A stretch of 64,000 bases of DNA from Candidatus Arsenophonus triatominarum (GTDB lineage: Bacteria; Pseudomonadota; Gammaproteobacteria; Enterobacterales; Enterobacteriaceae), in contig NZ_LWMI01000001.1 in NCBI RefSeq assembly GCF_001640365.1, positions 1 to 64,000 of the forward strand, read 5' to 3'. A program made the position numbers and the translations under genes. The notes beneath the pieces were generated by a model. That model searched no databases, was not told where the DNA came from, and saw only the letters and a program-made list of their open reading frames with translations. Below, one piece after another: positions 1 through 64,000 of the stretch (position 1 is the stretch's first letter; the number at the start of each line of letters is the position of its first letter).

Positions 1-1468
<1,468 letters not shown>

Positions 1469-1469
<1 letters not shown>

Positions 1470-2884
1470 TGAGCAAAAGAAACAGGAAAAAGGACGTTAA
1501 GCCTGAAAGGAAAAAGCCATTTTCCATCTCTGACATCGATATGTATCCGGTCAGTGAGCAGCCAGTCTACGAATTCAAACCCTATGCCCCTCCCGCAAGC
1601 GTGATACCCGAAGCAAAGAGAGCGGATGCGCTGGCGAATGATGCCACCCCGTATGAAACCCTGAATGCATTCGGGAGTGATTGTTTGTATGGTGGGTTTC
1701 AGGGATACCCGATGTTGGCCATGAAAGCGCAGCAATCCGAGTACGCCAATGTTGCCGCGATTTTTGCTGACGAGGTTACGCGCAATTGGTTAACCGTAAA
1801 ATCCTCATCCGATGATGAGGACCTCGTTAATGAGGTGGAAGGGGTAATCGTGAAATATCGCCTTCAGGATATGATCCATCAGGCCGTTTTGCATGATTGT
1901 CTGTTCGGCATAGCGCATATCTATATTGACATGGGCGCCGATGAGAATGAAATGCGCAATCCGCTCTTTAAAGACAGAGCAAAAGTGGGCGATAAATTTC
2001 GCGGTTTTCGTATTATTGAGCCTATTTGGACGTATCCGGCGATGTATAACACGCTCAGACCGTGGGAGCCGGATTTTTATCAGCCTTCATCGTGGTTTGT
2101 GATGGGGCAGACCATCCATGCCTCCCGATTTATTGACCTAGTGACGCGTCCGGTATCACAGATACTGAAACCTGCCTATAACTTTGGGGGCTTATCGCTG
2201 ATCCAGCTAATGGAGCCTTATGTCAAGGCGTGGGAAACTATCCGCGATGAAATACCCAAAATTGTCAAGGCTTTTACGCTGACGGGGCTGAAAACCGACA
2301 TGGAAAAACGGATGGAAAACCCAGGCGAGTTCAAACGCCGCATCGATATCATGACCAACTACCGAAACAATCGCGGGGTACTGGCGCTAGATACGGAGGA
2401 AGCGTTTTTTCAGATCAATACACCGATGACGGATCTTGAGAAAATCGCCTCAAACTATCAGGAACAACTGTGTATTCCCTCACGGATGCCGGTGATTAAG
2501 CTGCTTGGCAATGCGCCCGCGGGACTGAATGCAAACGGGCAGGGTGAAATCGATGTCTGGCACGAAACCATCTCCGGTATTCAGGAACGCAATATTCGCC
2601 CCATGATACAGCAAATGCTGGATTACCTGTTTATAGCGGAATTTGGGCAGCTATTACCCGAAATTACGTTCACCTTTAACCCACTCGATGAGCTAACCGA
2701 AAAGGAAATGTCGGAGATAAATCTCAATAACGCTTCAATGCTGGCTAATTTAGCAACGAGTTCATGTATTTCGACGATGGATGTCGCTCAATGGCTTATC
2801 AATAATCCGAAGAGTGGTTTTGCTTTCATGAACGGGCAGGAAAACGAAGATGAAACAGAAGAAAAAGAAGGAGAAAACACTTAA
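1469..2884 (+). CDS. Phage portal protein (DUF1073 / PF06381 type), left copy
   Basis: 471-residue portal-like protein of the DUF1073 family, expected to form the dodecameric ring at the capsid vertex through which DNA passes. It lies directly after the terminase with an overlapping TAATG stop/start, and before a MuF-like gene, which is the usual portal position. The N-terminus is basic (SKRNRKKDVKPERKK) and the C-terminus is acidic and Glu/Asp-rich. The copy on the other arm is split by loss of one G in a G run, so this is the intact version. The family has also been named after Acb1-like anti-CBASS proteins in databases; I see no reason here to prefer an anti-defence role over a portal role. 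Confidence 0.85.
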
Positions 2885-3638
2885 ACCTTCACTCCCCAAT
2901 GCAGGGATACAGCTTTGGTATCAGCGTGAATTACGTCGCCAGATTACCAGGATGCATAAAAACGTCACCGCCAAAATTTTAACTTCCTTTTCAAAAAATT
3001 CTCTTGCTTACGACGCCAGCCCCGCCTCAATGATAAGGAATACGCTCCGCGCGCTTTCTGCCCGCTGGGTAAAGAAATTCACTGCCTTATCCGACGATCT
3101 GGCAAAAACCTTCGTTAACCGAGCAGCCGGTAATGTGGATGTGCCCCTTAAAAAGCAGCTGGTCGATAAGGGGTTTGCGATTGATTTCAAAATGACGCGC
3201 GACATGCACAATGCGGTGACAGCGATTGTGGCGGAGAACGTGTCATTAATTAAATCCATCCCCCAACGCTATTTCACTAACGTTGAATCCGTGGTTCTCC
3301 AGTCTGTTTCGCGGGGAGGTGATTTAGCTCAGCTTAAAAAAACATTGGGACAACAGTTTGGCGTAACTGCCAGAAGGGCGGAATTGATTGCCCGTGACCA
3401 GAACCGAAAAGCGAATTCTGCCTTGGCGGCAGTGAGACAGCATGCGCTGGGGATAACTGAGGGGATTTGGCGACATACCGGCGCAGGGCAACACCCAAGG
3501 CATGATCATGTAAAAGCCACGGGCAAGAAATTTTCGCTCCGTAAAGGCTGCCTGATTAGCGGTGAATACATCCTGCCAGGTGAAAAAATCAATTGTGGGT
3601 GTATTTGGGAACCGGTTTTACCCACTTTCGAGGATTGA
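2850..3638 (+). CDS. Phage head morphogenesis protein (MuF-like), left copy
   Basis: 262 residues. It begins inside the 3' end of the portal gene (35-base overlap), which suggests translational coupling. The N-terminus is highly basic. The C-terminal part has the MuF-type layout: an ARDQNRK segment followed by RHTGAGQHPRHDHVKATGK and a Cys-containing INCGCIWEP motif, typical of minor capsid proteins ejected with or attached to the portal. It differs from the right copy (12752-13540) at only a few residues, for example H versus P in the GQHPR(H/P)DH stretch. Role inferred from family and position. Confidence 0.8.
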   Translation: MKQKKKKEKTLKPSLPNAGIQLWYQRELRRQITRMHKNVTAKILTSFSKNSLAYDASPASMIRNTLRALSARWVKKFTALSDDLAKTFVNRAAGNVDVPLKKQLVDKGFAIDFKMTRDMHNAVTAIVAENVSLIKSIPQRYFTNVESVVLQSVSRGGDLAQLKKTLGQQFGVTARRAELIARDQNRKANSALAAVRQHALGITEGIWRHTGAGQHPRHDHVKATGKKFSLRKGCLISGEYILPGEKINCGCIWEPVLPTFED

Positions 3639-3642
3639 CAAC

Positions 3643-4743
3643 GTGCAAGTGACAAAAGACGGTCTCGCGATGGATGCCAAATCTGCGCGGGAAGTGGACA
3701 AATTTGGCAAAATGTATGTCCGTGATAACCGGATAAGCAAAGCGAACATTAGCGGTTATTACGGCGTTGAAATACCTGGCTATGAAAAGTTGGGTCTGGA
3801 ATCCAGAAAAATATATCAGCTTTATCGCCCCCCGCAAGAGCTGGAAAAAGCCATGCCGACGTTTAACGGTATCCCCGTTCTGATGGGGCATCCTGCCGAG
3901 AATAATACGAAACCCATCACCGATCTCGCGGTGGGTGCCGTGATGAATGATATCCGTTTTGAATTTCCCTATCTCATCGCTTCGATTTCTATTTGGGATG
4001 AAGCAGCAAAAGCGGGTATTGAAACCGATATCCAGCGCGAATTATCGCCCTCCTACAGCTACGTACCGGATATGACGCCGGGCAGCGTTGATGGAGAGGC
4101 CTATGATGGCGTGATGCGCAATATTCACGCCTACCACCTGGCGATTGTTCCTGATGGCAGGACGGGGCCAGATGTTCTAGTCAACGACGCAAAACCAGAG
4201 GATTTAAAAAAAATGGCAGACGAAAAGAAAGCCGATGATGAAATGATCGCAGGACTGAAAGAGCGCCTGCCAAATGCCAGTGACGAGGATATTCATACGG
4301 TGGCAGAGTATATCAATGGACTGACCTCAAAAGCGAATGACGAGGAGACAAAAGAAGATCCGTCGGATGATAAACAGGATAACGAAAGCGAGGAGGATAA
4401 AGAAAAAAGGACGAATGACGATAATGATGAGGATAAAAAAACCGCTAACGATGCGGCTATCCTGATCCAACAGGCAGAGAACAAAATTCGGCGTGAATTT
4501 GCAGCGCTTCGTGCGGCAGAACGTTTGTGTTCACCGCTGATTGGTGAAGTGGCCTGTGACTCTGCCGAAGAAGTCTACCGGATAACACTCAGCCAAAACG
4601 GCATCGACACAAAAGGGGTTCATCCCTCAGCACTCCCCAAATTGGTGGAGATGCTCAAAAACACCCACAATCAACCTGAACCTCGAGTCGCCTTTGACTC
4701 AAATTCAGTGTCCCGTGTTGACCAGTTTTTAGGAGCAAAATGA
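3643..4743 (+). CDS. DUF2213 protein (probable prohead protease/scaffold), left copy
   Basis: 366 residues from a GTG at 3643, five bases after the previous stop; an ATG further upstream would overlap the MuF gene by ~75 bases and lacks support. The N-terminal half has the conserved RDNRISKANISGYYGVEIP and PVLMGHPAENN segments of DUF2213 proteins. The middle is an acidic, Asp/Glu/Lys-rich low-complexity stretch (roughly residues 190-270) that resembles scaffold regions. Its position directly before the decoration and capsid genes fits a maturation protease fused to a scaffold. The last ~60 codons already belong to the diverged block relative to the other arm. Confidence 0.75.
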   Translation: MQVTKDGLAMDAKSAREVDKFGKMYVRDNRISKANISGYYGVEIPGYEKLGLESRKIYQLYRPPQELEKAMPTFNGIPVLMGHPAENNTKPITDLAVGAVMNDIRFEFPYLIASISIWDEAAKAGIETDIQRELSPSYSYVPDMTPGSVDGEAYDGVMRNIHAYHLAIVPDGRTGPDVLVNDAKPEDLKKMADEKKADDEMIAGLKERLPNASDEDIHTVAEYINGLTSKANDEETKEDPSDDKQDNESEEDKEKRTNDDNDEDKKTANDAAILIQQAENKIRREFAALRAAERLCSPLIGEVACDSAEEVYRITLSQNGIDTKGVHPSALPKLVEMLKNTHNQPEPRVAFDSNSVSRVDQFLGAK

Positions 4744-5228
4744 TGGCCTTTCAGAACAATGTAGCGCTTTATCAGGCACCGGGTCGGGAAGGCAATTTTG
4801 CCTCCTGCAATGATGCTTTTGCGGTCGTTCCGCCGTTGGGTGGATGCTATCGAGCTGGAAAAGAAGGAATAGTTATGTCTCGCTTTGCGTGGCGTGATGC
4901 CAGCAATGCCGGATTGGTCAATAACACTGGAACCGGCGAGATTGTTGGCTTCGTTCGTAATGAGCGAACCGCCTTGGTTAACTGGGACAAAATGACTGTC
5001 ATGACCATCCCGCAAGGGCAAGCGGTCTCCGCCTACAAAACGGGGGATTTCTGGGTAAAATCAGCGACAGCCACCACTATCGGCCAAAAAGTTTATGCAA
5101 AACTGGCCGACGGCACGATTGAAACCGACGAAGCAGGTGAGACGAAAGCAGGATTTATCGAAACCCCCTTTAAAGTCATGACCGCCGCCGCGGTGGGTGA
5201 AATTTTTATTATGTCAAGCCGGAGTTAA
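4740..5228 (+). CDS. Phage structural cement/decoration protein, left copy
   Basis: 161-162 residues; ATGs at 4740 and 4743 follow an AGGAG Shine-Dalgarno, and the second matches the usual MAFQNN start. The Gly/Ala/Thr-rich beta-type sequence between protease and capsid genes matches head decoration (cement) proteins. It is strongly diverged from the right-arm copy (11163-11650), which also has a frame break, so this is the intact version. Role from position and family resemblance. Confidence 0.7.
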   Translation: MMAFQNNVALYQAPGREGNFASCNDAFAVVPPLGGCYRAGKEGIVMSRFAWRDASNAGLVNNTGTGEIVGFVRNERTALVNWDKMTVMTIPQGQAVSAYKTGDFWVKSATATTIGQKVYAKLADGTIETDEAGETKAGFIETPFKVMTAAAVGEIFIMSSRS

Positions 5229-5232
5229 TGCA

Positions 5233-6255
5233 ATGGCGCAATTATCACACAATGATTTTCCCGCCCTGATGAAACGGGCTAAAGAAGGAGGGGTGACGTT
5301 ACCCCCTTCAGTCAACCGACTGTATCTGGCCAATGACGCCCAGCCGTCGACTATCGCAAACGGGGGCATTCCCGCGATTGTGGCGGGGGGTATCGATCCG
5401 AACGTTATTCGAACAGTATTTGCCCCCACCCGTGCCACTGAAATTTATGGGGAGCGCACTATTGGGCTGTGGGAGCAGGATTATTGGATGATCCCGCGTA
5501 CGGAATACAGTGGTCATATTTCGTCCTACGGCGACTACAACGACAACGGGGCAAACCAGGTCAACGTTGAGTGGAATAATGTTCGCCAATATCGTTTTCA
5601 AACAATGATTACCTACGGTGACCTTGAAGCCGCCCGCATGGGACTGGCGATGATCAACTATGCTGCTGAAAAACAGATGGCAGCCGCCAACACGATTAAC
5701 CAGGATTACAACCGGTTTGCCTTTTTTGGTGTTGAAGGCGTTAACTACGGCGCATTAAATAACCCTCAGCTTCCCACGCCGATCACACCAACCAAGGTGA
5801 GTGGTAAAACGAAATGGGAAGATAAATCCATCCAGCAGCGTTACAACGATATTTTGGCACTCTACAGTGACCTGGTAGGACGAACCAACGGGGTGACGGG
5901 TGACGGGGTGGACATGGCTTCCTCCCTGACGCTGGTATTGTCAAACAAAGCCTCGGTGTATTTGAAATCATCAAACGAAATCATGGCCACCTCGCTTGAG
6001 GACTTGATCAAAAAAGCGTTCCCCAATCTACGCATTGAAACGGCTCCACAATTGAGTACCGATGCCGGTGAGTTAATACAGATGTTCGTGCGCAGCTATC
6101 AGGGACAGCCTGTTTGCTATGTGGCGAATTCGCAAAAATATCGGGCATTTCCGCTTCTTCAGCAACACTCAAGCTGGTCGCAGAAAGTGGCGGCCAGTAC
6201 GTATGGCACGGTGATCACACAACCCATGCTTTTTGCTCAAATGTTGGGGATATGA
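5233..6255 (+). CDS. Phage major capsid protein (DUF2184 type), left copy
   Basis: 340 residues from the ATG at 5233 (GGAG ten bases upstream). Contains NRLYLANDAQ near the N-terminus, GGIDPNVIRTVFAPTRATEI, and ends with TYGTVITQPMLFAQMLGI, the layout of DUF2184 capsid proteins. The first ~130 residues differ from the right-arm copy at many positions (for example EQDYWMIPRTEY versus QHDFWEIPRAEY, and a two-residue length change after DAQP), whereas the rest is nearly identical. This points to a recombination boundary inside the gene near 5640. Confidence 0.85.
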   Translation: MAQLSHNDFPALMKRAKEGGVTLPPSVNRLYLANDAQPSTIANGGIPAIVAGGIDPNVIRTVFAPTRATEIYGERTIGLWEQDYWMIPRTEYSGHISSYGDYNDNGANQVNVEWNNVRQYRFQTMITYGDLEAARMGLAMINYAAEKQMAAANTINQDYNRFAFFGVEGVNYGALNNPQLPTPITPTKVSGKTKWEDKSIQQRYNDILALYSDLVGRTNGVTGDGVDMASSLTLVLSNKASVYLKSSNEIMATSLEDLIKKAFPNLRIETAPQLSTDAGELIQMFVRSYQGQPVCYVANSQKYRAFPLLQQHSSWSQKVAASTYGTVITQPMLFAQMLGI

Positions 6256-6257
6256 TT

Positions 6258-6572
6258 ATGGGAAAAATTATTGTCGGCTGTAAACTCCCCCATGGACTGA
6301 AAGCCACCGTGAAGAATGAGACTATTGAATTGAAAGGGGCTAACGCTTGCGCCATTTATGGCGGTTTTGGCATAACCGAAGGCGTGGATGAGGCGTGGTT
6401 CAATGTATTTTCAAAAACCTACGCGCAGGCGGGATTTATCGAAAAGGGGTTAATCTTCAAGGTCACTGATCAAAAAAGTTTTTCCTCAGCCGCTAAGGAA
6501 AGAGCACAGGTCAAAACCGGTTTAGAACCGATTAACCCGAAAAAGGCAACCGTCAAACCCACGGAGGCATAA
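6258..6572 (+). CDS. Small phage head-region protein, left copy
   Basis: 104 residues starting at MGKIIVGCKLPHG; the ATG at 6258 has a GGGGA eight bases upstream inside the capsid stop region. It contains a KNETIELKGANA segment and a Lys/Pro-rich tail (NPKKATVKPTEA). Located between capsid and DUF4054 connector, as seen in related head modules. Exact function unknown; identical to the right-arm copy as far as I can compare. Confidence 0.65.
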   Translation: MGKIIVGCKLPHGLKATVKNETIELKGANACAIYGGFGITEGVDEAWFNVFSKTYAQAGFIEKGLIFKVTDQKSFSSAAKERAQVKTGLEPINPKKATVKPTEA

Positions 6573-6573
6573 T

Positions 6574-6993
6574 ATGGCTGTGGTGGCGTTTGATGTTTTT
6601 GAATTCAGAGAACAATATCCCCTCTACCGCAAGGTCAAGGATGAGCAGTTGAAAATGCTATTTGATTTTGCTCAGGCTTTGTTCGATAACGCAAATTTTT
6701 CGCTGGAGCAGGCTATCCCAAAGCGAAAAAGTTTGCTTTATCTGCTGACGGCCCATCTTTGTGATATCACCTTTGGCGATGATAACGGAAACGGGTCAGG
6801 GGTGTCAGGTATGATTGGTCGGGTTGCGAATGCAGCAGAAGGCAGTGTCTCCGTGTCGCTTGATGTCGGGCAGGGATTGCCTTACTCGCAAGCCTGGTAT
6901 TTCCAATCAAAGTGGGGACAGCTTTTTTGGCAACTGACCAAGCCCTACCGGATGTTTGCCTATTTCCCAGGTATTGAGGTGGGGTGCAGTTGA
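6574..6993 (+). CDS. DUF4054 head-tail connector protein, left copy
   Basis: 139 residues, one base after the previous stop. The start FDVFEFREQYPLYRKVKDEQL and the central ALFDNANFSLEQA with a following LLYLLTAHL helix are typical of DUF4054 adaptors that dock under the portal. The next gene starts at its stop codon (TGATGG). Identical to the right-arm copy. Confidence 0.75.
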   Translation: MAVVAFDVFEFREQYPLYRKVKDEQLKMLFDFAQALFDNANFSLEQAIPKRKSLLYLLTAHLCDITFGDDNGNGSGVSGMIGRVANAAEGSVSVSLDVGQGLPYSQAWYFQSKWGQLFWQLTKPYRMFAYFPGIEVGCS

Positions 6994-7460
6994 TGGCGGG
7001 GAAGATAAAAGCGTTTCTGGACGCACAGGAAAAGCAGCTTAATGACCTGACGTTGAAAGTCGGCTTTCCAAAAGAGGTAAGCTATCCAGAAGGCCGTCGG
7101 GTTGCTGAAGTGGCTTACATGAACGAATTTGGCAATCCTGGGAATAACCAGCCACCGCGCCCTTTCTTCCGTAACGCTATTTCAGCCCATCAAAAAGACT
7201 GGTCAACCTATCTGGCGTCGTCCATGCGCGCCGGTGTTAATGCTAAAGAAGCGGCGGAATTATTAGGTGAAAAAGTCGTCAGCAATATTAAAGATTCAAT
7301 ATTGACACTCACCGATCCGCCGCTTTCTGAAACCACGCTTTATGTGAGAAAGCACCGGACTCACAAACCAAAAAACTTCACTGACAAACCGCTGGTTGAT
7401 ACACATCACATGCTGGAGTCAGTCAAATACTGGGTGGTGGTGGATGATGAATCTTCATAA
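6993..7460 (+). CDS. Phage neck/tail-completion-like protein, left copy
   Basis: 155 residues from the ATG at 6993 with GAGGTGGGG upstream. Carries the EVAYMNEFGNPGNNQPPRPF motif, which is common in HK97 gp10-like and related neck proteins (the 'NE[FY]G...PPRPF' pattern). The C-terminus is followed immediately by the next connector gene, which overlaps it by 14 bases. Identical in both arms. Role from motif and position only. Confidence 0.65.
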   Translation: MAGKIKAFLDAQEKQLNDLTLKVGFPKEVSYPEGRRVAEVAYMNEFGNPGNNQPPRPFFRNAISAHQKDWSTYLASSMRAGVNAKEAAELLGEKVVSNIKDSILTLTDPPLSETTLYVRKHRTHKPKNFTDKPLVDTHHMLESVKYWVVVDDESS

Positions 7461-7829
7461 TCTCACTCGTTCGGCTATTCGAGCCGTTAACCCTGATATT
7501 GCTGCAATAGTCCGCCGTTCTGATGGTTGGACAGTCGGTGAAGGCCGGACACGCATCCCCAAATACCTTCCGATGAACATATCGTCATTCAGTTGCAACC
7601 CCTGTCGAAAGGGGATTTGCAGCATGTGGACGGATTGAATATCCACGGCATATTCAAATCGATTCACGTTAACGGAAACTTCTGGTCGGTTAACCGAAAA
7701 CAACAGACCGGTGGCGATTTATTCCTCATTGAGGGGGATACCTGGCTGGTGATTGAACCGCTTGAATTGTGGCCGGACTGGTGTCGGCTGTTAGTGTGTC
7801 TCCAAACGGACAGGGAGGGGGGATGAATG
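7447..7829 (+). pseudogene. Small connector protein, left copy, frame-broken
   Basis: Begins MNLHNLTRSAIRAVNPDIAA. The right-arm copy (8555-8938) is open for 127 residues. Here one C is missing from a CCC run near 7570, so the frame closes early, and a G run before the next start has six instead of five G. Both are homopolymer changes. The gene lies between the neck protein and the terminator-like neck gene, so a head-tail joining role is likely. Confidence 0.65.
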
Positions 7830-8245
7830 ATTATACGGTCAATCAGGTCATTGACACGTTGGCCGATTTCATTGAACCGATTGCAGGTACGGTCTGGCAG
7901 GCTCAGGATAACCGGAATCCCATGCCGAGCGATATCTTCTGTGTTCTCACGCCATTGCGATTTATCCGGCTGTCGGCGGCGAGAGGGATTGCCCATGACA
8001 GCGGAAACCCTCAAACCAGTACGATGAACTGGACTGAAGTAAGGCAAGCTGATATTCAGCTCGACATTTACGGTGAAAATGCCGGTGACCGATCCATTCG
8101 TGTTGAAACATTGTTTGCTTCTGATTACGGCTATTCCGAATCAAGGCGCTGGATGAACGTCTTGCTCCACTTTATGCCAGTGCTGCTTGCGACCAGTATG
8201 TTAAACAGTGACACCATGGGAGCAAGCGTTCATCCAGCGCCTTGA
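7823..8245 (+). CDS. Phage neck terminator-like protein, left copy, truncated at the palindrome axis
   Basis: Begins MNDYTVNQVIDTLADFIEPI and contains IQLDIYGENAGDRSIRVETLF, a pattern found in gp12-like neck terminator proteins. The last ~35 residues run through the 50-bp spacer and into the reverse arm, so the true C-terminus is replaced. An alternative frame after about 8136 (DERLAPLYASAACDQYVKQ, stop at 8208-8210) looks more like a natural end, which implies another one-base slip. Confidence 0.6.
   Translation: MNDYTVNQVIDTLADFIEPIAGTVWQAQDNRNPMPSDIFCVLTPLRFIRLSAARGIAHDSGNPQTSTMNWTEVRQADIQLDIYGENAGDRSIRVETLFASDYGYSESRRWMNVLLHFMPVLLATSMLNSDTMGASVHPAP
8169..8218. other. Spacer at the axis of the giant inverted repeat
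   Basis: The 50 bases between CTTGCTCC (8161-8168) and its complement GGAGCAAG (8219-8226) are unique. Right next to the axis the arms already differ by one base (GTCTTGCTCC on the left, GGAGCAAGCG on the right lacking one A). This is the loop of a potential ~8-kb hairpin. Confidence 0.9.
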
Positions 8246-8562
8246 TTCGGAATAGCCGTAATCAGAAGCAAACAATGTTTCAACACGAATGGATCGGTCA
8301 CCGGCATTTTCACCGTAAATGTCGAGCTGAATATCAGCTTGCCTTACTTCAGTCCAGTTCATCGTACTGGTTTGAGGGTTTCCGCTGTCATGGCAATCCC
8401 TCTCGCCGCCGACAGCCGGATAAATCGCAATGGCGTGAGAACACAGAAGATATCGCTCGGCATGGGATTCCGGTTATCCTGAGCCTGCCAGACCGTACCT
8501 GCAATCGGTTCAATGAAATCGGCCAACGTGTCAATGACCTGATTGACCGTATAATCATTCAT
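8227..8562 (-). pseudogene. Neck terminator-like protein, right copy, truncated and frame-broken
   Basis: Same start as the left copy (MNDYTVNQVID). After IRLSAARGIA one C of a CCC run is missing near 8395, so the reading frame changes, and the gene then runs into the palindrome axis. No complete copy of this gene exists in the window. Confidence 0.6.
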
Positions 8563-8938
8563 CCCCCTCCCTGTCCGTTTGGAGACACACTAACAGCCGA
8601 CACCAGTCCGGCCACAATTCAAGCGGTTCAATCACCAGCCAGGTATCCCCCTCAATGAGGAATAAATCGCCACCGGTCTGTTGTTTTCGGTTAACCGACC
8701 AGAAGTTTCCGTTAACGTGAATCGATTTGAATATGCCGTGGATATTCAATCCGTCCACATGCTGCAAATCCCCTTTCGACAGGGGTTGCAACTGAATGAC
8801 GATATGTTCATCGGGAAGGTATTTGGGGATGCGTGTCCGGCCTTCACCGACTGTCCAACCATCAGAACGGCGGACTATTGCAGCAATATCAGGGTTAACG
8901 GCTCGAATAGCCGAACGAGTGAGATTATGAAGATTCAT
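8555..8938 (-). CDS. Small head-tail connector protein, right copy
   Basis: 127 residues, MNLHNLTRSAIRAVNP to DREGDE, overlapping the next gene's start (GATGAATGA). This is the intact version of the frame-broken left copy. It contains a segment WTVGEGRTRIPKYLPDEHIV and several Trp and Asp residues; no domain name recognised. Its place between a neck protein and the neck terminator suggests it completes the connector. Confidence 0.65.
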   Translation of the reverse strand: MNLHNLTRSAIRAVNPDIAAIVRRSDGWTVGEGRTRIPKYLPDEHIVIQLQPLSKGDLQHVDGLNIHGIFKSIHVNGNFWSVNRKQQTGGDLFLIEGDTWLVIEPLELWPDWCRLLVCLQTDREGDE

Positions 8939-9392
8939 CATCCACCACCACCCAGTATTTGACTGACTCCAGCATGTGATGTGTATCAACCAGCGGTTTG
9001 TCAGTGAAGTTTTTTGGTTTGTGAGTCCGGTGCTTTCTCACATAAAGCGTGGTTTCAGAAAGCGGCGGATCGGTGAGTGTCAATATTGAATCTTTAATAT
9101 TGCTGACGACTTTTTCACCTAATAATTCCGCCGCTTCTTTAGCATTAACACCGGCGCGCATGGACGACGCCAGATAGGTTGACCAGTCTTTTTGATGGGC
9201 TGAAATAGCGTTACGGAAGAAAGGGCGCGGTGGCTGGTTATTCCCAGGATTGCCAAATTCGTTCATGTAAGCCACTTCAGCAACCCGACGGCCTTCTGGA
9301 TAGCTTACCTCTTTTGGAAAGCCGACTTTCAACGTCAGGTCATTAAGCTGCTTTTCCTGTGCGTCCAGAAACGCTTTTATCTTCCCCGCCAT
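8925..9392 (-). CDS. Phage neck/tail-completion-like protein, right copy
   Basis: Identical in sequence to 6993-7460 (155 residues, NEFGN...PPRPFF motif). Starts with ATG at 9392, sharing bases with the stop of the upstream DUF4054 gene, as on the other arm. Confidence 0.65.
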   Translation of the reverse strand: MAGKIKAFLDAQEKQLNDLTLKVGFPKEVSYPEGRRVAEVAYMNEFGNPGNNQPPRPFFRNAISAHQKDWSTYLASSMRAGVNAKEAAELLGEKVVSNIKDSILTLTDPPLSETTLYVRKHRTHKPKNFTDKPLVDTHHMLESVKYWVVVDDESS

Positions 9393-9811
9393 CAACTGCA
9401 CCCCACCTCAATACCTGGGAAATAGGCAAACATCCGGTAGGGCTTGGTCAGTTGCCAAAAAAGCTGTCCCCACTTTGATTGGAAATACCAGGCTTGCGAG
9501 TAAGGCAATCCCTGCCCGACATCAAGCGACACGGAGACACTGCCTTCTGCTGCATTCGCAACCCGACCAATCATACCTGACACCCCTGACCCGTTTCCGT
9601 TATCATCGCCAAAGGTGATATCACAAAGATGGGCCGTCAGCAGATAAAGCAAACTTTTTCGCTTTGGGATAGCCTGCTCCAGCGAAAAATTTGCGTTATC
9701 GAACAAAGCCTGAGCAAAATCAAATAGCATTTTCAACTGCTCATCCTTGACCTTGCGGTAGAGGGGATATTGTTCTCTGAATTCAAAAACATCAAACGCC
9801 ACCACAGCCAT
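9392..9811 (-). CDS. DUF4054 head-tail connector protein, right copy
   Basis: 139 residues, same protein as 6574-6993, with the same one-base spacing from the gene before it and stop/start overlap with the gene after it. Confidence 0.75.
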   Translation of the reverse strand: MAVVAFDVFEFREQYPLYRKVKDEQLKMLFDFAQALFDNANFSLEQAIPKRKSLLYLLTAHLCDITFGDDNGNGSGVSGMIGRVANAAEGSVSVSLDVGQGLPYSQAWYFQSKWGQLFWQLTKPYRMFAYFPGIEVGCS

Positions 9812-9812
9812 A

Positions 9813-10127
9813 TTATGCCTCCGTGGGTTTGACGGTTGCCTTTTTCGGGTTAATCGGTTCTAAACCGGTTTTGACCTGTGCTCTTTCCTTAGCGGCTGAG
9901 GAAAAACTTTTTTGATCAGTGACCTTGAAGATTAACCCCTTTTCGATAAATCCCGCCTGCGCGTAGGTTTTTGAAAATACATTGAACCACGCCTCATCCA
10001 CGCCTTCGGTTATGCCAAAACCGCCATAAATGGCGCAAGCGTTAGCCCCTTTCAATTCAATAGTCTCATTCTTCACGGTGGCTTTCAGTCCATGGGGGAG
10101 TTTACAGCCGACAATAATTTTTCCCAT
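9813..10127 (-). CDS. Small phage head-region protein, right copy
   Basis: 104 residues, same as 6258-6572. It lies between capsid and connector; no function assigned. Confidence 0.65.
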   Translation of the reverse strand: MGKIIVGCKLPHGLKATVKNETIELKGANACAIYGGFGITEGVDEAWFNVFSKTYAQAGFIEKGLIFKVTDQKSFSSAAKERAQVKTGLEPINPKKATVKPTEA

Positions 10128-10129
10128 AA

Positions 10130-11158
10130 TCATATCCCCAACATTTGAGCAAAAAGCATGGGTTGTGTGATCACCGTGCCATACGTACTGGCCGCCACTT
10201 TCTGCGACCAGCTTGAGTGTTGCTGAAGAAGCGGAAATGCCCGATATTTTTGCGAATTCGCCACATAGCAAACAGGCTGTCCCTGATAGCTGCGCACGAA
10301 CATCTGTATTAACTCACCGGCATCGGTACTCAATTGTGGAGCCGTTTCAATGCGTAGATTGGGGAACGCTTTTTTGATCAAGTCCTCAAGCGAGGTGGCC
10401 ATGATTTCATTAGACGATTTGAGATACACAGAGGCTTTGTTTGACAATACCAGCGTCAGGGAGGAAGCCATATCGACACCGTCACCGACCACCCCATTCG
10501 TTCGTCCTACCAGGTCACTGTAGAGTGCCAAAATATCGTTGTAACGCTGCTGGATGGATTTATCTTCCCATTTCGTTTTACCACTCACCTTGGTTGGTGT
10601 GATCGGCGTGGGAAGCTGAGGGTTATTTAATGCGCCGTAGTTAACGCCTTCAACCCCAAAAAAGGCAAACCGGTTGTAATCCTGGTTAATCGTGTTGGCG
10701 GCCGCCATCTGTTTTTCAGCAGCATAGTTGATCATCGCCAGTCCCATGCGCGCCGATTCTAAATCGCCATAGGTGATCATCGTCTGAAAACGATATTGGC
10801 GGATGGGTTCAAATTGCAGGTTAACCTGGTTTGCCCCGTTTTCGTTATAATCGCCATAGGAGGAGATATGACCACTGTATTCAGCGCGGGGAATTTCCCA
10901 GAAATCGTGTTGCCACAATCCGATTGTGCGCTCGCCGTAAATTTCCGTGGCACGGGTTGGGGCAAATACCGTTCTGATAACGTTCGGATCGATACCCCCC
11001 GCGACGATGGCAGGAATACCACCATTGGTCAAAGTGGAGGGTAACGGCTGGGCATCATTGGCCAGATACAAACGATTGACTGAAGCAGGTAACGTCACCC
11101 CCCCTTCTTTAGCCCGTTTCATGAGTGCGTGGAAATCATTGTGTGTTAATTGCGCCAT
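10130..11158 (-). CDS. Phage major capsid protein (DUF2184 type), right copy
   Basis: 342 residues from the ATG at 11158. The C-terminal two thirds match the left copy almost exactly, but the N-terminal ~130 residues differ at many positions and include two extra residues (DAQPLPST versus DAQPST). Substitutions such as NVEWNNVRQY to NLQFEPIRQY are multi-base and conserve a sensible protein, so this is a real second allele and not sequencing noise. Confidence 0.85.
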   Translation of the reverse strand: MAQLTHNDFHALMKRAKEGGVTLPASVNRLYLANDAQPLPSTLTNGGIPAIVAGGIDPNVIRTVFAPTRATEIYGERTIGLWQHDFWEIPRAEYSGHISSYGDYNENGANQVNLQFEPIRQYRFQTMITYGDLESARMGLAMINYAAEKQMAAANTINQDYNRFAFFGVEGVNYGALNNPQLPTPITPTKVSGKTKWEDKSIQQRYNDILALYSDLVGRTNGVVGDGVDMASSLTLVLSNKASVYLKSSNEIMATSLEDLIKKAFPNLRIETAPQLSTDAGELIQMFVRSYQGQPVCYVANSQKYRAFPLLQQHSSWSQKVAASTYGTVITQPMLFAQMLGI

Positions 11159-11162
11159 CGTA

Positions 11163-11650
11163 TTAGCTCCAGCTTGACATGATAAAAATTTCACCCACCG
11201 CGGCGGCGGTCATCACTTTAAAAGGGGTTTCGATAAATCCGTCTTTCGTCGTCCCTGCGTTAGCCGTTTCAATCGTGCCATCCGCCAGTTTCGCATAAAC
11301 TTTTTGGCCGATAGTGGTTGCCGTTGCTGACTTGGCCCAAAAGTCGCCCGTTTTGTAGACGGAGACCTGTTGTCCCTGCGGGATGGTCATACTGTTTTTT
11401 CATCCCAGTTCACAAGGGCGGTTCGCTCATTGCGGACAAATCCCAGGATTTCGCCGGTACCGCTGTTGTTGACCAGGCTAGGTTTACTGTCATCACGCCA
11501 GGCGAAACGGGCCATCACGGTACCGGTAGAGCCGGCACGGAAACAGCCGCCTAATGGTGGCACCACCGCAAAAGCATCATTACAGGAGGCAAAATCACCT
11601 TCCCGACCCGGTGCCTGATAAAGCGCTACATTGTTCTGAAAGGCCATCAT
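11163..11650 (-). pseudogene. Phage cement/decoration protein, right copy, frame-broken
   Basis: Homolog of 4740-5228 but with many amino-acid substitutions and one frame change near 11390 (after NWDEKTV), where the second half reopens at MTIPQGQQVSVYKTG. The substitutions are spread over the whole gene, in line with the diverged block shared with the capsid N-terminus. The frame break is a single-base event in or next to a short repeat and may be a sequence error. Confidence 0.65.
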
Positions 11651-12747
11651 TTTGCTCCTAAAAACTGGTCAACACGGGACACTGCACTTGAGTCAAAGGC
11701 GACTTGAGGTTTACCTTGATTGCCTGTGTTTTTGAGCATCTCCACCATTTTCGGGAGCGCTGAGGGATGAACCCCTTTTGTGTCGATACCATTTTGACTG
11801 AGGGTTAATCGGTAGACTTGTTCGGCAGAGTCACAGGCCACTTCACCAATCAGCGGTGAACACAAACGTTCTGCCGCACGAAGCGCTGCAAATTCACGCC
11901 GAATTTTGTTCTCTGCCTGTTGGATCAGGATAGCCGCATCGTTAGCGGTTTTTTTATCCTCATCATTATCGTCATTCGTCCTTTTTTCTTTATCCTCCTC
12001 GCTTTCGTTATCCTGTTTATCATCCGACGGATCTTCTTTTGTCTCCTCGTCATTCGCTTTTGAGGTCAGTCCATTGATATACTCTGCCACCGTATGAATA
12101 TCTTCGTCACTGGCATTTGGCAGGCGCTCTTTCAGTCCTGCGATCATTTCATCATCGGTTTTCTTTTCGTCTGCCATTTTTTTTAAATCCTCTGGTTTTG
12201 CGTCGTTGACTAGAACATCTGGCCCCGTCCTGCCATCAGGAACAATCGCCAGGTGGTAGGCGTGAATATTGCGCATCACGCCATCATAGGCCTCTCCATC
12301 AACGCTGCCCTGCGTCATATCCGGTACGTAGCTGTAGGAGGGCGATAATTCGCGCTGGATATCGGTTTCAATACCCGCTTTTGCTGCTTCATCCCAAATA
12401 GAAATCGAAGCGATGAGATAGGGAAATTCAAAACGGATATCATTCATCACGGCACCCACCGCGAGATCGGTGATGGGTTTCGTATTGTTCTCGGCAGGAT
12501 GCCCCATCAGAACGGGGATACCGTTAAACGTCGGCATGGCTTTTTCCAGCTCTTGCGGGGGGCGATAAAGCTGATATATTTTTCTGGATTCCAGACCCAA
12601 CTTTTCATAGCCAGGTATTTCAACGCCGTAATAACCGCTAATGTTCGCTTTGCTTATCCGGTTATCACGGACATACATTTTGCCAAATTTGTCCACTTCC
12701 CGCGCAGATTTGGCATCCATCGCGAGACCGTCTTTTGTCACTTGCAC
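11647..12747 (-). CDS. DUF2213 protein (probable prohead protease/scaffold), right copy
   Basis: 366 residues from the GTG at 12747. Near-identical to the left copy except for isolated changes (TPG to TQG near residue 146) and a cluster in the last 60 residues (NTGNQGKPQVAFDSSAV versus NTHNQPEPRVAFDSNSV), where the diverged block begins. Overlaps the cement gene by the same ATGA arrangement. Confidence 0.75.
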   Translation of the reverse strand: MQVTKDGLAMDAKSAREVDKFGKMYVRDNRISKANISGYYGVEIPGYEKLGLESRKIYQLYRPPQELEKAMPTFNGIPVLMGHPAENNTKPITDLAVGAVMNDIRFEFPYLIASISIWDEAAKAGIETDIQRELSPSYSYVPDMTQGSVDGEAYDGVMRNIHAYHLAIVPDGRTGPDVLVNDAKPEDLKKMADEKKTDDEMIAGLKERLPNASDEDIHTVAEYINGLTSKANDEETKEDPSDDKQDNESEEDKEKRTNDDNDEDKKTANDAAILIQQAENKIRREFAALRAAERLCSPLIGEVACDSAEQVYRLTLSQNGIDTKGVHPSALPKMVEMLKNTGNQGKPQVAFDSSAVSRVDQFLGAK

Positions 12748-12751
12748 GTTG

Positions 12752-13540
12752 TCAATCCTCGAAAGTGGGTAAAACCGGTTCCCAAATACACCCACAATTG
12801 ATTTTTTCACCTGGCAGGATGTATTCACCGCTAATCAGGCAGCCTTTACGGAGCGAAAATTTCTTGCCCGTGGCTTTTACATGATCAGGCCTTGGGTGTT
12901 GCCCTGCGCCGGTATGTCGCCAAATCCCCTCAGTTATCCCCAGCGCATGCTGTCTCACTGCCGCCAAGGCAGAATTCGCTTTTCGGTTCTGGTCACGGGC
13001 AATCAATTCCGCCCTTCTGGCAGTTACGCCAAACTGTTGTCCCAATGTTTTTTTAAGCTGAGCTAAATCACCTCCCCGCGAAACAGACTGGAGAACCACG
13101 GATTCAACGTTAGTGAAATAGCGTTGGGGGATGGATTTAATTAATGACACGTTCTCCGCCACAATCGCTGTCACCGCATTGTGCATGTCGCGCGTCATTT
13201 TGAAATCAATCGCAAACCCCTTATCGACCAGCTGCTTTTTAAGGGGCACATCCACATTACCGGCTGCTCGGTTAACGAAGGTTTTTGCCAGATCGTCGGA
13301 TAAGGCAGTGAATTTCTTTACCCAGCGGGCAGAAAGCGCGCGGAGCGTATTCCTTATCATTGAGGCGGGGCTGGCGTCGTAAGCAAGAGAATTTTTTGAA
13401 AAGGAAGTTAAAATTTTGGCGGTGACGTTTTTATGCATCCTGGTAATCTGGCGACGTAATTCACGCTGATACCAAAGCTGTATCCCTGCATTGGGGAGTG
13501 AAGGTTTAAGTGTTTTCTCCTTCTTTTTCGTCTGTTTCAT
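12752..13540 (-). CDS. Phage head morphogenesis protein (MuF-like), right copy
   Basis: 262 residues; same as 2850-3638 apart from a few changes (MKQTKKKEK at the start, GQHPRPDH in the C-terminal motif). Overlaps the portal 3' end. Confidence 0.8.
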   Translation of the reverse strand: MKQTKKKEKTLKPSLPNAGIQLWYQRELRRQITRMHKNVTAKILTSFSKNSLAYDASPASMIRNTLRALSARWVKKFTALSDDLAKTFVNRAAGNVDVPLKKQLVDKGFAIDFKMTRDMHNAVTAIVAENVSLIKSIPQRYFTNVESVVLQSVSRGGDLAQLKKTLGQQFGVTARRAELIARDQNRKANSALAAVRQHALGITEGIWRHTGAGQHPRPDHVKATGKKFSLRKGCLISGEYILPGEKINCGCIWEPVLPTFED

Positions 13541-14920
13541 CTTCGTTTTCCTGCCCGTTCATGAAAGCAAAACCACTCTTCGGATTATTGATAAGCCATT
13601 GAGCGACATCCATCGTCGAAATACATGAACTCGTTGCTAAATTAGCCAGCATTGAAGCGTTATTGAGATTTATCTCCGACATTTCCTTTTCGGTTAGCTC
13701 ATCGAGTGGGTTAAAGGTGAACGTAATTTCGGGTAATAGCTGCCCAAATTCCGCTATAAACAGGTAATCCAGCATTTGCTGTATCATGGGGCGAATATTG
13801 CGTTCCTGAATACCGGAGATGGTTTCGTGCCAGACATCGATTTCACCCTGCCCGTTTGCATTCAGTCCCGCGGGCGCATTGCCAAGCAGCTTAATCACCG
13901 GCATCCGTGAGGGAATACACAGTTGTTCCTGATAGTTTGAGGCGATTTTCTCAAGATCCGTCATCGGTGTATTGATCTGAAAAAACGCTTCCTCCGTATC
14001 TAGCGCCAGTACCCGCGATTGTTTCGGTAGTTGGTCATGATATCGATGCGGCGTTTGAACTCGCCTGGGTTTTCCATCCGTTTTTCCATGTCGGTTTTCA
14101 GCCCCGTCAGCGTAAAAGCCTTGACAATTTTGGGTATTTCATCGCGGATAGTTTCCCACGCCTTGACATAAGGCTCCATTAGCTGGATCAGCGATAAGCC
14201 CCCAAAGTTATAGGCAGGTTTCAGTATCTGTGATACCGGACGCGTCACTAGGTCAATAAATCGGGAGGCATGGATGGTCTGCCCCATCACAAACCACGAT
14301 GAAGGCTGATAAAAATCCGGCTCCCACGGTCTGAGCGTGTTATACATCGCCGGATACGTCCAAATAGGCTCAATAATACGAAAACCGCGAAATTTATCGC
14401 CCACTTTTGCTCTGTCTTTAAAGAGCGGATTGCGCATTTCATTCTCATCGGCGCCCATGTCAATATAGATATGCGCTATGCCGAACAGACAATCATGCAA
14501 AACGGCCTGATGGATCATATCCTGAAGGCGATATTTCACGATTACCCCTTCCACCTCATTAACGAGGTCCTCATCATCGGATGAGGATTTTACGGTTAAC
14601 CAATTGCGCGTAACCTCGTCAGCAAAAATCGCGGCAACATTGGCGTACTCGGATTGCTGCGCTTTCATGGCCAACATCGGGTATCCCTGAAACCCACCAT
14701 ACAAACAATCACTCCCGAATGCATTCAGGGTTTCATACGGGGTGGCATCATTCGCCAGCGCATCCGCTCTCTTTGCTTCGGGTATCACGCTTGCGGGAGG
14801 GGCATAGGGTTTGAATTCGTAGACTGGCTGCTCACTGACCGGATACATATCGATGTCAGAGATGGAAAATGGCTTTTTCCTTTCAGGCTTAACGTCCTTT
14901 TTCCTGTTTCTTTTGCTCAT
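13506..14920 (-). pseudogene. Phage portal protein (DUF1073 type), right copy, split by one base
   Basis: Homolog of 1469-2884. The upstream part reads correctly to NNRG, then a GGGG run is GGG near 14014 and the frame is lost; the downstream part reopens (MTDLEKIASNYQEQ). All other residues match the intact left copy, so this is a single homopolymer change. It could be a sequencing error or a recent null. Confidence 0.8.
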
Positions 14921-16527
14921 TAGAAAAATGCCTCGTCGGGAATATGGAACGGTTTTGGTACGGGCGAAAATGCCATAATTAATGAATCGGCCATGTTGGG
15001 TGAAGCGATGCCCCGTTTTTTCATGTCTTTTTTGCTCTCGACTTTCACCCGTCCATTGTTGTCGTAATCCACCCGAGGACGGGATAATTCAGCTTTCAGA
15101 GCGTCAAGTTCTTTTATGCCTGAACTGAGACTGATTAACAGGCCATCGGTAAATTGATTGATGAAACGTTTGTCATCCGGATATTTTTCCAAATGCATGA
15201 TACACCGCCAGGTATTAAAAAAACGGTCTCGGACGCCCCACCAGGCTTGCGCCTTGATATTCGCGAACATATCTTTATTGGTTTTTCCCGCCACATATTT
15301 TGCGTCAGGTTTAAAGACAGCCCCACCCGCGTTGAATCCGGTTGCGGTGATATGACATACCCGTCGTAGATGCGCTTTCACCCCTGCCCCTACCCCGATG
15401 GAGTCATAGATGATTTCATCGGCATGGACTTCCTCAGCATAGTTTTTGACTCGGTTTGCTGAGCTGATCACGTCACCTTTACTCCACTGCTGGCAATCCG
15501 TGACAACCGATCCGTGTGCAAACGTGAGGGCGTTGCTGTCATCGCCCTCATCTGCAACGTCAAAACCGAGTCGTTTAGCCCCCGTTGTCAAAAACCCCAG
15601 TTTGATATGGGCATCAATGGCCGCCTGTACCCATTCGGCGGGAATTAAGATACCTTCAACAGACGCTTGATAGTTCAAATCCAGTTCCTGCGCCACAATG
15701 ACCGGATTATCGATTTTCAGGCACTCTTTTTCGTACCATTGTTTATCTTTACGGGGGTCATTGCGCCAGTGAAAGGTAAACACCGGAATGCGTCCACTGT
15801 GGCGTTTTTGGGCAAAAGGATTGTCCATCCCATTAACCGAGCTTAAGTCAATGCGACAGCGGGTAGTTTGGGATAGGGCAGCATCAATCAATAGCGGACG
15901 AGGCAAAAAGGCGGCTTCATCGACGAAATAGAGTGTCGTCCGGTCACCCCGTCCAATATTGTCCCCCGCTTCACCCTTGATAATGGCGCCGGTGTTTGGA
16001 AAATTGACCCGCATATAAGGCGCGTGTTTTTTCGCTACCCAGCCTCCCCGAAACTCTTGCGGTAACGTTTCTACAAATTTGCGCGCTTTCCAAAATAGCG
16101 CTTTCGGGTCACCGGTACTGTCAACATACTCTTCTTTGCGGGAGCCAAAGCCAATTACCATCTCTTTATTAAAGAGACATAAAGCGCATGCGAGTGCAAT
16201 TGACGTCCAGCTTAAACCCATTTCACGACTCTTTTCGGTAATGCCATTTTCACGTCCTCGCCAGCGGGTCATTATCCAATCAATCCATGCTTCCTGTTTC
16301 GGGAACAGCAAAAAAGGAATAGTCACCGGTAGCCCATAATCAATATTACGCGGGTCTGTTGTCATGCCCCAATCAATAATAAATTGGGCGGGGTTTTCCT
16401 TATAAAATCGGGTTAATAGTTTAAGATTTTCCGGCTGCTCACGAAGACGTTGTAGTCGCTCAGCGCGCCATTCAAACACCTGAACATAATCCGGTTTTTT
16501 AAAGTCAAAAGGGAACGGTAATGGCAT
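14920..16527 (-). CDS. terL: Phage terminase large subunit, intact right copy
   Basis: 535 residues from the ATG at 16527 ([14 protein letters not shown]); a GTG at 16572 would add 15 residues that look unrelated. The ATPase has a degenerate Walker A ([10 protein letters not shown], where R replaces the usual lysine position as in many terminases), Walker [12 protein letters not shown], and the nuclease acidic residues in [12 protein letters not shown] and [12 protein letters not shown]. It follows the small terminase (16692-17243) on the same strand. Catalytic residues look intact, so at least this gene could make protein. Confidence 0.9.
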
Positions 16528-16691
16528 AGAAAAATACCCGGAATAAAGCGAGTCAAAAAAAATATATCGCACATACCTGTGTACATAAAAAATATAAAAC
16601 AGGGTATTGTTAAATATAACTACATGATATTAAACAATTATGTTTGCATGAATGTTATTCTTAATCAAAATAAGCAAGCAATTTCAGCCCT

Positions 16692-17243
16692 TTACCCCAT
16701 CAATTTTTTATAGGCTTCTGCCGCCTGTTCGGGGGTCATCTCACGGGTAATATGCTCGATAGGGTTACCCCCTTTTCCTGTGTGTTCATTACTGACCTGT
16801 TCGCGAAAAGCCTGAACAGCGATATGCTTACCTAATAGCTCAAGATTCTTAATTTTATCTGGCCATTTTATTTTTTTAAGCAACGCCTCTGCGCCCTCAA
16901 GGCGTATCGCCGCAATATCTAAACCACTTAATGTTGTCCGCCAGACTTTAGGCCATTCTTTTATTGGTTTTAAATCGCCTGACTCGTTCAGAATGTCTAA
17001 TACATCCATCTGGTCGATATCAACCAGTCGCTTAAGAACGTAGTCAGCATTAACCTCAATGCGATTTTTGCGCTCCTCCATGAGGTCTTGTATGCGTTTT
17101 TGGATGTCTAGTTTTGTAACGTTCTCACTCCCTATTCTACGGGCTGTTTTTTCGCTATAGCCTGCTCTTATTGCCGCCTGTGTTGCGTTTAAATCAATCA
17201 GATACTCTCGACAAAAGGCTTCCTGTTTATCTGTGAGAGTCAT
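16692..17243 (-). CDS. terS: Phage terminase small subunit
   Basis: 183 residues. The N-terminus LTDKQEAFCREYLIDLNATQAAIRAGYS is the classic Terminase_2 helix-turn-helix that recognises the phage packaging site; DVLDILNESGDLKPIKEWP follows, also typical. Located ~165 bases upstream of the large subunit. Found once only: the left arm enters the window inside terL, so its own small subunit would lie outside. Confidence 0.9.
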   Translation of the reverse strand: MTLTDKQEAFCREYLIDLNATQAAIRAGYSEKTARRIGSENVTKLDIQKRIQDLMEERKNRIEVNADYVLKRLVDIDQMDVLDILNESGDLKPIKEWPKVWRTTLSGLDIAAIRLEGAEALLKKIKWPDKIKNLELLGKHIAVQAFREQVSNEHTGKGGNPIEHITREMTPEQAAEAYKKLMG

Positions 17244-17257
17244 AATAGCTACCTTAC

Positions 17258-17461
17258 TTAATGTTTATTTTTAGCCGCACTCTTCGCCCATCGTTTAGCC
17301 TGATTGAGACAATCCGCTATCATCTTTCCTCGTCTGCTAGCTGGCTGTTTGCGGTAATACCGGATAGCTTCACTTGTGGCTAAGCTAGCGACAGAAGAAG
17401 AAAAGCCGAGCTTGATTAACTCGGCCTTAACATTGGCTTCGATGAATTGCTCAGGAGTCAT
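17258..17461 (-). CDS. Small phage protein of unknown function
   Basis: 67 residues (MTPEQFIEANVKAELIKLGF...KSAAKNKH), mostly helical with a basic C-terminus. Starts inside the 3' end of the antirepressor-like gene (4-base ATGA overlap) and ends 15 bases before terS, so it belongs to the same transcription unit. No family recognised. Confidence 0.6.
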   Translation of the reverse strand: MTPEQFIEANVKAELIKLGFSSSVASLATSEAIRYYRKQPASRRGKMIADCLNQAKRWAKSAAKNKH

Positions 17462-18030
17462 CCTTCTAACCTCATGCTCCCACCAATTAAATCAAGGGGG
17501 ATTTGAGATAACTCCGTTACTGTTTTTTCAGCTTTTTTAAGAATGGGTAAATCATCTTGACGCTTACGTAATCGACGACCAGCATCCGAAGAGTCTTTAT
17601 CAGACTCTTTTCTGGCTGTAGCAACAATATTTTGTAATTGCTCAATAGTAAAAGCTAATCCTTTATTTTCTTCCAACTCCGTCATGTAGTCATAGATTTT
17701 AGCCTGCAACTCATAGCTGTAGCTCATTGCCATTAGACAGGCTTCACGTTTTGGAAATCGGTAAATTTTTCGAATAGACTGGGCACCGTTTCCAGTGGTG
17801 AAAATATCATCAGCTAAAAATTTAGCAGATGTTTCTCCAAGAACTTTGGGTACTTTTGCCATAAAATTATTGTGCTGTAATTTACGATATTTTTTGCAAG
17901 GAAACGTTAATGCTTCTGCTTCCGCTTTTGATTTCCGGTCAGCATTAATGTAATCCACCATTTCCAGACTGGTCATTGTTGGCATTTCTGTTACTAAAAA
18001 ATTGTCATTTTTAGTTGTTACTAATTTCAT
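17458..18030 (-). CDS. Rha/antirepressor-like phage regulatory protein
   Basis: 190 residues. The N-terminal part resembles Rha/Ant regulatory proteins (TMTSLEMVDYINADRKSKAE, then a segment KREACLMAMSYSYELQAKIYDYMTELE that parallels the MGFTGKKAAQFKEAYIAEFNRME helix of the two other Rha proteins in this window). The C-terminal part is a charged helix (ARKESDKDSSDAGRRLRKRQ). Antirepressors of this type bind or displace phage repressors. Its leader contains a strong hairpin over the ribosome-binding site (18040-18132), suggesting translational control. Confidence 0.6.
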   Translation of the reverse strand: MKLVTTKNDNFLVTEMPTMTSLEMVDYINADRKSKAEAEALTFPCKKYRKLQHNNFMAKVPKVLGETSAKFLADDIFTTGNGAQSIRKIYRFPKREACLMAMSYSYELQAKIYDYMTELEENKGLAFTIEQLQNIVATARKESDKDSSDAGRRLRKRQDDLPILKKAEKTVTELSQIPLDLIGGSMRLEG

Positions 18031-18039
18031 CGTACTTTT

Positions 18040-18132
18040 CCTTATAGAAAATCGAACCTGCGCGCACAGAACAGCCGCCCACAGAAAAGCACCATTTTAA
18101 ACGGCGTTCTTCAGGCTCGACTTTCTATAAGG
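18040..18132 (-). promoter_or_regulatory. Leader hairpin masking the ribosome-binding site
   Basis: On the - strand the segments at 18112-18132 and 18040-18060 pair over 21 positions (two G-U pairs), with a 51-base loop. The distal strand includes the AAGGA Shine-Dalgarno ten bases before the ATG at 18030, so the gene should be poorly translated when the stem forms. What opens it is not visible; the loop (18061-18111) could hold a target for an antisense RNA or an alternative helix. Confidence 0.6.
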
Positions 18133-18200
18133 TTCTGTGTTTTATTGATGCGCGTGCGTGGCGCTGAGATTGTTAAGATTTGAACGTGCCAATGACCGAT

Positions 18201-18303
18201 TCAGTGACACTGTGTTTTGATGTACTGCTGTAGATATTCCGTCTGCTTTTCGTTCTCAGCTATCATCGCTCTGAGACGGAAATAATCTTCTCGAGCTGCC
18301 TTA
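18201..18303 (-). pseudogene. C-terminal fragment of an unrecognised phage gene
   Basis: Open frame KAAREDYFRLRAMIAENEKQ then TEYLQQYIKTQCH and stop, entering from the IS630 target site. It is upstream of the antirepressor leader. It might be the end of a phage early gene or may continue the istA-like frame across the insertion; I cannot tell. Confidence 0.35.
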
Positions 18304-19184
18304 TAGCTAGGCGACTTAATTTTGATTACAGCATATGTATTAAAAACAGGTCATCGATAGTGCATCCTGTTTCCATCTTTTTACGTTTAGCTTGAGACCA
18401 TTTATGTTCTATAGGATTTAAATCTGGTGAATACACAGGCAAATATTCTATCTGGTGTCCTGCGTTTATAATTGCCTGTTCAATATTCTTACCTTTGTGA
18501 AAGCTAGCGTTGTCCATAAAAATAACAGAATTTTCAGGAAGTTCTGGGAGCAATATTTTTGTGATCCAAACATAAAAAACATCACGATTAATATTGCAAT
18601 CAAATAATCCGATAGCAAAAAGGGTTGTTCCCAATAAAGCGCCAATAACATTTGTTCTTCCCTTAGCACCCCAGTTTTTCAGGCCAAAACAACGGTGACC
18701 TTTTGGGGAATAGCCGTGAGTTCGTGGAGTGTCATGTGAAAAACCACTTTCATCAATAAAAACAACAGATTTATCTTTTTTTTCATACTGTTGTCTTTTT
18801 TGCTGATGTGCCAGCCTGTCGCTTTCGTTGGTTTTTGGATGGAATAGAGTTTTTTTTATAGGTTAATCCCAGCTTTTTAAGGGATTGCCAAATAGTCTTT
18901 TTACAAACACCGAATCGCTCTGCCCGTTCCTTTTGGTAAGCATCTGGATACTGTTCCACATCTTTTGCTAAAGCATTTTTATCGAGCTTCCTCTTACGTG
19001 GCGTTGAATTTTTTGGCTCTGGTCGTTTAAGCCAACGTACTAAAGACGCTTTTCCAATACGGAATTGTTTCGCAGTTTCTCGAATTGTTAAACCTTCGGC
19101 TTTCCTTACAGATATTACTTTACGTCGAAAATCAATTGTATAACTCATAACACACCTTGTAATCAAAATTAAGTCGCCTAGCTA
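18304..19184 (-). mobile_element. IS630-family element, copy 1 (complete, 881 bp)
   Basis: Bounded by inverted repeats TAGCTAGGCGACTTAATTTT and flanked by a duplicated TA (18302-18303, 19185-19186), the normal IS630 target. Two frames encode the transposase: an N-terminal helix-turn-helix half (19166 to 18783) and a DDE half (…VVFIDESG, then MGTTLFAIGLFD…LPVYSPDLNPIEHKWS, ending 18326). The frames meet at an A8 run near 18855. The same frame arrangement occurs in the two other full copies (32826-33706, 59402-60282). It is inserted in an IS21 remnant. Confidence 0.9.
18326..19166 (-). CDS. IS630 transposase, two frames
   Basis: First frame starts at MITRCVMSYTIDFRRKVISV (probably MSYTIDF at 19148) with HTH helices for end binding. 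Second frame carries the DDE catalytic motifs: DES in FIDESG, MDNASFH, and LNPIEHKW with the final Glu. Fusion needs skipping of one A (or slippage) within TATAAAAAAAACTC. Because three copies are identical, the break is either inherited from a dead source or is a functional slippage signal. Confidence 0.75.
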
Positions 19185-19186
19185 TA

Positions 19187-19720
19187 CCGCCTTGATAGCC
19201 TCTTTCAACTACCTCATCAAATAGGACTGTTGCAGGGATCCAATCAGATTTAGCCTATTCAATTCGCTGAAGCAAATAAGGTTTAAAGGGTGCCAGTTTA
19301 CTCGATTGTTGACTTCTTTTAGCATAAGTTGGCATCTCCTGCTGTTGTAAATGATGTTTTACGGTGTTACGGGAAATGCTCAGTTCACGGGCCATTTTTC
19401 GAATGTTTTGTCCCTGTGCAAAGCGAACATGAATATCCACAAATATCTCCTTGGTTAACATAAATTACCCGTACACGAGTTTCGCACCAATAAAAAACGC
19501 TCTATTTTTAAGTTTAATTCAGCATAATATATAAATAGACAAAATCTTATAAATTAAAAGCAACTTATTGTAATTTAAACAAATTTATACGTTTTAGTAA
19601 CTTGCAAATTAACCATTGCTTTTAAGCCATTTCTGGAATTTTATGTGCCTGTGCGAAACTCGTGCCGTACAAAAATGTACGAATAATACCAAGTGGATCA
19701 GTTTTGCATGATCGGTGACA
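19187..19720 (-). mobile_element. IS21-family left-end remnant with istA fragment
   Basis: The left end TGTCACCGATCATGC lies at 19720 and matches the right end TGTCAACGATCACTG found at 20425. The istA start (MLTKEIFVDIHVRFAQGQ, 19461) has the HTH ISRNTVKHHL typical of IstA. A stop follows SKLAPFKPYLLQRIE, but the frame continues with AKSDWIPATVLFDEVVERGY, so the gene was already dead when IS630 cut it at 19186. MITE copy 1 sits between the end and istA. Confidence 0.75.
19474..19664. mobile_element. MITE copy 1 (type A)
   Basis: 191 bp with terminal repeats CACGAGTTTCGCAC and GTGCGAAACTCGTG and a 5-bp duplication CCGTA on both sides. No coding capacity. Very AT-rich interior shared with the copies at 30952, 44919, 56831, 60588 and 61697. 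Confidence 0.85.
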
Positions 19721-20425
<705 letters not shown>

Positions 20426-20577
20426 ATATGAGTGATGCCAATTGATTTCACTCTTTCAGCAACCAATTTAGCTTGTCTAATGCCAACTTCAGTGAGTGGG
20501 CTGTCAGATTGTCCCTGAATACAGTGAGCCACGTTCCATTCAGTTTCTCCGTGGCGAACAAGATAGACCTGTAACAT
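20426..20577 (-). pseudogene. gpmB: gpmB (phosphoglycerate-mutase-like), N-terminal remnant
   Basis: Starts MLQVYLVRHGETEWNV and reads QGQSDSPLTEVGIRQAKLVA to GITHI, then IS21 DNA. RHGE is the histidine-phosphatase catalytic motif, with His in place, but about three quarters of the protein is gone. In Escherichia this gene lies next to yjjX, as here (52 bases between starts, divergent). Confidence 0.85.
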
Positions 20578-20628
20578 AATAATTTTCCGTTATACTTCAC
20601 AAAATAATATTTTAAAGGATACTAATTA

Positions 20629-21168
20629 ATGTATAAAGTAATCGCAGCAACCGCAAATCCGGCCAAAATGAACGCTATTCATTTAGCATTTGAAGCTGTT
20701 TTTGGTGCTGGCAATTATCAAATAGAAAGTATCAATGTTAGTAGTAATGTAGCCCAACAACCAATTGGTAATACGGAAACCCGCACAGGTGCGCGCCAGC
20801 GTGTTATGGCTTCACGTCAAGTTAGGCCTGAAGCCGATTTTTGGGTAGGTATTGAAGCTGGGGTTGAAGATGAAATGACTTTTGCCTGGATAACCATTGA
20901 ACATAAACAAATTCGCGGTGAATCGCGTTCTGCCAGTATTATGTTACCGGAGCAAATTTTGTTTAGTATTCAACAAGGCCGCGAGTTAGGCGATGTGATG
21001 GCGAATATCACTGGTATGGCTAATATTAAACACAACGAAGGGGCAATTGGTTTTTTTACCAATGGTTTACTCAGCCGTACCAGTGTCTACCAGCAAGCGC
21101 TTATTTTAGCATTCGCGCCTATCCAACATGAAATTTATAAAGAACTTAATGTGCTACATGACGGCTAA
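20629..21168 (+). CDS. yjjX: Inosine/xanthosine triphosphatase YjjX
   Basis: 179 residues. House-cleaning NTPase that hydrolyses ITP/XTP formed by purine deamination. The N-terminus [19 protein letters not shown] and [10 protein letters not shown] plus [16 protein letters not shown] are conserved in the family. Full length compared with the Escherichia protein (~170). Divergent from gpmB and convergent with trpR, as in Escherichia. Upstream AAAGGA precedes the ATG. Confidence 0.9.
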
Positions 21169-21239
21169 CTCATGTCAGCTTAACCAAATCGTATAAAGAG
21201 TGGCTAAAGGTGTACATTTTACAATTTAATAAAATATGT

Positions 21240-21560
21240 TTATGGCTTGAGTAACTGCTGTTCCAACCAAACTTTCACCTCTTTAGTCGCACTCTTTAGA
21301 CTATTAGAACCCCGCGTGATGGTTGCAATTCCGACACCTAACTCACTTTTAAGTTCCCGCTGACTCATTTCACCGTCCATTAATGCTTGAATAATCCGAA
21401 CTCTAGTCCCCAATGCCACACGTTCATCTGGGGTTAAAAATAATTGTAAAATGGGTTGCTGTAACTCTTGTTGGAAAGCACTACGCAATAATTCGACAAA
21501 GCGTTGCCAATCACTATTTTCTTCAGGTTGAAGGATTGGATCAATAAGATAGTTTTCCAT
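21240..21560 (-). CDS. trpR: Trp operon repressor TrpR
   Basis: 106 residues, about the usual 108. Dimeric repressor that binds trp operators when loaded with tryptophan. The reader-head helix-turn-helix is visible at [22 protein letters not shown], and [21 protein letters not shown] is the conserved core. A palindromic operator sits just upstream (21575-21592), so autoregulation is probably retained. It lies 3' of slt on the same strand in the Escherichia order. Confidence 0.95.
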
Positions 21561-21574
21561 ATATATATACCACC

Positions 21575-21592
21575 ATACTATTTAACTAGTAC
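21575..21592. promoter_or_regulatory. Probable TrpR operator
   Basis: ATACTATTTAACTAGTAC closely matches the known trp operator palindrome (…ACTAGTT-AACTAGT…): the right half is perfect and the left half has two changes. It is 15 bases upstream of the trpR start, where autoregulation occurs in Escherichia. Confidence 0.7.
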
Positions 21593-21634
21593 AATAGCAT
21601 AGCATAAACAGCTCGATGATGGACATAAAGAGCA

Positions 21635-23557
21635 CTAATAGTTCATCAACCATTCGCTTTTTGTTAATATTTTAACTGATTTACCGAGAAAATATTGATA
21701 AAAAAAATTGTAGACAAGTACATTTTTAACATAATGTCGCGTTTCAGAAAATGGGATACTTTCAATAAAAGAGATAACATCTAATTTTCCGTTACTGATC
21801 GCTAACCAACGCGCCACTCTGGCAGGTCCAGCATTATAAGCAGCACAAGCTAATACCCGATTAAATCCAAATTGCTGAAAAACTGTCTCTAAATATGCGG
21901 TACCAAGCTCAATATTTTTTTCTGGATCAATTAACATACTACTATCGGTATAATCTGCAATGCCATTCGATTTTGCCACTTGTTGTGCTGTCTGTGGCAT
22001 TAATTGCATCAAACCAATCGCACCCGCAGCAGAACGCACCTGTGGATTCCAACCACTTTCTTGCCTGGCAATCGCCATGGCAAAACTTTTATCAATTTTT
22101 TTATCTTTTGTGTGCCGTTCAAATTCGCGTTCCCAGGCAATAGGAAAACGCTCTGTTAAATAATCCCATAGTTTGGCAATAATTGTCGCCTGTACACTCA
22201 AATCAGCCCACCGATGTTCAAATGCATAGCGTGCTAGTTGCTGTTGGCGGATTTTTTTCTGTCTGATAAGCAGATTAATCCATTCAGTTCGGGCTAAATT
22301 TTCCTTTTTCCAAAACAACAATTCACCAATTCGTTGTACTTCAGGCAATAAATCGATATCATTTTCAGGTTTAGCCGCAACCGCTATATTAATAGGATAC
22401 GGAATGTTCAATTTTTGTGCCGCAACCATAGGATAAAATCCGCGCCGCTTCACCAAGTTGAATAATATCTTTTTACCTTGTTTAGGCTTACCTTGAGCGA
22501 TTAGGGTAATAGCCTGCCAATATTGCCACTCTTCCTTATTTCGGTTTTCTTTAGGTAACCGCTTTAACCATTGCGCAAGCGAAACCATATCATTACTTGC
22601 CAGCGCTAAACGCACCCTTCGTTCACGTAAAGAAATTGAAGATGAGTGTTGAATAACAGTATCACGCCACTTAGCTTGTTGTAGCGTCACATCACCGAAT
22701 AATTGCCAGGCGATATCATCCTTCAATTGCTGCTGTTGTAAATGGCTCATTTTCTGTGCTTGGATAATAATCGGTATCGCAGCCTTGGCCTTCTCTACCG
22801 ACTGACTGGCAAAGCGGTTAAAGAACAACAATATCACTTGTCGATTAAACTCCGATGGCTTGACCAGGCTGGCAAATTTCACCACTAAAGAGGGATATTG
22901 CTGTAATTTGGCCAAGCGCTGGCCGATAATTTGATTTTTAGTTGGTAACCAATTGACTAAGCTGGTAATCAGAGCAGCATCATTGCTTTTAATAGCTAAA
23001 AAAATACGTTGCAAAATCAATTCAGTGGTTAATTGTCCAGCTTGTTGCCAAAGGGTAAAAAGCTGTTCGCACGCTTGGGGTAGTGGATAGCCGTGTAACA
23101 AAATCTGTTTCGCCTCCTGCCAAGCCGCTTGCTTATTACCTATTTGCCATTTTGCATAGTAATAATTACAACGAGCAATAATCGGCTTCGGCGGTGAAGG
23201 ACTAAAAGCTAGCAGGCTATGCCATTCTCTACGCTGGGCAAGCTGATTGACAAAAAGGGTAGATAACTTTTGATTGAGGGGAAAATGGGGATATTGTTTG
23301 ATAAAAGTCTCAACTTGCGCTCTAGAAATGGTATTAAGATCTTGCGTCAATCGCCGATATGCCAGATAAGGATAAAGCGGATATTCGGTTAATGTTGGCA
23401 TCAAACTTGCGACTCGATGATTATCGTTAGCATCCCAGGCTTGCTTAATTGCCTGATAACGCTCACGTTGAGCGGTTAATAAATCACCCAGGGCATGGAA
23501 AGGTAACCAGAGTATTATCAGCAATATTATCTCTGACCACCATTTTCTCGACGTCAT
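21635..23557 (-). CDS. slt: Soluble lytic murein transglycosylase Slt70
   Basis: 640 residues, near the ~645 of the Escherichia enzyme. Periplasmic enzyme that cleaves peptidoglycan to 1,6-anhydro-muropeptides. There is a signal-like N-terminus (WWSEIILLIILWLPFHALG), a long alpha-superhelical region of TPR-like repeats, then the catalytic SLT domain: MAIARQESGWNPQVRS with the catalytic Glu, GAIGLMQLMPQTA, and AYNAGPARVARWL. Upstream of trpR on the same strand as in Escherichia. MITE copy 3 lies in its promoter region, 45 bases before the start. Confidence 0.95.
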   Translation of the reverse strand: MTSRKWWSEIILLIILWLPFHALGDLLTAQRERYQAIKQAWDANDNHRVASLMPTLTEYPLYPYLAYRRLTQDLNTISRAQVETFIKQYPHFPLNQKLSTLFVNQLAQRREWHSLLAFSPSPPKPIIARCNYYYAKWQIGNKQAAWQEAKQILLHGYPLPQACEQLFTLWQQAGQLTTELILQRIFLAIKSNDAALITSLVNWLPTKNQIIGQRLAKLQQYPSLVVKFASLVKPSEFNRQVILLFFNRFASQSVEKAKAAIPIIIQAQKMSHLQQQQLKDDIAWQLFGDVTLQQAKWRDTVIQHSSSISLRERRVRLALASNDMVSLAQWLKRLPKENRNKEEWQYWQAITLIAQGKPKQGKKILFNLVKRRGFYPMVAAQKLNIPYPINIAVAAKPENDIDLLPEVQRIGELLFWKKENLARTEWINLLIRQKKIRQQQLARYAFEHRWADLSVQATIIAKLWDYLTERFPIAWEREFERHTKDKKIDKSFAMAIARQESGWNPQVRSAAGAIGLMQLMPQTAQQVAKSNGIADYTDSSMLIDPEKNIELGTAYLETVFQQFGFNRVLACAAYNAGPARVARWLAISNGKLDVISFIESIPFSETRHYVKNVLVYNFFYQYFLGKSVKILTKSEWLMNY

Positions 23558-23602
23558 TATTTACTCCTGTTGTAAGATAACCATATCTATATAAAATATT
23601 AT

Positions 23603-23791
23603 CACGAGTTTCGCACAGACATATAAAGTTCTAAAAATAGCTAAAATAATGTTTTATCCGCAAGATACTAAATAATATAAAATATATATTTATTTCAATA
23701 AGTTATATTGAATTAGCAATTTTTGCGAATTATATATTATGTTGAATTGAGCTTAAAAATAACTTGTTTATTTGTCGGTGCGAAACTCGTG
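23603..23791. mobile_element. MITE copy 3 (type B)
   Basis: 189 bp, ends CACGAGTTTCGCAC / GTGCGAAACTCGTG, flanked by ATTAT duplicates. Interior nearly identical to copy 2. It sits 45 bases upstream of slt and may affect slt transcription. Confidence 0.85.
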
Positions 23792-24186
23792 ATTATTATC
23801 CAAAACAAATATAATTACTGAACTAATTTAAGAAAATAGATCATAAAAATATAATTCCATAGGATTGCAAAATGATTGCCAGTACGCTTGACGAACAATA
23901 TCCTACATAAAAATTAAACTATTAATGATGTAAATAGGATCGTGTATAATAACCACTCAGCAACCTACCCGCTTAATTAAATGGCTCAATACAATGTGAA
24001 TAAGGTAATCATTTATTTTAATAAAACTTTATGCTAAAGATCAGCAATAAATCTTGATTAGATCTTATTAATATTATTAATCGCAATTTAGGCAGAGTTT
24101 AATCAAGTGCCTGAATATTTTCTTCAAATGAGATAAGCAACACGTTGATATCTAAAATTATTCAATTAGCTAAAAGGTAGAATAAA
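23792..24186. other. Non-coding gap between slt/MITE and ettA
   Basis: 395 very AT-rich bases. I see no open frame longer than about 30 codons and no structured RNA. It should hold the ettA promoter; no confident -10/-35 pair stands out. Confidence 0.5.
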
Positions 24187-25854
24187 TTGGCACAGTTCGT
24201 CTATTCCATGCATCGAGTGGGAAAAATTGTCCCACCGAAAAGACATATCTTAAAAAATATCTCTCTTAGTTTCTTTCCGAGTGCCAAAATTGGTGTTCTT
24301 GGCCTTAATGGAGCGGGTAAATCAACATTACTTCGTATTATGGCTGGTATCGATACTGAAATTGAAGGTGAGGCACGTCCCAATCCAGGGATCAAAATTG
24401 GCTATCTCTCCCAGGAACCAAAACTTAATCCTAATCATACCGTACGTGAAGCAGTCGAAGAGGCTGTTAGTGAAATAAAAAATGCCCTTACTCGCCTTGA
24501 TGAAGTCTATGCTGCCTATGCTGAACCTGATGCTGACTTTGATAAACTGGCAAAAGAGCAAGGCCAGTTAGAAGCTATTTTGCAATCACATGACGGACAC
24601 AATTTGGATAACCAGTTGGAGCGTGCAGCCGATGCATTACGCTTACCAGCCTGGGAGGCAAAAATAGAACAACTTTCAGGTGGAGAGCGGCGTCGGATAG
24701 CTATTTGTCGTTTACTGCTGGAAAAACCCGATATGCTATTGCTTGATGAACCAACTAACCATTTGGATGCAGAATCCGTTGCCTGGTTAGAACGGTTTTT
24801 ACATGATTACGAAGGTACTGTTGTTGCTATCACTCACGATCGCTACTTCTTAGATAACGTGGCAGGTTGGATCCTGGAACTTGATCGCGGAGAGGGTATT
24901 CCATGGGAAGGTAATTATTCCTCTTGGTTAGAACAAAAAGAGACTCGCTTAGCACAAGAGGCTTCCAGCGAAGCGGCTCGCCGCAAATCGATCGAAAAAG
25001 AACTTGAGTGGATCCGACAAAATCCTAAAGGCCGGCAAGCAAAAGGAAAAGCCCGTTTAGCCCGTTTTGAAGAGTTAAACAGTGTTGACTATCAAAAACG
25101 TAACGAAACCAGCGAGCTCTTCATTCCGCCAGGACCTCGTCTTGGAGACAAAGTTTTAACGGTTGAAAATCTCAGTAAATTCTATGGTGATCGGGTTTTA
25201 ATTGATAACCTTAGTTTCTCGATCCCTAAAGGGGCTATTGTGGGTATTATCGGCCCTAATGGCGCGGGAAAGTCAACCCTTTTTCGCATGATTTCAGGTC
25301 AAGAACAGCCTGACTCTGGCACAATAACCTTAGGTGAAACCGTCAAAGTTGCCTCAGTTGAACAATTTCGTGACACCATGGACAATAATAAAACAGTGTG
25401 GGAAGAGGTATCTGGCGGACAAGACATTATGCGTATCGGTAATTTCGAAATCCCAAGTAGAGCTTACGTCGGACGCTTTAATTTCAAAGGGGTTGATCAG
25501 GGTAAGCGAGTTGGAGAACTCTCTGGTGGTGAACGTGGACGTTTACACTTGGCAAAACTACTCCAGGTTGGTGGTAATATGCTACTATTGGATGAGCCAA
25601 CTAACGATTTGGATGTCGAAACATTACGCGCGTTAGAAAACGCATTACTGGAATTTCCTGGCAGTGCATTAGTTATTTCCCACGATCGCTGGTTTCTTGA
25701 CCGTATTGCCACTCATATTATCGATTATCAGGATGAAGGAAAAGTCACCTTCTTTGAAGGTAATTTTAGTGAATATGAAGATTATAAAAAACGGACATTG
25801 GGCGCTGATGCGTTAGAACCTCATCGCATCAAATATAAAAAGATGAGCAAATAA
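24187..25854 (+). CDS. ettA: Energy-dependent translational throttle protein EttA
   Basis: 555 residues, matching family length. ABC-F ATPase that binds the ribosomal E site and gates entry into elongation by ATP/ADP ratio. Start is TTG at 24187, giving the conserved MAQFVYSMHRVGKIVPPKRH; AAAAGGT is a few bases upstream. Two ABC domains: Walker A GLNGAGKST and GPNGAGKST, signatures LSGGERRR and LSGGERGR, Walker B LLLDEPTNHLDAES and LLLDEPTNDLDVET. The arm and linker region (RRKSIEKELEWIRQ) is complete. Convergent with nadR across a hairpin terminator. Confidence 0.95.
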   Translation: MAQFVYSMHRVGKIVPPKRHILKNISLSFFPSAKIGVLGLNGAGKSTLLRIMAGIDTEIEGEARPNPGIKIGYLSQEPKLNPNHTVREAVEEAVSEIKNALTRLDEVYAAYAEPDADFDKLAKEQGQLEAILQSHDGHNLDNQLERAADALRLPAWEAKIEQLSGGERRRIAICRLLLEKPDMLLLDEPTNHLDAESVAWLERFLHDYEGTVVAITHDRYFLDNVAGWILELDRGEGIPWEGNYSSWLEQKETRLAQEASSEAARRKSIEKELEWIRQNPKGRQAKGKARLARFEELNSVDYQKRNETSELFIPPGPRLGDKVLTVENLSKFYGDRVLIDNLSFSIPKGAIVGIIGPNGAGKSTLFRMISGQEQPDSGTITLGETVKVASVEQFRDTMDNNKTVWEEVSGGQDIMRIGNFEIPSRAYVGRFNFKGVDQGKRVGELSGGERGRLHLAKLLQVGGNMLLLDEPTNDLDVETLRALENALLEFPGSALVISHDRWFLDRIATHIIDYQDEGKVTFFEGNFSEYEDYKKRTLGADALEPHRIKYKKMSK

Positions 25855-25872
25855 ATAAGCCAAATAAAATAA

Positions 25873-25895
25873 GGCTTGCTAAAGCGAGCCTTATA
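25873..25895. terminator. Hairpin terminator between ettA and nadR
   Basis: AAGGCTTGC-taaa(g)-GCGAGCCTT forms a nine-pair stem with one G-U pair, flanked by A- and T-rich runs, and so can serve both convergent genes. Confidence 0.65.
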
Positions 25896-25897
25896 AT

Positions 25898-27145
25898 TTA
25901 AAAACTCGGAGATTTTTCATCCATCATAAGTAGTTGCTGAACCAACTCAATACAGCGTAAAAAACGCTCATCATAATTAGGCGAATCAACCACCACAAAT
26001 TCCACTTGATTTTCAATCAGTAGTTCAATCAATAAATTTTGAAATGTTATACGTTCTTCATCACTACCCAAACTGCGTAATCCATCAGCGACCCATGGGG
26101 TATTATTTTCTAATAAAATAACCAGATCAAAACGATATTCATCAATTAATGCTTGCACAAAAGGATGTGGTTTCCCCTCATATCGTTTACAAAAAGCTTG
26201 GGTGGTAATGAAATCAGTATCGATAAAGGCAACTTTATTGGCAAATTTAACGGTAAAATCAATGTATTTTGCATGACCCAATGCTATCTTGTCATAGTCA
26301 GAATATTGTAACGCCATCTCATCACCACCTAAATGAGAGAAAACATAATCACGACCATATTCCCATGCACTGGTGGTGTTAAAAATATTCGCAAGCTTAT
26401 TAACTAAAGTCGATTTACCACTTGATTCTCCACCTAATATGGCTACCTTACGCACAAAAAATGGTTTTACTTCCGTTGGAATATATTCCCAATACCGAAA
26501 TGGCGCTTGCCTAATTTGATTGCCACTAATATTCATAAATGTGCGCTCAGGATCAATAAGCACCACATCTGCACCAAGATATTTTTTATAATTCGCAATA
26601 TCATCCATTTCGCCAGAATAAATAAATTGTGGTTGAATATTTTTTGCCCTTAAAAATTTTTTCATTCCTTCGCTCCATACTTGCCAGCCATGTGGGTATG
26701 GTTCTATGCCTTGCTCATCAAAGGAATGAATATAAATATTTTTTTGATATTTGAAAGTTTGTAATAACCATCGTAGCCGATCGCTTACTGTCGGGCGCTG
26801 TGACATCGAACTGTCGATAAAAAGCGCTCGATCACGAGTTTCATCATGACAAAGAATGACATATAATTCATCAACTTGACTACAAGCACGCTGTATCAGG
26901 TAAATATGTCCTGTATGCAATGGATAAAACTTACCAAATACCACACCAATACGTTTAGGCTTTAATGGATATTCAATATTTAAAAAACGATGCAATGCGG
27001 CAATTTTTCGCGCGCTAGGATTATTAATTTTTTCATTAATTAATTGGTTTAAATAACCTTTTATCATGCCGCAAGCAGTCGCAATCTGTTGTAAAGTACA
27101 ACCTGTTTGCTTAATAGCCTGTTTCAAATAATCAAACTGTTTCAT
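25898..27145 (-). CDS. nadR: NadR: NAD repressor, NMN adenylyltransferase and ribosylnicotinamide kinase
   Basis: 415 residues, full length. An N-terminal Cro-like helix-turn-helix (residues ~10-45: CTLQQIATACGMIKGYLNQL) for repression, a nucleotidyltransferase domain (GVVFGKFYPLHTGHIYLI, then ISGNQIRQAPFRYW), and a C-terminal kinase domain with Walker A GGESSGKST. It salvages nicotinamide riboside and senses NAD. Located 11 bases after radA on the same strand, so the two are probably cotranscribed. No lesion seen. Confidence 0.95.
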   Translation of the reverse strand: MKQFDYLKQAIKQTGCTLQQIATACGMIKGYLNQLINEKINNPSARKIAALHRFLNIEYPLKPKRIGVVFGKFYPLHTGHIYLIQRACSQVDELYVILCHDETRDRALFIDSSMSQRPTVSDRLRWLLQTFKYQKNIYIHSFDEQGIEPYPHGWQVWSEGMKKFLRAKNIQPQFIYSGEMDDIANYKKYLGADVVLIDPERTFMNISGNQIRQAPFRYWEYIPTEVKPFFVRKVAILGGESSGKSTLVNKLANIFNTTSAWEYGRDYVFSHLGGDEMALQYSDYDKIALGHAKYIDFTVKFANKVAFIDTDFITTQAFCKRYEGKPHPFVQALIDEYRFDLVILLENNTPWVADGLRSLGSDEERITFQNLLIELLIENQVEFVVVDSPNYDERFLRCIELVQQLLMMDEKSPSF

Positions 27146-27156
27146 CGCTTCTCCGG

Positions 27157-28539
27157 TTAATCAAAGTTTTCCATAACCGTTAATGCCTCTGACAGTTTTT
27201 TCACACCAAATAACTGCATATTGGGTAATGGTTTTTTGGGCACATTAGCATAAGGGACAATCGCTCGTTTAAAACCATGTTTTGCCGCCTCAATAATCCG
27301 CTCTTGGCCACTAGGTACTGGACGGATTTCACCCGCCAATCCAACCTCACCAAAAACCACAACATCACGCGGTAATGGACGATTACGGAAACTGGATACT
27401 AAAGAAAAGAGTAAAGCAAGATCAGCACTGGTTTCCGTCACTTTAACCCCACCAACAACATTAACAAAAACATCTTGATCCGACATCTGTAATCCACCAT
27501 GCCGATGCAAAATAGCCAGCAAAATCGCTAATCGATTCTGCTCTAAACCGACAGCAACGCGTCGCGGATTAGCTAGCATTGAATAGTCCACTAGTGCCTG
27601 AATTTCCACCAGCAATGGTCGCGTTCCTTCCCAAACAACCATCACCGAGCTGCCCGAAGTGATCTCTTCTGCTCTACTGAGAAAAATAGCCGATGGGTTA
27701 CTCACTTCCTTTAACCCCTTTTCCGTCATAGCAAATACACCCAGTTCATTAACAGCACCAAATCGATTTTTATGACTTCTTAAGGTACGAAATCGTGAAT
27801 CTGCTTCACCATCGAGCATTATCGAACAGTCAATGCAGTGTTCAAGTACTTTCGGGCCTGCCAAAGAACCATCTTTTGTGACATGCCCTACCATGATAAT
27901 GGCGATCCCTCGTGTTTTAGCAAATCGGGTAAGATAAGTCGCAGTTTCTCGGACTTGTGCCACACTACCAGGTGATGACTGTATATCCGCGATATGCATG
28001 ACCTGAATAGAATCAATCACCATCAATTTTGGCTGTTCCTGCTCTGCAATCAAACAAATTTGCTCAATACTGGTTTCAGATAACATATTGAGATTATCGG
28101 ACGGTAACCCTAATCGATGAGCTCGCATCGCCACTTGCTGTAAAGACTCCTCACCGGTGACGTATAAAGTTTTCATTTGCGATGAAAGCCGACACATAGT
28201 TTGCAGAAGCAATGTGCTTTTACCAGCGCCTGGGTTACCACCAATTAAAATCGCGCTACCAGGTACCACACCACCACCGAGAACACGATCAAATTCTTTA
28301 AAATCAGTAGAAAAACGTGGCAATGCTTCTAAACTAATGGCAGACAATTTCTGTACTTGGTTACCTGTAGCGCTACCGGCATAACCATTAAGGCGTTCTG
28401 CTCGCAAGGTAGAACTGGCAGCTAACCTTACCTCGGTGATCGTATTCCATGTATGACAAGCGATACATTGGCCTTGCCAGCGTGGATAATCTGCACCACA
28501 TTCATTACAGACAAATGCTCTTTTTATTGCTTTTGCCAC
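27157..28539 (-). CDS. radA: DNA repair protein RadA
   Basis: 460 residues, the usual length. RecA-like branch-migration ATPase. Zinc finger CNECG…CIAC at the N-terminus, Walker A GGNPGAGKST, the RadA-specific KNRFG motif (SHKNRFGAVNELG), and a C-terminal Lon-protease-like domain (DVFVNVVGGVKVTETSADLA). Between serB and nadR in the Escherichia order, all on the same strand. Confidence 0.95.
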   Translation of the reverse strand: MAKAIKRAFVCNECGADYPRWQGQCIACHTWNTITEVRLAASSTLRAERLNGYAGSATGNQVQKLSAISLEALPRFSTDFKEFDRVLGGGVVPGSAILIGGNPGAGKSTLLLQTMCRLSSQMKTLYVTGEESLQQVAMRAHRLGLPSDNLNMLSETSIEQICLIAEQEQPKLMVIDSIQVMHIADIQSSPGSVAQVRETATYLTRFAKTRGIAIIMVGHVTKDGSLAGPKVLEHCIDCSIMLDGEADSRFRTLRSHKNRFGAVNELGVFAMTEKGLKEVSNPSAIFLSRAEEITSGSSVMVVWEGTRPLLVEIQALVDYSMLANPRRVAVGLEQNRLAILLAILHRHGGLQMSDQDVFVNVVGGVKVTETSADLALLFSLVSSFRNRPLPRDVVVFGEVGLAGEIRPVPSGQERIIEAAKHGFKRAIVPYANVPKKPLPNMQLFGVKKLSEALTVMENFD

Positions 28540-28572
28540 CGTTATTGCCTCTTTTATTTATTGTTTTGATCG

Positions 28573-29550
28573 TTAACGCTCTTCATGCTTTAAGCCACCA
28601 CTTAAAACACAATGTACGCCCATCAAATCTGCATGTTGAATCGCTACTTTTGCCCTGGCCTGTACTTTAGATTTAGCATGATAAGCAATACCCAATCCCG
28701 CCTTACGGATCATTTTTACATCATTTGAGCCATCACCAATAGCAACGGTTTGCTCGATTGGAATAGAGAATTGTCTAGCTAATTTTATTAAGGTTTGTGC
28801 TTTGACTTTAGCATCCACAATGTTGCCATTTACCTTACCGGTCAATTTGTTATCTTTAATTTCAAGTTTGTTAGCCACCGCAGCGGTTAATTTTAATTTT
28901 TCCTTCAAATAATTAGTAAAAAAATTAAATCCGCCTGAAACAATAACAACATGCCAATCAAATGCCTGCAACTTACGGACAAGACTGGTTAAGCCTGGTG
29001 TCAGTGGCATATGCTCTAATACATTTTGCAAAATTAGCATGTCGGTTCCAGCAAGTAACTTAACCCGGGCTTTTAAACTTTCACTAAAATCAATTTCCCC
29101 TTGCATAGCGCGTTCTGTAATTTCAGCAACCTGCTGGCCAACTCCCGCCAAACGAGCAATTTCATCAATACATTCGATCTGAATTGCCGTTGAATCCATA
29201 TCCATCACCAACAAGCCTGGCGCACGTAAACGGGGAATATTACCCAGCGGTACAACATCTAAACTACACTCTTCAGCTATTTTCTTTATTTTTGCGCTTA
29301 AGCTCCCCGCGATACGAACGACTTGATAATCATCAATACGCCAAGAAGAAACAATCACAATCGCATTACCAGAGCGTTGTTGAAAGTGACTGATACGTTG
29401 CTTATTCAGTCCTCGTCCATAAAGCAACCAACCACTATCCCCAGCCCGATAATCCAAAGGCATGACCTCTTCACCACTTAGTGAAAGCGGTAATCCAGGC
29501 CATTTTTGGATCTCATTAGGCAAATAACAATAGGTTAAACTCGTCGACAT
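28573..29550 (-). CDS. serB: Phosphoserine phosphatase
   Basis: 325 residues. Last step of serine synthesis. HAD-family motifs: DMDSTAIQIECID (nucleophile Asp), VSGGFNFF, K in the following loop, and GDGSNDVKMI. The N-terminal regulatory part is present and matches the Escherichia length. Upstream of radA, separated by 33 bases. Confidence 0.95.
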   Translation of the reverse strand: MSTSLTYCYLPNEIQKWPGLPLSLSGEEVMPLDYRAGDSGWLLYGRGLNKQRISHFQQRSGNAIVIVSSWRIDDYQVVRIAGSLSAKIKKIAEECSLDVVPLGNIPRLRAPGLLVMDMDSTAIQIECIDEIARLAGVGQQVAEITERAMQGEIDFSESLKARVKLLAGTDMLILQNVLEHMPLTPGLTSLVRKLQAFDWHVVIVSGGFNFFTNYLKEKLKLTAAVANKLEIKDNKLTGKVNGNIVDAKVKAQTLIKLARQFSIPIEQTVAIGDGSNDVKMIRKAGLGIAYHAKSKVQARAKVAIQHADLMGVHCVLSGGLKHEER

Positions 29551-29672
29551 TAATTCATACTCCTGTCATCCAATTCACGACAATTAGCCAACAAAAAAAC
29601 GACTTTTCAAACTATCCTATCATCTTAACCTCTGGCCAATATGATAATGAACTAAGTTTAAAAGAGCCGATT

Positions 29673-29929
29673 ATGATTAAAACGAAATTAAAGTTTCGAT
29701 TACATAAAACTGTTATCATTTTAATTTGCCTCTTCTTACCTAATTATTCTAATCCAAAAGGTTAGTTATTTTAGTCAGTTACATCAGAAAATCAGAGTCG
29801 AGCAGTTTAAAGAATTGGCTCATACACATCCTGAACAAGTCGCTTTTAGCTTATCCAATTATATACAAAGTGATGGTAATAATTTTAATAATAAACAGAT
29901 CCTAGCCATTCTTAATCAATTAACAATTA
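29673..29929 (+). pseudogene. smp: smp (ytjB) 5' part, frameshifted and interrupted
   Basis: Reads MIKTKLKFRLHKTVIILICL, as expected for the membrane protein divergent from serB, then stops. The next frame continues with SYFSQLHQKIRVEQFKELAH and HPEQVAFSLSNYIQSDGNN to the IS701-like insertion at 29930. A last scrap (ESAKEIKIAKKKAD, stop at 31228-31230) may be the C-terminus after the insertion, which would mean the middle has been deleted. Confidence 0.75.
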
Positions 29930-29981
29930 CACGAGTTTCGCACAAAACTAATTTGGATACGCTAATAAAACACGGATGTGC

Positions 29982-30890
29982 TCAGTAATAGCATTTTTGA
30001 TTACGTCCCAATTTTGTTGATAAAGGGTTATTTTTTTCAGATATACGACGTTTATGTTGTTCAAACCACGCAGAAATAGCGAGAAAAATATGATTTCTTT
30101 GCGCTCGGCTCGTGCGAGCCTGACAGCGTTCAACACCACAATTTTGTTTAACTTCTCGATGATAAACTTCAACAGACCAACGGGCATCCATGATAGATTT
30201 GACGTATTCAAGGGTGGGATTATCTTTATTTGTTACTATGTAATCAATACGGCCGTTTTTGGCTGTAAATTTGAAAACAGTCACCCAACCGTAGCCTCGT
30301 AAGTGTATTGGAGTTCCTTCTTCTGAGATGTCTAACTTGTTCAGTTGTTTGTTATGGTTAACAATCCTGTTTTTCTCAGCGTGGTTACCCAGACCCAACC
30401 ATGAGAGCGAATTGATTTCAGATTATCCAGGTAGAATACCAGGCATCCATCACTACCGCTTCTGGTATGATCCCTCTTTTTTTAGCAAGAGCGAGCATTT
30501 CGGAAAAGTGCGTGTTTTTTGTTTTTCCATCAGAATCTTTATCATAAATACGATAATCAATAGGAATTGATTCAACAGTTGTTAGATTATGCCAAAGTAA
30601 ATTAACTAAACCTATGCCAGCAATAACATCATGTTCATTACCTGAATATTGATAATGGACCATCTCTATTTTTTTACTACGTGTTTTGGCAATCAATGTA
30701 TCATCGGCAATTAGTACGCAAGGGCTTTTTTTTGTCTATAGAAGGTTGAACTAATCGCCATAAGTCTTTAGGTCGAAAACATCTAATTTTTAGCCATCGG
30801 CTAATAGTGTCATGAGATAAAGGCGATGGGCTTACTTATGATAACGCCAAACCAGAGTATCTTAACACTGCTTACTTGTAAGAACGTTTT
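29982..30890 (-). pseudogene. IS701-like transposase, broken
   Basis: The pieces read SKKIEMVHYQYSGNEHDVIA, then SDGKTKNTHFSEMLALAKKR, MDAWYS, GRIDYIVTNKDNPTLEYVKS, and RWSVEVYHREVKQNCGVERC with RAQRNHIFLAISAWFEQHKR, a DDE domain with the late catalytic Glu. The frame breaks at several places (near 30400, 30425 and 30725). Other damaged copies are at 51596 and 60285. Confidence 0.65.
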
Positions 30891-30951
30891 ATAGATATTT
30901 TTAATGCATGGATAACCGGACAAAATATGAACACCCTAATTTTTTCTTGTT

Positions 30952-31143
30952 CACGAGTTTCGCACCAATAAAAAAACGCTCTATTTTTAAGTTTAATTCA
31001 GCATAATATATAAATAGACAAAATCTTATAAATTAAAAGCAACTTATTGTAATTTAAAGAAATTTATACGTTTTAGTAACTTGCAAATTAACCATTGCTT
31101 TTAAGCCATTTCTGGAATTTTATATGCCTGTGCGAAACTCGTG
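30952..31143. mobile_element. MITE copy 4 (type A) inside IS701-like E1
   Basis: 192 bp, flanked by TTGTT on both sides, inserted into the right end of the related IS. So the non-autonomous element jumped into the element that shares its ends. Confidence 0.85.
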
Positions 31144-31215
31144 TTGTTTTTAAATTACTTCTTTTTTGGAGATTGCGAAACTCGTGAATCAGCAAAAGAA
31201 ATAAAAATTGCTAAA

Positions 31216-31243
31216 AAGAAAGCAGATTAAAATCTGCTTTCTT
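31216..31243. terminator. Bidirectional hairpin terminator after smp remnant and deoD
   Basis: AAGAAAGCAGATT pairs perfectly with AATCTGCTTTCTT, with almost no loop as drawn (ends of the stem will open). It lies between the convergent smp scrap and deoD remnant. Confidence 0.6.
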
Positions 31244-31256
31244 GCTTGATTTAAAT

Positions 31257-31957
31257 TTAATGATTTATTTTTAATCCAGTAATAATACTGATTTCTAACG
31301 CAATTTCAACCATCTCATTAAATGTCGTTTGCCGTTCTGCTGAAGTTGTCTTTTCACCTCGACGAATATGATCAGAAACCGTACAAATAGTTAGTGCTTT
31401 GACACCATATTCCGCCGCAATGCTATACATACCAGCAGCTTCCATTCTCACCCCCAAATGTCATATTTTTCCATTGTATCAAACACTTGTATTTGAGGCG
31501 TATAAAAAGATCAGTAGAAAAAATATTACCTACCAGAACGTTGAGATTCTTTGCTTTAGCCGCAGTTACAGCATTATGAACCAGCTGATAATCTGCAATA
31601 GCCGCAAAATCATTGTCATCAAATTTTAGTCGATTAACTTTAGAATCGGTGCATGCTCCCAGGCTGATAATAATATCGCGTAACTTTACTTGATGGCTAA
31701 TAGCACCACAGGATCCTACTCGTATTATTGTTTTAACACCAAAGTCAATAATTAGCTCTTTCATGTAAATTGAACAGGAAGAGATCCCCATACCATGCCC
31801 CATCACAGAAATGCTACAACCTTGATAATTACCAGTAAAACCTAAGATACCACGAACATGATTTACCTGACGGCTGTCGGTCAAATAATTTTCTGCAATA
31901 TGTTTTGCGCGTAGAGGATCGCCTGGCATCAGCATAACTAATATGTGGGGTGGCCAT
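31257..31957 (-). pseudogene. deoD: Purine nucleoside phosphorylase deoD, several lesions
   Basis: Starts MATPHI at 31957, but ~30 bases encoding the next segment are missing and the frame is shifted before [17 protein letters not shown]. It then reads well through [14 protein letters not shown] and [16 protein letters not shown] to [10 protein letters not shown]. One base is lost near 31502 and another near 31450 before [20 protein letters not shown] and the normal C-terminus. At least three disabling changes make it a clear pseudogene of a purine salvage enzyme. Confidence 0.9.
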
Positions 31958-32022
31958 AAATAAATTTCCTTATATTACTTATCGATAAAATCGGGAATAT
32001 GAACAAATATTTCTCATCATAC

Positions 32023-32823
32023 TTAAAATAGCGTTTTGCCATATGCCATTGGCGGTAAACCAAAATATTGCGCAACGGTTTGACCAATATCAGCAAAGGT
32101 CTGTCGATGACCTAGTGCTCCAGGTTTTACTTTCGGACCATAAATTAAAATAGGAATATTTTCCCGCGTATGATCAGTTCCTGGCCAGGTCGGGTCACAA
32201 CCATGATCTGCGGTAATAATCAAAACATCCTCATTTTCAATTAATGCCAGCATTTCGGGTAAACGACTATCAAATAACTCTAATCCGGCCGCATAACCCG
32301 CAACATCACGACGATGTCCATATGAAGAATCAAAATCAACAAAATTAGTAAACACAATGGTATTGTCGGCCGCTTTTTTGATTTCCTCAAGGCTTGCCGC
32401 AAATAGCACTTCAATACCGGTTGCTTTCGCTTGCTTAGTAATGCCGACATTGGCATAAATATCTGCAATTTTGCCAATTGAAACCACTTGGCCGGCTTTT
32501 TCTTCAACCAGTTTTTGCAGGATGGTTGGTGCAGGTGGTTCAACTGAATAATCTCGACGATTACCGGTACGCTGAAAACAGCCAGCTTTATTGCCGATAA
32601 AAGGACGAGAATAACACGTCCGATATTATAAGCACCTTCATCTAGCGTCCTTCTCGCTATTTCACAAAGCTGATAAAGATTTTTAACCCCAAAAGTCTCT
32701 TCATGACATGCTATCTGAAAGACTGAATCGGCTGAAGTATAGAAAATAGGTTTACCTGTTTTCATATGCTCTTCACCTAATTGATCCAAGATCACCGTGC
32801 CTGACGAGTGACAATTTCCCAGA
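32023..32823 (-). pseudogene. deoB: Phosphopentomutase deoB, 3' half only, frameshifted
   Basis: Reads [20 protein letters not shown] and [20 protein letters not shown], loses frame near 32615 (GRVIARPFIGN continues in another frame), then is open through [18 protein letters not shown] and [20 protein letters not shown], a metal-binding motif of the alkaline phosphatase superfamily, to the stop. The N-terminal half is absent; IS630 copy 2 begins two bases upstream. It lies 66 bases before deoD. Confidence 0.9.
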
Positions 32824-32825
32824 TA

Positions 32826-33706
32826 TAGCTAGGCGACTTAATTTTGATTACAGCATATGTATTAAAAACAGGTCATCGATAGTGCATCCTGTTTCCATCT
32901 TTTTACGTTTAGCTTGAGACCATTTATGTTCTATAGGATTTAAATCTGGTGAATACACAGGCAAATATTCTATCTGGTGTCCTGCGTTTATAATTGCCTG
33001 TTCAATATTCTTACCTTTGTGAAAGCTAGCGTTGTCCATAAAAATAACAGAATTTTCAGGAAGTTCTGGGAGCAATATTTTTGTGATCCAAACATAAAAA
33101 ACATCACGATTAATATTGCAATCAAATAATCCGATAGCAAAAAGGGTTGTTCCCAATAAAGCGCCAATAACATTTGTTCTTCCCTTAGCACCCCAGTTTT
33201 TCAGGCCAAAACAACGGTGACCTTTTGGGGAATAGCCGTGAGTTCGTGGAGTGTCATGTGAAAAACCACTTTCATCAATAAAAACAACAGATTTATCTTT
33301 TTTTTCATACTGTTGTCTTTTTTGCTGATGTGCCAGCCTGTCGCTTTCGTTGGTTTTTGGATGGAATAGAGTTTTTTTTATAGGTTAATCCCAGCTTTTT
33401 AAGGGATTGCCAAATAGTCTTTTTACAAACACCGAATCGCTCTGCCCGTTCCTTTTGGTAAGCATCTGGATACTGTTCCACATCTTTTGCTAAAGCATTT
33501 TTATCGAGCTTCCTCTTACGTGGCGTTGAATTTTTTGGCTCTGGTCGTTTAAGCCAACGTACTAAAGACGCTTTTCCAATACGGAATTGTTTCGCAGTTT
33601 CTCGAATTGTTAAACCTTCGGCTTTCCTTACAGATATTACTTTACGTCGAAAATCAATTGTATAACTCATAACACACCTTGTAATCAAAATTAAGTCGCC
33701 TAGCTA
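32826..33706 (-). mobile_element. IS630-family element, copy 2 (complete, 881 bp)
   Basis: Identical by eye to copy 1, including the two-frame transposase (32848-33156 and 33305-33688). TA flanks at 32824-32825 and 33707-33708. Flanked by two different broken genes (deoB and a nucleoside permease), so a deletion must have occurred next to it or between two copies. Confidence 0.9.
32848..33688 (-). CDS. IS630 transposase, copy 2, two frames
   Basis: Same two overlapping reading frames and A8 junction (near 33378) as at 18326-19166. No additional lesions. Confidence 0.75.
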
Positions 33707-34361
33707 TACCATCAATTTGGCAAATAACAATCCTCCGGTGCTGCCATAAAAGATGCTGCGATCAGATATTCCATTGGCACCCCCCATTTGCGCATAGCCG
33801 GCTAATACAGAGCCAGCAACCGAAGCTAATCCACCACACATAACAGCAAATAACTCAGAGTTTGTCATGGTGGCAATATAGGGTCTGACAATCAAAGGCG
33901 CCTCTGTATGACCGACAAAAATATTAGCGGTCGCTGATAATGACTCAGTGCGTGAGGTGCCTAATATCCATTGCAAAAGTCCACCTAAGATTTTGATAAA
34001 AAACTGCATAATACCAAGATAATAAAGCACAGCTATCAATGATGAGAAGAAAACAATGACCGGTAAGTCACGTAAGGCAAAAAATAAAACCACTACCGCC
34101 AAACAGTTTATTAGAGACTAAACCACCAAAGACAAAATCCATGCCAACTTGTCCATAACCAATCACACTAGAGACTACATCAGATTCAGTTTCCAAAGTG
34201 CGGCGACCGGCAGGGATATAAAGAACAAATGCGCCAATTGCCATTTGAATAACAAAAGCACCAAATACGGTACGGAATTTAATTGTCCGACGGTTACTGG
34301 AAAAAATGATAGCGATGAAAATCAATACTACCATCCCTAGCAGGCTCATAATGAGTTGCAT
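33707..34361 (-). pseudogene. Nucleoside permease (NupC/NupX family), frameshifted and truncated
   Basis: The N-terminal frame MQLIMSLLGMVVLIFIAIIF runs to GGSGFIF near 34075; the next frame continues [20 protein letters not shown] through a conserved [15 protein letters not shown] segment, then [18 protein letters not shown] to [10 protein letters not shown], where IS630 cuts it. The concentrative nucleoside transporter family would need about 170 more residues. A permease next to deo genes fits a nucleoside uptake and catabolism operon. Confidence 0.8.
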
Positions 34362-34609
34362 GAATAATATCCCTGTGTATTATATATCAAACGAAAATTT
34401 CTATAGTTTAAAAAATAAACTGCCAGTTTAATGCGCAGACATTATAACGATTTCGCATTAATAACTGACAGTTGGTATCATAAATAATCATAACGAAAAA
34501 TCACGAAAAAATAAATTTTGCGACACATATCACTTACGAAAAGCGATATTGCCGGCAAAAATTATCTAAAAAAATACCGTAATTATAATTAAATAACTTA
34601 TTGGTATGA

Positions 34610-35407
34610 TTATTTAGCCATATTAGTCTGCTCTTTTTTAATATTGAATAGTTGCAAACTATTGTTATAAAGCTGCGTTGCAATTTCCTCTGCTAACTCT
34701 TGCCGAAGGTTACATAGTGCCTCAAATACCAAACCTATCCTTTCTGGACGATTAACCTGCCCCTGAAATCCAATTAATGGCATATCAGGGGCATCAGTTT
34801 CAAGTACTAATGACGACAGCGGCAATTGCGCAGCTACTGCTCTGGTTTTCTTAGCGCGTTCATAGGTGATAACGCCACCAATACCGATAAAATAACCTAA
34901 ACGGATAAAAGCATTCGCTTGCGACAAACTGCCAGCAAATCCATGGATGACTCCCTTTTTCGGCACTTCAAATCGTCTTAATAAAGCAGCTAATTGATCA
35001 TGACTTTTACGCGAATGAAGAATAACCGGTAAATCATATTGTTTAGCTAGCTGTAATTGCTGGATCAGCAATGCTTGTTGTTGCTTAATCGCAGCATTAG
35101 TAACAAAATAATCTAAACCTATTTCACCAATAGCAACACATTTATTGCTGTTTTTCTGCAATAATGCCACTAATTTAGCAAAATGATCAGGTAAAAAATC
35201 TGCGATATACAAAGGATGAAAACCTAATGCGGCATATAAATGCGGATATTGTTGTGCCAGTAAATATACTCGCTCAAAATTCTCAATACCAATCGCTGGG
35301 ACAATGATATCAGTCACGCCAGCTTTCACCGCGCGCGAAAAGCTATCATCAATATCATGGATAAAAGGAGAAAAATCAAAATGACAATGGGTGTCAACGA
35401 ACATCAA
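34610..35407 (-). CDS. yjjV: TatD-family metal-dependent hydrolase YjjV
   Basis: 265 residues. The TIM-barrel hydrolase motifs are all present: FVDTHCHFDF (HxH), IGEIGLDYF (Glu ligand), VILHSRKSHDQ (His), and LETDAPDMPL (Asp). Family members act as DNases or on D-aminoacyl substrates. It follows yjjU on the same strand, as in Escherichia, and is therefore called yjjV rather than tatD or ycfH. Confidence 0.88.
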   Translation of the reverse strand: MMFVDTHCHFDFSPFIHDIDDSFSRAVKAGVTDIIVPAIGIENFERVYLLAQQYPHLYAALGFHPLYIADFLPDHFAKLVALLQKNSNKCVAIGEIGLDYFVTNAAIKQQQALLIQQLQLAKQYDLPVILHSRKSHDQLAALLRRFEVPKKGVIHGFAGSLSQANAFIRLGYFIGIGGVITYERAKKTRAVAAQLPLSSLVLETDAPDMPLIGFQGQVNRPERIGLVFEALCNLRQELAEEIATQLYNNSLQLFNIKKEQTNMAK

Positions 35408-35484
35408 TGGCTAATCCTTCATCACCTGATTTTGGTTCTTCACCTTGTTGATTCGAAATTATTTCAGCAGACAAAGATGCCGAA

Positions 35485-36462
35485 TTAGCAACCTGATTTA
35501 TTTTCAATAGAATACGGGTAAGATGCTAAATTATCAGTAGAAAAATAGTGTTTTAAACTAGTTAAAAAATAGCTGCCACATTGACGCCCAATATGATAAT
35601 CAGCCTCTAAGGTTGAAGCACGGCTACCTAATGCACAACTCATTAAAGGTTTCGGTGGATAAATTTCAAATATTTGGATACCTGGTAGTGGCGCAGCAAT
35701 AAATTTTTGTGTCTGTTGATAGCTTTTAATATGTACTTTTATCATCTTAGCCATCCGCCGTATATTGCGGTGTTCCAACCAGCGAGTCATCCTCTTTAAC
35801 CATTCAGATGTATAATAAATTCCCGAAGGAACCGTTCTAATTACCACAATTGTTTTTGCCCCACGACGATAAGCTTCTTCAACAGGAATTGAAGCAGTTA
35901 TACCACCATCATGATAAAGCTGCCCATTAAATACCGCTCCCTGGCGATAAAAGCAGGGGATAGCACTTGACGCCCGAATAATATCTAACCAACTATCTTG
36001 TGTTGGTTGAAAATAAACAGGGCTAAAATCCTCGTAGCGACATGCACTGATTAAAAATTGACGCCCGCTATCTAAGTAAGACAATCCAGTAGAGAAATCA
36101 AGGGGTAATTCACGGGAGGTAATATCAATTAGCCAATCTAAATCAATCATATGGCCACCACGAATAAAACGTAGTGGATTAAAAAATTGAGATTTAGTGG
36201 TATAATCAGTGATCACCTTGCGGGCATAACCACGCTGTTGGCAAAGATAGGCCGATAAATTTTGTGCGCCTGCCGATGTCCCTATCATGATGTTAAATGG
36301 GTTGAAACCAACACGGAGAAATTCATCCAATACACCGGCAGTAAAAATACCACGCTGCCCACCCCCCTCACAGACTAATGCTATTTTACCGAGATCAGAT
36401 GCATTATCATCGAAGGCTAAAGGCTCAATATTACCCAATGTGACTGATATATGTCTTCCCAT
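35485..36462 (-). CDS. yjjU: Patatin-like phospholipase YjjU
   Basis: 325 residues from ATG 36462, preceded by AGGGGG nine to ten bases upstream; an upstream in-frame ATG at 36519 lacks family support. Patatin motifs: oxyanion loop CEGGGQRGIFTAG, nucleophile elbow GTSAGAQ (Ser), and the dyad Asp in YHDGGI. C-terminus is shorter than in Escherichia (~357), where the tail is poorly conserved. Forms the first gene of the yjjU-yjjV pair. Confidence 0.9.
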   Translation of the reverse strand: MGRHISVTLGNIEPLAFDDNASDLGKIALVCEGGGQRGIFTAGVLDEFLRVGFNPFNIMIGTSAGAQNLSAYLCQQRGYARKVITDYTTKSQFFNPLRFIRGGHMIDLDWLIDITSRELPLDFSTGLSYLDSGRQFLISACRYEDFSPVYFQPTQDSWLDIIRASSAIPCFYRQGAVFNGQLYHDGGITASIPVEEAYRRGAKTIVVIRTVPSGIYYTSEWLKRMTRWLEHRNIRRMAKMIKVHIKSYQQTQKFIAAPLPGIQIFEIYPPKPLMSCALGSRASTLEADYHIGRQCGSYFLTSLKHYFSTDNLASYPYSIENKSGC

Positions 36463-36544
36463 ATTGCTTTCCCCCTTAAAACTGGTAGTAGACCCTCTAA
36501 TATACAATCTGCTATTCAAAATCTACTATTGCGTTTAATAGTGA

Positions 36545-36662
36545 GATTTTTAGCGGCTTAAAAATTTAGGAGAAACTAATAAATACAGCAATTGAAAAAT
36601 AGTCATACCCCCCACTAATAACAAGTGAGGGTAATGTAATAAAAAATCAATATGCCATAAAT
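36545..36662 (-). pseudogene. C-terminal scrap of a hydrophobic protein
   Basis: Open frame NLWHIDFLLHYPHLLLVGGM then TIFQLLYLLVSPKFLSR and stop, truncated by the IS982 end. Hydrophobic, possibly one membrane helix. Not recognised. Confidence 0.3.
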
Positions 36663-36867
36663 TAACCTGAGTTCGGGATAAGAAATAAAGTGAAAGTCTT
36701 GCTATTCAAATAGTTGAATGCGCATATTTCGTTAAAATACTCTAACAATCTGGTTAAAGCGTAGAGCATTGTTAAACAATTATGAAAAATTTTACTGAAC
36801 TTTATTGCCTGATGGATGATTTTTGTAAAGACTTCGAGCCAAAAATGCATGAAATTTTGCTGAATAA
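36663..36867 (+). mobile_element. IS982-family left-end fragment
   Basis: The end AACCTGAGTTCGGGATAAG is followed by a start MKNFTELYCLMDDFCKDFEP, the N-terminus of an IS982-type transposase, cut after EILLNK by IS256 DNA. A related fragment in the other orientation is at 52453-52695 and reaches slightly further (SKRRRRFYSA). Confidence 0.7.
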
Positions 36868-37434
36868 GGTAGTGTTCAAAAATCTGTGTCATATCTTAAA
36901 CTCAAAAAAAAGAGGTATGACAATATGAGAAATCAATCATTTAATTTTGATGAAGCGTTGAAGCAATTACAATCAGGTAAAAATTTACTCGGTACGGATG
37001 GAATACTCACACCACTCATAAAACAGCTGACCGAAGCTGCCCTGCAGGCAGAAATAGAACACTACCTATCGACAACGTCAATCGATACGCGTATGGCTAT
37101 ACTCGAAAAACGGTTAAATCGACATCAGGTCAATTTGAACTTAAAACGCCCAGAGACCGGTCAGGTGCTTTTGAGCCTCAGCTCATTAAGAAAAATCAGA
37201 CAAAATTATCAGAGGATATTGATAACAAAATCCTATCGTTATTTGCATTAGGCATGAGTTATCGTGATATTCAAAAACATGTTGCAGAATTATATGGACT
37301 GGAAATATTAGATGGAGCTATTACGCATATTACTGATAAATTACTCCCTGAATTAAAAGCCTGGCAACAACGCCCTCTGGAGGCGCTCTATCCTTTTGTC
37401 TAGCTCGATGCCATTCATTACAAGATAAAACATG
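36868..37434 (+). mobile_element. IS256-family 5' fragment
   Basis: Begins GGTAGTGTTCAAAAATCTGT (left end). The transposase frame starts at 36925 (MRNQSFNFDEALKQLQSGKN), with GTDGILTPLIKQLTEAALQA typical of the Mutator/IS256 group. It shifts frame near 37110, then reads ILSLFALGMSYRDIQKHVAE and ends at a damaged LDAIHYKIKH (in-frame TAG) where IS3 DNA starts. Non-functional. Confidence 0.75.
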
Positions 37435-37464
37435 TGTAGTGGTCAACTAAAATTGGCCACTACA
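37435..37464. mobile_element. IS3 end-to-end scar (30 bp)
   Basis: TGTAGTGG…CCACTACA with TCAACTAAAATTGG inside. The first ~26 bases equal the 3' end of the IS3 element seen at 47148; the last bases match the complement of its other end. All of the element body is missing. Confidence 0.5.
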
Positions 37465-37776
37465 TGGACACAGCTTGCCATCAGGGAAAAGATAAGGCCA
37501 AAACGTGCTAATTTGTGAAATTGCCTCATTTAACGGTAATCCTTTTTTAGACGGTGTGGGTGATTTAGGTGTTTTAACCTTCACTTCCTGTTTGGGTTTA
37601 ACAACCGTCTGCTTGGGCTGCTGTTTTACGGCTTTCGAAGGATGAGGCTTTTTTTTCTGTTTTTTTGACGCAGCCTTCACCCAGACCTTTTTACGGTAAG
37701 CAAGGTCACTTTTGTGATGTTCTTCCGATGAAGGCTTTCTAGGACGATTAAGGCTTAAATTTTGGCGTTCTGTCAT
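37447..37776 (-). pseudogene. FinO/ProQ-family RNA chaperone, N-terminal fragment
   Basis: The basic N-terminal region (MTERQNLSLNRPRKP, then many Lys/Pro/Val repeats) leads into LNEAISQISTFWPYLFPDGK, the first helix of the FinO/ProQ domain. It is then cut by the IS3 scar and ends in foreign codons. FinO-type proteins bind RNA stem-loops and promote sense-antisense pairing. Follows the Rpn gene by three bases on the same strand, so they were one operon. Confidence 0.6.
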
Positions 37777-37779
37777 GGT

Positions 37780-38697
37780 TTAATCTTTAAACAGGTTGCT
37801 CATTTCAGTATCATTTAAGCCCGTAAATTTCATCACCGATTGTCTATCCATGCCACTTTCGAGCATTTGGCGCGCTATCTTCATGGAAGCCTGTTTTTCG
37901 CCCTCAACTTTCCCTTGTTGTATACCTTGTTGTATGCCTTCTTCTCGTATACCTTGTGCAATATTCATCAATGCCCCCTCATGTTTCTCTGTCTGTCTGG
38001 CTATCTCTTTGATTAACTTTGCTGGTTGCTCAGCATTGCCTTCTCGGATTAGATAGTTAAACATAGTAATAACTTGATTATCAGTATAATAATTATACGA
38101 CAACAGTTTAACAATACTATTCAGTAGCTCGGCCATATCCCGTCTTCGAATGTGTTTTTGGATAAGCTCCAATAACGCCATTCGCTTATGCTGCATAATC
38201 TCACCGTCATCAAGCGTTGTTACGTCGACGAGCTTAAACGGTTTTGTGTATATTTTTTCCGCAATATCACGCCCACTAAAACAATCGAGCCAGTCAGTAC
38301 TGTAAGGATGAGGAGTTTGTTCGCCACAATAAAACAGAATAGGAAAAACGATAGGAAGTTCTTTGTGTCCGGCTTCTAAATGCTTCTGCATGGCTGCCAT
38401 GCTATAGCGCATTAATCGCCAAGCCATGAGTTTATCCGGTGTTGACTGGTGCTCAATCAGCAGATAGAGATAACCTTGTCCTTGCTGGGTATTGACAGAA
38501 TACAGGATATCACTCTGATAGCTTTTCATCTCACTATCGACGAATGAGCCAGATTCCACTTTGAGGCTATCCAAATCACACAATGCTTTAATCTCATCCG
38601 GTAGCCAAATATCAAAGAAGTCTTTAGCCGTCTCTTTTTCACTCAGAAACTGGCGAAAGACAGCATTATGGGGCGTTGGGGTGAATTTTTTACTCAT
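37780..38697 (-). CDS. Rpn-family recombination-promoting nuclease / PDDEXK protein
   Basis: 305 residues from MSKKFTPTPHNAVF at 38697; the longer frame to 38796 adds residues unlike the paralogue at 63369. Rpn/PDDEXK_Tnp proteins are DNA endonucleases related to transposase_31. Visible features: SEKETAKDFFDIWLPDEIKA, D in YQSDILYSVNTQQGQGYLYL and the E-H-Q motif LLIEHQSTPDKLMAWRLMRY (catalytic core), and a C-terminal tail with GIREEGIQQGIQQGKVEGEK, the usual glutamine/glycine repeat. Intact here, truncated at 63369. Confidence 0.85.
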   Translation of the reverse strand: MSKKFTPTPHNAVFRQFLSEKETAKDFFDIWLPDEIKALCDLDSLKVESGSFVDSEMKSYQSDILYSVNTQQGQGYLYLLIEHQSTPDKLMAWRLMRYSMAAMQKHLEAGHKELPIVFPILFYCGEQTPHPYSTDWLDCFSGRDIAEKIYTKPFKLVDVTTLDDGEIMQHKRMALLELIQKHIRRRDMAELLNSIVKLLSYNYYTDNQVITMFNYLIREGNAEQPAKLIKEIARQTEKHEGALMNIAQGIREEGIQQGIQQGKVEGEKQASMKIARQMLESGMDRQSVMKFTGLNDTEMSNLFKD

Positions 38698-38805
38698 CCG
38701 ACATCTTTCACGGTTGTTAACATCCAGTTGCATTATTGAAAACAAATAAGGTACATTAAGTACGCTACTTATTTCATCACAATTCAGCTTTAGCAAGGAA
38801 GCCCC

Positions 38806-38826
38806 TACTTGGTCAGGGGCGTTTAT
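38806..38826 (-). terminator. Hairpin terminator before the Rpn gene
   Basis: GCCCCT-gaccaagt-AGGGGC on the - strand downstream of the 44-residue phage ORF. The same kind of hairpin (GCCCCT…AGGGGC) precedes the second Rpn gene at 63254-63274. Confidence 0.6.
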
Positions 38827-38828
38827 TC

Positions 38829-38963
38829 TTAATGACTCGCACTAAATCGGTATTTCTTCCGTTCTTCGAGCACTGCGCCCGTCTCTTTGGCTTTTTTCTC
38901 AACTTCAAATAAACCATGGACCATTTCATCGTTGGGATACTCAGTCCCACTTAATGGCACCAT
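38829..38963 (-). CDS. Small phage-type protein, 44 residues
   Basis: MVPLSGTEYPNDEMVHGLFE then VEKKAKETGAVLEERKKYRF and stop. The C-terminal KAKETGAVLE(E/K)R(K/S)KYRF also appears in a decayed form at 63150-63250, in front of the other Rpn gene. The conserved tail in two loci suggests a real small protein. Overlaps the preceding gene by TAATATGG spacing. Confidence 0.5.
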   Translation of the reverse strand: MVPLSGTEYPNDEMVHGLFEVEKKAKETGAVLEERKKYRFSASH

Positions 38964-38964
38964 A

Positions 38965-39078
38965 TTAGCAGCGTTGAAGGAAGTTGTTAAGAATTAGTTG
39001 TTGGTTGCGTGTTAGTGGTTTTGTATAAGTCCGGCTAAACGAATAATTGACTATTTTGAATGTGATTAATTTAAGCAT
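38965..39078 (-). CDS. Small phage-type protein, 37 residues
   Basis: MLKLITFKIVNYSFSRTYTK then PLTRNQQLILNNFLQRC, from an ATG with GGGGAA upstream. The end LQRC-TAA-TATG matches the end of the intact Rha gene (62250-63002), so gene ends and junctions are conserved between the two phage loci. Function unknown. Confidence 0.45.
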   Translation of the reverse strand: MLKLITFKIVNYSFSRTYTKPLTRNQQLILNNFLQRC

Positions 39079-39310
39079 AAAATTTCCCCATAGATAAACG
39101 AAATTGTAGGATGGTTTTGGTTGGAAAAATTAAATGGGCGACAAATAAATTTTCTTACCAAGGGATAAAAAGTAACTTAAATTTATTGACTATTTCTTTC
39201 AGAAGATAAATCAAATTGTCTACCTATTTAATTGTTTTTATTGCTACTTATATTTGGTTTATGTTCTGAAAATAAACGTAATGTATTGATTTATAAATAA
39301 AAATACACTG

Positions 39311-39366
39311 ATTTAAAATCCCTCGGCCTTAAGGCTGTGCGGGTTCAAGTCCCGCCCTGGGCACCA
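39311..39366 (+). other. attL/attR: Attachment site: 3' part of a tRNA-Leu(UAA) gene
   Basis: ATTTAAAATCCCTCGG (anticodon loop and stem with TAA) through variable arm and T arm (GCGGGTTCAAGTCCCGC) to CCTGGGCACCA. The 5' half of the tRNA is absent, so this is the displaced 3' copy at one prophage end. The integrase gene lies 28 bases away, as expected for tRNA-integrating phages. Confidence 0.85.
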
Positions 39367-39393
39367 TGAGATTTTCCATTTTTTATCAATAAG

Positions 39394-40479
39394 TTAAGTC
39401 GTAAAAAGTTGCCCACTTGGCGCTGGCTTTTTAGCCCTAAAGTCGTTTTTCGTAATATTTTTGCCATTTTGCTGCCCATCTACTACAGGGACAACTTTAA
39501 TTCTTCTATCGTATCTTGCGGTTTGCCCGACATTTTTATGGCCTGATATTGATTGTTTTTCGTATAAGTTCCCTTCCAAATCTGAAATACCTTTAGCTTT
39601 TAAATCATGAAAGGTGAAATCTAAATCTAGCTCTGGGTATTTTTCCTTTGCCTCTTTTTTCGCTTTCATCCATCGAGTATTAAAACCATCTCGCGTATAT
39701 CGAGCACCTGAAGATTGATGCAGTACATATATACTGCTCATTCCTTCGTTCAATGGTAATTTCTTAGACAGTGCTATAATATTCTCTAGTCTTGGTGACC
39801 ATGCTTTAATTTGTGAAATCCCAGTTTTACTTTGCTGAATTAATATTCCTTCCTCCAGTAATTGACTTTTCTTTAATGAAAGAATATCGGCTTGACGAGC
39901 ACAGCAAAGATACGCTAACTCCATTGCGATCTGAACTATTGTCGGGGCTATTTTGTAAACTGCATTATATTCAGCATGGGTTACATATCGTGTACGAGCC
40001 GATTCTTTAAATTGACGGACACCTTTGCATGGATTACCTTTCACTAATCCCCGTTCATAACCGAATCGAAAAACCCGTGATATAAAAGCTTTTTTTCGAT
40101 TAGCTTGTGTCCGGCTCTTTAAACCCCTCTTGTCCATATATCGTCTAATATGCTCGGGTTTAATATCATCAGAGTTTACTTTTCCAAAGACAGCAATAAC
40201 TTTTTGAGAGTATTTTCGATAATCTTTTTGGGTTTCAGCGGCTAATTCCATAAAATCACCTGATGTAAAAAATCGCTTAATAAGCCCCTCAAAAAGAGAT
40301 TCGTTACTGCGATTACTATTATAGGCTTCATACGCTGACCAAACTTGGGCTGGAGTTGCATTAAAACTACAGAGTCTTACCGTTCCGCCTGATCTGGGTC
40401 TGAATTCAAAAACGGATTTACCTCTACTAACACGCGGTGGTAACCAATTGTCAGCACTGTTTTTACGTTTTCGTCCCAT
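39394..40479 (-). CDS. int: Tyrosine-recombinase phage integrase
   Basis: 361 residues. The catalytic residues are visible: Arg in AYLCCARQADILSL, H-x-x-K in TFHDLKAKGISD (Lys replacing the more usual Arg), His in SGHKNV, and Tyr in TARYDRRI. The N-terminal arm-binding and core-binding domains are of normal size. It catalyses integration at the tRNA-Leu site next to it. Overlaps the DUF4224 gene by one base. Confidence 0.9.
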   Translation of the reverse strand: MGRKRKNSADNWLPPRVSRGKSVFEFRPRSGGTVRLCSFNATPAQVWSAYEAYNSNRSNESLFEGLIKRFFTSGDFMELAAETQKDYRKYSQKVIAVFGKVNSDDIKPEHIRRYMDKRGLKSRTQANRKKAFISRVFRFGYERGLVKGNPCKGVRQFKESARTRYVTHAEYNAVYKIAPTIVQIAMELAYLCCARQADILSLKKSQLLEEGILIQQSKTGISQIKAWSPRLENIIALSKKLPLNEGMSSIYVLHQSSGARYTRDGFNTRWMKAKKEAKEKYPELDLDFTFHDLKAKGISDLEGNLYEKQSISGHKNVGQTARYDRRIKVVPVVDGQQNGKNITKNDFRAKKPAPSGQLFTT

Positions 40480-40706
40480 TAATCTAAGGCTCCAAAATTA
40501 GGTTCGATATTTTTAGATATAGTTATTGCACTTCTTTGCTTCATAGGGGTATTAAAATGCGCCCATGTTGTACGTGGGCGACCATCGCGGCGAATTATAA
40601 AAAAGATCCCCGCTTCGCGTAAAATTTCGCATTGTTTAGATGGAATTTTATATCCGGTTAGCGATATGAGATCGGTATCGCTTATTACATCATTTTTGTT
40701 TTTCAT
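40479..40706 (-). CDS. DUF4224 protein (excisionase-position gene)
   Basis: 75 residues with LISLTGYKIPSKQCEILREA and FIIRRDGRPRTTW, the DUF4224 pattern. It overlaps int (TAATG), the place where excisionases or directionality factors are found. Binding function inferred. Confidence 0.7.
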   Translation of the reverse strand: MKNKNDVISDTDLISLTGYKIPSKQCEILREAGIFFIIRRDGRPRTTWAHFNTPMKQRSAITISKNIEPNFGALD

Positions 40707-40992
40707 GATATTAAAACCTTTATAAACTGATTTTCTTCAATAAGCCTGTTGCTCAATAGCAAAATTAATTATGACTTACAAAAAAACCAGCCGATGATGA
40801 TAAAATAATCAATTTTTGCATTAAAAATAACCCATATAAGATTAAAAAATAAACTATTTTTGTATTTTTTAGATGTATCTAACTTGTTTTTATTTTAAGC
40901 AACTTTATTTCACTATTGAGCAATATGCTTAATGTTGGTATGAATAATTTGATTAGGTAAACTCAGGTGGGATAATGGTTATTCGCTCTAGG

Positions 40993-41238
40993 CTACTTTC
41001 TCAGGGTATCGATAAATATTCCTATATAAATCAAGAGTGCAGGCACTATCATGATGCCGATAACCAGTAGCTCTTGCCCACCTAAATGAATGTTTCCTAA
41101 TTCGCCACGTTTAAACCTGATTTGCGGGTCAATGACGGCATCGGCATGTGCAATGTGACCAACTACCAATTCGAAGGCGAACGCTGCACTGATAAATACT
41201 AATGCCGTGATTAATAGTTTGATGATGTTAAGTTTCAT
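40993..41238 (-). CDS. Small phage membrane protein, unknown
   Basis: 81 residues with two hydrophobic segments (IIKLLITALVFISAAFAFEL and LLVIGIMIVPALLIYIGIFI) around a polar middle (DAVIDPQIRFKRGELGNIHL). It lies next to ssb on the same strand. No family recognised. Confidence 0.55.
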   Translation of the reverse strand: MKLNIIKLLITALVFISAAFAFELVVGHIAHADAVIDPQIRFKRGELGNIHLGGQELLVIGIMIVPALLIYIGIFIDTLRK

Positions 41239-41264
41239 TGCTTAACCTCCGGTATAATTAGCGT

Positions 41265-41705
41265 CTAGAAAGATATGTCTTCGTCTTCAAAATCAGTTTG
41301 ATGAATAGCGTTACTATTTGGATGTTTAGTGGTTGGCAGATTCGGTCTACTTTGACTTTCCTGCGGTTTTCTTTCCTTCCGGTTGCCTAATATTTCAATG
41401 TCATTGACCAAAAATTCCGGTGTTATCCTTTGCTGACCGGATTTATCTGTCCATTTATTTTCCTGATAGACCGTGGTAACACGAACAAAAGTGCCTTTTT
41501 GTGCATGATTATTGATATATTCCGCTATTTGTTTAAATGCCTTGCAGTTTATCCATGTTGTGTCATCAATCCATTGACCACTGTTGTCTTTTCTTGATTT
41601 GCTGATATCGATTGAGAATACGGTGATGGGATTTTTATCCTGGGTATAGCGAATTTCTAATTTGCCGATGCGTCCGGTAAAGTTACACTGGTTTTGGTTT
41701 GCCAT
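41265..41705 (-). CDS. ssb: Phage single-stranded DNA-binding protein
   Basis: 146 residues. OB-fold pattern: NFTGRIGKLEIRYTQDKNPI, FSIDISKSRKDNSGQWIDDT, TWINCKAF, and KGTFVRVTTVYQENKW. The acidic tip is DFEDEDISF rather than the usual DDDIPF, which may alter partner binding. Follows the Sak4-like gene directly (stop and start adjacent), a usual recombination module. Confidence 0.88.
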   Translation of the reverse strand: MANQNQCNFTGRIGKLEIRYTQDKNPITVFSIDISKSRKDNSGQWIDDTTWINCKAFKQIAEYINNHAQKGTFVRVTTVYQENKWTDKSGQQRITPEFLVNDIEILGNRKERKPQESQSRPNLPTTKHPNSNAIHQTDFEDEDISF

Positions 41706-42578
41706 TTAAGCGACCTCTTTTATTTTAAGTGCTTCTTTTTTGGATTCGTAAATTTCTTGTGCTTTAGTTTGCTCTGGTGTATCTTTCAATGCCTTATAAG
41801 CCTCAGCAAATAATATTTGCAGTTCATTCATATTTTTTGTTTGGTTAACAGAATCAGTAAATAACATTAAATGTATTTCAGCCTGACTTCTGCCATCATT
41901 TAGCCATTCATTCAAGCGTTTACCTACATCCTCATTAATCACTATAAAATCAGCATTGCTAAACAATCCTGTTCTATCTTTACTTGCTGAGGCGGTATGT
42001 GTTTCATGGTTTAAATCTAAAACGGTGGTGAACTCATATTCTATACCGTCTCGTTGTTCTGATTTCATGCCGAGTTTATCGACTCTTTTCTTGCCATTTC
42101 CTTTATCCACTTGCGCCGTTTCTGTTTTACTACGCATTGTTGCAATAATGTTTATATTTGAACGGAGAATTGAATTGATAAATTTGTTATGTCTGGGCGT
42201 TATATTATTCCATGCTGACCAACTATTTCCTTTGTATTTGGTGCTTGTAATGGCATCCAATATTTCAAGGCATCCCCCTGTTCCGTTCCATTCATGCGTT
42301 ATACTGTCAATAATAAGGTTGTCGTAGCTGGCTTCTTGTGCAATATTCATTGCCTGAATAAAGCGTTCAGGGGTGAAGGGTGGGTCAAGTTCAAGCACAT
42401 CAAAATTAAAATAATTTGAATATAATGAAGCACTTCCTTTTTCAGTATCAATAACTGCTGTTTTGCCACCAAGCCCTTTAGCAATAGTGAGTGCGCCATA
42501 GGTTTTCCCTGAACCACTTGGTCCTGTTAAAGCGAGCCGGAGTTTTGCTTTTTTTCTCATTGCCTTGGTAAAATTCAT
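41706..42578 (-). CDS. Phage AAA/RecA-core ATPase, Sak4-like single-strand annealing partner
   Basis: 290 residues from MNFTKAMRKKAKL. The longer frame to 42617 begins inside an IS5 end and is not native. Walker A LTGPSGSGKTYGAL, then TAVIDTEKGSASLY (Walker B-like) and NIIATMRSKTE. These are the features of phage Sak4-type or AAA_24 ATPases used with SSB in recombination. The native promoter and maybe the true start have been replaced by the IS5 end. Confidence 0.75.
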   Translation of the reverse strand: MNFTKAMRKKAKLRLALTGPSGSGKTYGALTIAKGLGGKTAVIDTEKGSASLYSNYFNFDVLELDPPFTPERFIQAMNIAQEASYDNLIIDSITHEWNGTGGCLEILDAITSTKYKGNSWSAWNNITPRHNKFINSILRSNINIIATMRSKTETAQVDKGNGKKRVDKLGMKSEQRDGIEYEFTTVLDLNHETHTASASKDRTGLFSNADFIVINEDVGKRLNEWLNDGRSQAEIHLMLFTDSVNQTKNMNELQILFAEAYKALKDTPEQTKAQEIYESKKEALKIKEVA

Positions 42579-42579
42579 T

Positions 42580-43257
42580 AAAATAGTTGCTGAATAGAGA
42601 CTTGCGTTTTTTGTCACGCTATAGACAATAAAAAGAGGTTTAACTTAGAAAATAACGGTTTGAAATGATCAACAAAGAGCGGTTGTTACGAGATAATCGT
42701 TTATGTAAAGCAATCATTGGATTATCAGTCGAAGAATTGAAAAATTTAGCCGCTGAATTTTCAGCTTGTTATTTGATTTATCGGAAAAAGAATCGAAAAG
42801 ATCACGAGCGGCAGATGGGTGCAGGGCAGAAAGGATTTATCCCAACCCCATTAGATAAACTGCTTTTTATTTTATTGTATTTAAAATGTTATCCGACCTA
42901 TGATTTGCAAGGACTTCTTTTTGGTTTAGATAGAACACGGGTATGTCGCTGGGTAAAAATATTATTGCCGGTTTTAGAGATGACCTTGGGGCGAGAATGT
43001 GTTTTGCCCGCTCGTCAAATTCGCTCTGCTGAGGAATTTTTTCGCGCCTTTCCTGGAGTTAAAGACGTCTTTATTGATGGGACAGAGCGACCTGTCCAAA
43101 AGCCTAAGAATCTGCGTCGGCGAAAAAAAATGTATTCGGGAAAGAAAAGACAGACCACTCGAAAAGGGCTTATTATGACTGGCGAAACGAGGAAAATTGG
43201 ATTTATCCCCATGATCAAAAATGGGCGCCGTCACGGTAAACGCTTACTCGATAAAGT
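42580..43257 (+). mobile_element. IS5-family element, 5' fragment
   Basis: Transposase N-terminal 198 residues (MINKERLLRDNRLCKAIIGL … NGRRHGKRLLDKV), cut by IS481. The end GTTGCTGAATAGAGA is shared with the full copy at 47288-48312. Transposase starts at 42665. Confidence 0.8.
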
Positions 43258-43258
43258 A

Positions 43259-44449
43259 TATTAGTCTTAACTTAATCTGACGATTTTGATTTAAAAAAGA
43301 GCGTTACCGGTTTTAATTAACATCATTAGATAATTAAATAAAAGGTAATTCTATGTATCAAACAAATAATCCTATCATAAACATAAAGTCGGGTTACTTA
43401 ACCTCGCTGAAGAGCTTAATAACGTCTCAAAAGCCTGTAAGATTATGGGGGTATCCCGAGATACGTTTTATCGCTACCAGGAACTTGTTAACGATGGTGG
43501 GATAGACGCTTTAATTAATCAAAATCGACGGGTGCCTAACGTAAAAAATAGAGTAGATGAACAGATTGAAAGCGCTGTAGTTGAGTATGCGATTGAATAC
43601 CCTGCACACGGTCAACACCGCAGTAGTAATGAACTAAGAAAAAAAGGCATTTTTGTTTCGGGGAGTGGCGTTCGCTCTATTTGGCTGCGTCATAATCTCG
43701 AAAATTTTACAAAACGCCTAAAAGCGCTTGAAGATAAAATCGCAACAGAAGGAATTATCCTGTCAGAATCACAAATCAGTGCTCTAGAAAAGAAAGCGCA
43801 AGATGATGAAGTCTGTGGTGAGATTGAAACAGCGCATCCAGGTTATCTGGGTTCACAAGATACTTTTTATGTCGGTCATTTAAAAGGCGTTGGTCGTGTT
43901 TATCAACAAACTTACATTGATACTTACAGTAAAGTCGTTCATTGTAAGCTTTACACAACAAAAAGCGCGATAACGGCGGCAGATTTATTAAATGACAAGG
44001 TTCTCCCTTTTTATTCCCAGCATGGGTTACCGGTGTTACGTATACTGACGGACAGAGGCAGTGAGTATTGTGGTAAAGTTGAACATCACGATTATCAAAT
44101 TTATCTCGCTATCAATGATATTGATCATACAAAAACTAAAGCTCGTTCACCTCAAACTAATGGAATTTGTGAACGCTTTCATAAAACTGTATTACAAGAG
44201 TTCTATCAGGTGGCTTTTCGTAAGAAAATCTATAGGGCTTTAGATGAATTACAAGCTGATTTAGATAAATGGTTAGCGGAATATAATAACCAATGCACTC
44301 ATCAAGGAAAAATGTGTTGCGGTCGAACTCCTATGGCAACTTTACACGATGGAAAACAACTTTGGAGAGAGAAAGATTTAAATCAAATTTAACCTGACAG
44401 ATACTGTATAAATAACCGGCAACTGTCAGATTAAGTCTGAGCTACTACA
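43259..44449 (+). mobile_element. IS481-family element, near-complete
   Basis: 1191 bp with left end TATTAGTCTTAACTTAATC and right end AGATTAAGTCTGAGCTACTA in inverted relation. Inserted in IS5. Other fragments are at 19721, 45789 and 52377. Confidence 0.8.
43353..44392 (+). pseudogene. IS481 transposase with a one-base loss near the start
   Basis: Should start MYQTNNPIIKHKVGLLNL at 43353, but one C is missing near 43377 (ATCATAAAC versus ATCATCAAAC in the 19.9-kb copy). The rest (MGVSRDTFYRYQELVN from 43445) is open for 315 residues with an rve DDE domain: D in YIDTYSKVVH, D in LRILTDRGSEYCG, and E in TNGICERFHKTVL. A restart at 43445 would lack part of the HTH. Confidence 0.75.
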
Positions 44450-44555
44450 AAGTATGAGTATTGCGGTGCGCCGTTTGATGCTCTGTTATAGTACTCCCAT
44501 GGGTATCATTTTATAAATTCTCTTAAATGAACGGTTATTTTGGGTTCTGGTATTT

Positions 44556-44828
44556 CTACGCTGCAATCAAGCAAAGCCTGACCTTGCAAATGTCATGTAG
44601 GTCAAAAGCAATCAAATATATCGTTTTTATAGAATTATCGCTGTGATTATACAAATATATCTCTGCACAGTATTCTAATAATTCTTTGTTATCTCTTTTT
44701 TGAGTAGATATGAAGCAGACTCTACCGAATTTACCATGTTCCTTTCTAACCTTGTTGATATTATTAGATTCAAATTTAAACTCGTTTTTCACAAAATACA
44801 ATAAATCATACGAATGTTCTTCTTTCAC
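44556..44828 (-). CDS. Phage protein of unknown function
   Basis: 90 residues from a GTG with GAGGT upstream, MKEEHSYDLLYFVKNEFKFE … CKVRLCLIAA. A neighbouring frame gives QALLDCSVEIPEPKITVHLR-EFIK before a stop at about 44507, which reads like a natural C-terminus, so one base may have been lost near 44575. Follows a 34-residue gene split by MITE copy 5. Confidence 0.45.
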   Translation of the reverse strand: MKEEHSYDLLYFVKNEFKFESNNINKVRKEHGKFGRVCFISTQKRDNKELLEYCAEIYLYNHSDNSIKTIYLIAFDLHDICKVRLCLIAA

Positions 44829-44847
44829 TTTAAGACCTCGAAGTTAA

Positions 44848-45150
44848 TTATCTATACCAATGAATTATTTTCATCATCTCACCATGATAAATAACCTGCA
44901 TCCCTGCTTTTATATGATCACGAGTTTCGCACAGGAATATAAAATTCCAGAAATGGCTTAAAAGCAATAGTTAATTTGCAAGTTACTAAAACGTATAAAT
45001 TTGTTTAAATTACAATAAGTTGCTTTTAATTTATAAGATTTTGTCTATTTATATATTATGCTGAATTAAACTTAAAAATAGAGCGTTTTTTTATTGGTGG
45101 CGAAACTCGTGATGATGTAACGTTGTTCGGTATTCATGGACGTTATTCAT
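44848..45150 (-). pseudogene. 34-residue phage gene split by MITE copy 5
   Basis: Taking out the MITE and one ATGAT copy joins MNNVHEYRTTLHHIKAGMQV to IYHGEMMKIIHWYR and a stop. The ATG at 45150 has GGAGAAAT upstream. It is the gene before the 90-residue ORF. Confidence 0.55.
44919..45111. mobile_element. MITE copy 5 (type A, reversed)
   Basis: 193 bp flanked by ATGAT on both sides. Orientation opposite to copies 1, 4, 6 and 7. One end reads GGCGAAACTCGTG (one T-to-G difference from GTGCGAAACTCGTG). Confidence 0.85.
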
Positions 45151-45309
45151 AATATTTCTCCGGTTATTGATAAAATACTAGTGTAAAATTCTTAGCTTTA
45201 TTGATTAAATGAATGCAAATGTTGATAAAAAAGTGATCATTTATGAATTATTTATGGTAGCATTGTTGGCGTTGTGTGTTAGTTAACAGCAACATTTTCC
45301 TTGGTGTTG

Positions 45310-45336
45310 GCCAGCCTTTGCGCTGGTCTTTTTTTT
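45310..45336 (+). terminator. Rho-independent terminator
   Basis: GCCAGC-ctttgc-GCTGGT followed by seven to eight T. It reads in the + direction, opposite to the surrounding phage genes, so it may end an unseen + transcript or an antisense RNA. Confidence 0.6.
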
Positions 45337-45369
45337 AGTGATGCGGAAATACCAAATAGCTGTCAATTT

Positions 45370-45788
45370 CTAGTGAATACTTTGGCTATTAGCAAATAAC
45401 GATTTCAGATTGATACCGTATACCTGTAGCCATGATTCAGCAGGCCATGACTTTACCTGACCATAACGGATATCCGGTACTTCTTTAGCTTTCACCTTGT
45501 TCTCACGACACCATCGACGGAGTGGGGCAAATTTGTATTCTTTCCCTGTAGCATTCTTTACTGCTGTGATGGTGGCATATTTAACACTTTCTCCTAATCG
45601 TTCCGTGAGTTCCCTATTTTTACGTGTAGCAACACTGAATTTACCCATTGCAGAAGCTTCACGAGTGCGACTGATTTGTGATTTTGTCCTAATTGCTTCA
45701 TCACGCTCACTACTTATTTTTTCTACTTGCTCGGTATAGCTAATCAGCATTTTTCGTAATTGTGCGGGATTATCTAACCACTCTGTTG
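45370..45788 (-). pseudogene. Phage antirepressor-type protein, C-terminal fragment
   Basis: The frame enters from IS481 with EWLDNPAQLRKMLISYTEQV, a typical middle part of Ant/Roi-like proteins, then a coiled region (EKISSERDEAIRTKSQISRT) and a C-terminal DNA-binding-like block RRWCRENKVKAKEVPDIRYG and VKSWPAESWLQVYGINLKSL. Stop at 45370. N-terminal part lost to IS481. Confidence 0.55.
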
Positions 45789-46622
45789 TGTGGTAGCTCA
45801 GACTTGATCTAACAGTTACCGGTTATTTATACAGTATCTGTCAGGTTAAATTTGATTTAAATCTTTCTCTCTCCAAAGTTGTTTTCCATCGTGTAAAGTT
45901 GCCATAGGAGTTCGACCGCAACACATTTTTCCTTGATGAGTGCCTTGGTTATTATATTCCGCTAACCATTTATCTAAATCAGCTTGTAATTCATCTAAAG
46001 CCCTATAGATTTTCTTACGAAAAGCCACCTGATAGAACTCTTGTAATACAGTTTTATGGAAGCGTTCACAAATCCCATTAGTTTGAGGTGAACGAGCTTT
46101 AGTTTTTGTATGATCAATATCATTGATAGCGAGATAAAGTTGATAATCGTGATGTTCAACTTTACCACAATACTCACTGCCTCTGTCCGTCAGTATACGT
46201 AACACCGGTAACCCATGCTGGGAATAAAAAGGGAGAACCTTGTCATTTAATAAATCTGCCGCTGTTATCGCGCTTTTTGTTGTGTAAAGCTTACAATGAA
46301 CGACTTTACTGTAAGTATCAATGTAAGTTTGTTGATAAACACGACCAACGCCTTTTAAATGACCGACATAAAAAGTATCTTGTGAACCCAGATAACCTGG
46401 ATGCGCTGTTTCAATCTCACCACAGGCTTCATCATCTTGCGCTTTCTTTTCTAGAGCACTGATTTGTGATTCTGACAGGATAATTCCTTCTGTTGCGATT
46501 TTATCTTCAAGCGCTTTTAGGCGTTTTGTAAAATTTTCGAGATTATGGCGCGGCCAAATAGAGCGAACGCCACTTCCCGAAACAAAAATGCTTTTTTTTT
46601 AGTTCATTACTACTGCGGTGTT
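45789..46622 (-). mobile_element. IS481-family 3' fragment
   Basis: Right end TGTGGTAGCTCAGACTTGAT at 45789; transposase C-terminal ~250 codons with DDE residues, stop at 45846. Truncated at 46622 by an IS3 end. Slight differences from 43259-44449 show it is a separate copy. Confidence 0.75.
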
Positions 46623-47147
46623 TGTAGTGGCATACTAAATTTGGCCACCTAAGTTGAGGTGATATGCTTACCTCATAATTTTTATAGGTGCCGAAATGAG
46701 TAAAATAATTACTGCTGAATTTAAATGTGAAACCGCCAAATTAGTCCTTGACCAAAATTACACCTACCAGGAAGCCGCGAAAGGCATGAACGTCAGTCTT
46801 TCAGCGATTAGCCGGTGGGTAAGAGCCCTTCGTTTAGAACGTCAAGGGAAAACATCGCCTGGTCTGCCATTAACACCTGAACAAATTGAGTTCAGAGAAA
46901 TGAAGAAAAAAATCCACCGGCTGGAAATGGAGAATGACATCTTAAAAAAGGCTACTGCGCTCTTAATGTCCGACTCACTGAAAAATTTTCGGTAGTTGAA
47001 AAGCTAAGAGTGCTTTATCCGGTGAAAACTTTGTGTCGTATTTTTAATGTTCACCGAAGCAGTTATCGCTATTGGTGTCGGCCTAAGGAGCCAGATATTG
47101 AGCGGACGATAAAACGTAGCCTAGTCAGCGAAGCGTGGAACGTTAGT
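46623..47147 (+). mobile_element. IS3-family element copy X, 5' fragment
   Basis: Left end TGTAGTGGCATACTAAATTT, orfA (46696-46995, [20 protein letters not shown], helix-turn-helix plus leucine-zipper-like helix) and the first ~45 codons of orfB, then cut where copy Y begins. Confidence 0.85.
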
Positions 47148-47287
47148 TGTAGTGGTCAACTAAAATTGGCCACCCTACCTGACTGTTCACGGAACAGTCG
47201 CTCTGATTCGTTTGGCGTTAATCCACCGTTATACCAGTGAGGTCTTATATCGCTATAGTAGTGGGTTATGTAGCGAATAATAAGCGT

Positions 47288-49361
<2,074 letters not shown>

Positions 49362-49434
49362 TTCGGCACCTATAAAAATTATGAGGTAAGCATATCACCT
49401 CAACTTAGGTGGCCAAATTTAGTATGCCACTACA

Positions 49435-49921
49435 CTGTGACTTCTCTCAACGCATACCAGATAGCATTATTCCATGCATCCCTGAAACGAAAGTTTTGAG
49501 TCATGAGAGCGATGATACGAGCGAGATTTTGAGTATCTTTATTACTGAACTTCTCGTGAGCTTCGGGTTGGTATTTTGGTGCAGTGTGAAGTTCTGCTTC
49601 CATGCGATTGAATTCGGCAATGTAGACTTCCTTGAACTGCGCTGCCTTTTTGCCTGTGAATCCCATGACCAAGAATACGAAGCCGTCTTTGGTCATTTCG
49701 TAGTATTTAGATTCTCGAATTACTGCACCTGCCTTGATTTTTTCTACGTGGGCTGAAAAGTTAGCCGACGCAAATTCAACTGAACATTCTAAAGTTTCAA
49801 TTTTTTGGATTACATTTTTATGCAATTTACCGAAGTAATCTGCAACGTCTTGAGAGGTAGTAATAGCTTTGCCATTATGAACAGTAACTTTTGGATTAAT
49901 AGTAGATAATTGAAATGTCAT
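49435..49921 (-). pseudogene. Rha/antirepressor-family gene, 3' end cut by IS3
   Basis: Start MTFQLSTINPKVTVHNGKAI, Rha domain with TTSQDVADYFGKLHKNVIQK and EMTKDGFVFLVMGFTGKKAA, then LHTAPKYQPEAHEKFSNKDT to WYALREVT, the same as residues ~110-160 of the intact copy at 62250. The final ~90 residues are lost. N-terminal ~100 residues differ more between the two copies than the middle does. Confidence 0.85.
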
Positions 49922-50190
49922 AAGACCTCCGATGGTTTTCTAAATTTACTCACCACCGTTGAGGTCAATCTTGGGTGGTGAACTGAACAGGGTTGACCTT
50001 ACCGGGAAAACCAACCGGCCAGCTTTTCAGCTGCCCCATCCAGCCCACCATTGAATGTAGCTAGATTACGACATTAAAAAAACACGCTCGCGGCGTGCAT
50101 ATGTCGCGGCTTTCTCTGCGAGAGGTCAATCCCGACATCTGATTTATCAGATGCAAGTAAACTATAGCGCATGATTTCTTTTTTCGTCAA
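49922..50190 (-). promoter_or_regulatory. C4-like antisense-RNA leader, locus 1
   Basis: Promoter TTGACG (50190-50185) - 18 bases - TATAGT (50166-50161). The early transcript has ATTGACCTC (50130-50122) and a terminator CACGC-CGCGA-GCGTG-T7 (near 50098-50072). Further down, AGGTCAACCC (50000-49991) is complementary to that block, and a second ATTGACCTC (49969-49961) sits before the GGAGGTC Shine-Dalgarno. This is the logic of the P1/P7 c4 switch: a short processed RNA pairs with the leader of the ant gene. Confidence 0.6.
50072..50155 (-). ncRNA. Putative C4-type antisense RNA, locus 1
   Basis: Short transcript from the TATAGT promoter to the T7 terminator, about 80 bases, with a GCATCTGA…TCAGATG hairpin and the block complementary to the downstream leader. 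Analogue of the RNA predicted at 62041-62107. Ends are inferred, not measured. Confidence 0.55.
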
Positions 50191-50222
50191 TGGGTATTTT
50201 GTGGTTATAATTGCGTGGTAAT

Positions 50223-50298
50223 GGGTTATTAGCTCAGTTACTAGAGCAGTGGAATCTTAATCCATCGGTCGCAGGTTCGAACCCTGCATAGCCCACCA
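50223..50298 (+). tRNA. tRNA-Lys(CUU)-like gene with altered D loop
   Basis: 76 bases: acceptor GGGTTAT/ATAGCCC, CCA encoded, anticodon arm GTGGA-ATCTTAA-TCCAT (anticodon CTT), T arm GCAGG-TTCGAAC-CCTGC. The D loop reads GCTCAGTTACTAGAGC where the usual sequence has GG in place of AC, so G18-G19, which lock the elbow with the T loop, are missing. Probably phage-borne or decaying. Confidence 0.7.
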
Positions 50299-50583
50299 TT
50301 GGTTGTTATTCACACTCGTTCGCTTGTTGCTGCTTCCATCTCGGCAACAGGAGTTTCCTCACATTTTTTAATTATCTTCTCATTCTATCGAAAAGATTCA
50401 ACCTGTTTATCATGGTAGAATGATTTATCGGGAGGTATCTCTATACTCCTTAACTTTTAGTAACTAACTTTCACGTGCATTTTAAGTGTACTTTGAAGTC
50501 CAATGATTGTCATATCGAAGTCAGCTTAATTTTTATAACTTCCTGTTTTTAAAGTTATTGTCCTACTGCTGACCAGGTAAATT
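50299..50583. other. Gap between tRNA-Lys and tmRNA
   Basis: 285 AT-rich bases. No credible coding frame or repeat seen. The boundary between prophage and chromosome should be here. Confidence 0.5.
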
Positions 50584-50947
50584 TGGTGGAGCTGGCGGGA
50601 TTTGAACCCGCGTCCGAAATTTCTACATCCTCGGTACTACATGCTTAGTCTAGCCTTTACATTCGCCAGCTAGCTGTGGACAGACACACTACTAACAGAC
50701 TAGCCTGATTAAGTTTAACGCTTCAACCCCAGGCTAGGCATCCACGCGATCACTTTTAGGTTTGACCTCTCTTGATCCCCGTCCTAAGAGCGGAGGCTAG
50801 GGAGAGAGGGCTCTGCGCAGGTTATTAAGCTGCCAGTGCGTATTTATCGTCGTTTGCGACTATTTTTTTGCGGCTTTTTACGAGGCCAACCGCCCCTCGG
50901 CATGCACCTTGGGTTTCGCAAATCCCGTCGAATCCAGAATCAGCCCC
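50584..50947 (-). ncRNA. ssrA: tmRNA (transfer-messenger RNA)
   Basis: 364 bases. 5' end GGGGCTGATTCTGGATTC and 3' end with a TGGCGGGATTTGAACCCGCG T-arm complement and CCA. The tag frame (50857-50822 on the - strand) reads ANDDKYALAA then two stops, compared with ANDENYALAA in Escherichia. Releases stalled ribosomes together with SmpB and marks the peptide for proteolysis by ClpXP. Next to smpB as in Escherichia. Confidence 0.95.
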
Positions 50948-51004
50948 AAGTTGATTACTTCAATTATATCAGAAAAAAACTTAATAATGCTAGCACTTAG
51001 GTCA

Positions 51005-51487
51005 TTATCGACCTGCGTTTTTCATAATTCTCGCTTTGTCTAACTTCCATTCGCGATCTTTAATGTCAGAACGCTTGTCGTGCTCTTTTTTACCCTTGGC
51101 GACACCAATTTTGACTTTACACCAGGCACTTTTCCAGTAAAGGGATAATGCTACCGCTGTGTGGCCTTCGCGATTGATTTTACCAAATAGCGAATCTAGT
51201 TCACGCTGATTTAGCAATAACTTTCGGGTGCGCATTGGATCACAAACCACATGGGAGGAGGCTACATTTAGCGGGGTAATTGTTGCACCAAAAAGATAAG
51301 CTTCATCCTCTTTCAGTAAAACATAACTGTCGCTAATATTAGCTTTACCTGCGCGTAGTGCTTTGACTTCCCAACCCTGCAAAGCTAAGCCCGCCTCAAT
51401 TTCTTCACTGATGAAGTATTCATGGCGTGCTCTTTTATTTAACGTAATCGTTGCCGAACCGGACTTGTGTGCTTTTTTCTTTGTCAT
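51005..51487 (-). CDS. smpB: SsrA-binding protein SmpB
   Basis: 160 residues, full length. Starts [20 protein letters not shown]; conserved [40 protein letters not shown] at the C-terminal tail that enters the mRNA channel. Immediately upstream of ssrA (57 bases). Confidence 0.95.
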
Positions 51488-52209
51488 AATTGGCGATTAT
51501 ACTGTATGTATAAATAAATGGCACGGTAAGGATCTATTATTTGGTGTTAAGTGAGCATTTATTAGACTAAGTTGTCGTGCAGAATTTTTATTTAACACGA
51601 GTTTCGCACAAAACTAATTTGGGTACGCTAATAAAACACGGATGTGCTCAGCAATAGCATTTTTGATTATTGATTACATGCCAATTTTGTTGATAAAGAG
51701 TTATTTTTTCAGATATACGACGTTTATGTTGTTCAAACCACGCAGAAATAGCGAGAAAAATTGATTTCTTTGCACTCGGCTCGTGCGAGCCTGACAGCGT
51801 TCAATACCACAATTTTGTTTAACTTCTCGATGATAAACTTCAACAGACCAACGGGCATCCATGATAGATTTGACGTATTGACGGGTGGGATTGTCTTAGT
51901 TTGTTACTATGTAATCAATATGGCCGTTTTTGGCTGTAAATTTGAAAACAGTCACCCAACCGTAGCCTCGTAAGTGTATTGGAATTCCTTCTTTTGAGAT
52001 GTCTAACTTGTTCAGTTGTTTGTTATGGTTAACAATCCTGTTTTTCCTCAGCATGGTTACCCAGACCCAACCATGAGAGCGAATTGATTTCAAATTATCC
52101 AGGCTAGAATACCAGGCATCCATCACTACCGCTTCTGGTATGATCCCTCTTTTTTTAGCAAGAGTGAGCATTTCGGAAAAGTGCGTGTTTTTTGTTTTTC
52201 CATCAGAAT

Positions 52210-52378
52210 CACGAGTTTCGCAATCTCCAAAAAAGAAGTATAAATTTAAAAACAAGAAAAAATTAGGGTGTTCATATTTTGTCCGGTTATCCATGCATTA
52301 AAAATATCTATAAAACATTCTTACAAGTAAGCAGTGTAAGATACTCTGGTTTGGCGTTATCAGAAGTAAGCCCATCTG
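52210..52378 (+). mobile_element. Inverted right end of an IS701-like element
   Basis: CACGAGTTTCGCAATCTCC onwards is the reverse complement of 52696-52796 and of the right end of E1. It is placed head to head with the outer right end. Confidence 0.7.
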
Positions 52379-52452
52379 TAGTAGCTCAGACTTAATCTGA
52401 CAGTTACCGGTTATTTATACAGTACCTGTCAGGTTAAATTTGAGCTACTACA
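52377..52452. mobile_element. 76-bp IS481 mini-relic with both ends
   Basis: TGTAGTAGCTCAGACTTAAT at one side and AAATTTGAGCTACTACA at the other are inverted repeats; the middle is the IS481 right-end leader (ACCGGTTATTTATACAGTAC). The transposase gene is gone. Confidence 0.55.
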
Positions 52453-52695
52453 TGAAAGCTGAGTAGAATCGTCTACGACGCTTACTACCGTTATTCAGCA
52501 AAATTTCATGCATTTTTGGCTCCAAGTCTTTACAAAAATCATCCATCAGGCAATAAAGTTCAGTAAGATTTTTCATAATTGTTTAACAATGCTCTACTCT
52601 TTAACCAGATTGTTAGAGTATTTTAACGAAATATGCGCATTAAATTATTTGAATAGCAAGACTTTTACTTTATTTCTTATCCCGAACTCAGGTTA
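52453..52695 (-). mobile_element. IS982-family left-end fragment, second copy
   Basis: Reverse-strand MKNLTELYCLMDDFCKDLEP-like N-terminus running to SKRRRRFYSAF, ending with the IS982 end GAACTCAGGTTA. Companion of 36663-36867. Confidence 0.65.
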
Positions 52696-52850
52696 TAGAT
52701 ATTTTTAATGCATGGATAACCGGACAAAATATGAACACCCTAATTTTTTCTTGTTTTTAAATTTATACTTCTTTTTTGGAGATTGCGAAACTCGTGTTTA
52801 AGTGTATATCAATGTTATTATTGTTTTTGATTTATTTGACGAGAATGGTT

Positions 52851-53285
52851 ATGCCGCAAATTAGTCGATCTGCATTAGTGCCTTATAGTGCGGAGAAAAT
52901 GTACAATTTAGTTAATGATGTAGATTCATATCCACAATTTTTACCAGGTTGTGTGGGCAGTCGGGTGCTGAATCATGTTAATAATGAAATGACTGCGTCG
53001 GTTGAGGTTGCTAAAGCGGGTATTAGTAAAACTTTTATTACGCATAATATATTGCAAAATAATAAGAGTATTCAAATACAGTTGGTAAAGGGGCCATTTC
53101 ATAAATTAATGGGTAATTGGTTATTTACACCTTTAAATGAAAATGCCTGTAAAGTTGAATTATGCCTTGATTTTGAATTTACCAATAAATTGATTGAGTT
53201 GGCTTTTGGTCGAATTTTTAAAGAGCTGGCTGGAAATATGGTGCAAGCTTTTACTCAACGTGCTCACGAGGTTTATCGTGGTTGA
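52851..53285 (+). CDS. ratA: Ribosome association toxin RatA (START/coenzyme Q10-binding fold)
   Basis: 144 residues from [20 protein letters not shown]; a GAGAA lies upstream. Longer frames begin in the IS end and are not native. The polyketide-cyclase/START-fold pattern [19 protein letters not shown] and [20 protein letters not shown] match RatA, which in Escherichia can block 70S assembly. The insertion E2 ends 54 bases upstream and has probably replaced its promoter. Confidence 0.9.
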
Positions 53286-53568
53286 AATAAATATTGAAGT
53301 GGTTTATGCATTGCCAGATAGGCAATTTTTGTTGCACGTCAAGCTAGCGGAAGGTGCGAGTGTTGAAGAGGCAATTATGCAATCAGGTATTTTGTCGCTT
53401 CGAGATGACATTGAATTGAGTAAAAATAAAGTCGGTATTTATAGTCGACCTGCTAAATTATCTGATATCTTATCTGATGGTGATCGGGTTGAAATTTATC
53501 GTCCATTACTTGCTGATCCGAAAGAGATACGTCGTAAACGGGCAGAAAAAGCCAAACAAAAATCTTAA
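53278..53568 (+). CDS. rnfH: RnfH/RatB ubiquitin-like protein
   Basis: 96 residues from a GTG that overlaps the ratA stop. [40 protein letters not shown] and [20 protein letters not shown] match the RnfH family of beta-grasp proteins. Overlap implies coupled translation with ratA. Confidence 0.9.
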
Positions 53569-53593
53569 TAACCTATTTGTAATGAGGCAGGTT

Positions 53594-53657
53594 GACCGCC
53601 AATTTAGATGTCGCCTAATTGGCGGTCTATTGATATTTATTTAAATAAATATCAATA
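53594..53657. terminator. Terminator hairpin plus 30-bp AT palindrome between rnfH and bamE
   Basis: GACCGCCAATT…AATTGGCGGTC (11 perfect pairs, 53594-53627) directly followed by a perfect palindrome (TATTGATATTTAT-TTAA-ATAAATATCAATA, 53628-53657). Serves both convergent genes. Confidence 0.7.
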
Positions 53658-53671
53658 ACTTTATGTAGCAT

Positions 53672-54031
53672 CTACATAAGTGTTGATGCTTTTTGTGCTG
53701 CTAAGGTATCGTTATTTTTGATGTCGACTAAAATCCCATTGCGATCAAAAGTGAGTGTTAGTGTTTGCTGTTTAACCTTTTCATGTCTAGGCTGTTGACG
53801 GAAAATATAATACCAAACTTGCTGGCCAAACGGTTCCTTTAGCATTGGTGTTCCTAATGTATAGGCTACTTGCTGTTGCGTCATTCCTTTTTGGATTTTT
53901 GCAACATCACTGGCAGAAAGATAGTTGCCTTGATTAATGTCAGGACGGTAAACAAGCCGTTCTGCTATAGAACAACCCGCTGTAAAAACAACAACAGACA
54001 TAACAGCAGCAATTAACAGTTTACAACGCAT
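53672..54031 (-). CDS. bamE: Outer membrane assembly lipoprotein BamE (SmpA)
   Basis: 119 residues. Lipobox [10 protein letters not shown] (Cys is the lipid site), and the conserved [20 protein letters not shown] with [20 protein letters not shown]. Part of the Bam complex that inserts beta-barrel proteins. Upstream recN on the same strand, as in Escherichia. Confidence 0.93.
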
Positions 54032-54144
54032 GGTTATATATTCCTTTAAGAGTCAGAATATCGATAATAATCGACATTGATGAAATTGAAAACCTTTCCT
54101 CATTTTTCTATGACCTATACTATACAATAAAGTTGAAGATGTTT

Positions 54145-55806
54145 TTAAGCAGCAAGTAGATCTTTTGCGCTAGCCAGGATGTTTTTTGTTACTTCACTAC
54201 CACCCAGTAAACGGGCAATCTCTTGTAAGCGAGTTTTTTTATCTAATAATTGCATTTGTGTTTCTGTTTCACAGCCATTAGTCTGTTTACTCACATAAAA
54301 ATGGTGATGCCCACAGGCTGCAACTTGAGGTAAATGGGTAACACATATAACTTGAGTTGAATTGCTTAATTCACGTAACAATTTTCCAACCACCGCGGTG
54401 GTAGCACCGCTAATACCCACATCAACTTCATCAAAAATAAGTGCAGGAGTATCCATTTTTTTGGCTGTAATGACTTGTATGGCCAGCGCGATGCGTGAAA
54501 GTTCTCCACCTGAAGCAACTTTTATTAATGCTTGATGTGGTTGCCCAGGATTGGTTGTCACGTTGAACTCTACTTGGCTTGCTCCATCAATTTGTAAATG
54601 TTCAGGATTAAAATTTACATCAACCGTAAAATAGCCATGAGGCATTGAAAGTTGATGCATACTGTTGGTGATTAATTGACTTAATTCACTGGCATATTGT
54701 TGCCGTATTTGATGGAGTTTGCCGGCTATTTCTAATGCATATTGATGTTGAACTTCGACCTGACTAGTTAAGTGGTCACAATCATCTTGTTGCTGATTTA
54801 GTTTTTCTTGTTCCGCCAGTAGTTGTTGGTGTAATTCAAACAATAATTCGGGCGCAACCCGATGTTTACGGGCTAAATTGACATATTTCGCGATGCGATG
54901 TTCTAATTCGAATAGTTGGTTAGGATCTAGCTCCGTTCGATCACCATAATGACGCAATTCATTACTCACTTCATTAATTTGGATCGATGCCTCTTCAAGC
55001 ATATCAAGTAAATGACTGAATTGATTACTAACAGAAGCAAGCTCATTAATTTTTTGCTTTGCATGATTTAGCATACTGATAATATTTTGTTCATCATTGT
55101 CATTAAGAATTTGTAATGCATTTTTACTTAAGGAAAGAAATTGTTCACGATTAGCTAGCTGTTTATGCTCTTGCTCTAATTTTTGATATTCATCAGCTTG
55201 CGGTATCAGTTCACCCAATTCTTTAAGATGATATTCAATAAGTTGTTGGCGCGACAGACGTTCAGTTGCTTGTTGTTGAAATTTTGTTAATTCTTGGCAT
55301 CTTTGATGCCAATTTTTCCAGGCCGATTTCATTTCAGCCAAGAGAGCGGTTTGGTTTGCGTAAGTATCCAATAGAAATTTTTGATGCTGATTATCTAATA
55401 ATAATTGGTGAGCGTGCTGGCCATGTATTTGAATAAGTAACGTCCCTAGTTCGCGCAATTGTGATAAGGGAACCGCTGTGCCGTTAATAAAACCACGTGA
55501 TCGTCCATCAGCAGTGATGGTTCTGCGTAGCAAGCATTCATTATGGTTATCTAACTGATAATTTTTAAGCCAATCTTGTGCTGAAGGAGTATCAGTAAGA
55601 GAAAAATAGGCACAGATATCGGTACGAGAAGCACCAGGGCGAACAATATTGGTATCCGCTCGGTTGCCTAAACATAAACCTAATGCATCAATTGCAATTG
55701 ATTTGCCAGCCCCTGTTTCACCGGTAATAGCACTCATACCAGGATGGAAATCAATTTCTAGTTTGCGGACAATGGCAAAATTATTGATGGTTAATTGAAT
55801 AAGCAT
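54145..55806 (-). CDS. recN: DNA repair protein RecN
   Basis: 553 residues, standard length. SMC-like double-strand-break repair ATPase. Walker [16 protein letters not shown], central coiled coils, signature [15 protein letters not shown], Walker [15 protein letters not shown] short intergenic region separates it from nadK; no LexA box of high quality was identified by eye in 55807-55892. Confidence 0.95.
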
Positions 55807-55892
55807 GTGCTTCTCCTGTATATAAAAACATAATTGTTAATAAGCACAGTATAAACTAGTTTTTTATACAGTGAAGTAGTAATTAAAAATAA

Positions 55893-56792
55893 TCAAAAGG
55901 TTTTCTTTAACCAGCCTAATTTTGAACTTAATGTATTGAAATAATTATAATCTTTTGGGTGGATGAGATTAAGTTTTTTATTACTTCGTTTGATTAAGAC
56001 TTCATCATCATCTTGAATAGGTAAAATAATTTGGCTGTCACAGCTGATTTCATAATTGATGTTTTTTTGTCTAAATTTTAATTTAATACTACTATCGCTG
56101 CTGATGACTAATGGGCGCGATGAAAGGGTGTGAGAGAACATAGGGACTAGCGCGATAGCCTCAAGATTTGGGGTGAGTATCGGGCCACCGGCAGAGAGTG
56201 AATAAGCGGTTGAGCCAGTTGGTGTAGTAATAATTAGTCCATCGGAACGTTGAGAAAAGGCAAAGCGATCATCAATATAAACTTCAAATTCAATCATGTG
56301 AGCCACTTTGCCAGGGTGCAAAATGACTTCATTAATTGCCGTACTCATGCGAGGTTTGTGATTTTTTTTGCTGATTTGAGTTTTCAGTAAGAAGCGTTGT
56401 TCTTCATAGAAATGGCCAGCTAATACTTCTGTTAGCTGTTGTAGCGCGTTATCTGGCCCAAGATCAGTTAAAAAACCAAGGTTACCGCGATTGATGCCAA
56501 TAACTTTATTTTCATAGCGTGATAGAACACGAGCAGCGCTGAGCATATTACCGTCACCACCAATAACAATAATTAAATCAGCTGTTTTACCAATTTCTGT
56601 TAATCCACCAATGGTGGCATTTTTTAGTTTAAGCTGTTGAGCAATTTGTCGTTCAACAATAACTTTGTATTTTTGCGCTCGTAGCCAATTATAAAGTTGT
56701 TCATGAGTTGCCAATGCCTCTGGATGTCGAGGATGACCAACAATACCAATATATTTAAATAATGTTTTTTTTGCTGCTTTTCCGGTCAGCAT
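55893..56792 (-). CDS. nadK: NAD kinase
   Basis: 299 residues. Phosphorylates NAD to [28 protein letters not shown] and [16 protein letters not shown] motifs are intact. Divergent from grpE, with MITE copy 6 between them (38 bases from the start). Confidence 0.95.
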
Positions 56793-56830
56793 GGTTTATT
56801 TCCTCTTACAAGTTGGCGTGTTCTCTTGAA

Positions 56831-57022
56831 CACGAGTTTCGCACCAATAAAAAAACGCTCTATTTTTAAGTTTAATTCAGCATAATATATAAATAGAAAA
56901 AATCTTATAAATTAAAAGCAACTTATTGTAATTTAAACAAATTTATACGTTTTAGTAACTTGCAAATTAACCATTGCTTTTAAGCCATTTCTGGAATTTT
57001 ATATGCCTGTGTGAAATTCGTG
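56831..57022. mobile_element. MITE copy 6 (type A)
   Basis: 192 bp flanked by TTGAA on both sides, in the shared promoter region of nadK and grpE. One end mutated to GTGTGAAATTCGTG. May carry or destroy promoter elements of either gene. Confidence 0.85.
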
Positions 57023-57095
57023 TTGAATCCCAAACTTTTATCCCCATAATAAGCTAATAATCTGGATTAATGCTAAAAAGAATGTGGAGATACTC

Positions 57096-57704
57096 ATGAG
57101 TAGTAAAGATCATAAAGTGCATGGTGAACAAGCCTCTAAACAAAAACAATTAAAAAAATCACAAAAAAATGAGGCAAAAGAACAAGCAATTGAGACCGAA
57201 CAACCAGTGAGTTCTACTGAAGAAGTATTAATTGATCCACGTATTACTGAATTAGAGCAGCAGTTGCTTGAAGCGCAAAAACGTGAATGTGAAGCGTTGC
57301 TACGTGCTAAAGCTGAAGTGGAAAATATTCGCCGCCGTACTGGGCAAGATGTTGAAAAAGCACATAAGTTTGCCCTAGAGCGGTTTGCAAATGAGTTGTT
57401 ACCCGTTATTGATAATTTGGAAAGAGCAATCGAACTTGTTAATCGAGAAAATGCTGAATCGATGTCAATGCTTGAAGGACTTGAATTAACTTTAAAATCT
57501 TTTCTAGCTACTGTTGGCAAATATGGTATTAAGGTGGTAGCGGAGAAGAATGTTGCTTTCAATCCAGAACTGCATCAAGCCATGACGATGATCGATTCAG
57601 AAGAACATGAACCTAATCAAGTTATTGATGTTATGCAGAAAGGTTATACTTTAAACGGTCGTTTACTGCGCCCGGCGATGGTGATTGTGTCAAAAGCAAA
57701 ATAA
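57096..57704 (+). CDS. grpE: Nucleotide exchange factor GrpE
   Basis: 202 residues from the ATG at 57096 with GGAG six to nine bases upstream (the ATG at 57084 would overlap that site). DnaK co-chaperone. Long charged coiled-coil N-terminus, then [20 protein letters not shown] and the C-terminal beta domain with [20 protein letters not shown]. No clear sigma-32 promoter remains next to the MITE. Confidence 0.95.
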
Positions 57705-57710
57705 ACTGAA

Positions 57711-57740
57711 ATAATGCCACCCATATGGTGGTGGCATTTA
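57711..57740. terminator. Terminator between grpE and ung
   Basis: AATGCCACC-catatggt-GGTGGCATT with T-rich sequence following; shared by the convergent genes. Confidence 0.75.
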
Positions 57741-57742
57741 GT

Positions 57743-58432
57743 TTATTGTTCTGGAACGATCGGTGTCCAGTCTATGGGACTTAATCCTTGTTTTATGAGT
57801 ATTTCATTGGTTTTGGAAAAATGTCTGCATCCAAAGAAACCTCTATGGGCCGAGAGTGGTGAAGGATGGGGCGCTTTAAGCACAAAATGTTTTTGGTTAT
57901 CGATAAATTGGCCTTTTTTCTGCGCATTGGATCCCCACAATAAAAAAACCACGCCAGCACGGTGTTGATTAATTGCCGCAATAACCTTATCCGTAAATGT
58001 TTCCCAGCCAAGATGGGCGTGGGAATGAGCTTTGCCTTGTTCAACTGTTAAAACCGTGTTTAATAATAATACCCCTTGTTGTGCCCAACTGACGAGATAA
58101 CCATGATTAGGGTATTGGAAATCGGCAATGTCTTTTGCCAATTCTTTGTACATATTAACCAGTGAAGGCGGTGCAGGAATACCTGGCCGAACTGAAAACG
58201 AGAGTCCGTGCGCTTGATTAGGACCATGGTAAGGATCTTGTCCTAGGATCACAACTTTTACTTCGCCGAGTTCGGTGTAACGGAAAGCATTGAAGACATC
58301 TTTTTGTGGTGGATAGATTGTTGTGCCATGTTGACGTGCTTTGGCAACATAAGCCAGGGTGTTACGGAAGTAATCTTGTTCTTTTTCTAGGCCGATGACA
58401 TCGTGCCAGCTGGGCAAAGAGGGCATAACCAT
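57743..58432 (-). CDS. ung: Uracil-DNA glycosylase
   Basis: 229 residues. Removes uracil from [21 protein letters not shown] carries the catalytic Asp, and [20 protein letters not shown] carries the catalytic His loop. Start [17 protein letters not shown] with AAAGGA upstream. Confidence 0.95.
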
Positions 58433-58759
58433 TCCTTTAGGTTTTGATTAATATCATGTTTAACTTAACATCTACGTTATATGAGGTAAATTTTAAAACG
58501 GAAATCGCTTATTTTTCATTCTATATTTTCATATTAAAAATATTTTCTAAAAAATATGAATTTTTTTAAATGAAAAATTGATTTAAAACAGTAATCTGTC
58601 GATAATATTATTAATAACGCTTTGAAATTATTGATTAATGTCAATGAATTGATGATATTTAATTGATCTATATTTTATAGAAATAATGGTTATAGCAAAT
58701 AGCCAATTTGAAAATAATTTCAAATTGTTATTTCAATCTTGATGGTTAGCAAATTGAAT
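58433..58759. other. Non-coding stretch upstream of ung
   Basis: About 330 very AT-rich bases with many runs of A and T. No coding frame, no known repeat. Some inverted repeats (for example around 58505-58575) are weak. Confidence 0.5.
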
Positions 58760-59255
58760 CGCACTTAAGGTGAGGAGTAAAAGCCATCCGTTATTGCTAA
58801 AGGGAGATAGAATCGGTTTATTGGAACTGTTGCAGGTCGAATTTTCATCAGATAGTGTGTTTTTTCATCTAACACCCTAATTTTAGAGACATTAACCCTA
58901 GGTTTAGCTGAGTAACCCTCGTTTTTTCTCCAGGTTATCCAGTCTTTCTGACAACAATTTCGTTGCCTGTTTGCCAGCCTGGGCGCTGGTAAAAAATAGC
59001 CTGTCGCCACACAGAATACATTTGCGCAGAAACCCTTTCATCAGCACGGCAAAATCAGGTTTCTCCGGTTTTTTACGCGCCGTCATCTCCAACGCCTTAT
59101 ACACCTTCGGCAATAGCACGCCCCTTTTGTGATTCGACAAAAAACCGTAGTAACGCACTATCTTAAAATGCCTCGCCGGAATATGGCTAATATAACGCCT
59201 AATCATCTCTTCCTGAGGCAGGGTCTACTGCCGGTGCTGCCCAGTCCGGTGGTCA
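58760..59255 (-). mobile_element. IS91-family 3' part with transposase C-terminus
   Basis: EEMIRRYISHIPARHFKIVR, YYGFLSNHKRGVLLPKVYKA and RKCILCGDRLFFTSAQAG are the C-terminal part of a Y2-type IS91 transposase (zinc-ribbon CxLCG). Stop at 58904. The upstream part of the gene lies on the far side of the IS630/IS701 block at 61122-61232. Confidence 0.75.
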
Positions 59256-59257
59256 TA

Positions 59258-59401
59258 TAGCTAGGCGACTTAATTTTGATTACAAGGTGTGTTATGAGTT
59301 ATACAATTGATTTTCGACGTAAAGTAATATCTGTAAGGAAAGCCGAAGGTTTAACAATTCGAGAAACTGCGAAACAATTCCGTATTGGAAAAGCGTCTTT
59401 A
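59258..59401 (+). mobile_element. IS630 fragment (5' 144 bp), opposite orientation
   Basis: From TAGCTAGGCGACTTAATTTT through MSYTIDFRRKVISV and GKASL, ending at the TA where copy 3 was inserted. The remainder of this copy is missing on the other side of copy 3, so a deletion followed. Confidence 0.8.
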
Positions 59402-60282
59402 TAGCTAGGCGACTTAATTTTGATTACAGCATATGTATTAAAAACAGGTCATCGATAGTGCATCCTGTTTCCATCTTTTTACGTTTAGCTTGAGACCATT
59501 TATGTTCTATAGGATTTAAATCTGGTGAATACACAGGCAAATATTCTATCTGGTGTCCTGCGTTTATAATTGCCTGTTCAATATTCTTACCTTTGTGAAA
59601 GCTAGCGTTGTCCATAAAAATAACAGAATTTTCAGGAAGTTCTGGGAGCAATATTTTTGTGATCCAAACATAAAAAACATCACGATTAATATTGCAATCA
59701 AATAATCCGATAGCAAAAAGGGTTGTTCCCAATAAAGCGCCAATAACATTTGTTCTTCCCTTAGCACCCCAGTTTTTCAGGCCAAAACAACGGTGACCTT
59801 TTGGGGAATAGCCGTGAGTTCGTGGAGTGTCATGTGAAAAACCACTTTCATCAATAAAAACAACAGATTTATCTTTTTTTTCATACTGTTGTCTTTTTTG
59901 CTGATGTGCCAGCCTGTCGCTTTCGTTGGTTTTTGGATGGAATAGAGTTTTTTTTATAGGTTAATCCCAGCTTTTTAAGGGATTGCCAAATAGTCTTTTT
60001 ACAAACACCGAATCGCTCTGCCCGTTCCTTTTGGTAAGCATCTGGATACTGTTCCACATCTTTTGCTAAAGCATTTTTATCGAGCTTCCTCTTACGTGGC
60101 GTTGAATTTTTTGGCTCTGGTCGTTTAAGCCAACGTACTAAAGACGCTTTTCCAATACGGAATTGTTTCGCAGTTTCTCGAATTGTTAAACCTTCGGCTT
60201 TCCTTACAGATATTACTTTACGTCGAAAATCAATTGTATAACTCATAACACACCTTGTAATCAAAATTAAGTCGCCTAGCTA
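59402..60282 (-). mobile_element. IS630-family element, copy 3 (complete, 881 bp)
   Basis: Same as copies 1 and 2. Left TA is in the older IS630 fragment (59400-59401), right TA (60283-60284) joins an IS701-like fragment, so the sides are not from one original site. Confidence 0.9.
59424..60264 (-). CDS. IS630 transposase, copy 3, two frames
   Basis: Two reading frames (60264-59881 and 59732-59424) joined by the A8 run near 59954, exactly as in the other two copies. Confidence 0.75.
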
Positions 60283-60284
60283 TA

Positions 60285-61121
60285 TTACGGTTAACAATCC
60301 GATTTTTTCTCAGCGTAGTTACCCAAACCCAACCATGAGAGCGAATTGATTTCAGATTATCCAGGCTAGAATACCAAGCATCCATCGCTACCGCTTCAGG
60401 CTTGATCCCTCTTTTTTTAGCAAGTGCGAGCATTTCGGAAAAATGCGTATTTTTTGTTTTTCCATCGGAATCTTTATCATAAATACGATAATCAATAGGA
60501 ATTGATTCAACAGTTGTTAGATTATGCCAAAGTAAATTAACTAAACCTATGCCAGCAATAACATCATGTTCGTTACCTGAATACTGACACGAGTTTCGCA
60601 CCAATAAAAAAACGCTCTATTTTTAAGTTTAATTCAGCATAATATATAAATAGACAAAATCTTATAAATTAAAGCAACTTATTGTAAGTTAAACAAATTT
60701 ATACGTTTTAGTAACTTGCAAATTAACCTTTGCTTTTAAGCCATTTCTGGAATTTTATATGCCTGTGCGAAACTCGTGACTGATAATGAACCATCTCTAT
60801 TTTTTTACTACGTGTTTTGGCAATCAATGTATCATCGGCAATTAGTACGCAAGGGCTTTTTTTGTCTATAGATGTTTCAACTAATCTCCACAGGTCTTTA
60901 GGTCGAAAACACCTGCTTTTTAGCCATCGACTAATAGTTGTCATGAGACAAAGGTGATGGGCTTACTTCTGATAACGCCAAACCAGAGTATCTCACACTG
61001 CTCACCTGTAAGAATGTTTTGTAGATATCTTTAATGCATGGATAAACTGACAAAATATAAACATCCTAATTTTTTTTGTTTTGAACTTTATACTTCTTTT
61101 TCGGAGCTTGCGAAACTCGTG
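60285..61121 (-). mobile_element. IS701-like element E3, partial, with MITE copy 7
   Basis: The right end TTGCGAAACTCGTG is at 61121; the transposase N-terminal half (MTTISRWLKSRCFRPKDLWR, ADDTLIAKTRSKKIEMVHY, then after the MITE NEHDVIAGIGLVNLLWHNLT and MDAWYSSLDNLKSIRSHG) runs to the IS630 junction at 60285. The second half is absent. Confidence 0.7.
60588..60778. mobile_element. MITE copy 7 (type A)
   Basis: 191 bp flanked by ACTGA on both sides, inserted in the IS701-like transposase gene. Confidence 0.85.
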
Positions 61122-61232
61122 TTGAAGAACAGCTCACGCCATACACCATGTTTACTATCCAAACCGCCCCGGGTGACGGAGACATGGATATGCGGATGTT
61201 GATTGAGCTGTCTGCCATAAGTGTGCTTCGAA
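61122..61232 (-). mobile_element. IS91-family middle fragment
   Basis: Encodes [20 protein letters not shown] and GGLDSKHGVWREL, the HUH-type metal-binding motif (HPHIHVS) of IS91 transposases. It directly precedes the C-terminal part at 59255 if the intervening insertions are removed. Confidence 0.75.
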
Positions 61233-61245
61233 TTTGGAGATCGAC

Positions 61246-61632
61246 ATGGTTATTGGAATTCAGATTACTAAGGCAGCTAATACAGCACTATTAAATTCCT
61301 TTTGGTTATTAGACGACGAAAAAAATGAAGCTCGCTGTATTTGCGCTAAAACTGCTTTTAATGAAGGACAAATTGTTGTCAAGGAGTTGTTAGGTTCGTT
61401 TGAATATCGTGGAATTCTCCTTGAGGTTAAACCGCAGGTGTTAGTAGAAGGCGGACAACATTTAAATGTTAATGTTCTGACTCGGGAAACATTAGAAGAT
61501 GCGATTGAAAATCCAGAAAAATATCCTCAATTAACCATTCGTGTTTCAGGCTATGTATGCGGTGCGTTTTAATTCTTTAACCCTGGGCAGCAACGCGATG
61601 TTATTACGCGTACTTTTACGCAAAGTTTATAA
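61246..61632 (+). pseudogene. grcA: Autonomous glycyl radical cofactor GrcA, frameshifted at the radical site
   Basis: [20 protein letters not shown] … [20 protein letters not shown] and TIRVSGY match the stand-in for the damaged C-terminus of pyruvate formate-lyase. After RVSGY a 4-base tandem duplication (TATG) shifts the frame and gives a stop at 61570-61572; AVRFNSL and, after a second one-base loss, GQQRDVITRTFTQSL can be read beyond. RBS GGAG is eight bases before the ATG. It adjoined ung before the insertions. Confidence 0.88.
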
Positions 61633-61696
61633 TAAAATAGTGCTCAATTAATTTTCGTTATTTCACCAAATAAATCAATAAATGGTTTAAATATTT

Positions 61697-61788
61697 CACG
61701 AGTTTCGCACCAATAAAAAAACGCTCTATTTTTAAGTTTAATTCAGCATAATATATGAATAGATAAAATCTTATAAATTATAAGCTAT
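61697..61788. mobile_element. MITE copy 8, left half only
   Basis: CACGAGTTTCGCACCAATAA to about ATCTTATAAATTA matches the first ~90 bases of type A; the other half is missing and phage-like DNA follows. Confidence 0.75.
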
Positions 61789-62008
61789 CAAATAAAAACA
61801 TAAAACTGAAATATCAATAAGTTATAAAAATATAGCTCATTTAATATACGCATTTAAACGTAAAAACAAGCGATTTCACTCACTATAAATCAATTACTTA
61901 CAACTTATAGTGAGTTCTAATTTTAGCTGAAATCTCAGTTTTAATTCACCCTTTTTAAATTCCCAAATAACCTTAATCATTCGTTTAACTAAGAATATAA
62001 AATACCCA

Positions 62009-62249
62009 TTGACGAAAGAAGAAATCATGCGCTATAGTCTCTATCAGGTGCTTGAAACCACCTTCTACGAGCGGATATCCGCACCCGACAGTCTAGCGGT
62101 TTTTTTACGTCCATAGATTATGGTCGGGTAGCGAACAGAAAATACAAAACCCTGAAAAGGGGAAAACTGTTGGCCGTCTCGTAGCGGGTTTCAAGTACCC
62201 GACCGCCCTACTGAAACTAGGGTTTTATAAATCTACGAGGACGTAAAAT
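62009..62249 (+). promoter_or_regulatory. C4-like antisense-RNA leader, locus 2
   Basis: Promoter TTGACG (62009-62014) - 18 - TATAGT (62033-62038), the same as at locus 1. CTTGAAACC (62051-62059) pairs with GGTTTCAAG (62187-62195), CTACGAG (62065-62071) with CTCGTAG (62178-62184), and GGTCGGGTA (62122-62130) with TACCCGACC (62196-62204). A second CTACGAG (62233-62239) overlaps the Shine-Dalgarno, so CTCGTAG can pair either with the small RNA or with the ribosome site. Confidence 0.7.
62041..62107 (+). ncRNA. Putative C4-type antisense RNA, locus 2
   Basis: From the promoter to CCGC…GCGG followed by seven T (62080-62107). Contains both complementary blocks used against the downstream leader and a CGGATATCCG hairpin. 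Resembles C4 RNAs upstream of ant genes in P1-like and enterobacterial prophages. Confidence 0.65.
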
Positions 62250-63002
62250 ATGAATAGTCAAATAACAACCATTCCTAATGTATTTATTCACGATGGGAAA
62301 GCTATAACTACCTCTCGCCAAGTAGCTTCATATTTTGGTAAACAGCATTTTCATGTCATTGAAAAAATCAAAAATCTAGAATGCTCTGAGCAATTCTTAA
62401 CCATCAACTTTTCGAGGGTTCCGTTTGAACATAACGGAAATGTATACGAAGAGTACGAAATGACTAAAGATGGCTTCGTATTCTTGGTGATGGGATTTAC
62501 AGGCAAGAAAGCAGCGCAATTCAAGGAAGCCTACATTGCTGAATTCAACCGCATGGAATCAAAACTTCACTCTGCACCAAAATACCAACCTGAAGCACAT
62601 GAAAAGTTCAGCAACAAAGATACCCAAAATCTCGCTCGTATCATCGCTCTCATGACTCAAAACTTTCGTTTTAGAGATGCATGGAATAATGCCATCTGGT
62701 ATGCATTACGAGAAGTCACCGGTATCCCCTCACCTTATTCGATGGAAGTACGACTAGTTCCTTCTATCGCTTCTGAGTGTGAGCGTATTTGGCATGTAAC
62801 AGAGCATTTACAAGATGTCATAGCGGATGCAGAGAAAACAGCGATTAAACGAATTATCCGCAAACGTGAAAATGCAGATAGAGTTATTGCTGAAATAGAA
62901 ACTTTGTTATCTCAGGCTACACAGGATAACCAGCTAATGCTAAATGTTGCACTCTCAGGTTGGCATAAAGCGGAATTGACTCACTTCCTCCAGCGCTGCT
63001 AA
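62250..63002 (+). CDS. Rha/antirepressor-family phage regulatory protein, intact
   Basis: 250 residues. N-terminal Rha domain: FIHDGKAITTSRQVASYFGK, EMTKDGFVFLVMGFTGKKAA and FKEAYIAEFNRME; middle HEKFSNKDTQNLARIIALMT; C-terminal domain VRLVPSIASECERIWHVTEH to LSGWHKAELTHFLQRC. GAGGA lies before the ATG. Acts probably as an antirepressor or lytic regulator, under the C4-like leader. Truncated homolog at 49435. Confidence 0.8.
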   Translation: MNSQITTIPNVFIHDGKAITTSRQVASYFGKQHFHVIEKIKNLECSEQFLTINFSRVPFEHNGNVYEEYEMTKDGFVFLVMGFTGKKAAQFKEAYIAEFNRMESKLHSAPKYQPEAHEKFSNKDTQNLARIIALMTQNFRFRDAWNNAIWYALREVTGIPSPYSMEVRLVPSIASECERIWHVTEHLQDVIADAEKTAIKRIIRKRENADRVIAEIETLLSQATQDNQLMLNVALSGWHKAELTHFLQRC

Positions 63003-63139
63003 TATGATGCCCCTGTGATGGGGCTGTTTGTTTAAGGTTAAGGTGAATAATGTTCAAAGAAAATCAAAGCTACCAAAAAGCGGTTAATTCCACCCAGCAA
63101 AGATAGTGAAGTCTGGATGGCAAGGTTGGCAAATGGCAC

Positions 63140-63252
63140 GGGCGACGCTTGGCGATTTCGAGACGGTGTGAGGCTGAGAGAAAGGCAAAAGAAACTGGTG
63201 CGGTGTTGGAAAAACGTAGCAAATACCGATTTAGTCCGAGTCATTGAAAAAT
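63140..63252 (+). pseudogene. Decayed small phage ORF
   Basis: In one frame it reads CEAERKAKETGAVLEKRSKY-RFSPSH, the counterpart of the 44-residue protein at 38829-38963. Its N-terminal part is not recognisable. Confidence 0.4.
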
Positions 63253-63253
63253 G

Positions 63254-63274
63254 CCCCTAAGCAATAGGGGCGTC
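63254..63274 (+). terminator. Hairpin before the second Rpn gene
   Basis: GCCCCTAAGCAATAGGGGC, six-pair stem, with a second similar GCCCC…GGGGC hairpin at 63008-63023. Same arrangement as at 38806. Confidence 0.55.
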
Positions 63275-63368
63275 ATGTTAAAGCTGGACCACTAAATAAA
63301 TAACTTTTTCAATATAGCTTTTATTTGAGCAAATACAAATTGCTATTAACGATAATTGAAGATATCAA

Positions 63369-63858
63369 ATGGCTAAAAAATTCACCCCAACGCCCCATGA
63401 TGCGGTATTTAAGCAGTTTTTAAGTGAAAAAGAGACCGCTAAAGATTTCTTTGATATCTGGCTACCGGATGAGATTAAGGCACTGTGTGACTTAGATAGC
63501 CTCAAAGTGGAATCTGGCTCATTTGTTGATAGTGAGATGAAAAACTACCAGAGTGATATCCTGTATTCTGTCAAAACAGAAAAGGGACAAGGTTATCTCT
63601 ATTTGCTGATTGAACACCAATCAACCCCTGACAAGCTCATGACATGGCGACTCATGCGCTACAGTATGGCTGCCATGCAAAAGCATTTAGAGGCTGGTCA
63701 TAAAGAGTTGCCGCTGGTTTTTCCCATCCTGTTTTATTGCGGTGAGAAAAGCCCTCATCCGTATAGTACAGACTGGCTAGACTGCTTTAGTGGCAGAGAT
63801 ATTGCCGAAAAGATATACACCAAACCGTTTAAGCTAGTCGATGTCACCACGCTTGATG
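63369..63858 (+). pseudogene. Rpn-family nuclease gene truncated by IS3
   Basis: MAKKFTPTPHDAVFKQFLSE to LVDVTTLD, almost identical to the first 163 residues of the intact gene at 37780-38697, then the IS3 end. Catalytic-region residues (SDILYS, LLIEHQSTPDK) are present but the C-terminal ~140 residues are missing in the window. Confidence 0.85.
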
Positions 63859-64000
63859 TGTAGTGGCATACTAAATTTGGCCACCTAAGTTGAGGTGATA
63901 TGCTTACCTCATAATTTTTATAGGTGCCGAAATGAGTAAAATAATTACTGCTGAATTTAAATGTGAAACCGCCAAATTAGTCCTTGACCAAAATTACACC
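63859..64000 (+). mobile_element. IS3-family element copy Z, 5' end at window edge
   Basis: TGTAGTGGCATACTAAATTT onwards, orfA start at 63932 ([20 protein letters not shown]). Same as copies X and Y; it runs out of the window. Confidence 0.9.

Follow-up and report, generated by a model that had tools for sequence, protein, structure and literature searches.

A predicted three-site RNA switch with an sRNA-Xcc1 leader in front of an antirepressor-type gene of Candidatus Arsenophonus triatominarum

Towards its end, the window (the whole stretch of 64,000 nucleotides that was analysed, positions 1 to 64,000 of contig NZ_LWMI01000001.1) carries an open reading frame of the Rha type, which matches PF09669 in Pfam (E 1.8e-27) as well as PHROG families named Rha-like regulator and anti-repressor, and whose product probably acts as an antirepressor. 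The elements in front of this gene are given in Table 1. The heptamer CTCGTAG in the leader is the exact complement of two copies of CTACGAG, one located upstream and the other at the Shine-Dalgarno sequence of the gene. A sequence-only reading of the region had described this pairing, together with two neighbouring perfect helices of 9 bp, and had considered the switch complete; both helices are real, and a promoter-like site, a1, b1, the T7 run, b, a, b2, and the start codon are all present. The helix between a1 and a lies inside a longer helix of 13 pairs with one G-U pair, and a further perfect helix of 10 bp, absent from the sequence-only reading, connects the tail after the T run (62103–62112) with the Shine-Dalgarno and start region (62239–62248). 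Another reading frame (63369–63863, 164 aa) resembles by eye the front part of what we take to be an Rpn/PD-(D/E)XK transposase-family protein.

Table 1. Features of the predicted switch, the gene behind it, and a second module in the window.
Feature	Positions	Strand	Basis
Promoter-like site TTGACG-18-TATAGT	62009–62038	+	Consensus scan, 10/12 matches
Predicted short upstream RNA (a1b1/IsrK counterpart, putative decoy), ends approximate	62045–62106	+	Placed between promoter and T7
Upstream site a1, CTTGAAACC	62051–62059	+	Complementary to 62187–62195
Upstream code site b1, CTACGAG	62065–62071	+	Complementary to 62178–62184; same as 62233–62239
Terminator-like CCGC-13-GCGG-T7	62079–62106	+	Sequence; T7 at 62100–62106
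sRNA-Xcc1 element (RF02221), antisense part in C4 position	62122–62212	+	67 bits, cut-off 53
Closing stem, 62122–62130 with 62196–62204, 9 bp perfect	62122–62204	+	Pairing and Rfam match
Code hairpin CCG-TCTCGTAG-CGG; code b CTCGTAG at 62178–62184	62174–62187	+	Sequence
Leader site a, GGTTTCAAG	62187–62195	+	Complementary to a1
Downstream site a2, TGAAAC	62212–62217	+	Equals part of a1
Downstream code site b2, CTACGAG, over Shine-Dalgarno GAGGA (62237–62241)	62233–62239	+	Complementary to b
Rha-type ORF, 250 aa, start codon at 62250, predicted antirepressor	62250–63002	+	PF09669, PHROG
Second, classical module before a Rha-like ORF	49971–50154	-	isrK at 50154–50077, then C4 at 50055–49971

When positions 62030–62252 were shuffled with dinucleotides preserved, 18 of 20,000 shuffles produced a middle 7-mer complementary to both flanks (the 80 bases at the 5' end and the 30 bases at the 3' end); the comparative tests at other loci are far stronger evidence than this single-locus test. 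The predicted fold of the leader is better than that of shuffled sequences (z -2.64), whereas the short upstream RNA on its own folds no better than its shuffles (z -0.99). A scan that permits loops of up to 8 nt found no terminator at the T7 run, where the loop comprises 13 nt. The modelled accessibility of the Shine-Dalgarno sequence is 0.45 on its own, 0.32 with the leader, and 0.37 with the leader site blocked, which points to a weak effect of the leader at this locus. Pairing of b with b2 is missing from the predicted fold of the leader; it would be a pseudoknot, a structure beyond what the program can show. The calculated duplex gain amounts to -18.1 kcal/mol for the upstream site versus -8.2 kcal/mol for the ribosome-binding site (RBS).

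The leader matches the Rfam family sRNA-Xcc1 (RF02221) over the entire model (1–87 of 87; E 1.1e-11). The Rfam model of C4 (RF01695), the family to which the sequence-only reading had likened the locus, has no match between positions 61500 and 62700 at E values up to 10, which rules out membership; the same search gave no match for isrK (RF01394) and c4-a1b1 (RF03163). C4 and c4-a1b1 are placed in the Rfam clan CL00128; RF02221 belongs to no clan. The record of phage P1 annotates a1 (48255–48261), b1 (48269–48276), c4 (48343–48419), a2 (48423–48429), b2 (48452–48459), and icd (48470), and our script recovered the three-way sites GTTAGTG and TTGACAG in that phage. Because the order in P1 is a1, b1, c4, a2, b2, icd, the leader of the window occupies the place of C4 and the short upstream RNA that of a1b1 (IsrK). 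As in C4 systems, the antisense element lies between two target copies, the second of which covers the RBS, and a gene of antirepressor type (Rha-type by Pfam and PHROG) follows downstream; as in IsrK and c4-a1b1, the upstream RNA carries target copies 5' of the antisense element. The earlier proposal of a C4-type switch with competing helices in front of an antirepressor gene is borne out by this order and by the domain of the gene, and its likeness to the c4-ant design of P1 and P7 holds for the layout but fails for the RNA family. Its assignment of the roles has to be reversed: the short RNA, which had been taken for the C4-like partner, carries the sense sequence of the RBS and is hence an a1b1-type target copy, whereas the counterpart of C4 is the leader. 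The reading that best fits sRNA-Xcc1 is that of an antisense RNA of the C4 type, and by analogy with C4, the leader of the window would act in trans as a repressor.

Several known systems share parts of this architecture; the published sources here and below are cited for their accessible parts. C4 of P1 is a repressing antisense RNA (P1 record note; PMC12197685, PMC8546580). The C4 loci of P1 and P7 have in common with the window that a promoter is followed by a1b1, the antisense element, a2b2, and the start codon, in this order and (for annotated P1) with the same spacing, as well as the code over the RBS and the downstream antirepressor gene; they differ in the family of the RNA, and the window has no icd-like ORF between the switch and the antirepressor gene. 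The IsrK/STnc1160/orf45-anrP system of Gifsy-1 (RF01394) has a terminated short RNA, read-through to a pairing leader, and an antirepressor operon (PMC4825925), the arrangement also predicted for the window; unlike Gifsy-1, the window has no isrK match and no orf45-like reading frame in front. sRNA-Xcc1 of Xanthomonas campestris is of the same RNA family as the leader, but it is described as trans-acting and linked to virulence, with no antirepressor target named in the accessible text (PMC2996969). A stable sRNA-Xcc1 of 88 nt was mapped in Xanthomonas (PMC2996969), and a match of 89 nt in E. coli EDL933 is printed with reads as a table row (PMC5331693). The cI RNA of phage P4 is likewise an antisense RNA between two complementary sites, seqA and seqC, but acts on the termination of transcription, as described in PMC4825925.

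Matches to RF02221 are present in 51 of 299 genomes of the phylum (36 over the cut-off) and in none of 14 control genomes. After removal of the 21 weakest survey rows, the genome set comprised 89 places, 19 from the genome of Ca. A. triatominarum itself and 70 from other genomes, with exact duplicate leaders counted once. Matching of the three sites was assessed by swapping sites between loci and not by pair counts, because a MAFFT alignment misaligned the code sites; a covariance model built here (R1) was set aside because its automatic structure had only two base pairs. A downstream match of at least 7 nt exists in 49 of the 79 distinct leaders with enough sequence (11.5% in swapped loci) and an upstream match of this length in 73 of 77 (swapped, 25.8%). 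The same 7-mer is matched on both sides in 38 of 77 leaders, compared with a mean of 0.47 and a maximum of 4 in 2000 shuffled draws, and the upstream duplex is stronger than that at the RBS in 34 of these 38 loci.

Matching codes also recur in viral contigs, which were sampled with a core pattern that leaves the code untouched. At least 120 stretches were obtained, of which 80 were used first and the other 40 were kept as a hold-out; the counts include chance cores that are plainly not sRNA-Xcc1, and the viral sample overlaps slightly with the genome set (L177, L181, L204, and L220 are the same elements). Among the matches listed, the first 80 loci yielded 71 distinct leaders, with a downstream match of at least 7 nt in 60 (12.5% when swapped), an upstream match in 53 (21.2% when swapped), and the same 7-mer on both sides in 40. 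In the hold-out, opened after the reading had been fixed, 16 of 39 leaders match on both sides (shuffled mean 0.22, maximum 3; among the matches listed). For the viral loci as a whole, again among the matches listed, the count is 53 of 99 (shuffled mean 0.44, maximum 3), and shuffling the leaders alone against intact flank pairs gives a mean of 2.7 and a maximum of 10. When the genome set is combined with these 80 viral loci, 78 loci are three-way and contain 66 different matched words; 66 of the 78 loci have a run of five or more T between b1 and the leader, and likewise in 66 of the 78, a stem of 3 bp or more encloses the code (the viral part among the matches listed in both cases). The helix between the tail of the short RNA and the RBS region, which is strong at the window locus and its close relatives, was rejected as a family-wide feature: cognate pairs barely surpass swapped ones (over 70 rows, 191 of 5000 permutations did equally well; in the viral subset, 2945 of 5000, among the matches listed).

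Compensating changes are seen among closely similar alleles of Escherichia. Eight sequences (one phage, seven chromosomes), which in BLAST reach 88–100% identity with the phage copy across roughly 210 nt, carry three codes (TGCAAAG in four, TCGAAAG in three, ATACAAG in one), and in each allele, all three sites carry the code of that allele; L284 and L295 even share the start of the coding sequence and differ in the code. The RefSeq names of the genes behind the seven chromosomal copies are antA/AntB antirepressor, BRO family, or P22AR C-terminal domain, and the element is present in 112 of 5426 E. coli genomes (coverage of at least 80%). In four E. coli prophages (L292, L293, L296, L297), antirepressor-type genes stand in series around the switch, which is preceded by an Ant, ORF6N, Rha, or AntA gene and followed by an AntA, BRO, or P22AR gene.

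The genome of Ca. A. triatominarum itself contains 19 matches to RF02221, 18 of them above the cut-off, and all 19 loci show a three-way 7-mer, with nine codes (CTACGAG, GATATAG, TCGTAAG, CAACGAG, CAAGTAG, CTAACAG, CTAATGT, TGTAAAG, and CATTCAG). For the 12 distinct sets, no other upstream duplex of the row surpasses the cognate one in any set (12 of 12), and at the RBS the cognate duplex ranks first in 9 of 12; none of 20,000 permutations is as good for either site. Related modules occur on Arsenophonus plasmids. These plasmids and some APSE phages share an identical stretch of 37–39 nt around the promoter-like site, and all five plasmid records that match positions 61900–63050 are from Arsenophonus nasoniae or A. 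apicola. Of the 19 phage records obtained by a BLAST search with the window element, just one matches over a long stretch, and in most the match is confined to the promoter part. On plasmid L288, the promoter of the window type is followed by isrK and C4; on plasmids L289 and L290, the same promoter precedes C4, with isrK and c4-a1b1 just below their cut-offs; and plasmid L287 carries the sRNA-Xcc1 form in front of a Rha gene. Judging from these sequences, the type of module is swapped while its position and the type of gene remain.

The best explanation of positions 62009–62249 is a three-site switch with the layout of P1 C4, in which the loop of sRNA-Xcc1 likely represses the predicted antirepressor gene and the predicted upstream RNA would relieve this repression as a decoy; we assign it a probability of about three in four. 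The three sites, their order, the RF02221 match, and the three-way matching of many codes elsewhere can be read directly from the nucleotides; repression by a loop complementary to the RBS is suggested by analogy with P1 C4, and relief by the upstream RNA by analogy with IsrK together with the greater modelled strength of the upstream duplex. A single promoter would give rise to two transcripts, a short RNA that stops at the T run and a read-through RNA, and the loop would cover the Shine-Dalgarno sequence either within the read-through RNA or after processing to an RNA of about 88 nt, as with sRNA-Xcc1 of Xanthomonas. Excess short RNA would bind the loop via 9 + 7 bp and free the RBS, the antirepressor would be made, and the prophage would be induced. 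This switch is supported by IsrK, because the IsrK short RNA, in the same position, turns on its long mRNA in trans (PMC4825925), and by the Arsenophonus plasmids, because they carry C4-type modules behind the same promoter. It is weakened by the small shift in Shine-Dalgarno accessibility and the lack of b-b2 pairing in the predicted fold, by the negative terminator scan, by the absence of an exact three-way 7-mer in 46 of 99 viral elements (among the matches listed) and 39 of 77 genomic elements, and by one Xanthomonadaceae-like clade without a cognate RBS match.

The T run between b1 and the leader, so common among the three-way loci, would also agree with a switch that acts only in cis and mainly on transcription, where pairing between leader and upstream region decides whether the polymerase passes the T run, comparable to cI and seqA of P4; such a role has been discussed for P4 and for STnc1160 (PMC4825925). 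We regard this as rather unlikely, since it leaves unexplained why a copy of the code with matching changes lies over the RBS. A switch that survives at this locus as the unexpressed remnant of a decayed prophage would fit its surroundings, because the region from 56 to 64 kb shows short ORFs that resemble transposase fragments by eye and no obvious phage block; the exact three sites, the promoter-like site, the completeness of the ORF and of its Rha domain match, and the folding score of the leader make this quite improbable. It is very unlikely that repression comes from the short upstream RNA, which would lock the RBS by pairing with the leader, as the sequence-only reading had it: this RNA has its predicted end at the T run, and its pairing with the leader is stronger than that of the RBS, but it has the sense sequence of the RBS and occupies the very bases that would cover it, and in the same place, the a1b1 of P1 are target sites and IsrK activates (PMC4825925).

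The genes behind the viral elements are, by their domains, commonly of antirepressor types. Among the matches listed, the 58 ORFs of the viral set (57 behind viral elements plus that of the window) include Rha (11), KilA-N (11), P22_AR_N (7), ORF6N (7), AntA (6), Bro-N (6), and P22_AR_C (12) domains, where one ORF may count more than once, and as many as 28 of the 58 match one and the same PHROG anti-repressor family. The 54 ORFs from other genomes comprise Rha (4), SymE (4), Bro-N (3), P22_AR_N (1), KilA-N (1), and a few others, and many matched no family; these domain tallies leave out ten further ORFs of the own genome. An exact three-way 7-mer accompanies six of the ten SymE-matching ORFs (L083, L090, L256–L259) and is absent at the other four (second element of L090, L112, L261, L279). 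With L254, a broken symE-like frame that has the 7-mer, and L255, SymE-like by eye only and without it, the SymE-type loci reach 7 of 12. A SymE protein search of the genome contigs found 11 loci, with just two close relatives. In Xanthomonas, sRNA-Xcc1 with symE is the most widespread integron cassette, sRNA-Xcc1 lies upstream of symE, and the regulation of the cassette is termed divergent (PMC12444791); the SymE loci examined here probably carry the same cassette.

The clade without an RBS match belongs to the G284 family, in which 6 of 28 ORFs match SymE; we call the family Xanthomonadaceae-like because its SymE is 86–88% identical to that of Pseudoxanthomonas. Its sRNA-Xcc1 elements of 83–87 nt (L260–L282) have a cognate upstream partner and no RBS match within 800 nt, and a script covering 60–800 nt downstream found no target match at 23 loci of the family. 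At 20 distinct loci without a three-way match, upstream pairing is kept (0 of 5000 permutations as good) and cognate pairing with the RBS is not (4947 of 5000). The RNA pair of this clade may have a distant target. Two Pseudoxanthomonas genomes (L120, L121) have an a1b1-like piece directly before symE, just before position 1501, and the stretch read there contains no sRNA-Xcc1 element.

The design of the switch is already known from C4, IsrK, and P4 cI; what appears to be new is that sRNA-Xcc1 provides the antisense component, along with the number of codes in use and the involvement of SymE. In the accessible literature, which excludes most subscription papers, sRNA-Xcc1 co-occurs with symE (PMC12444791) and with tabulated C4 and isrK matches (PMC12189769), and none of the accessible passages links it to antirepressors or to C4. 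On balance, we favour the view that sRNA-Xcc1 is a portable lock of the C4 type, which serves phage antirepressors with freely changing immunity-group codes and has also been taken over for SymE toxins. Because the code differs between elements, each code would define one RNA immunity group, a possible molecular basis of heteroimmunity in cells with many prophages. In the integron cassette of Xanthomonas, sRNA-Xcc1 would be the RNA antitoxin of SymE, a possible reason for its placement upstream of symE. An Rfam family mentioned in several genome papers with regard to virulence would thereby gain a mechanism and an adjacent target, and E. coli would offer natural alleles of an RNA interaction that can be re-coded freely. 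The family has 15 copies in Aeromonas salmonicida J223 (PMC8780938) and is among the vesicle sRNAs of Xylella (PMC12189769).

C4 itself is also represented in the genome of Ca. A. triatominarum. There are 17 matches, including nine near-identical orphans in one repeated context (L037, L038, L042–L046, L049, L050); a three-way check, in which L037, L042, and L044 plus L050 represented six of the nine, found no match on both sides, and the orphans might be RNA-only immunity elements or relics. The Rha-like ORF behind the second module of the window (163 aa) seems short in comparison with its relatives. Within this one window, like genes are served by antisense RNAs of two separate families, sRNA-Xcc1 and C4.
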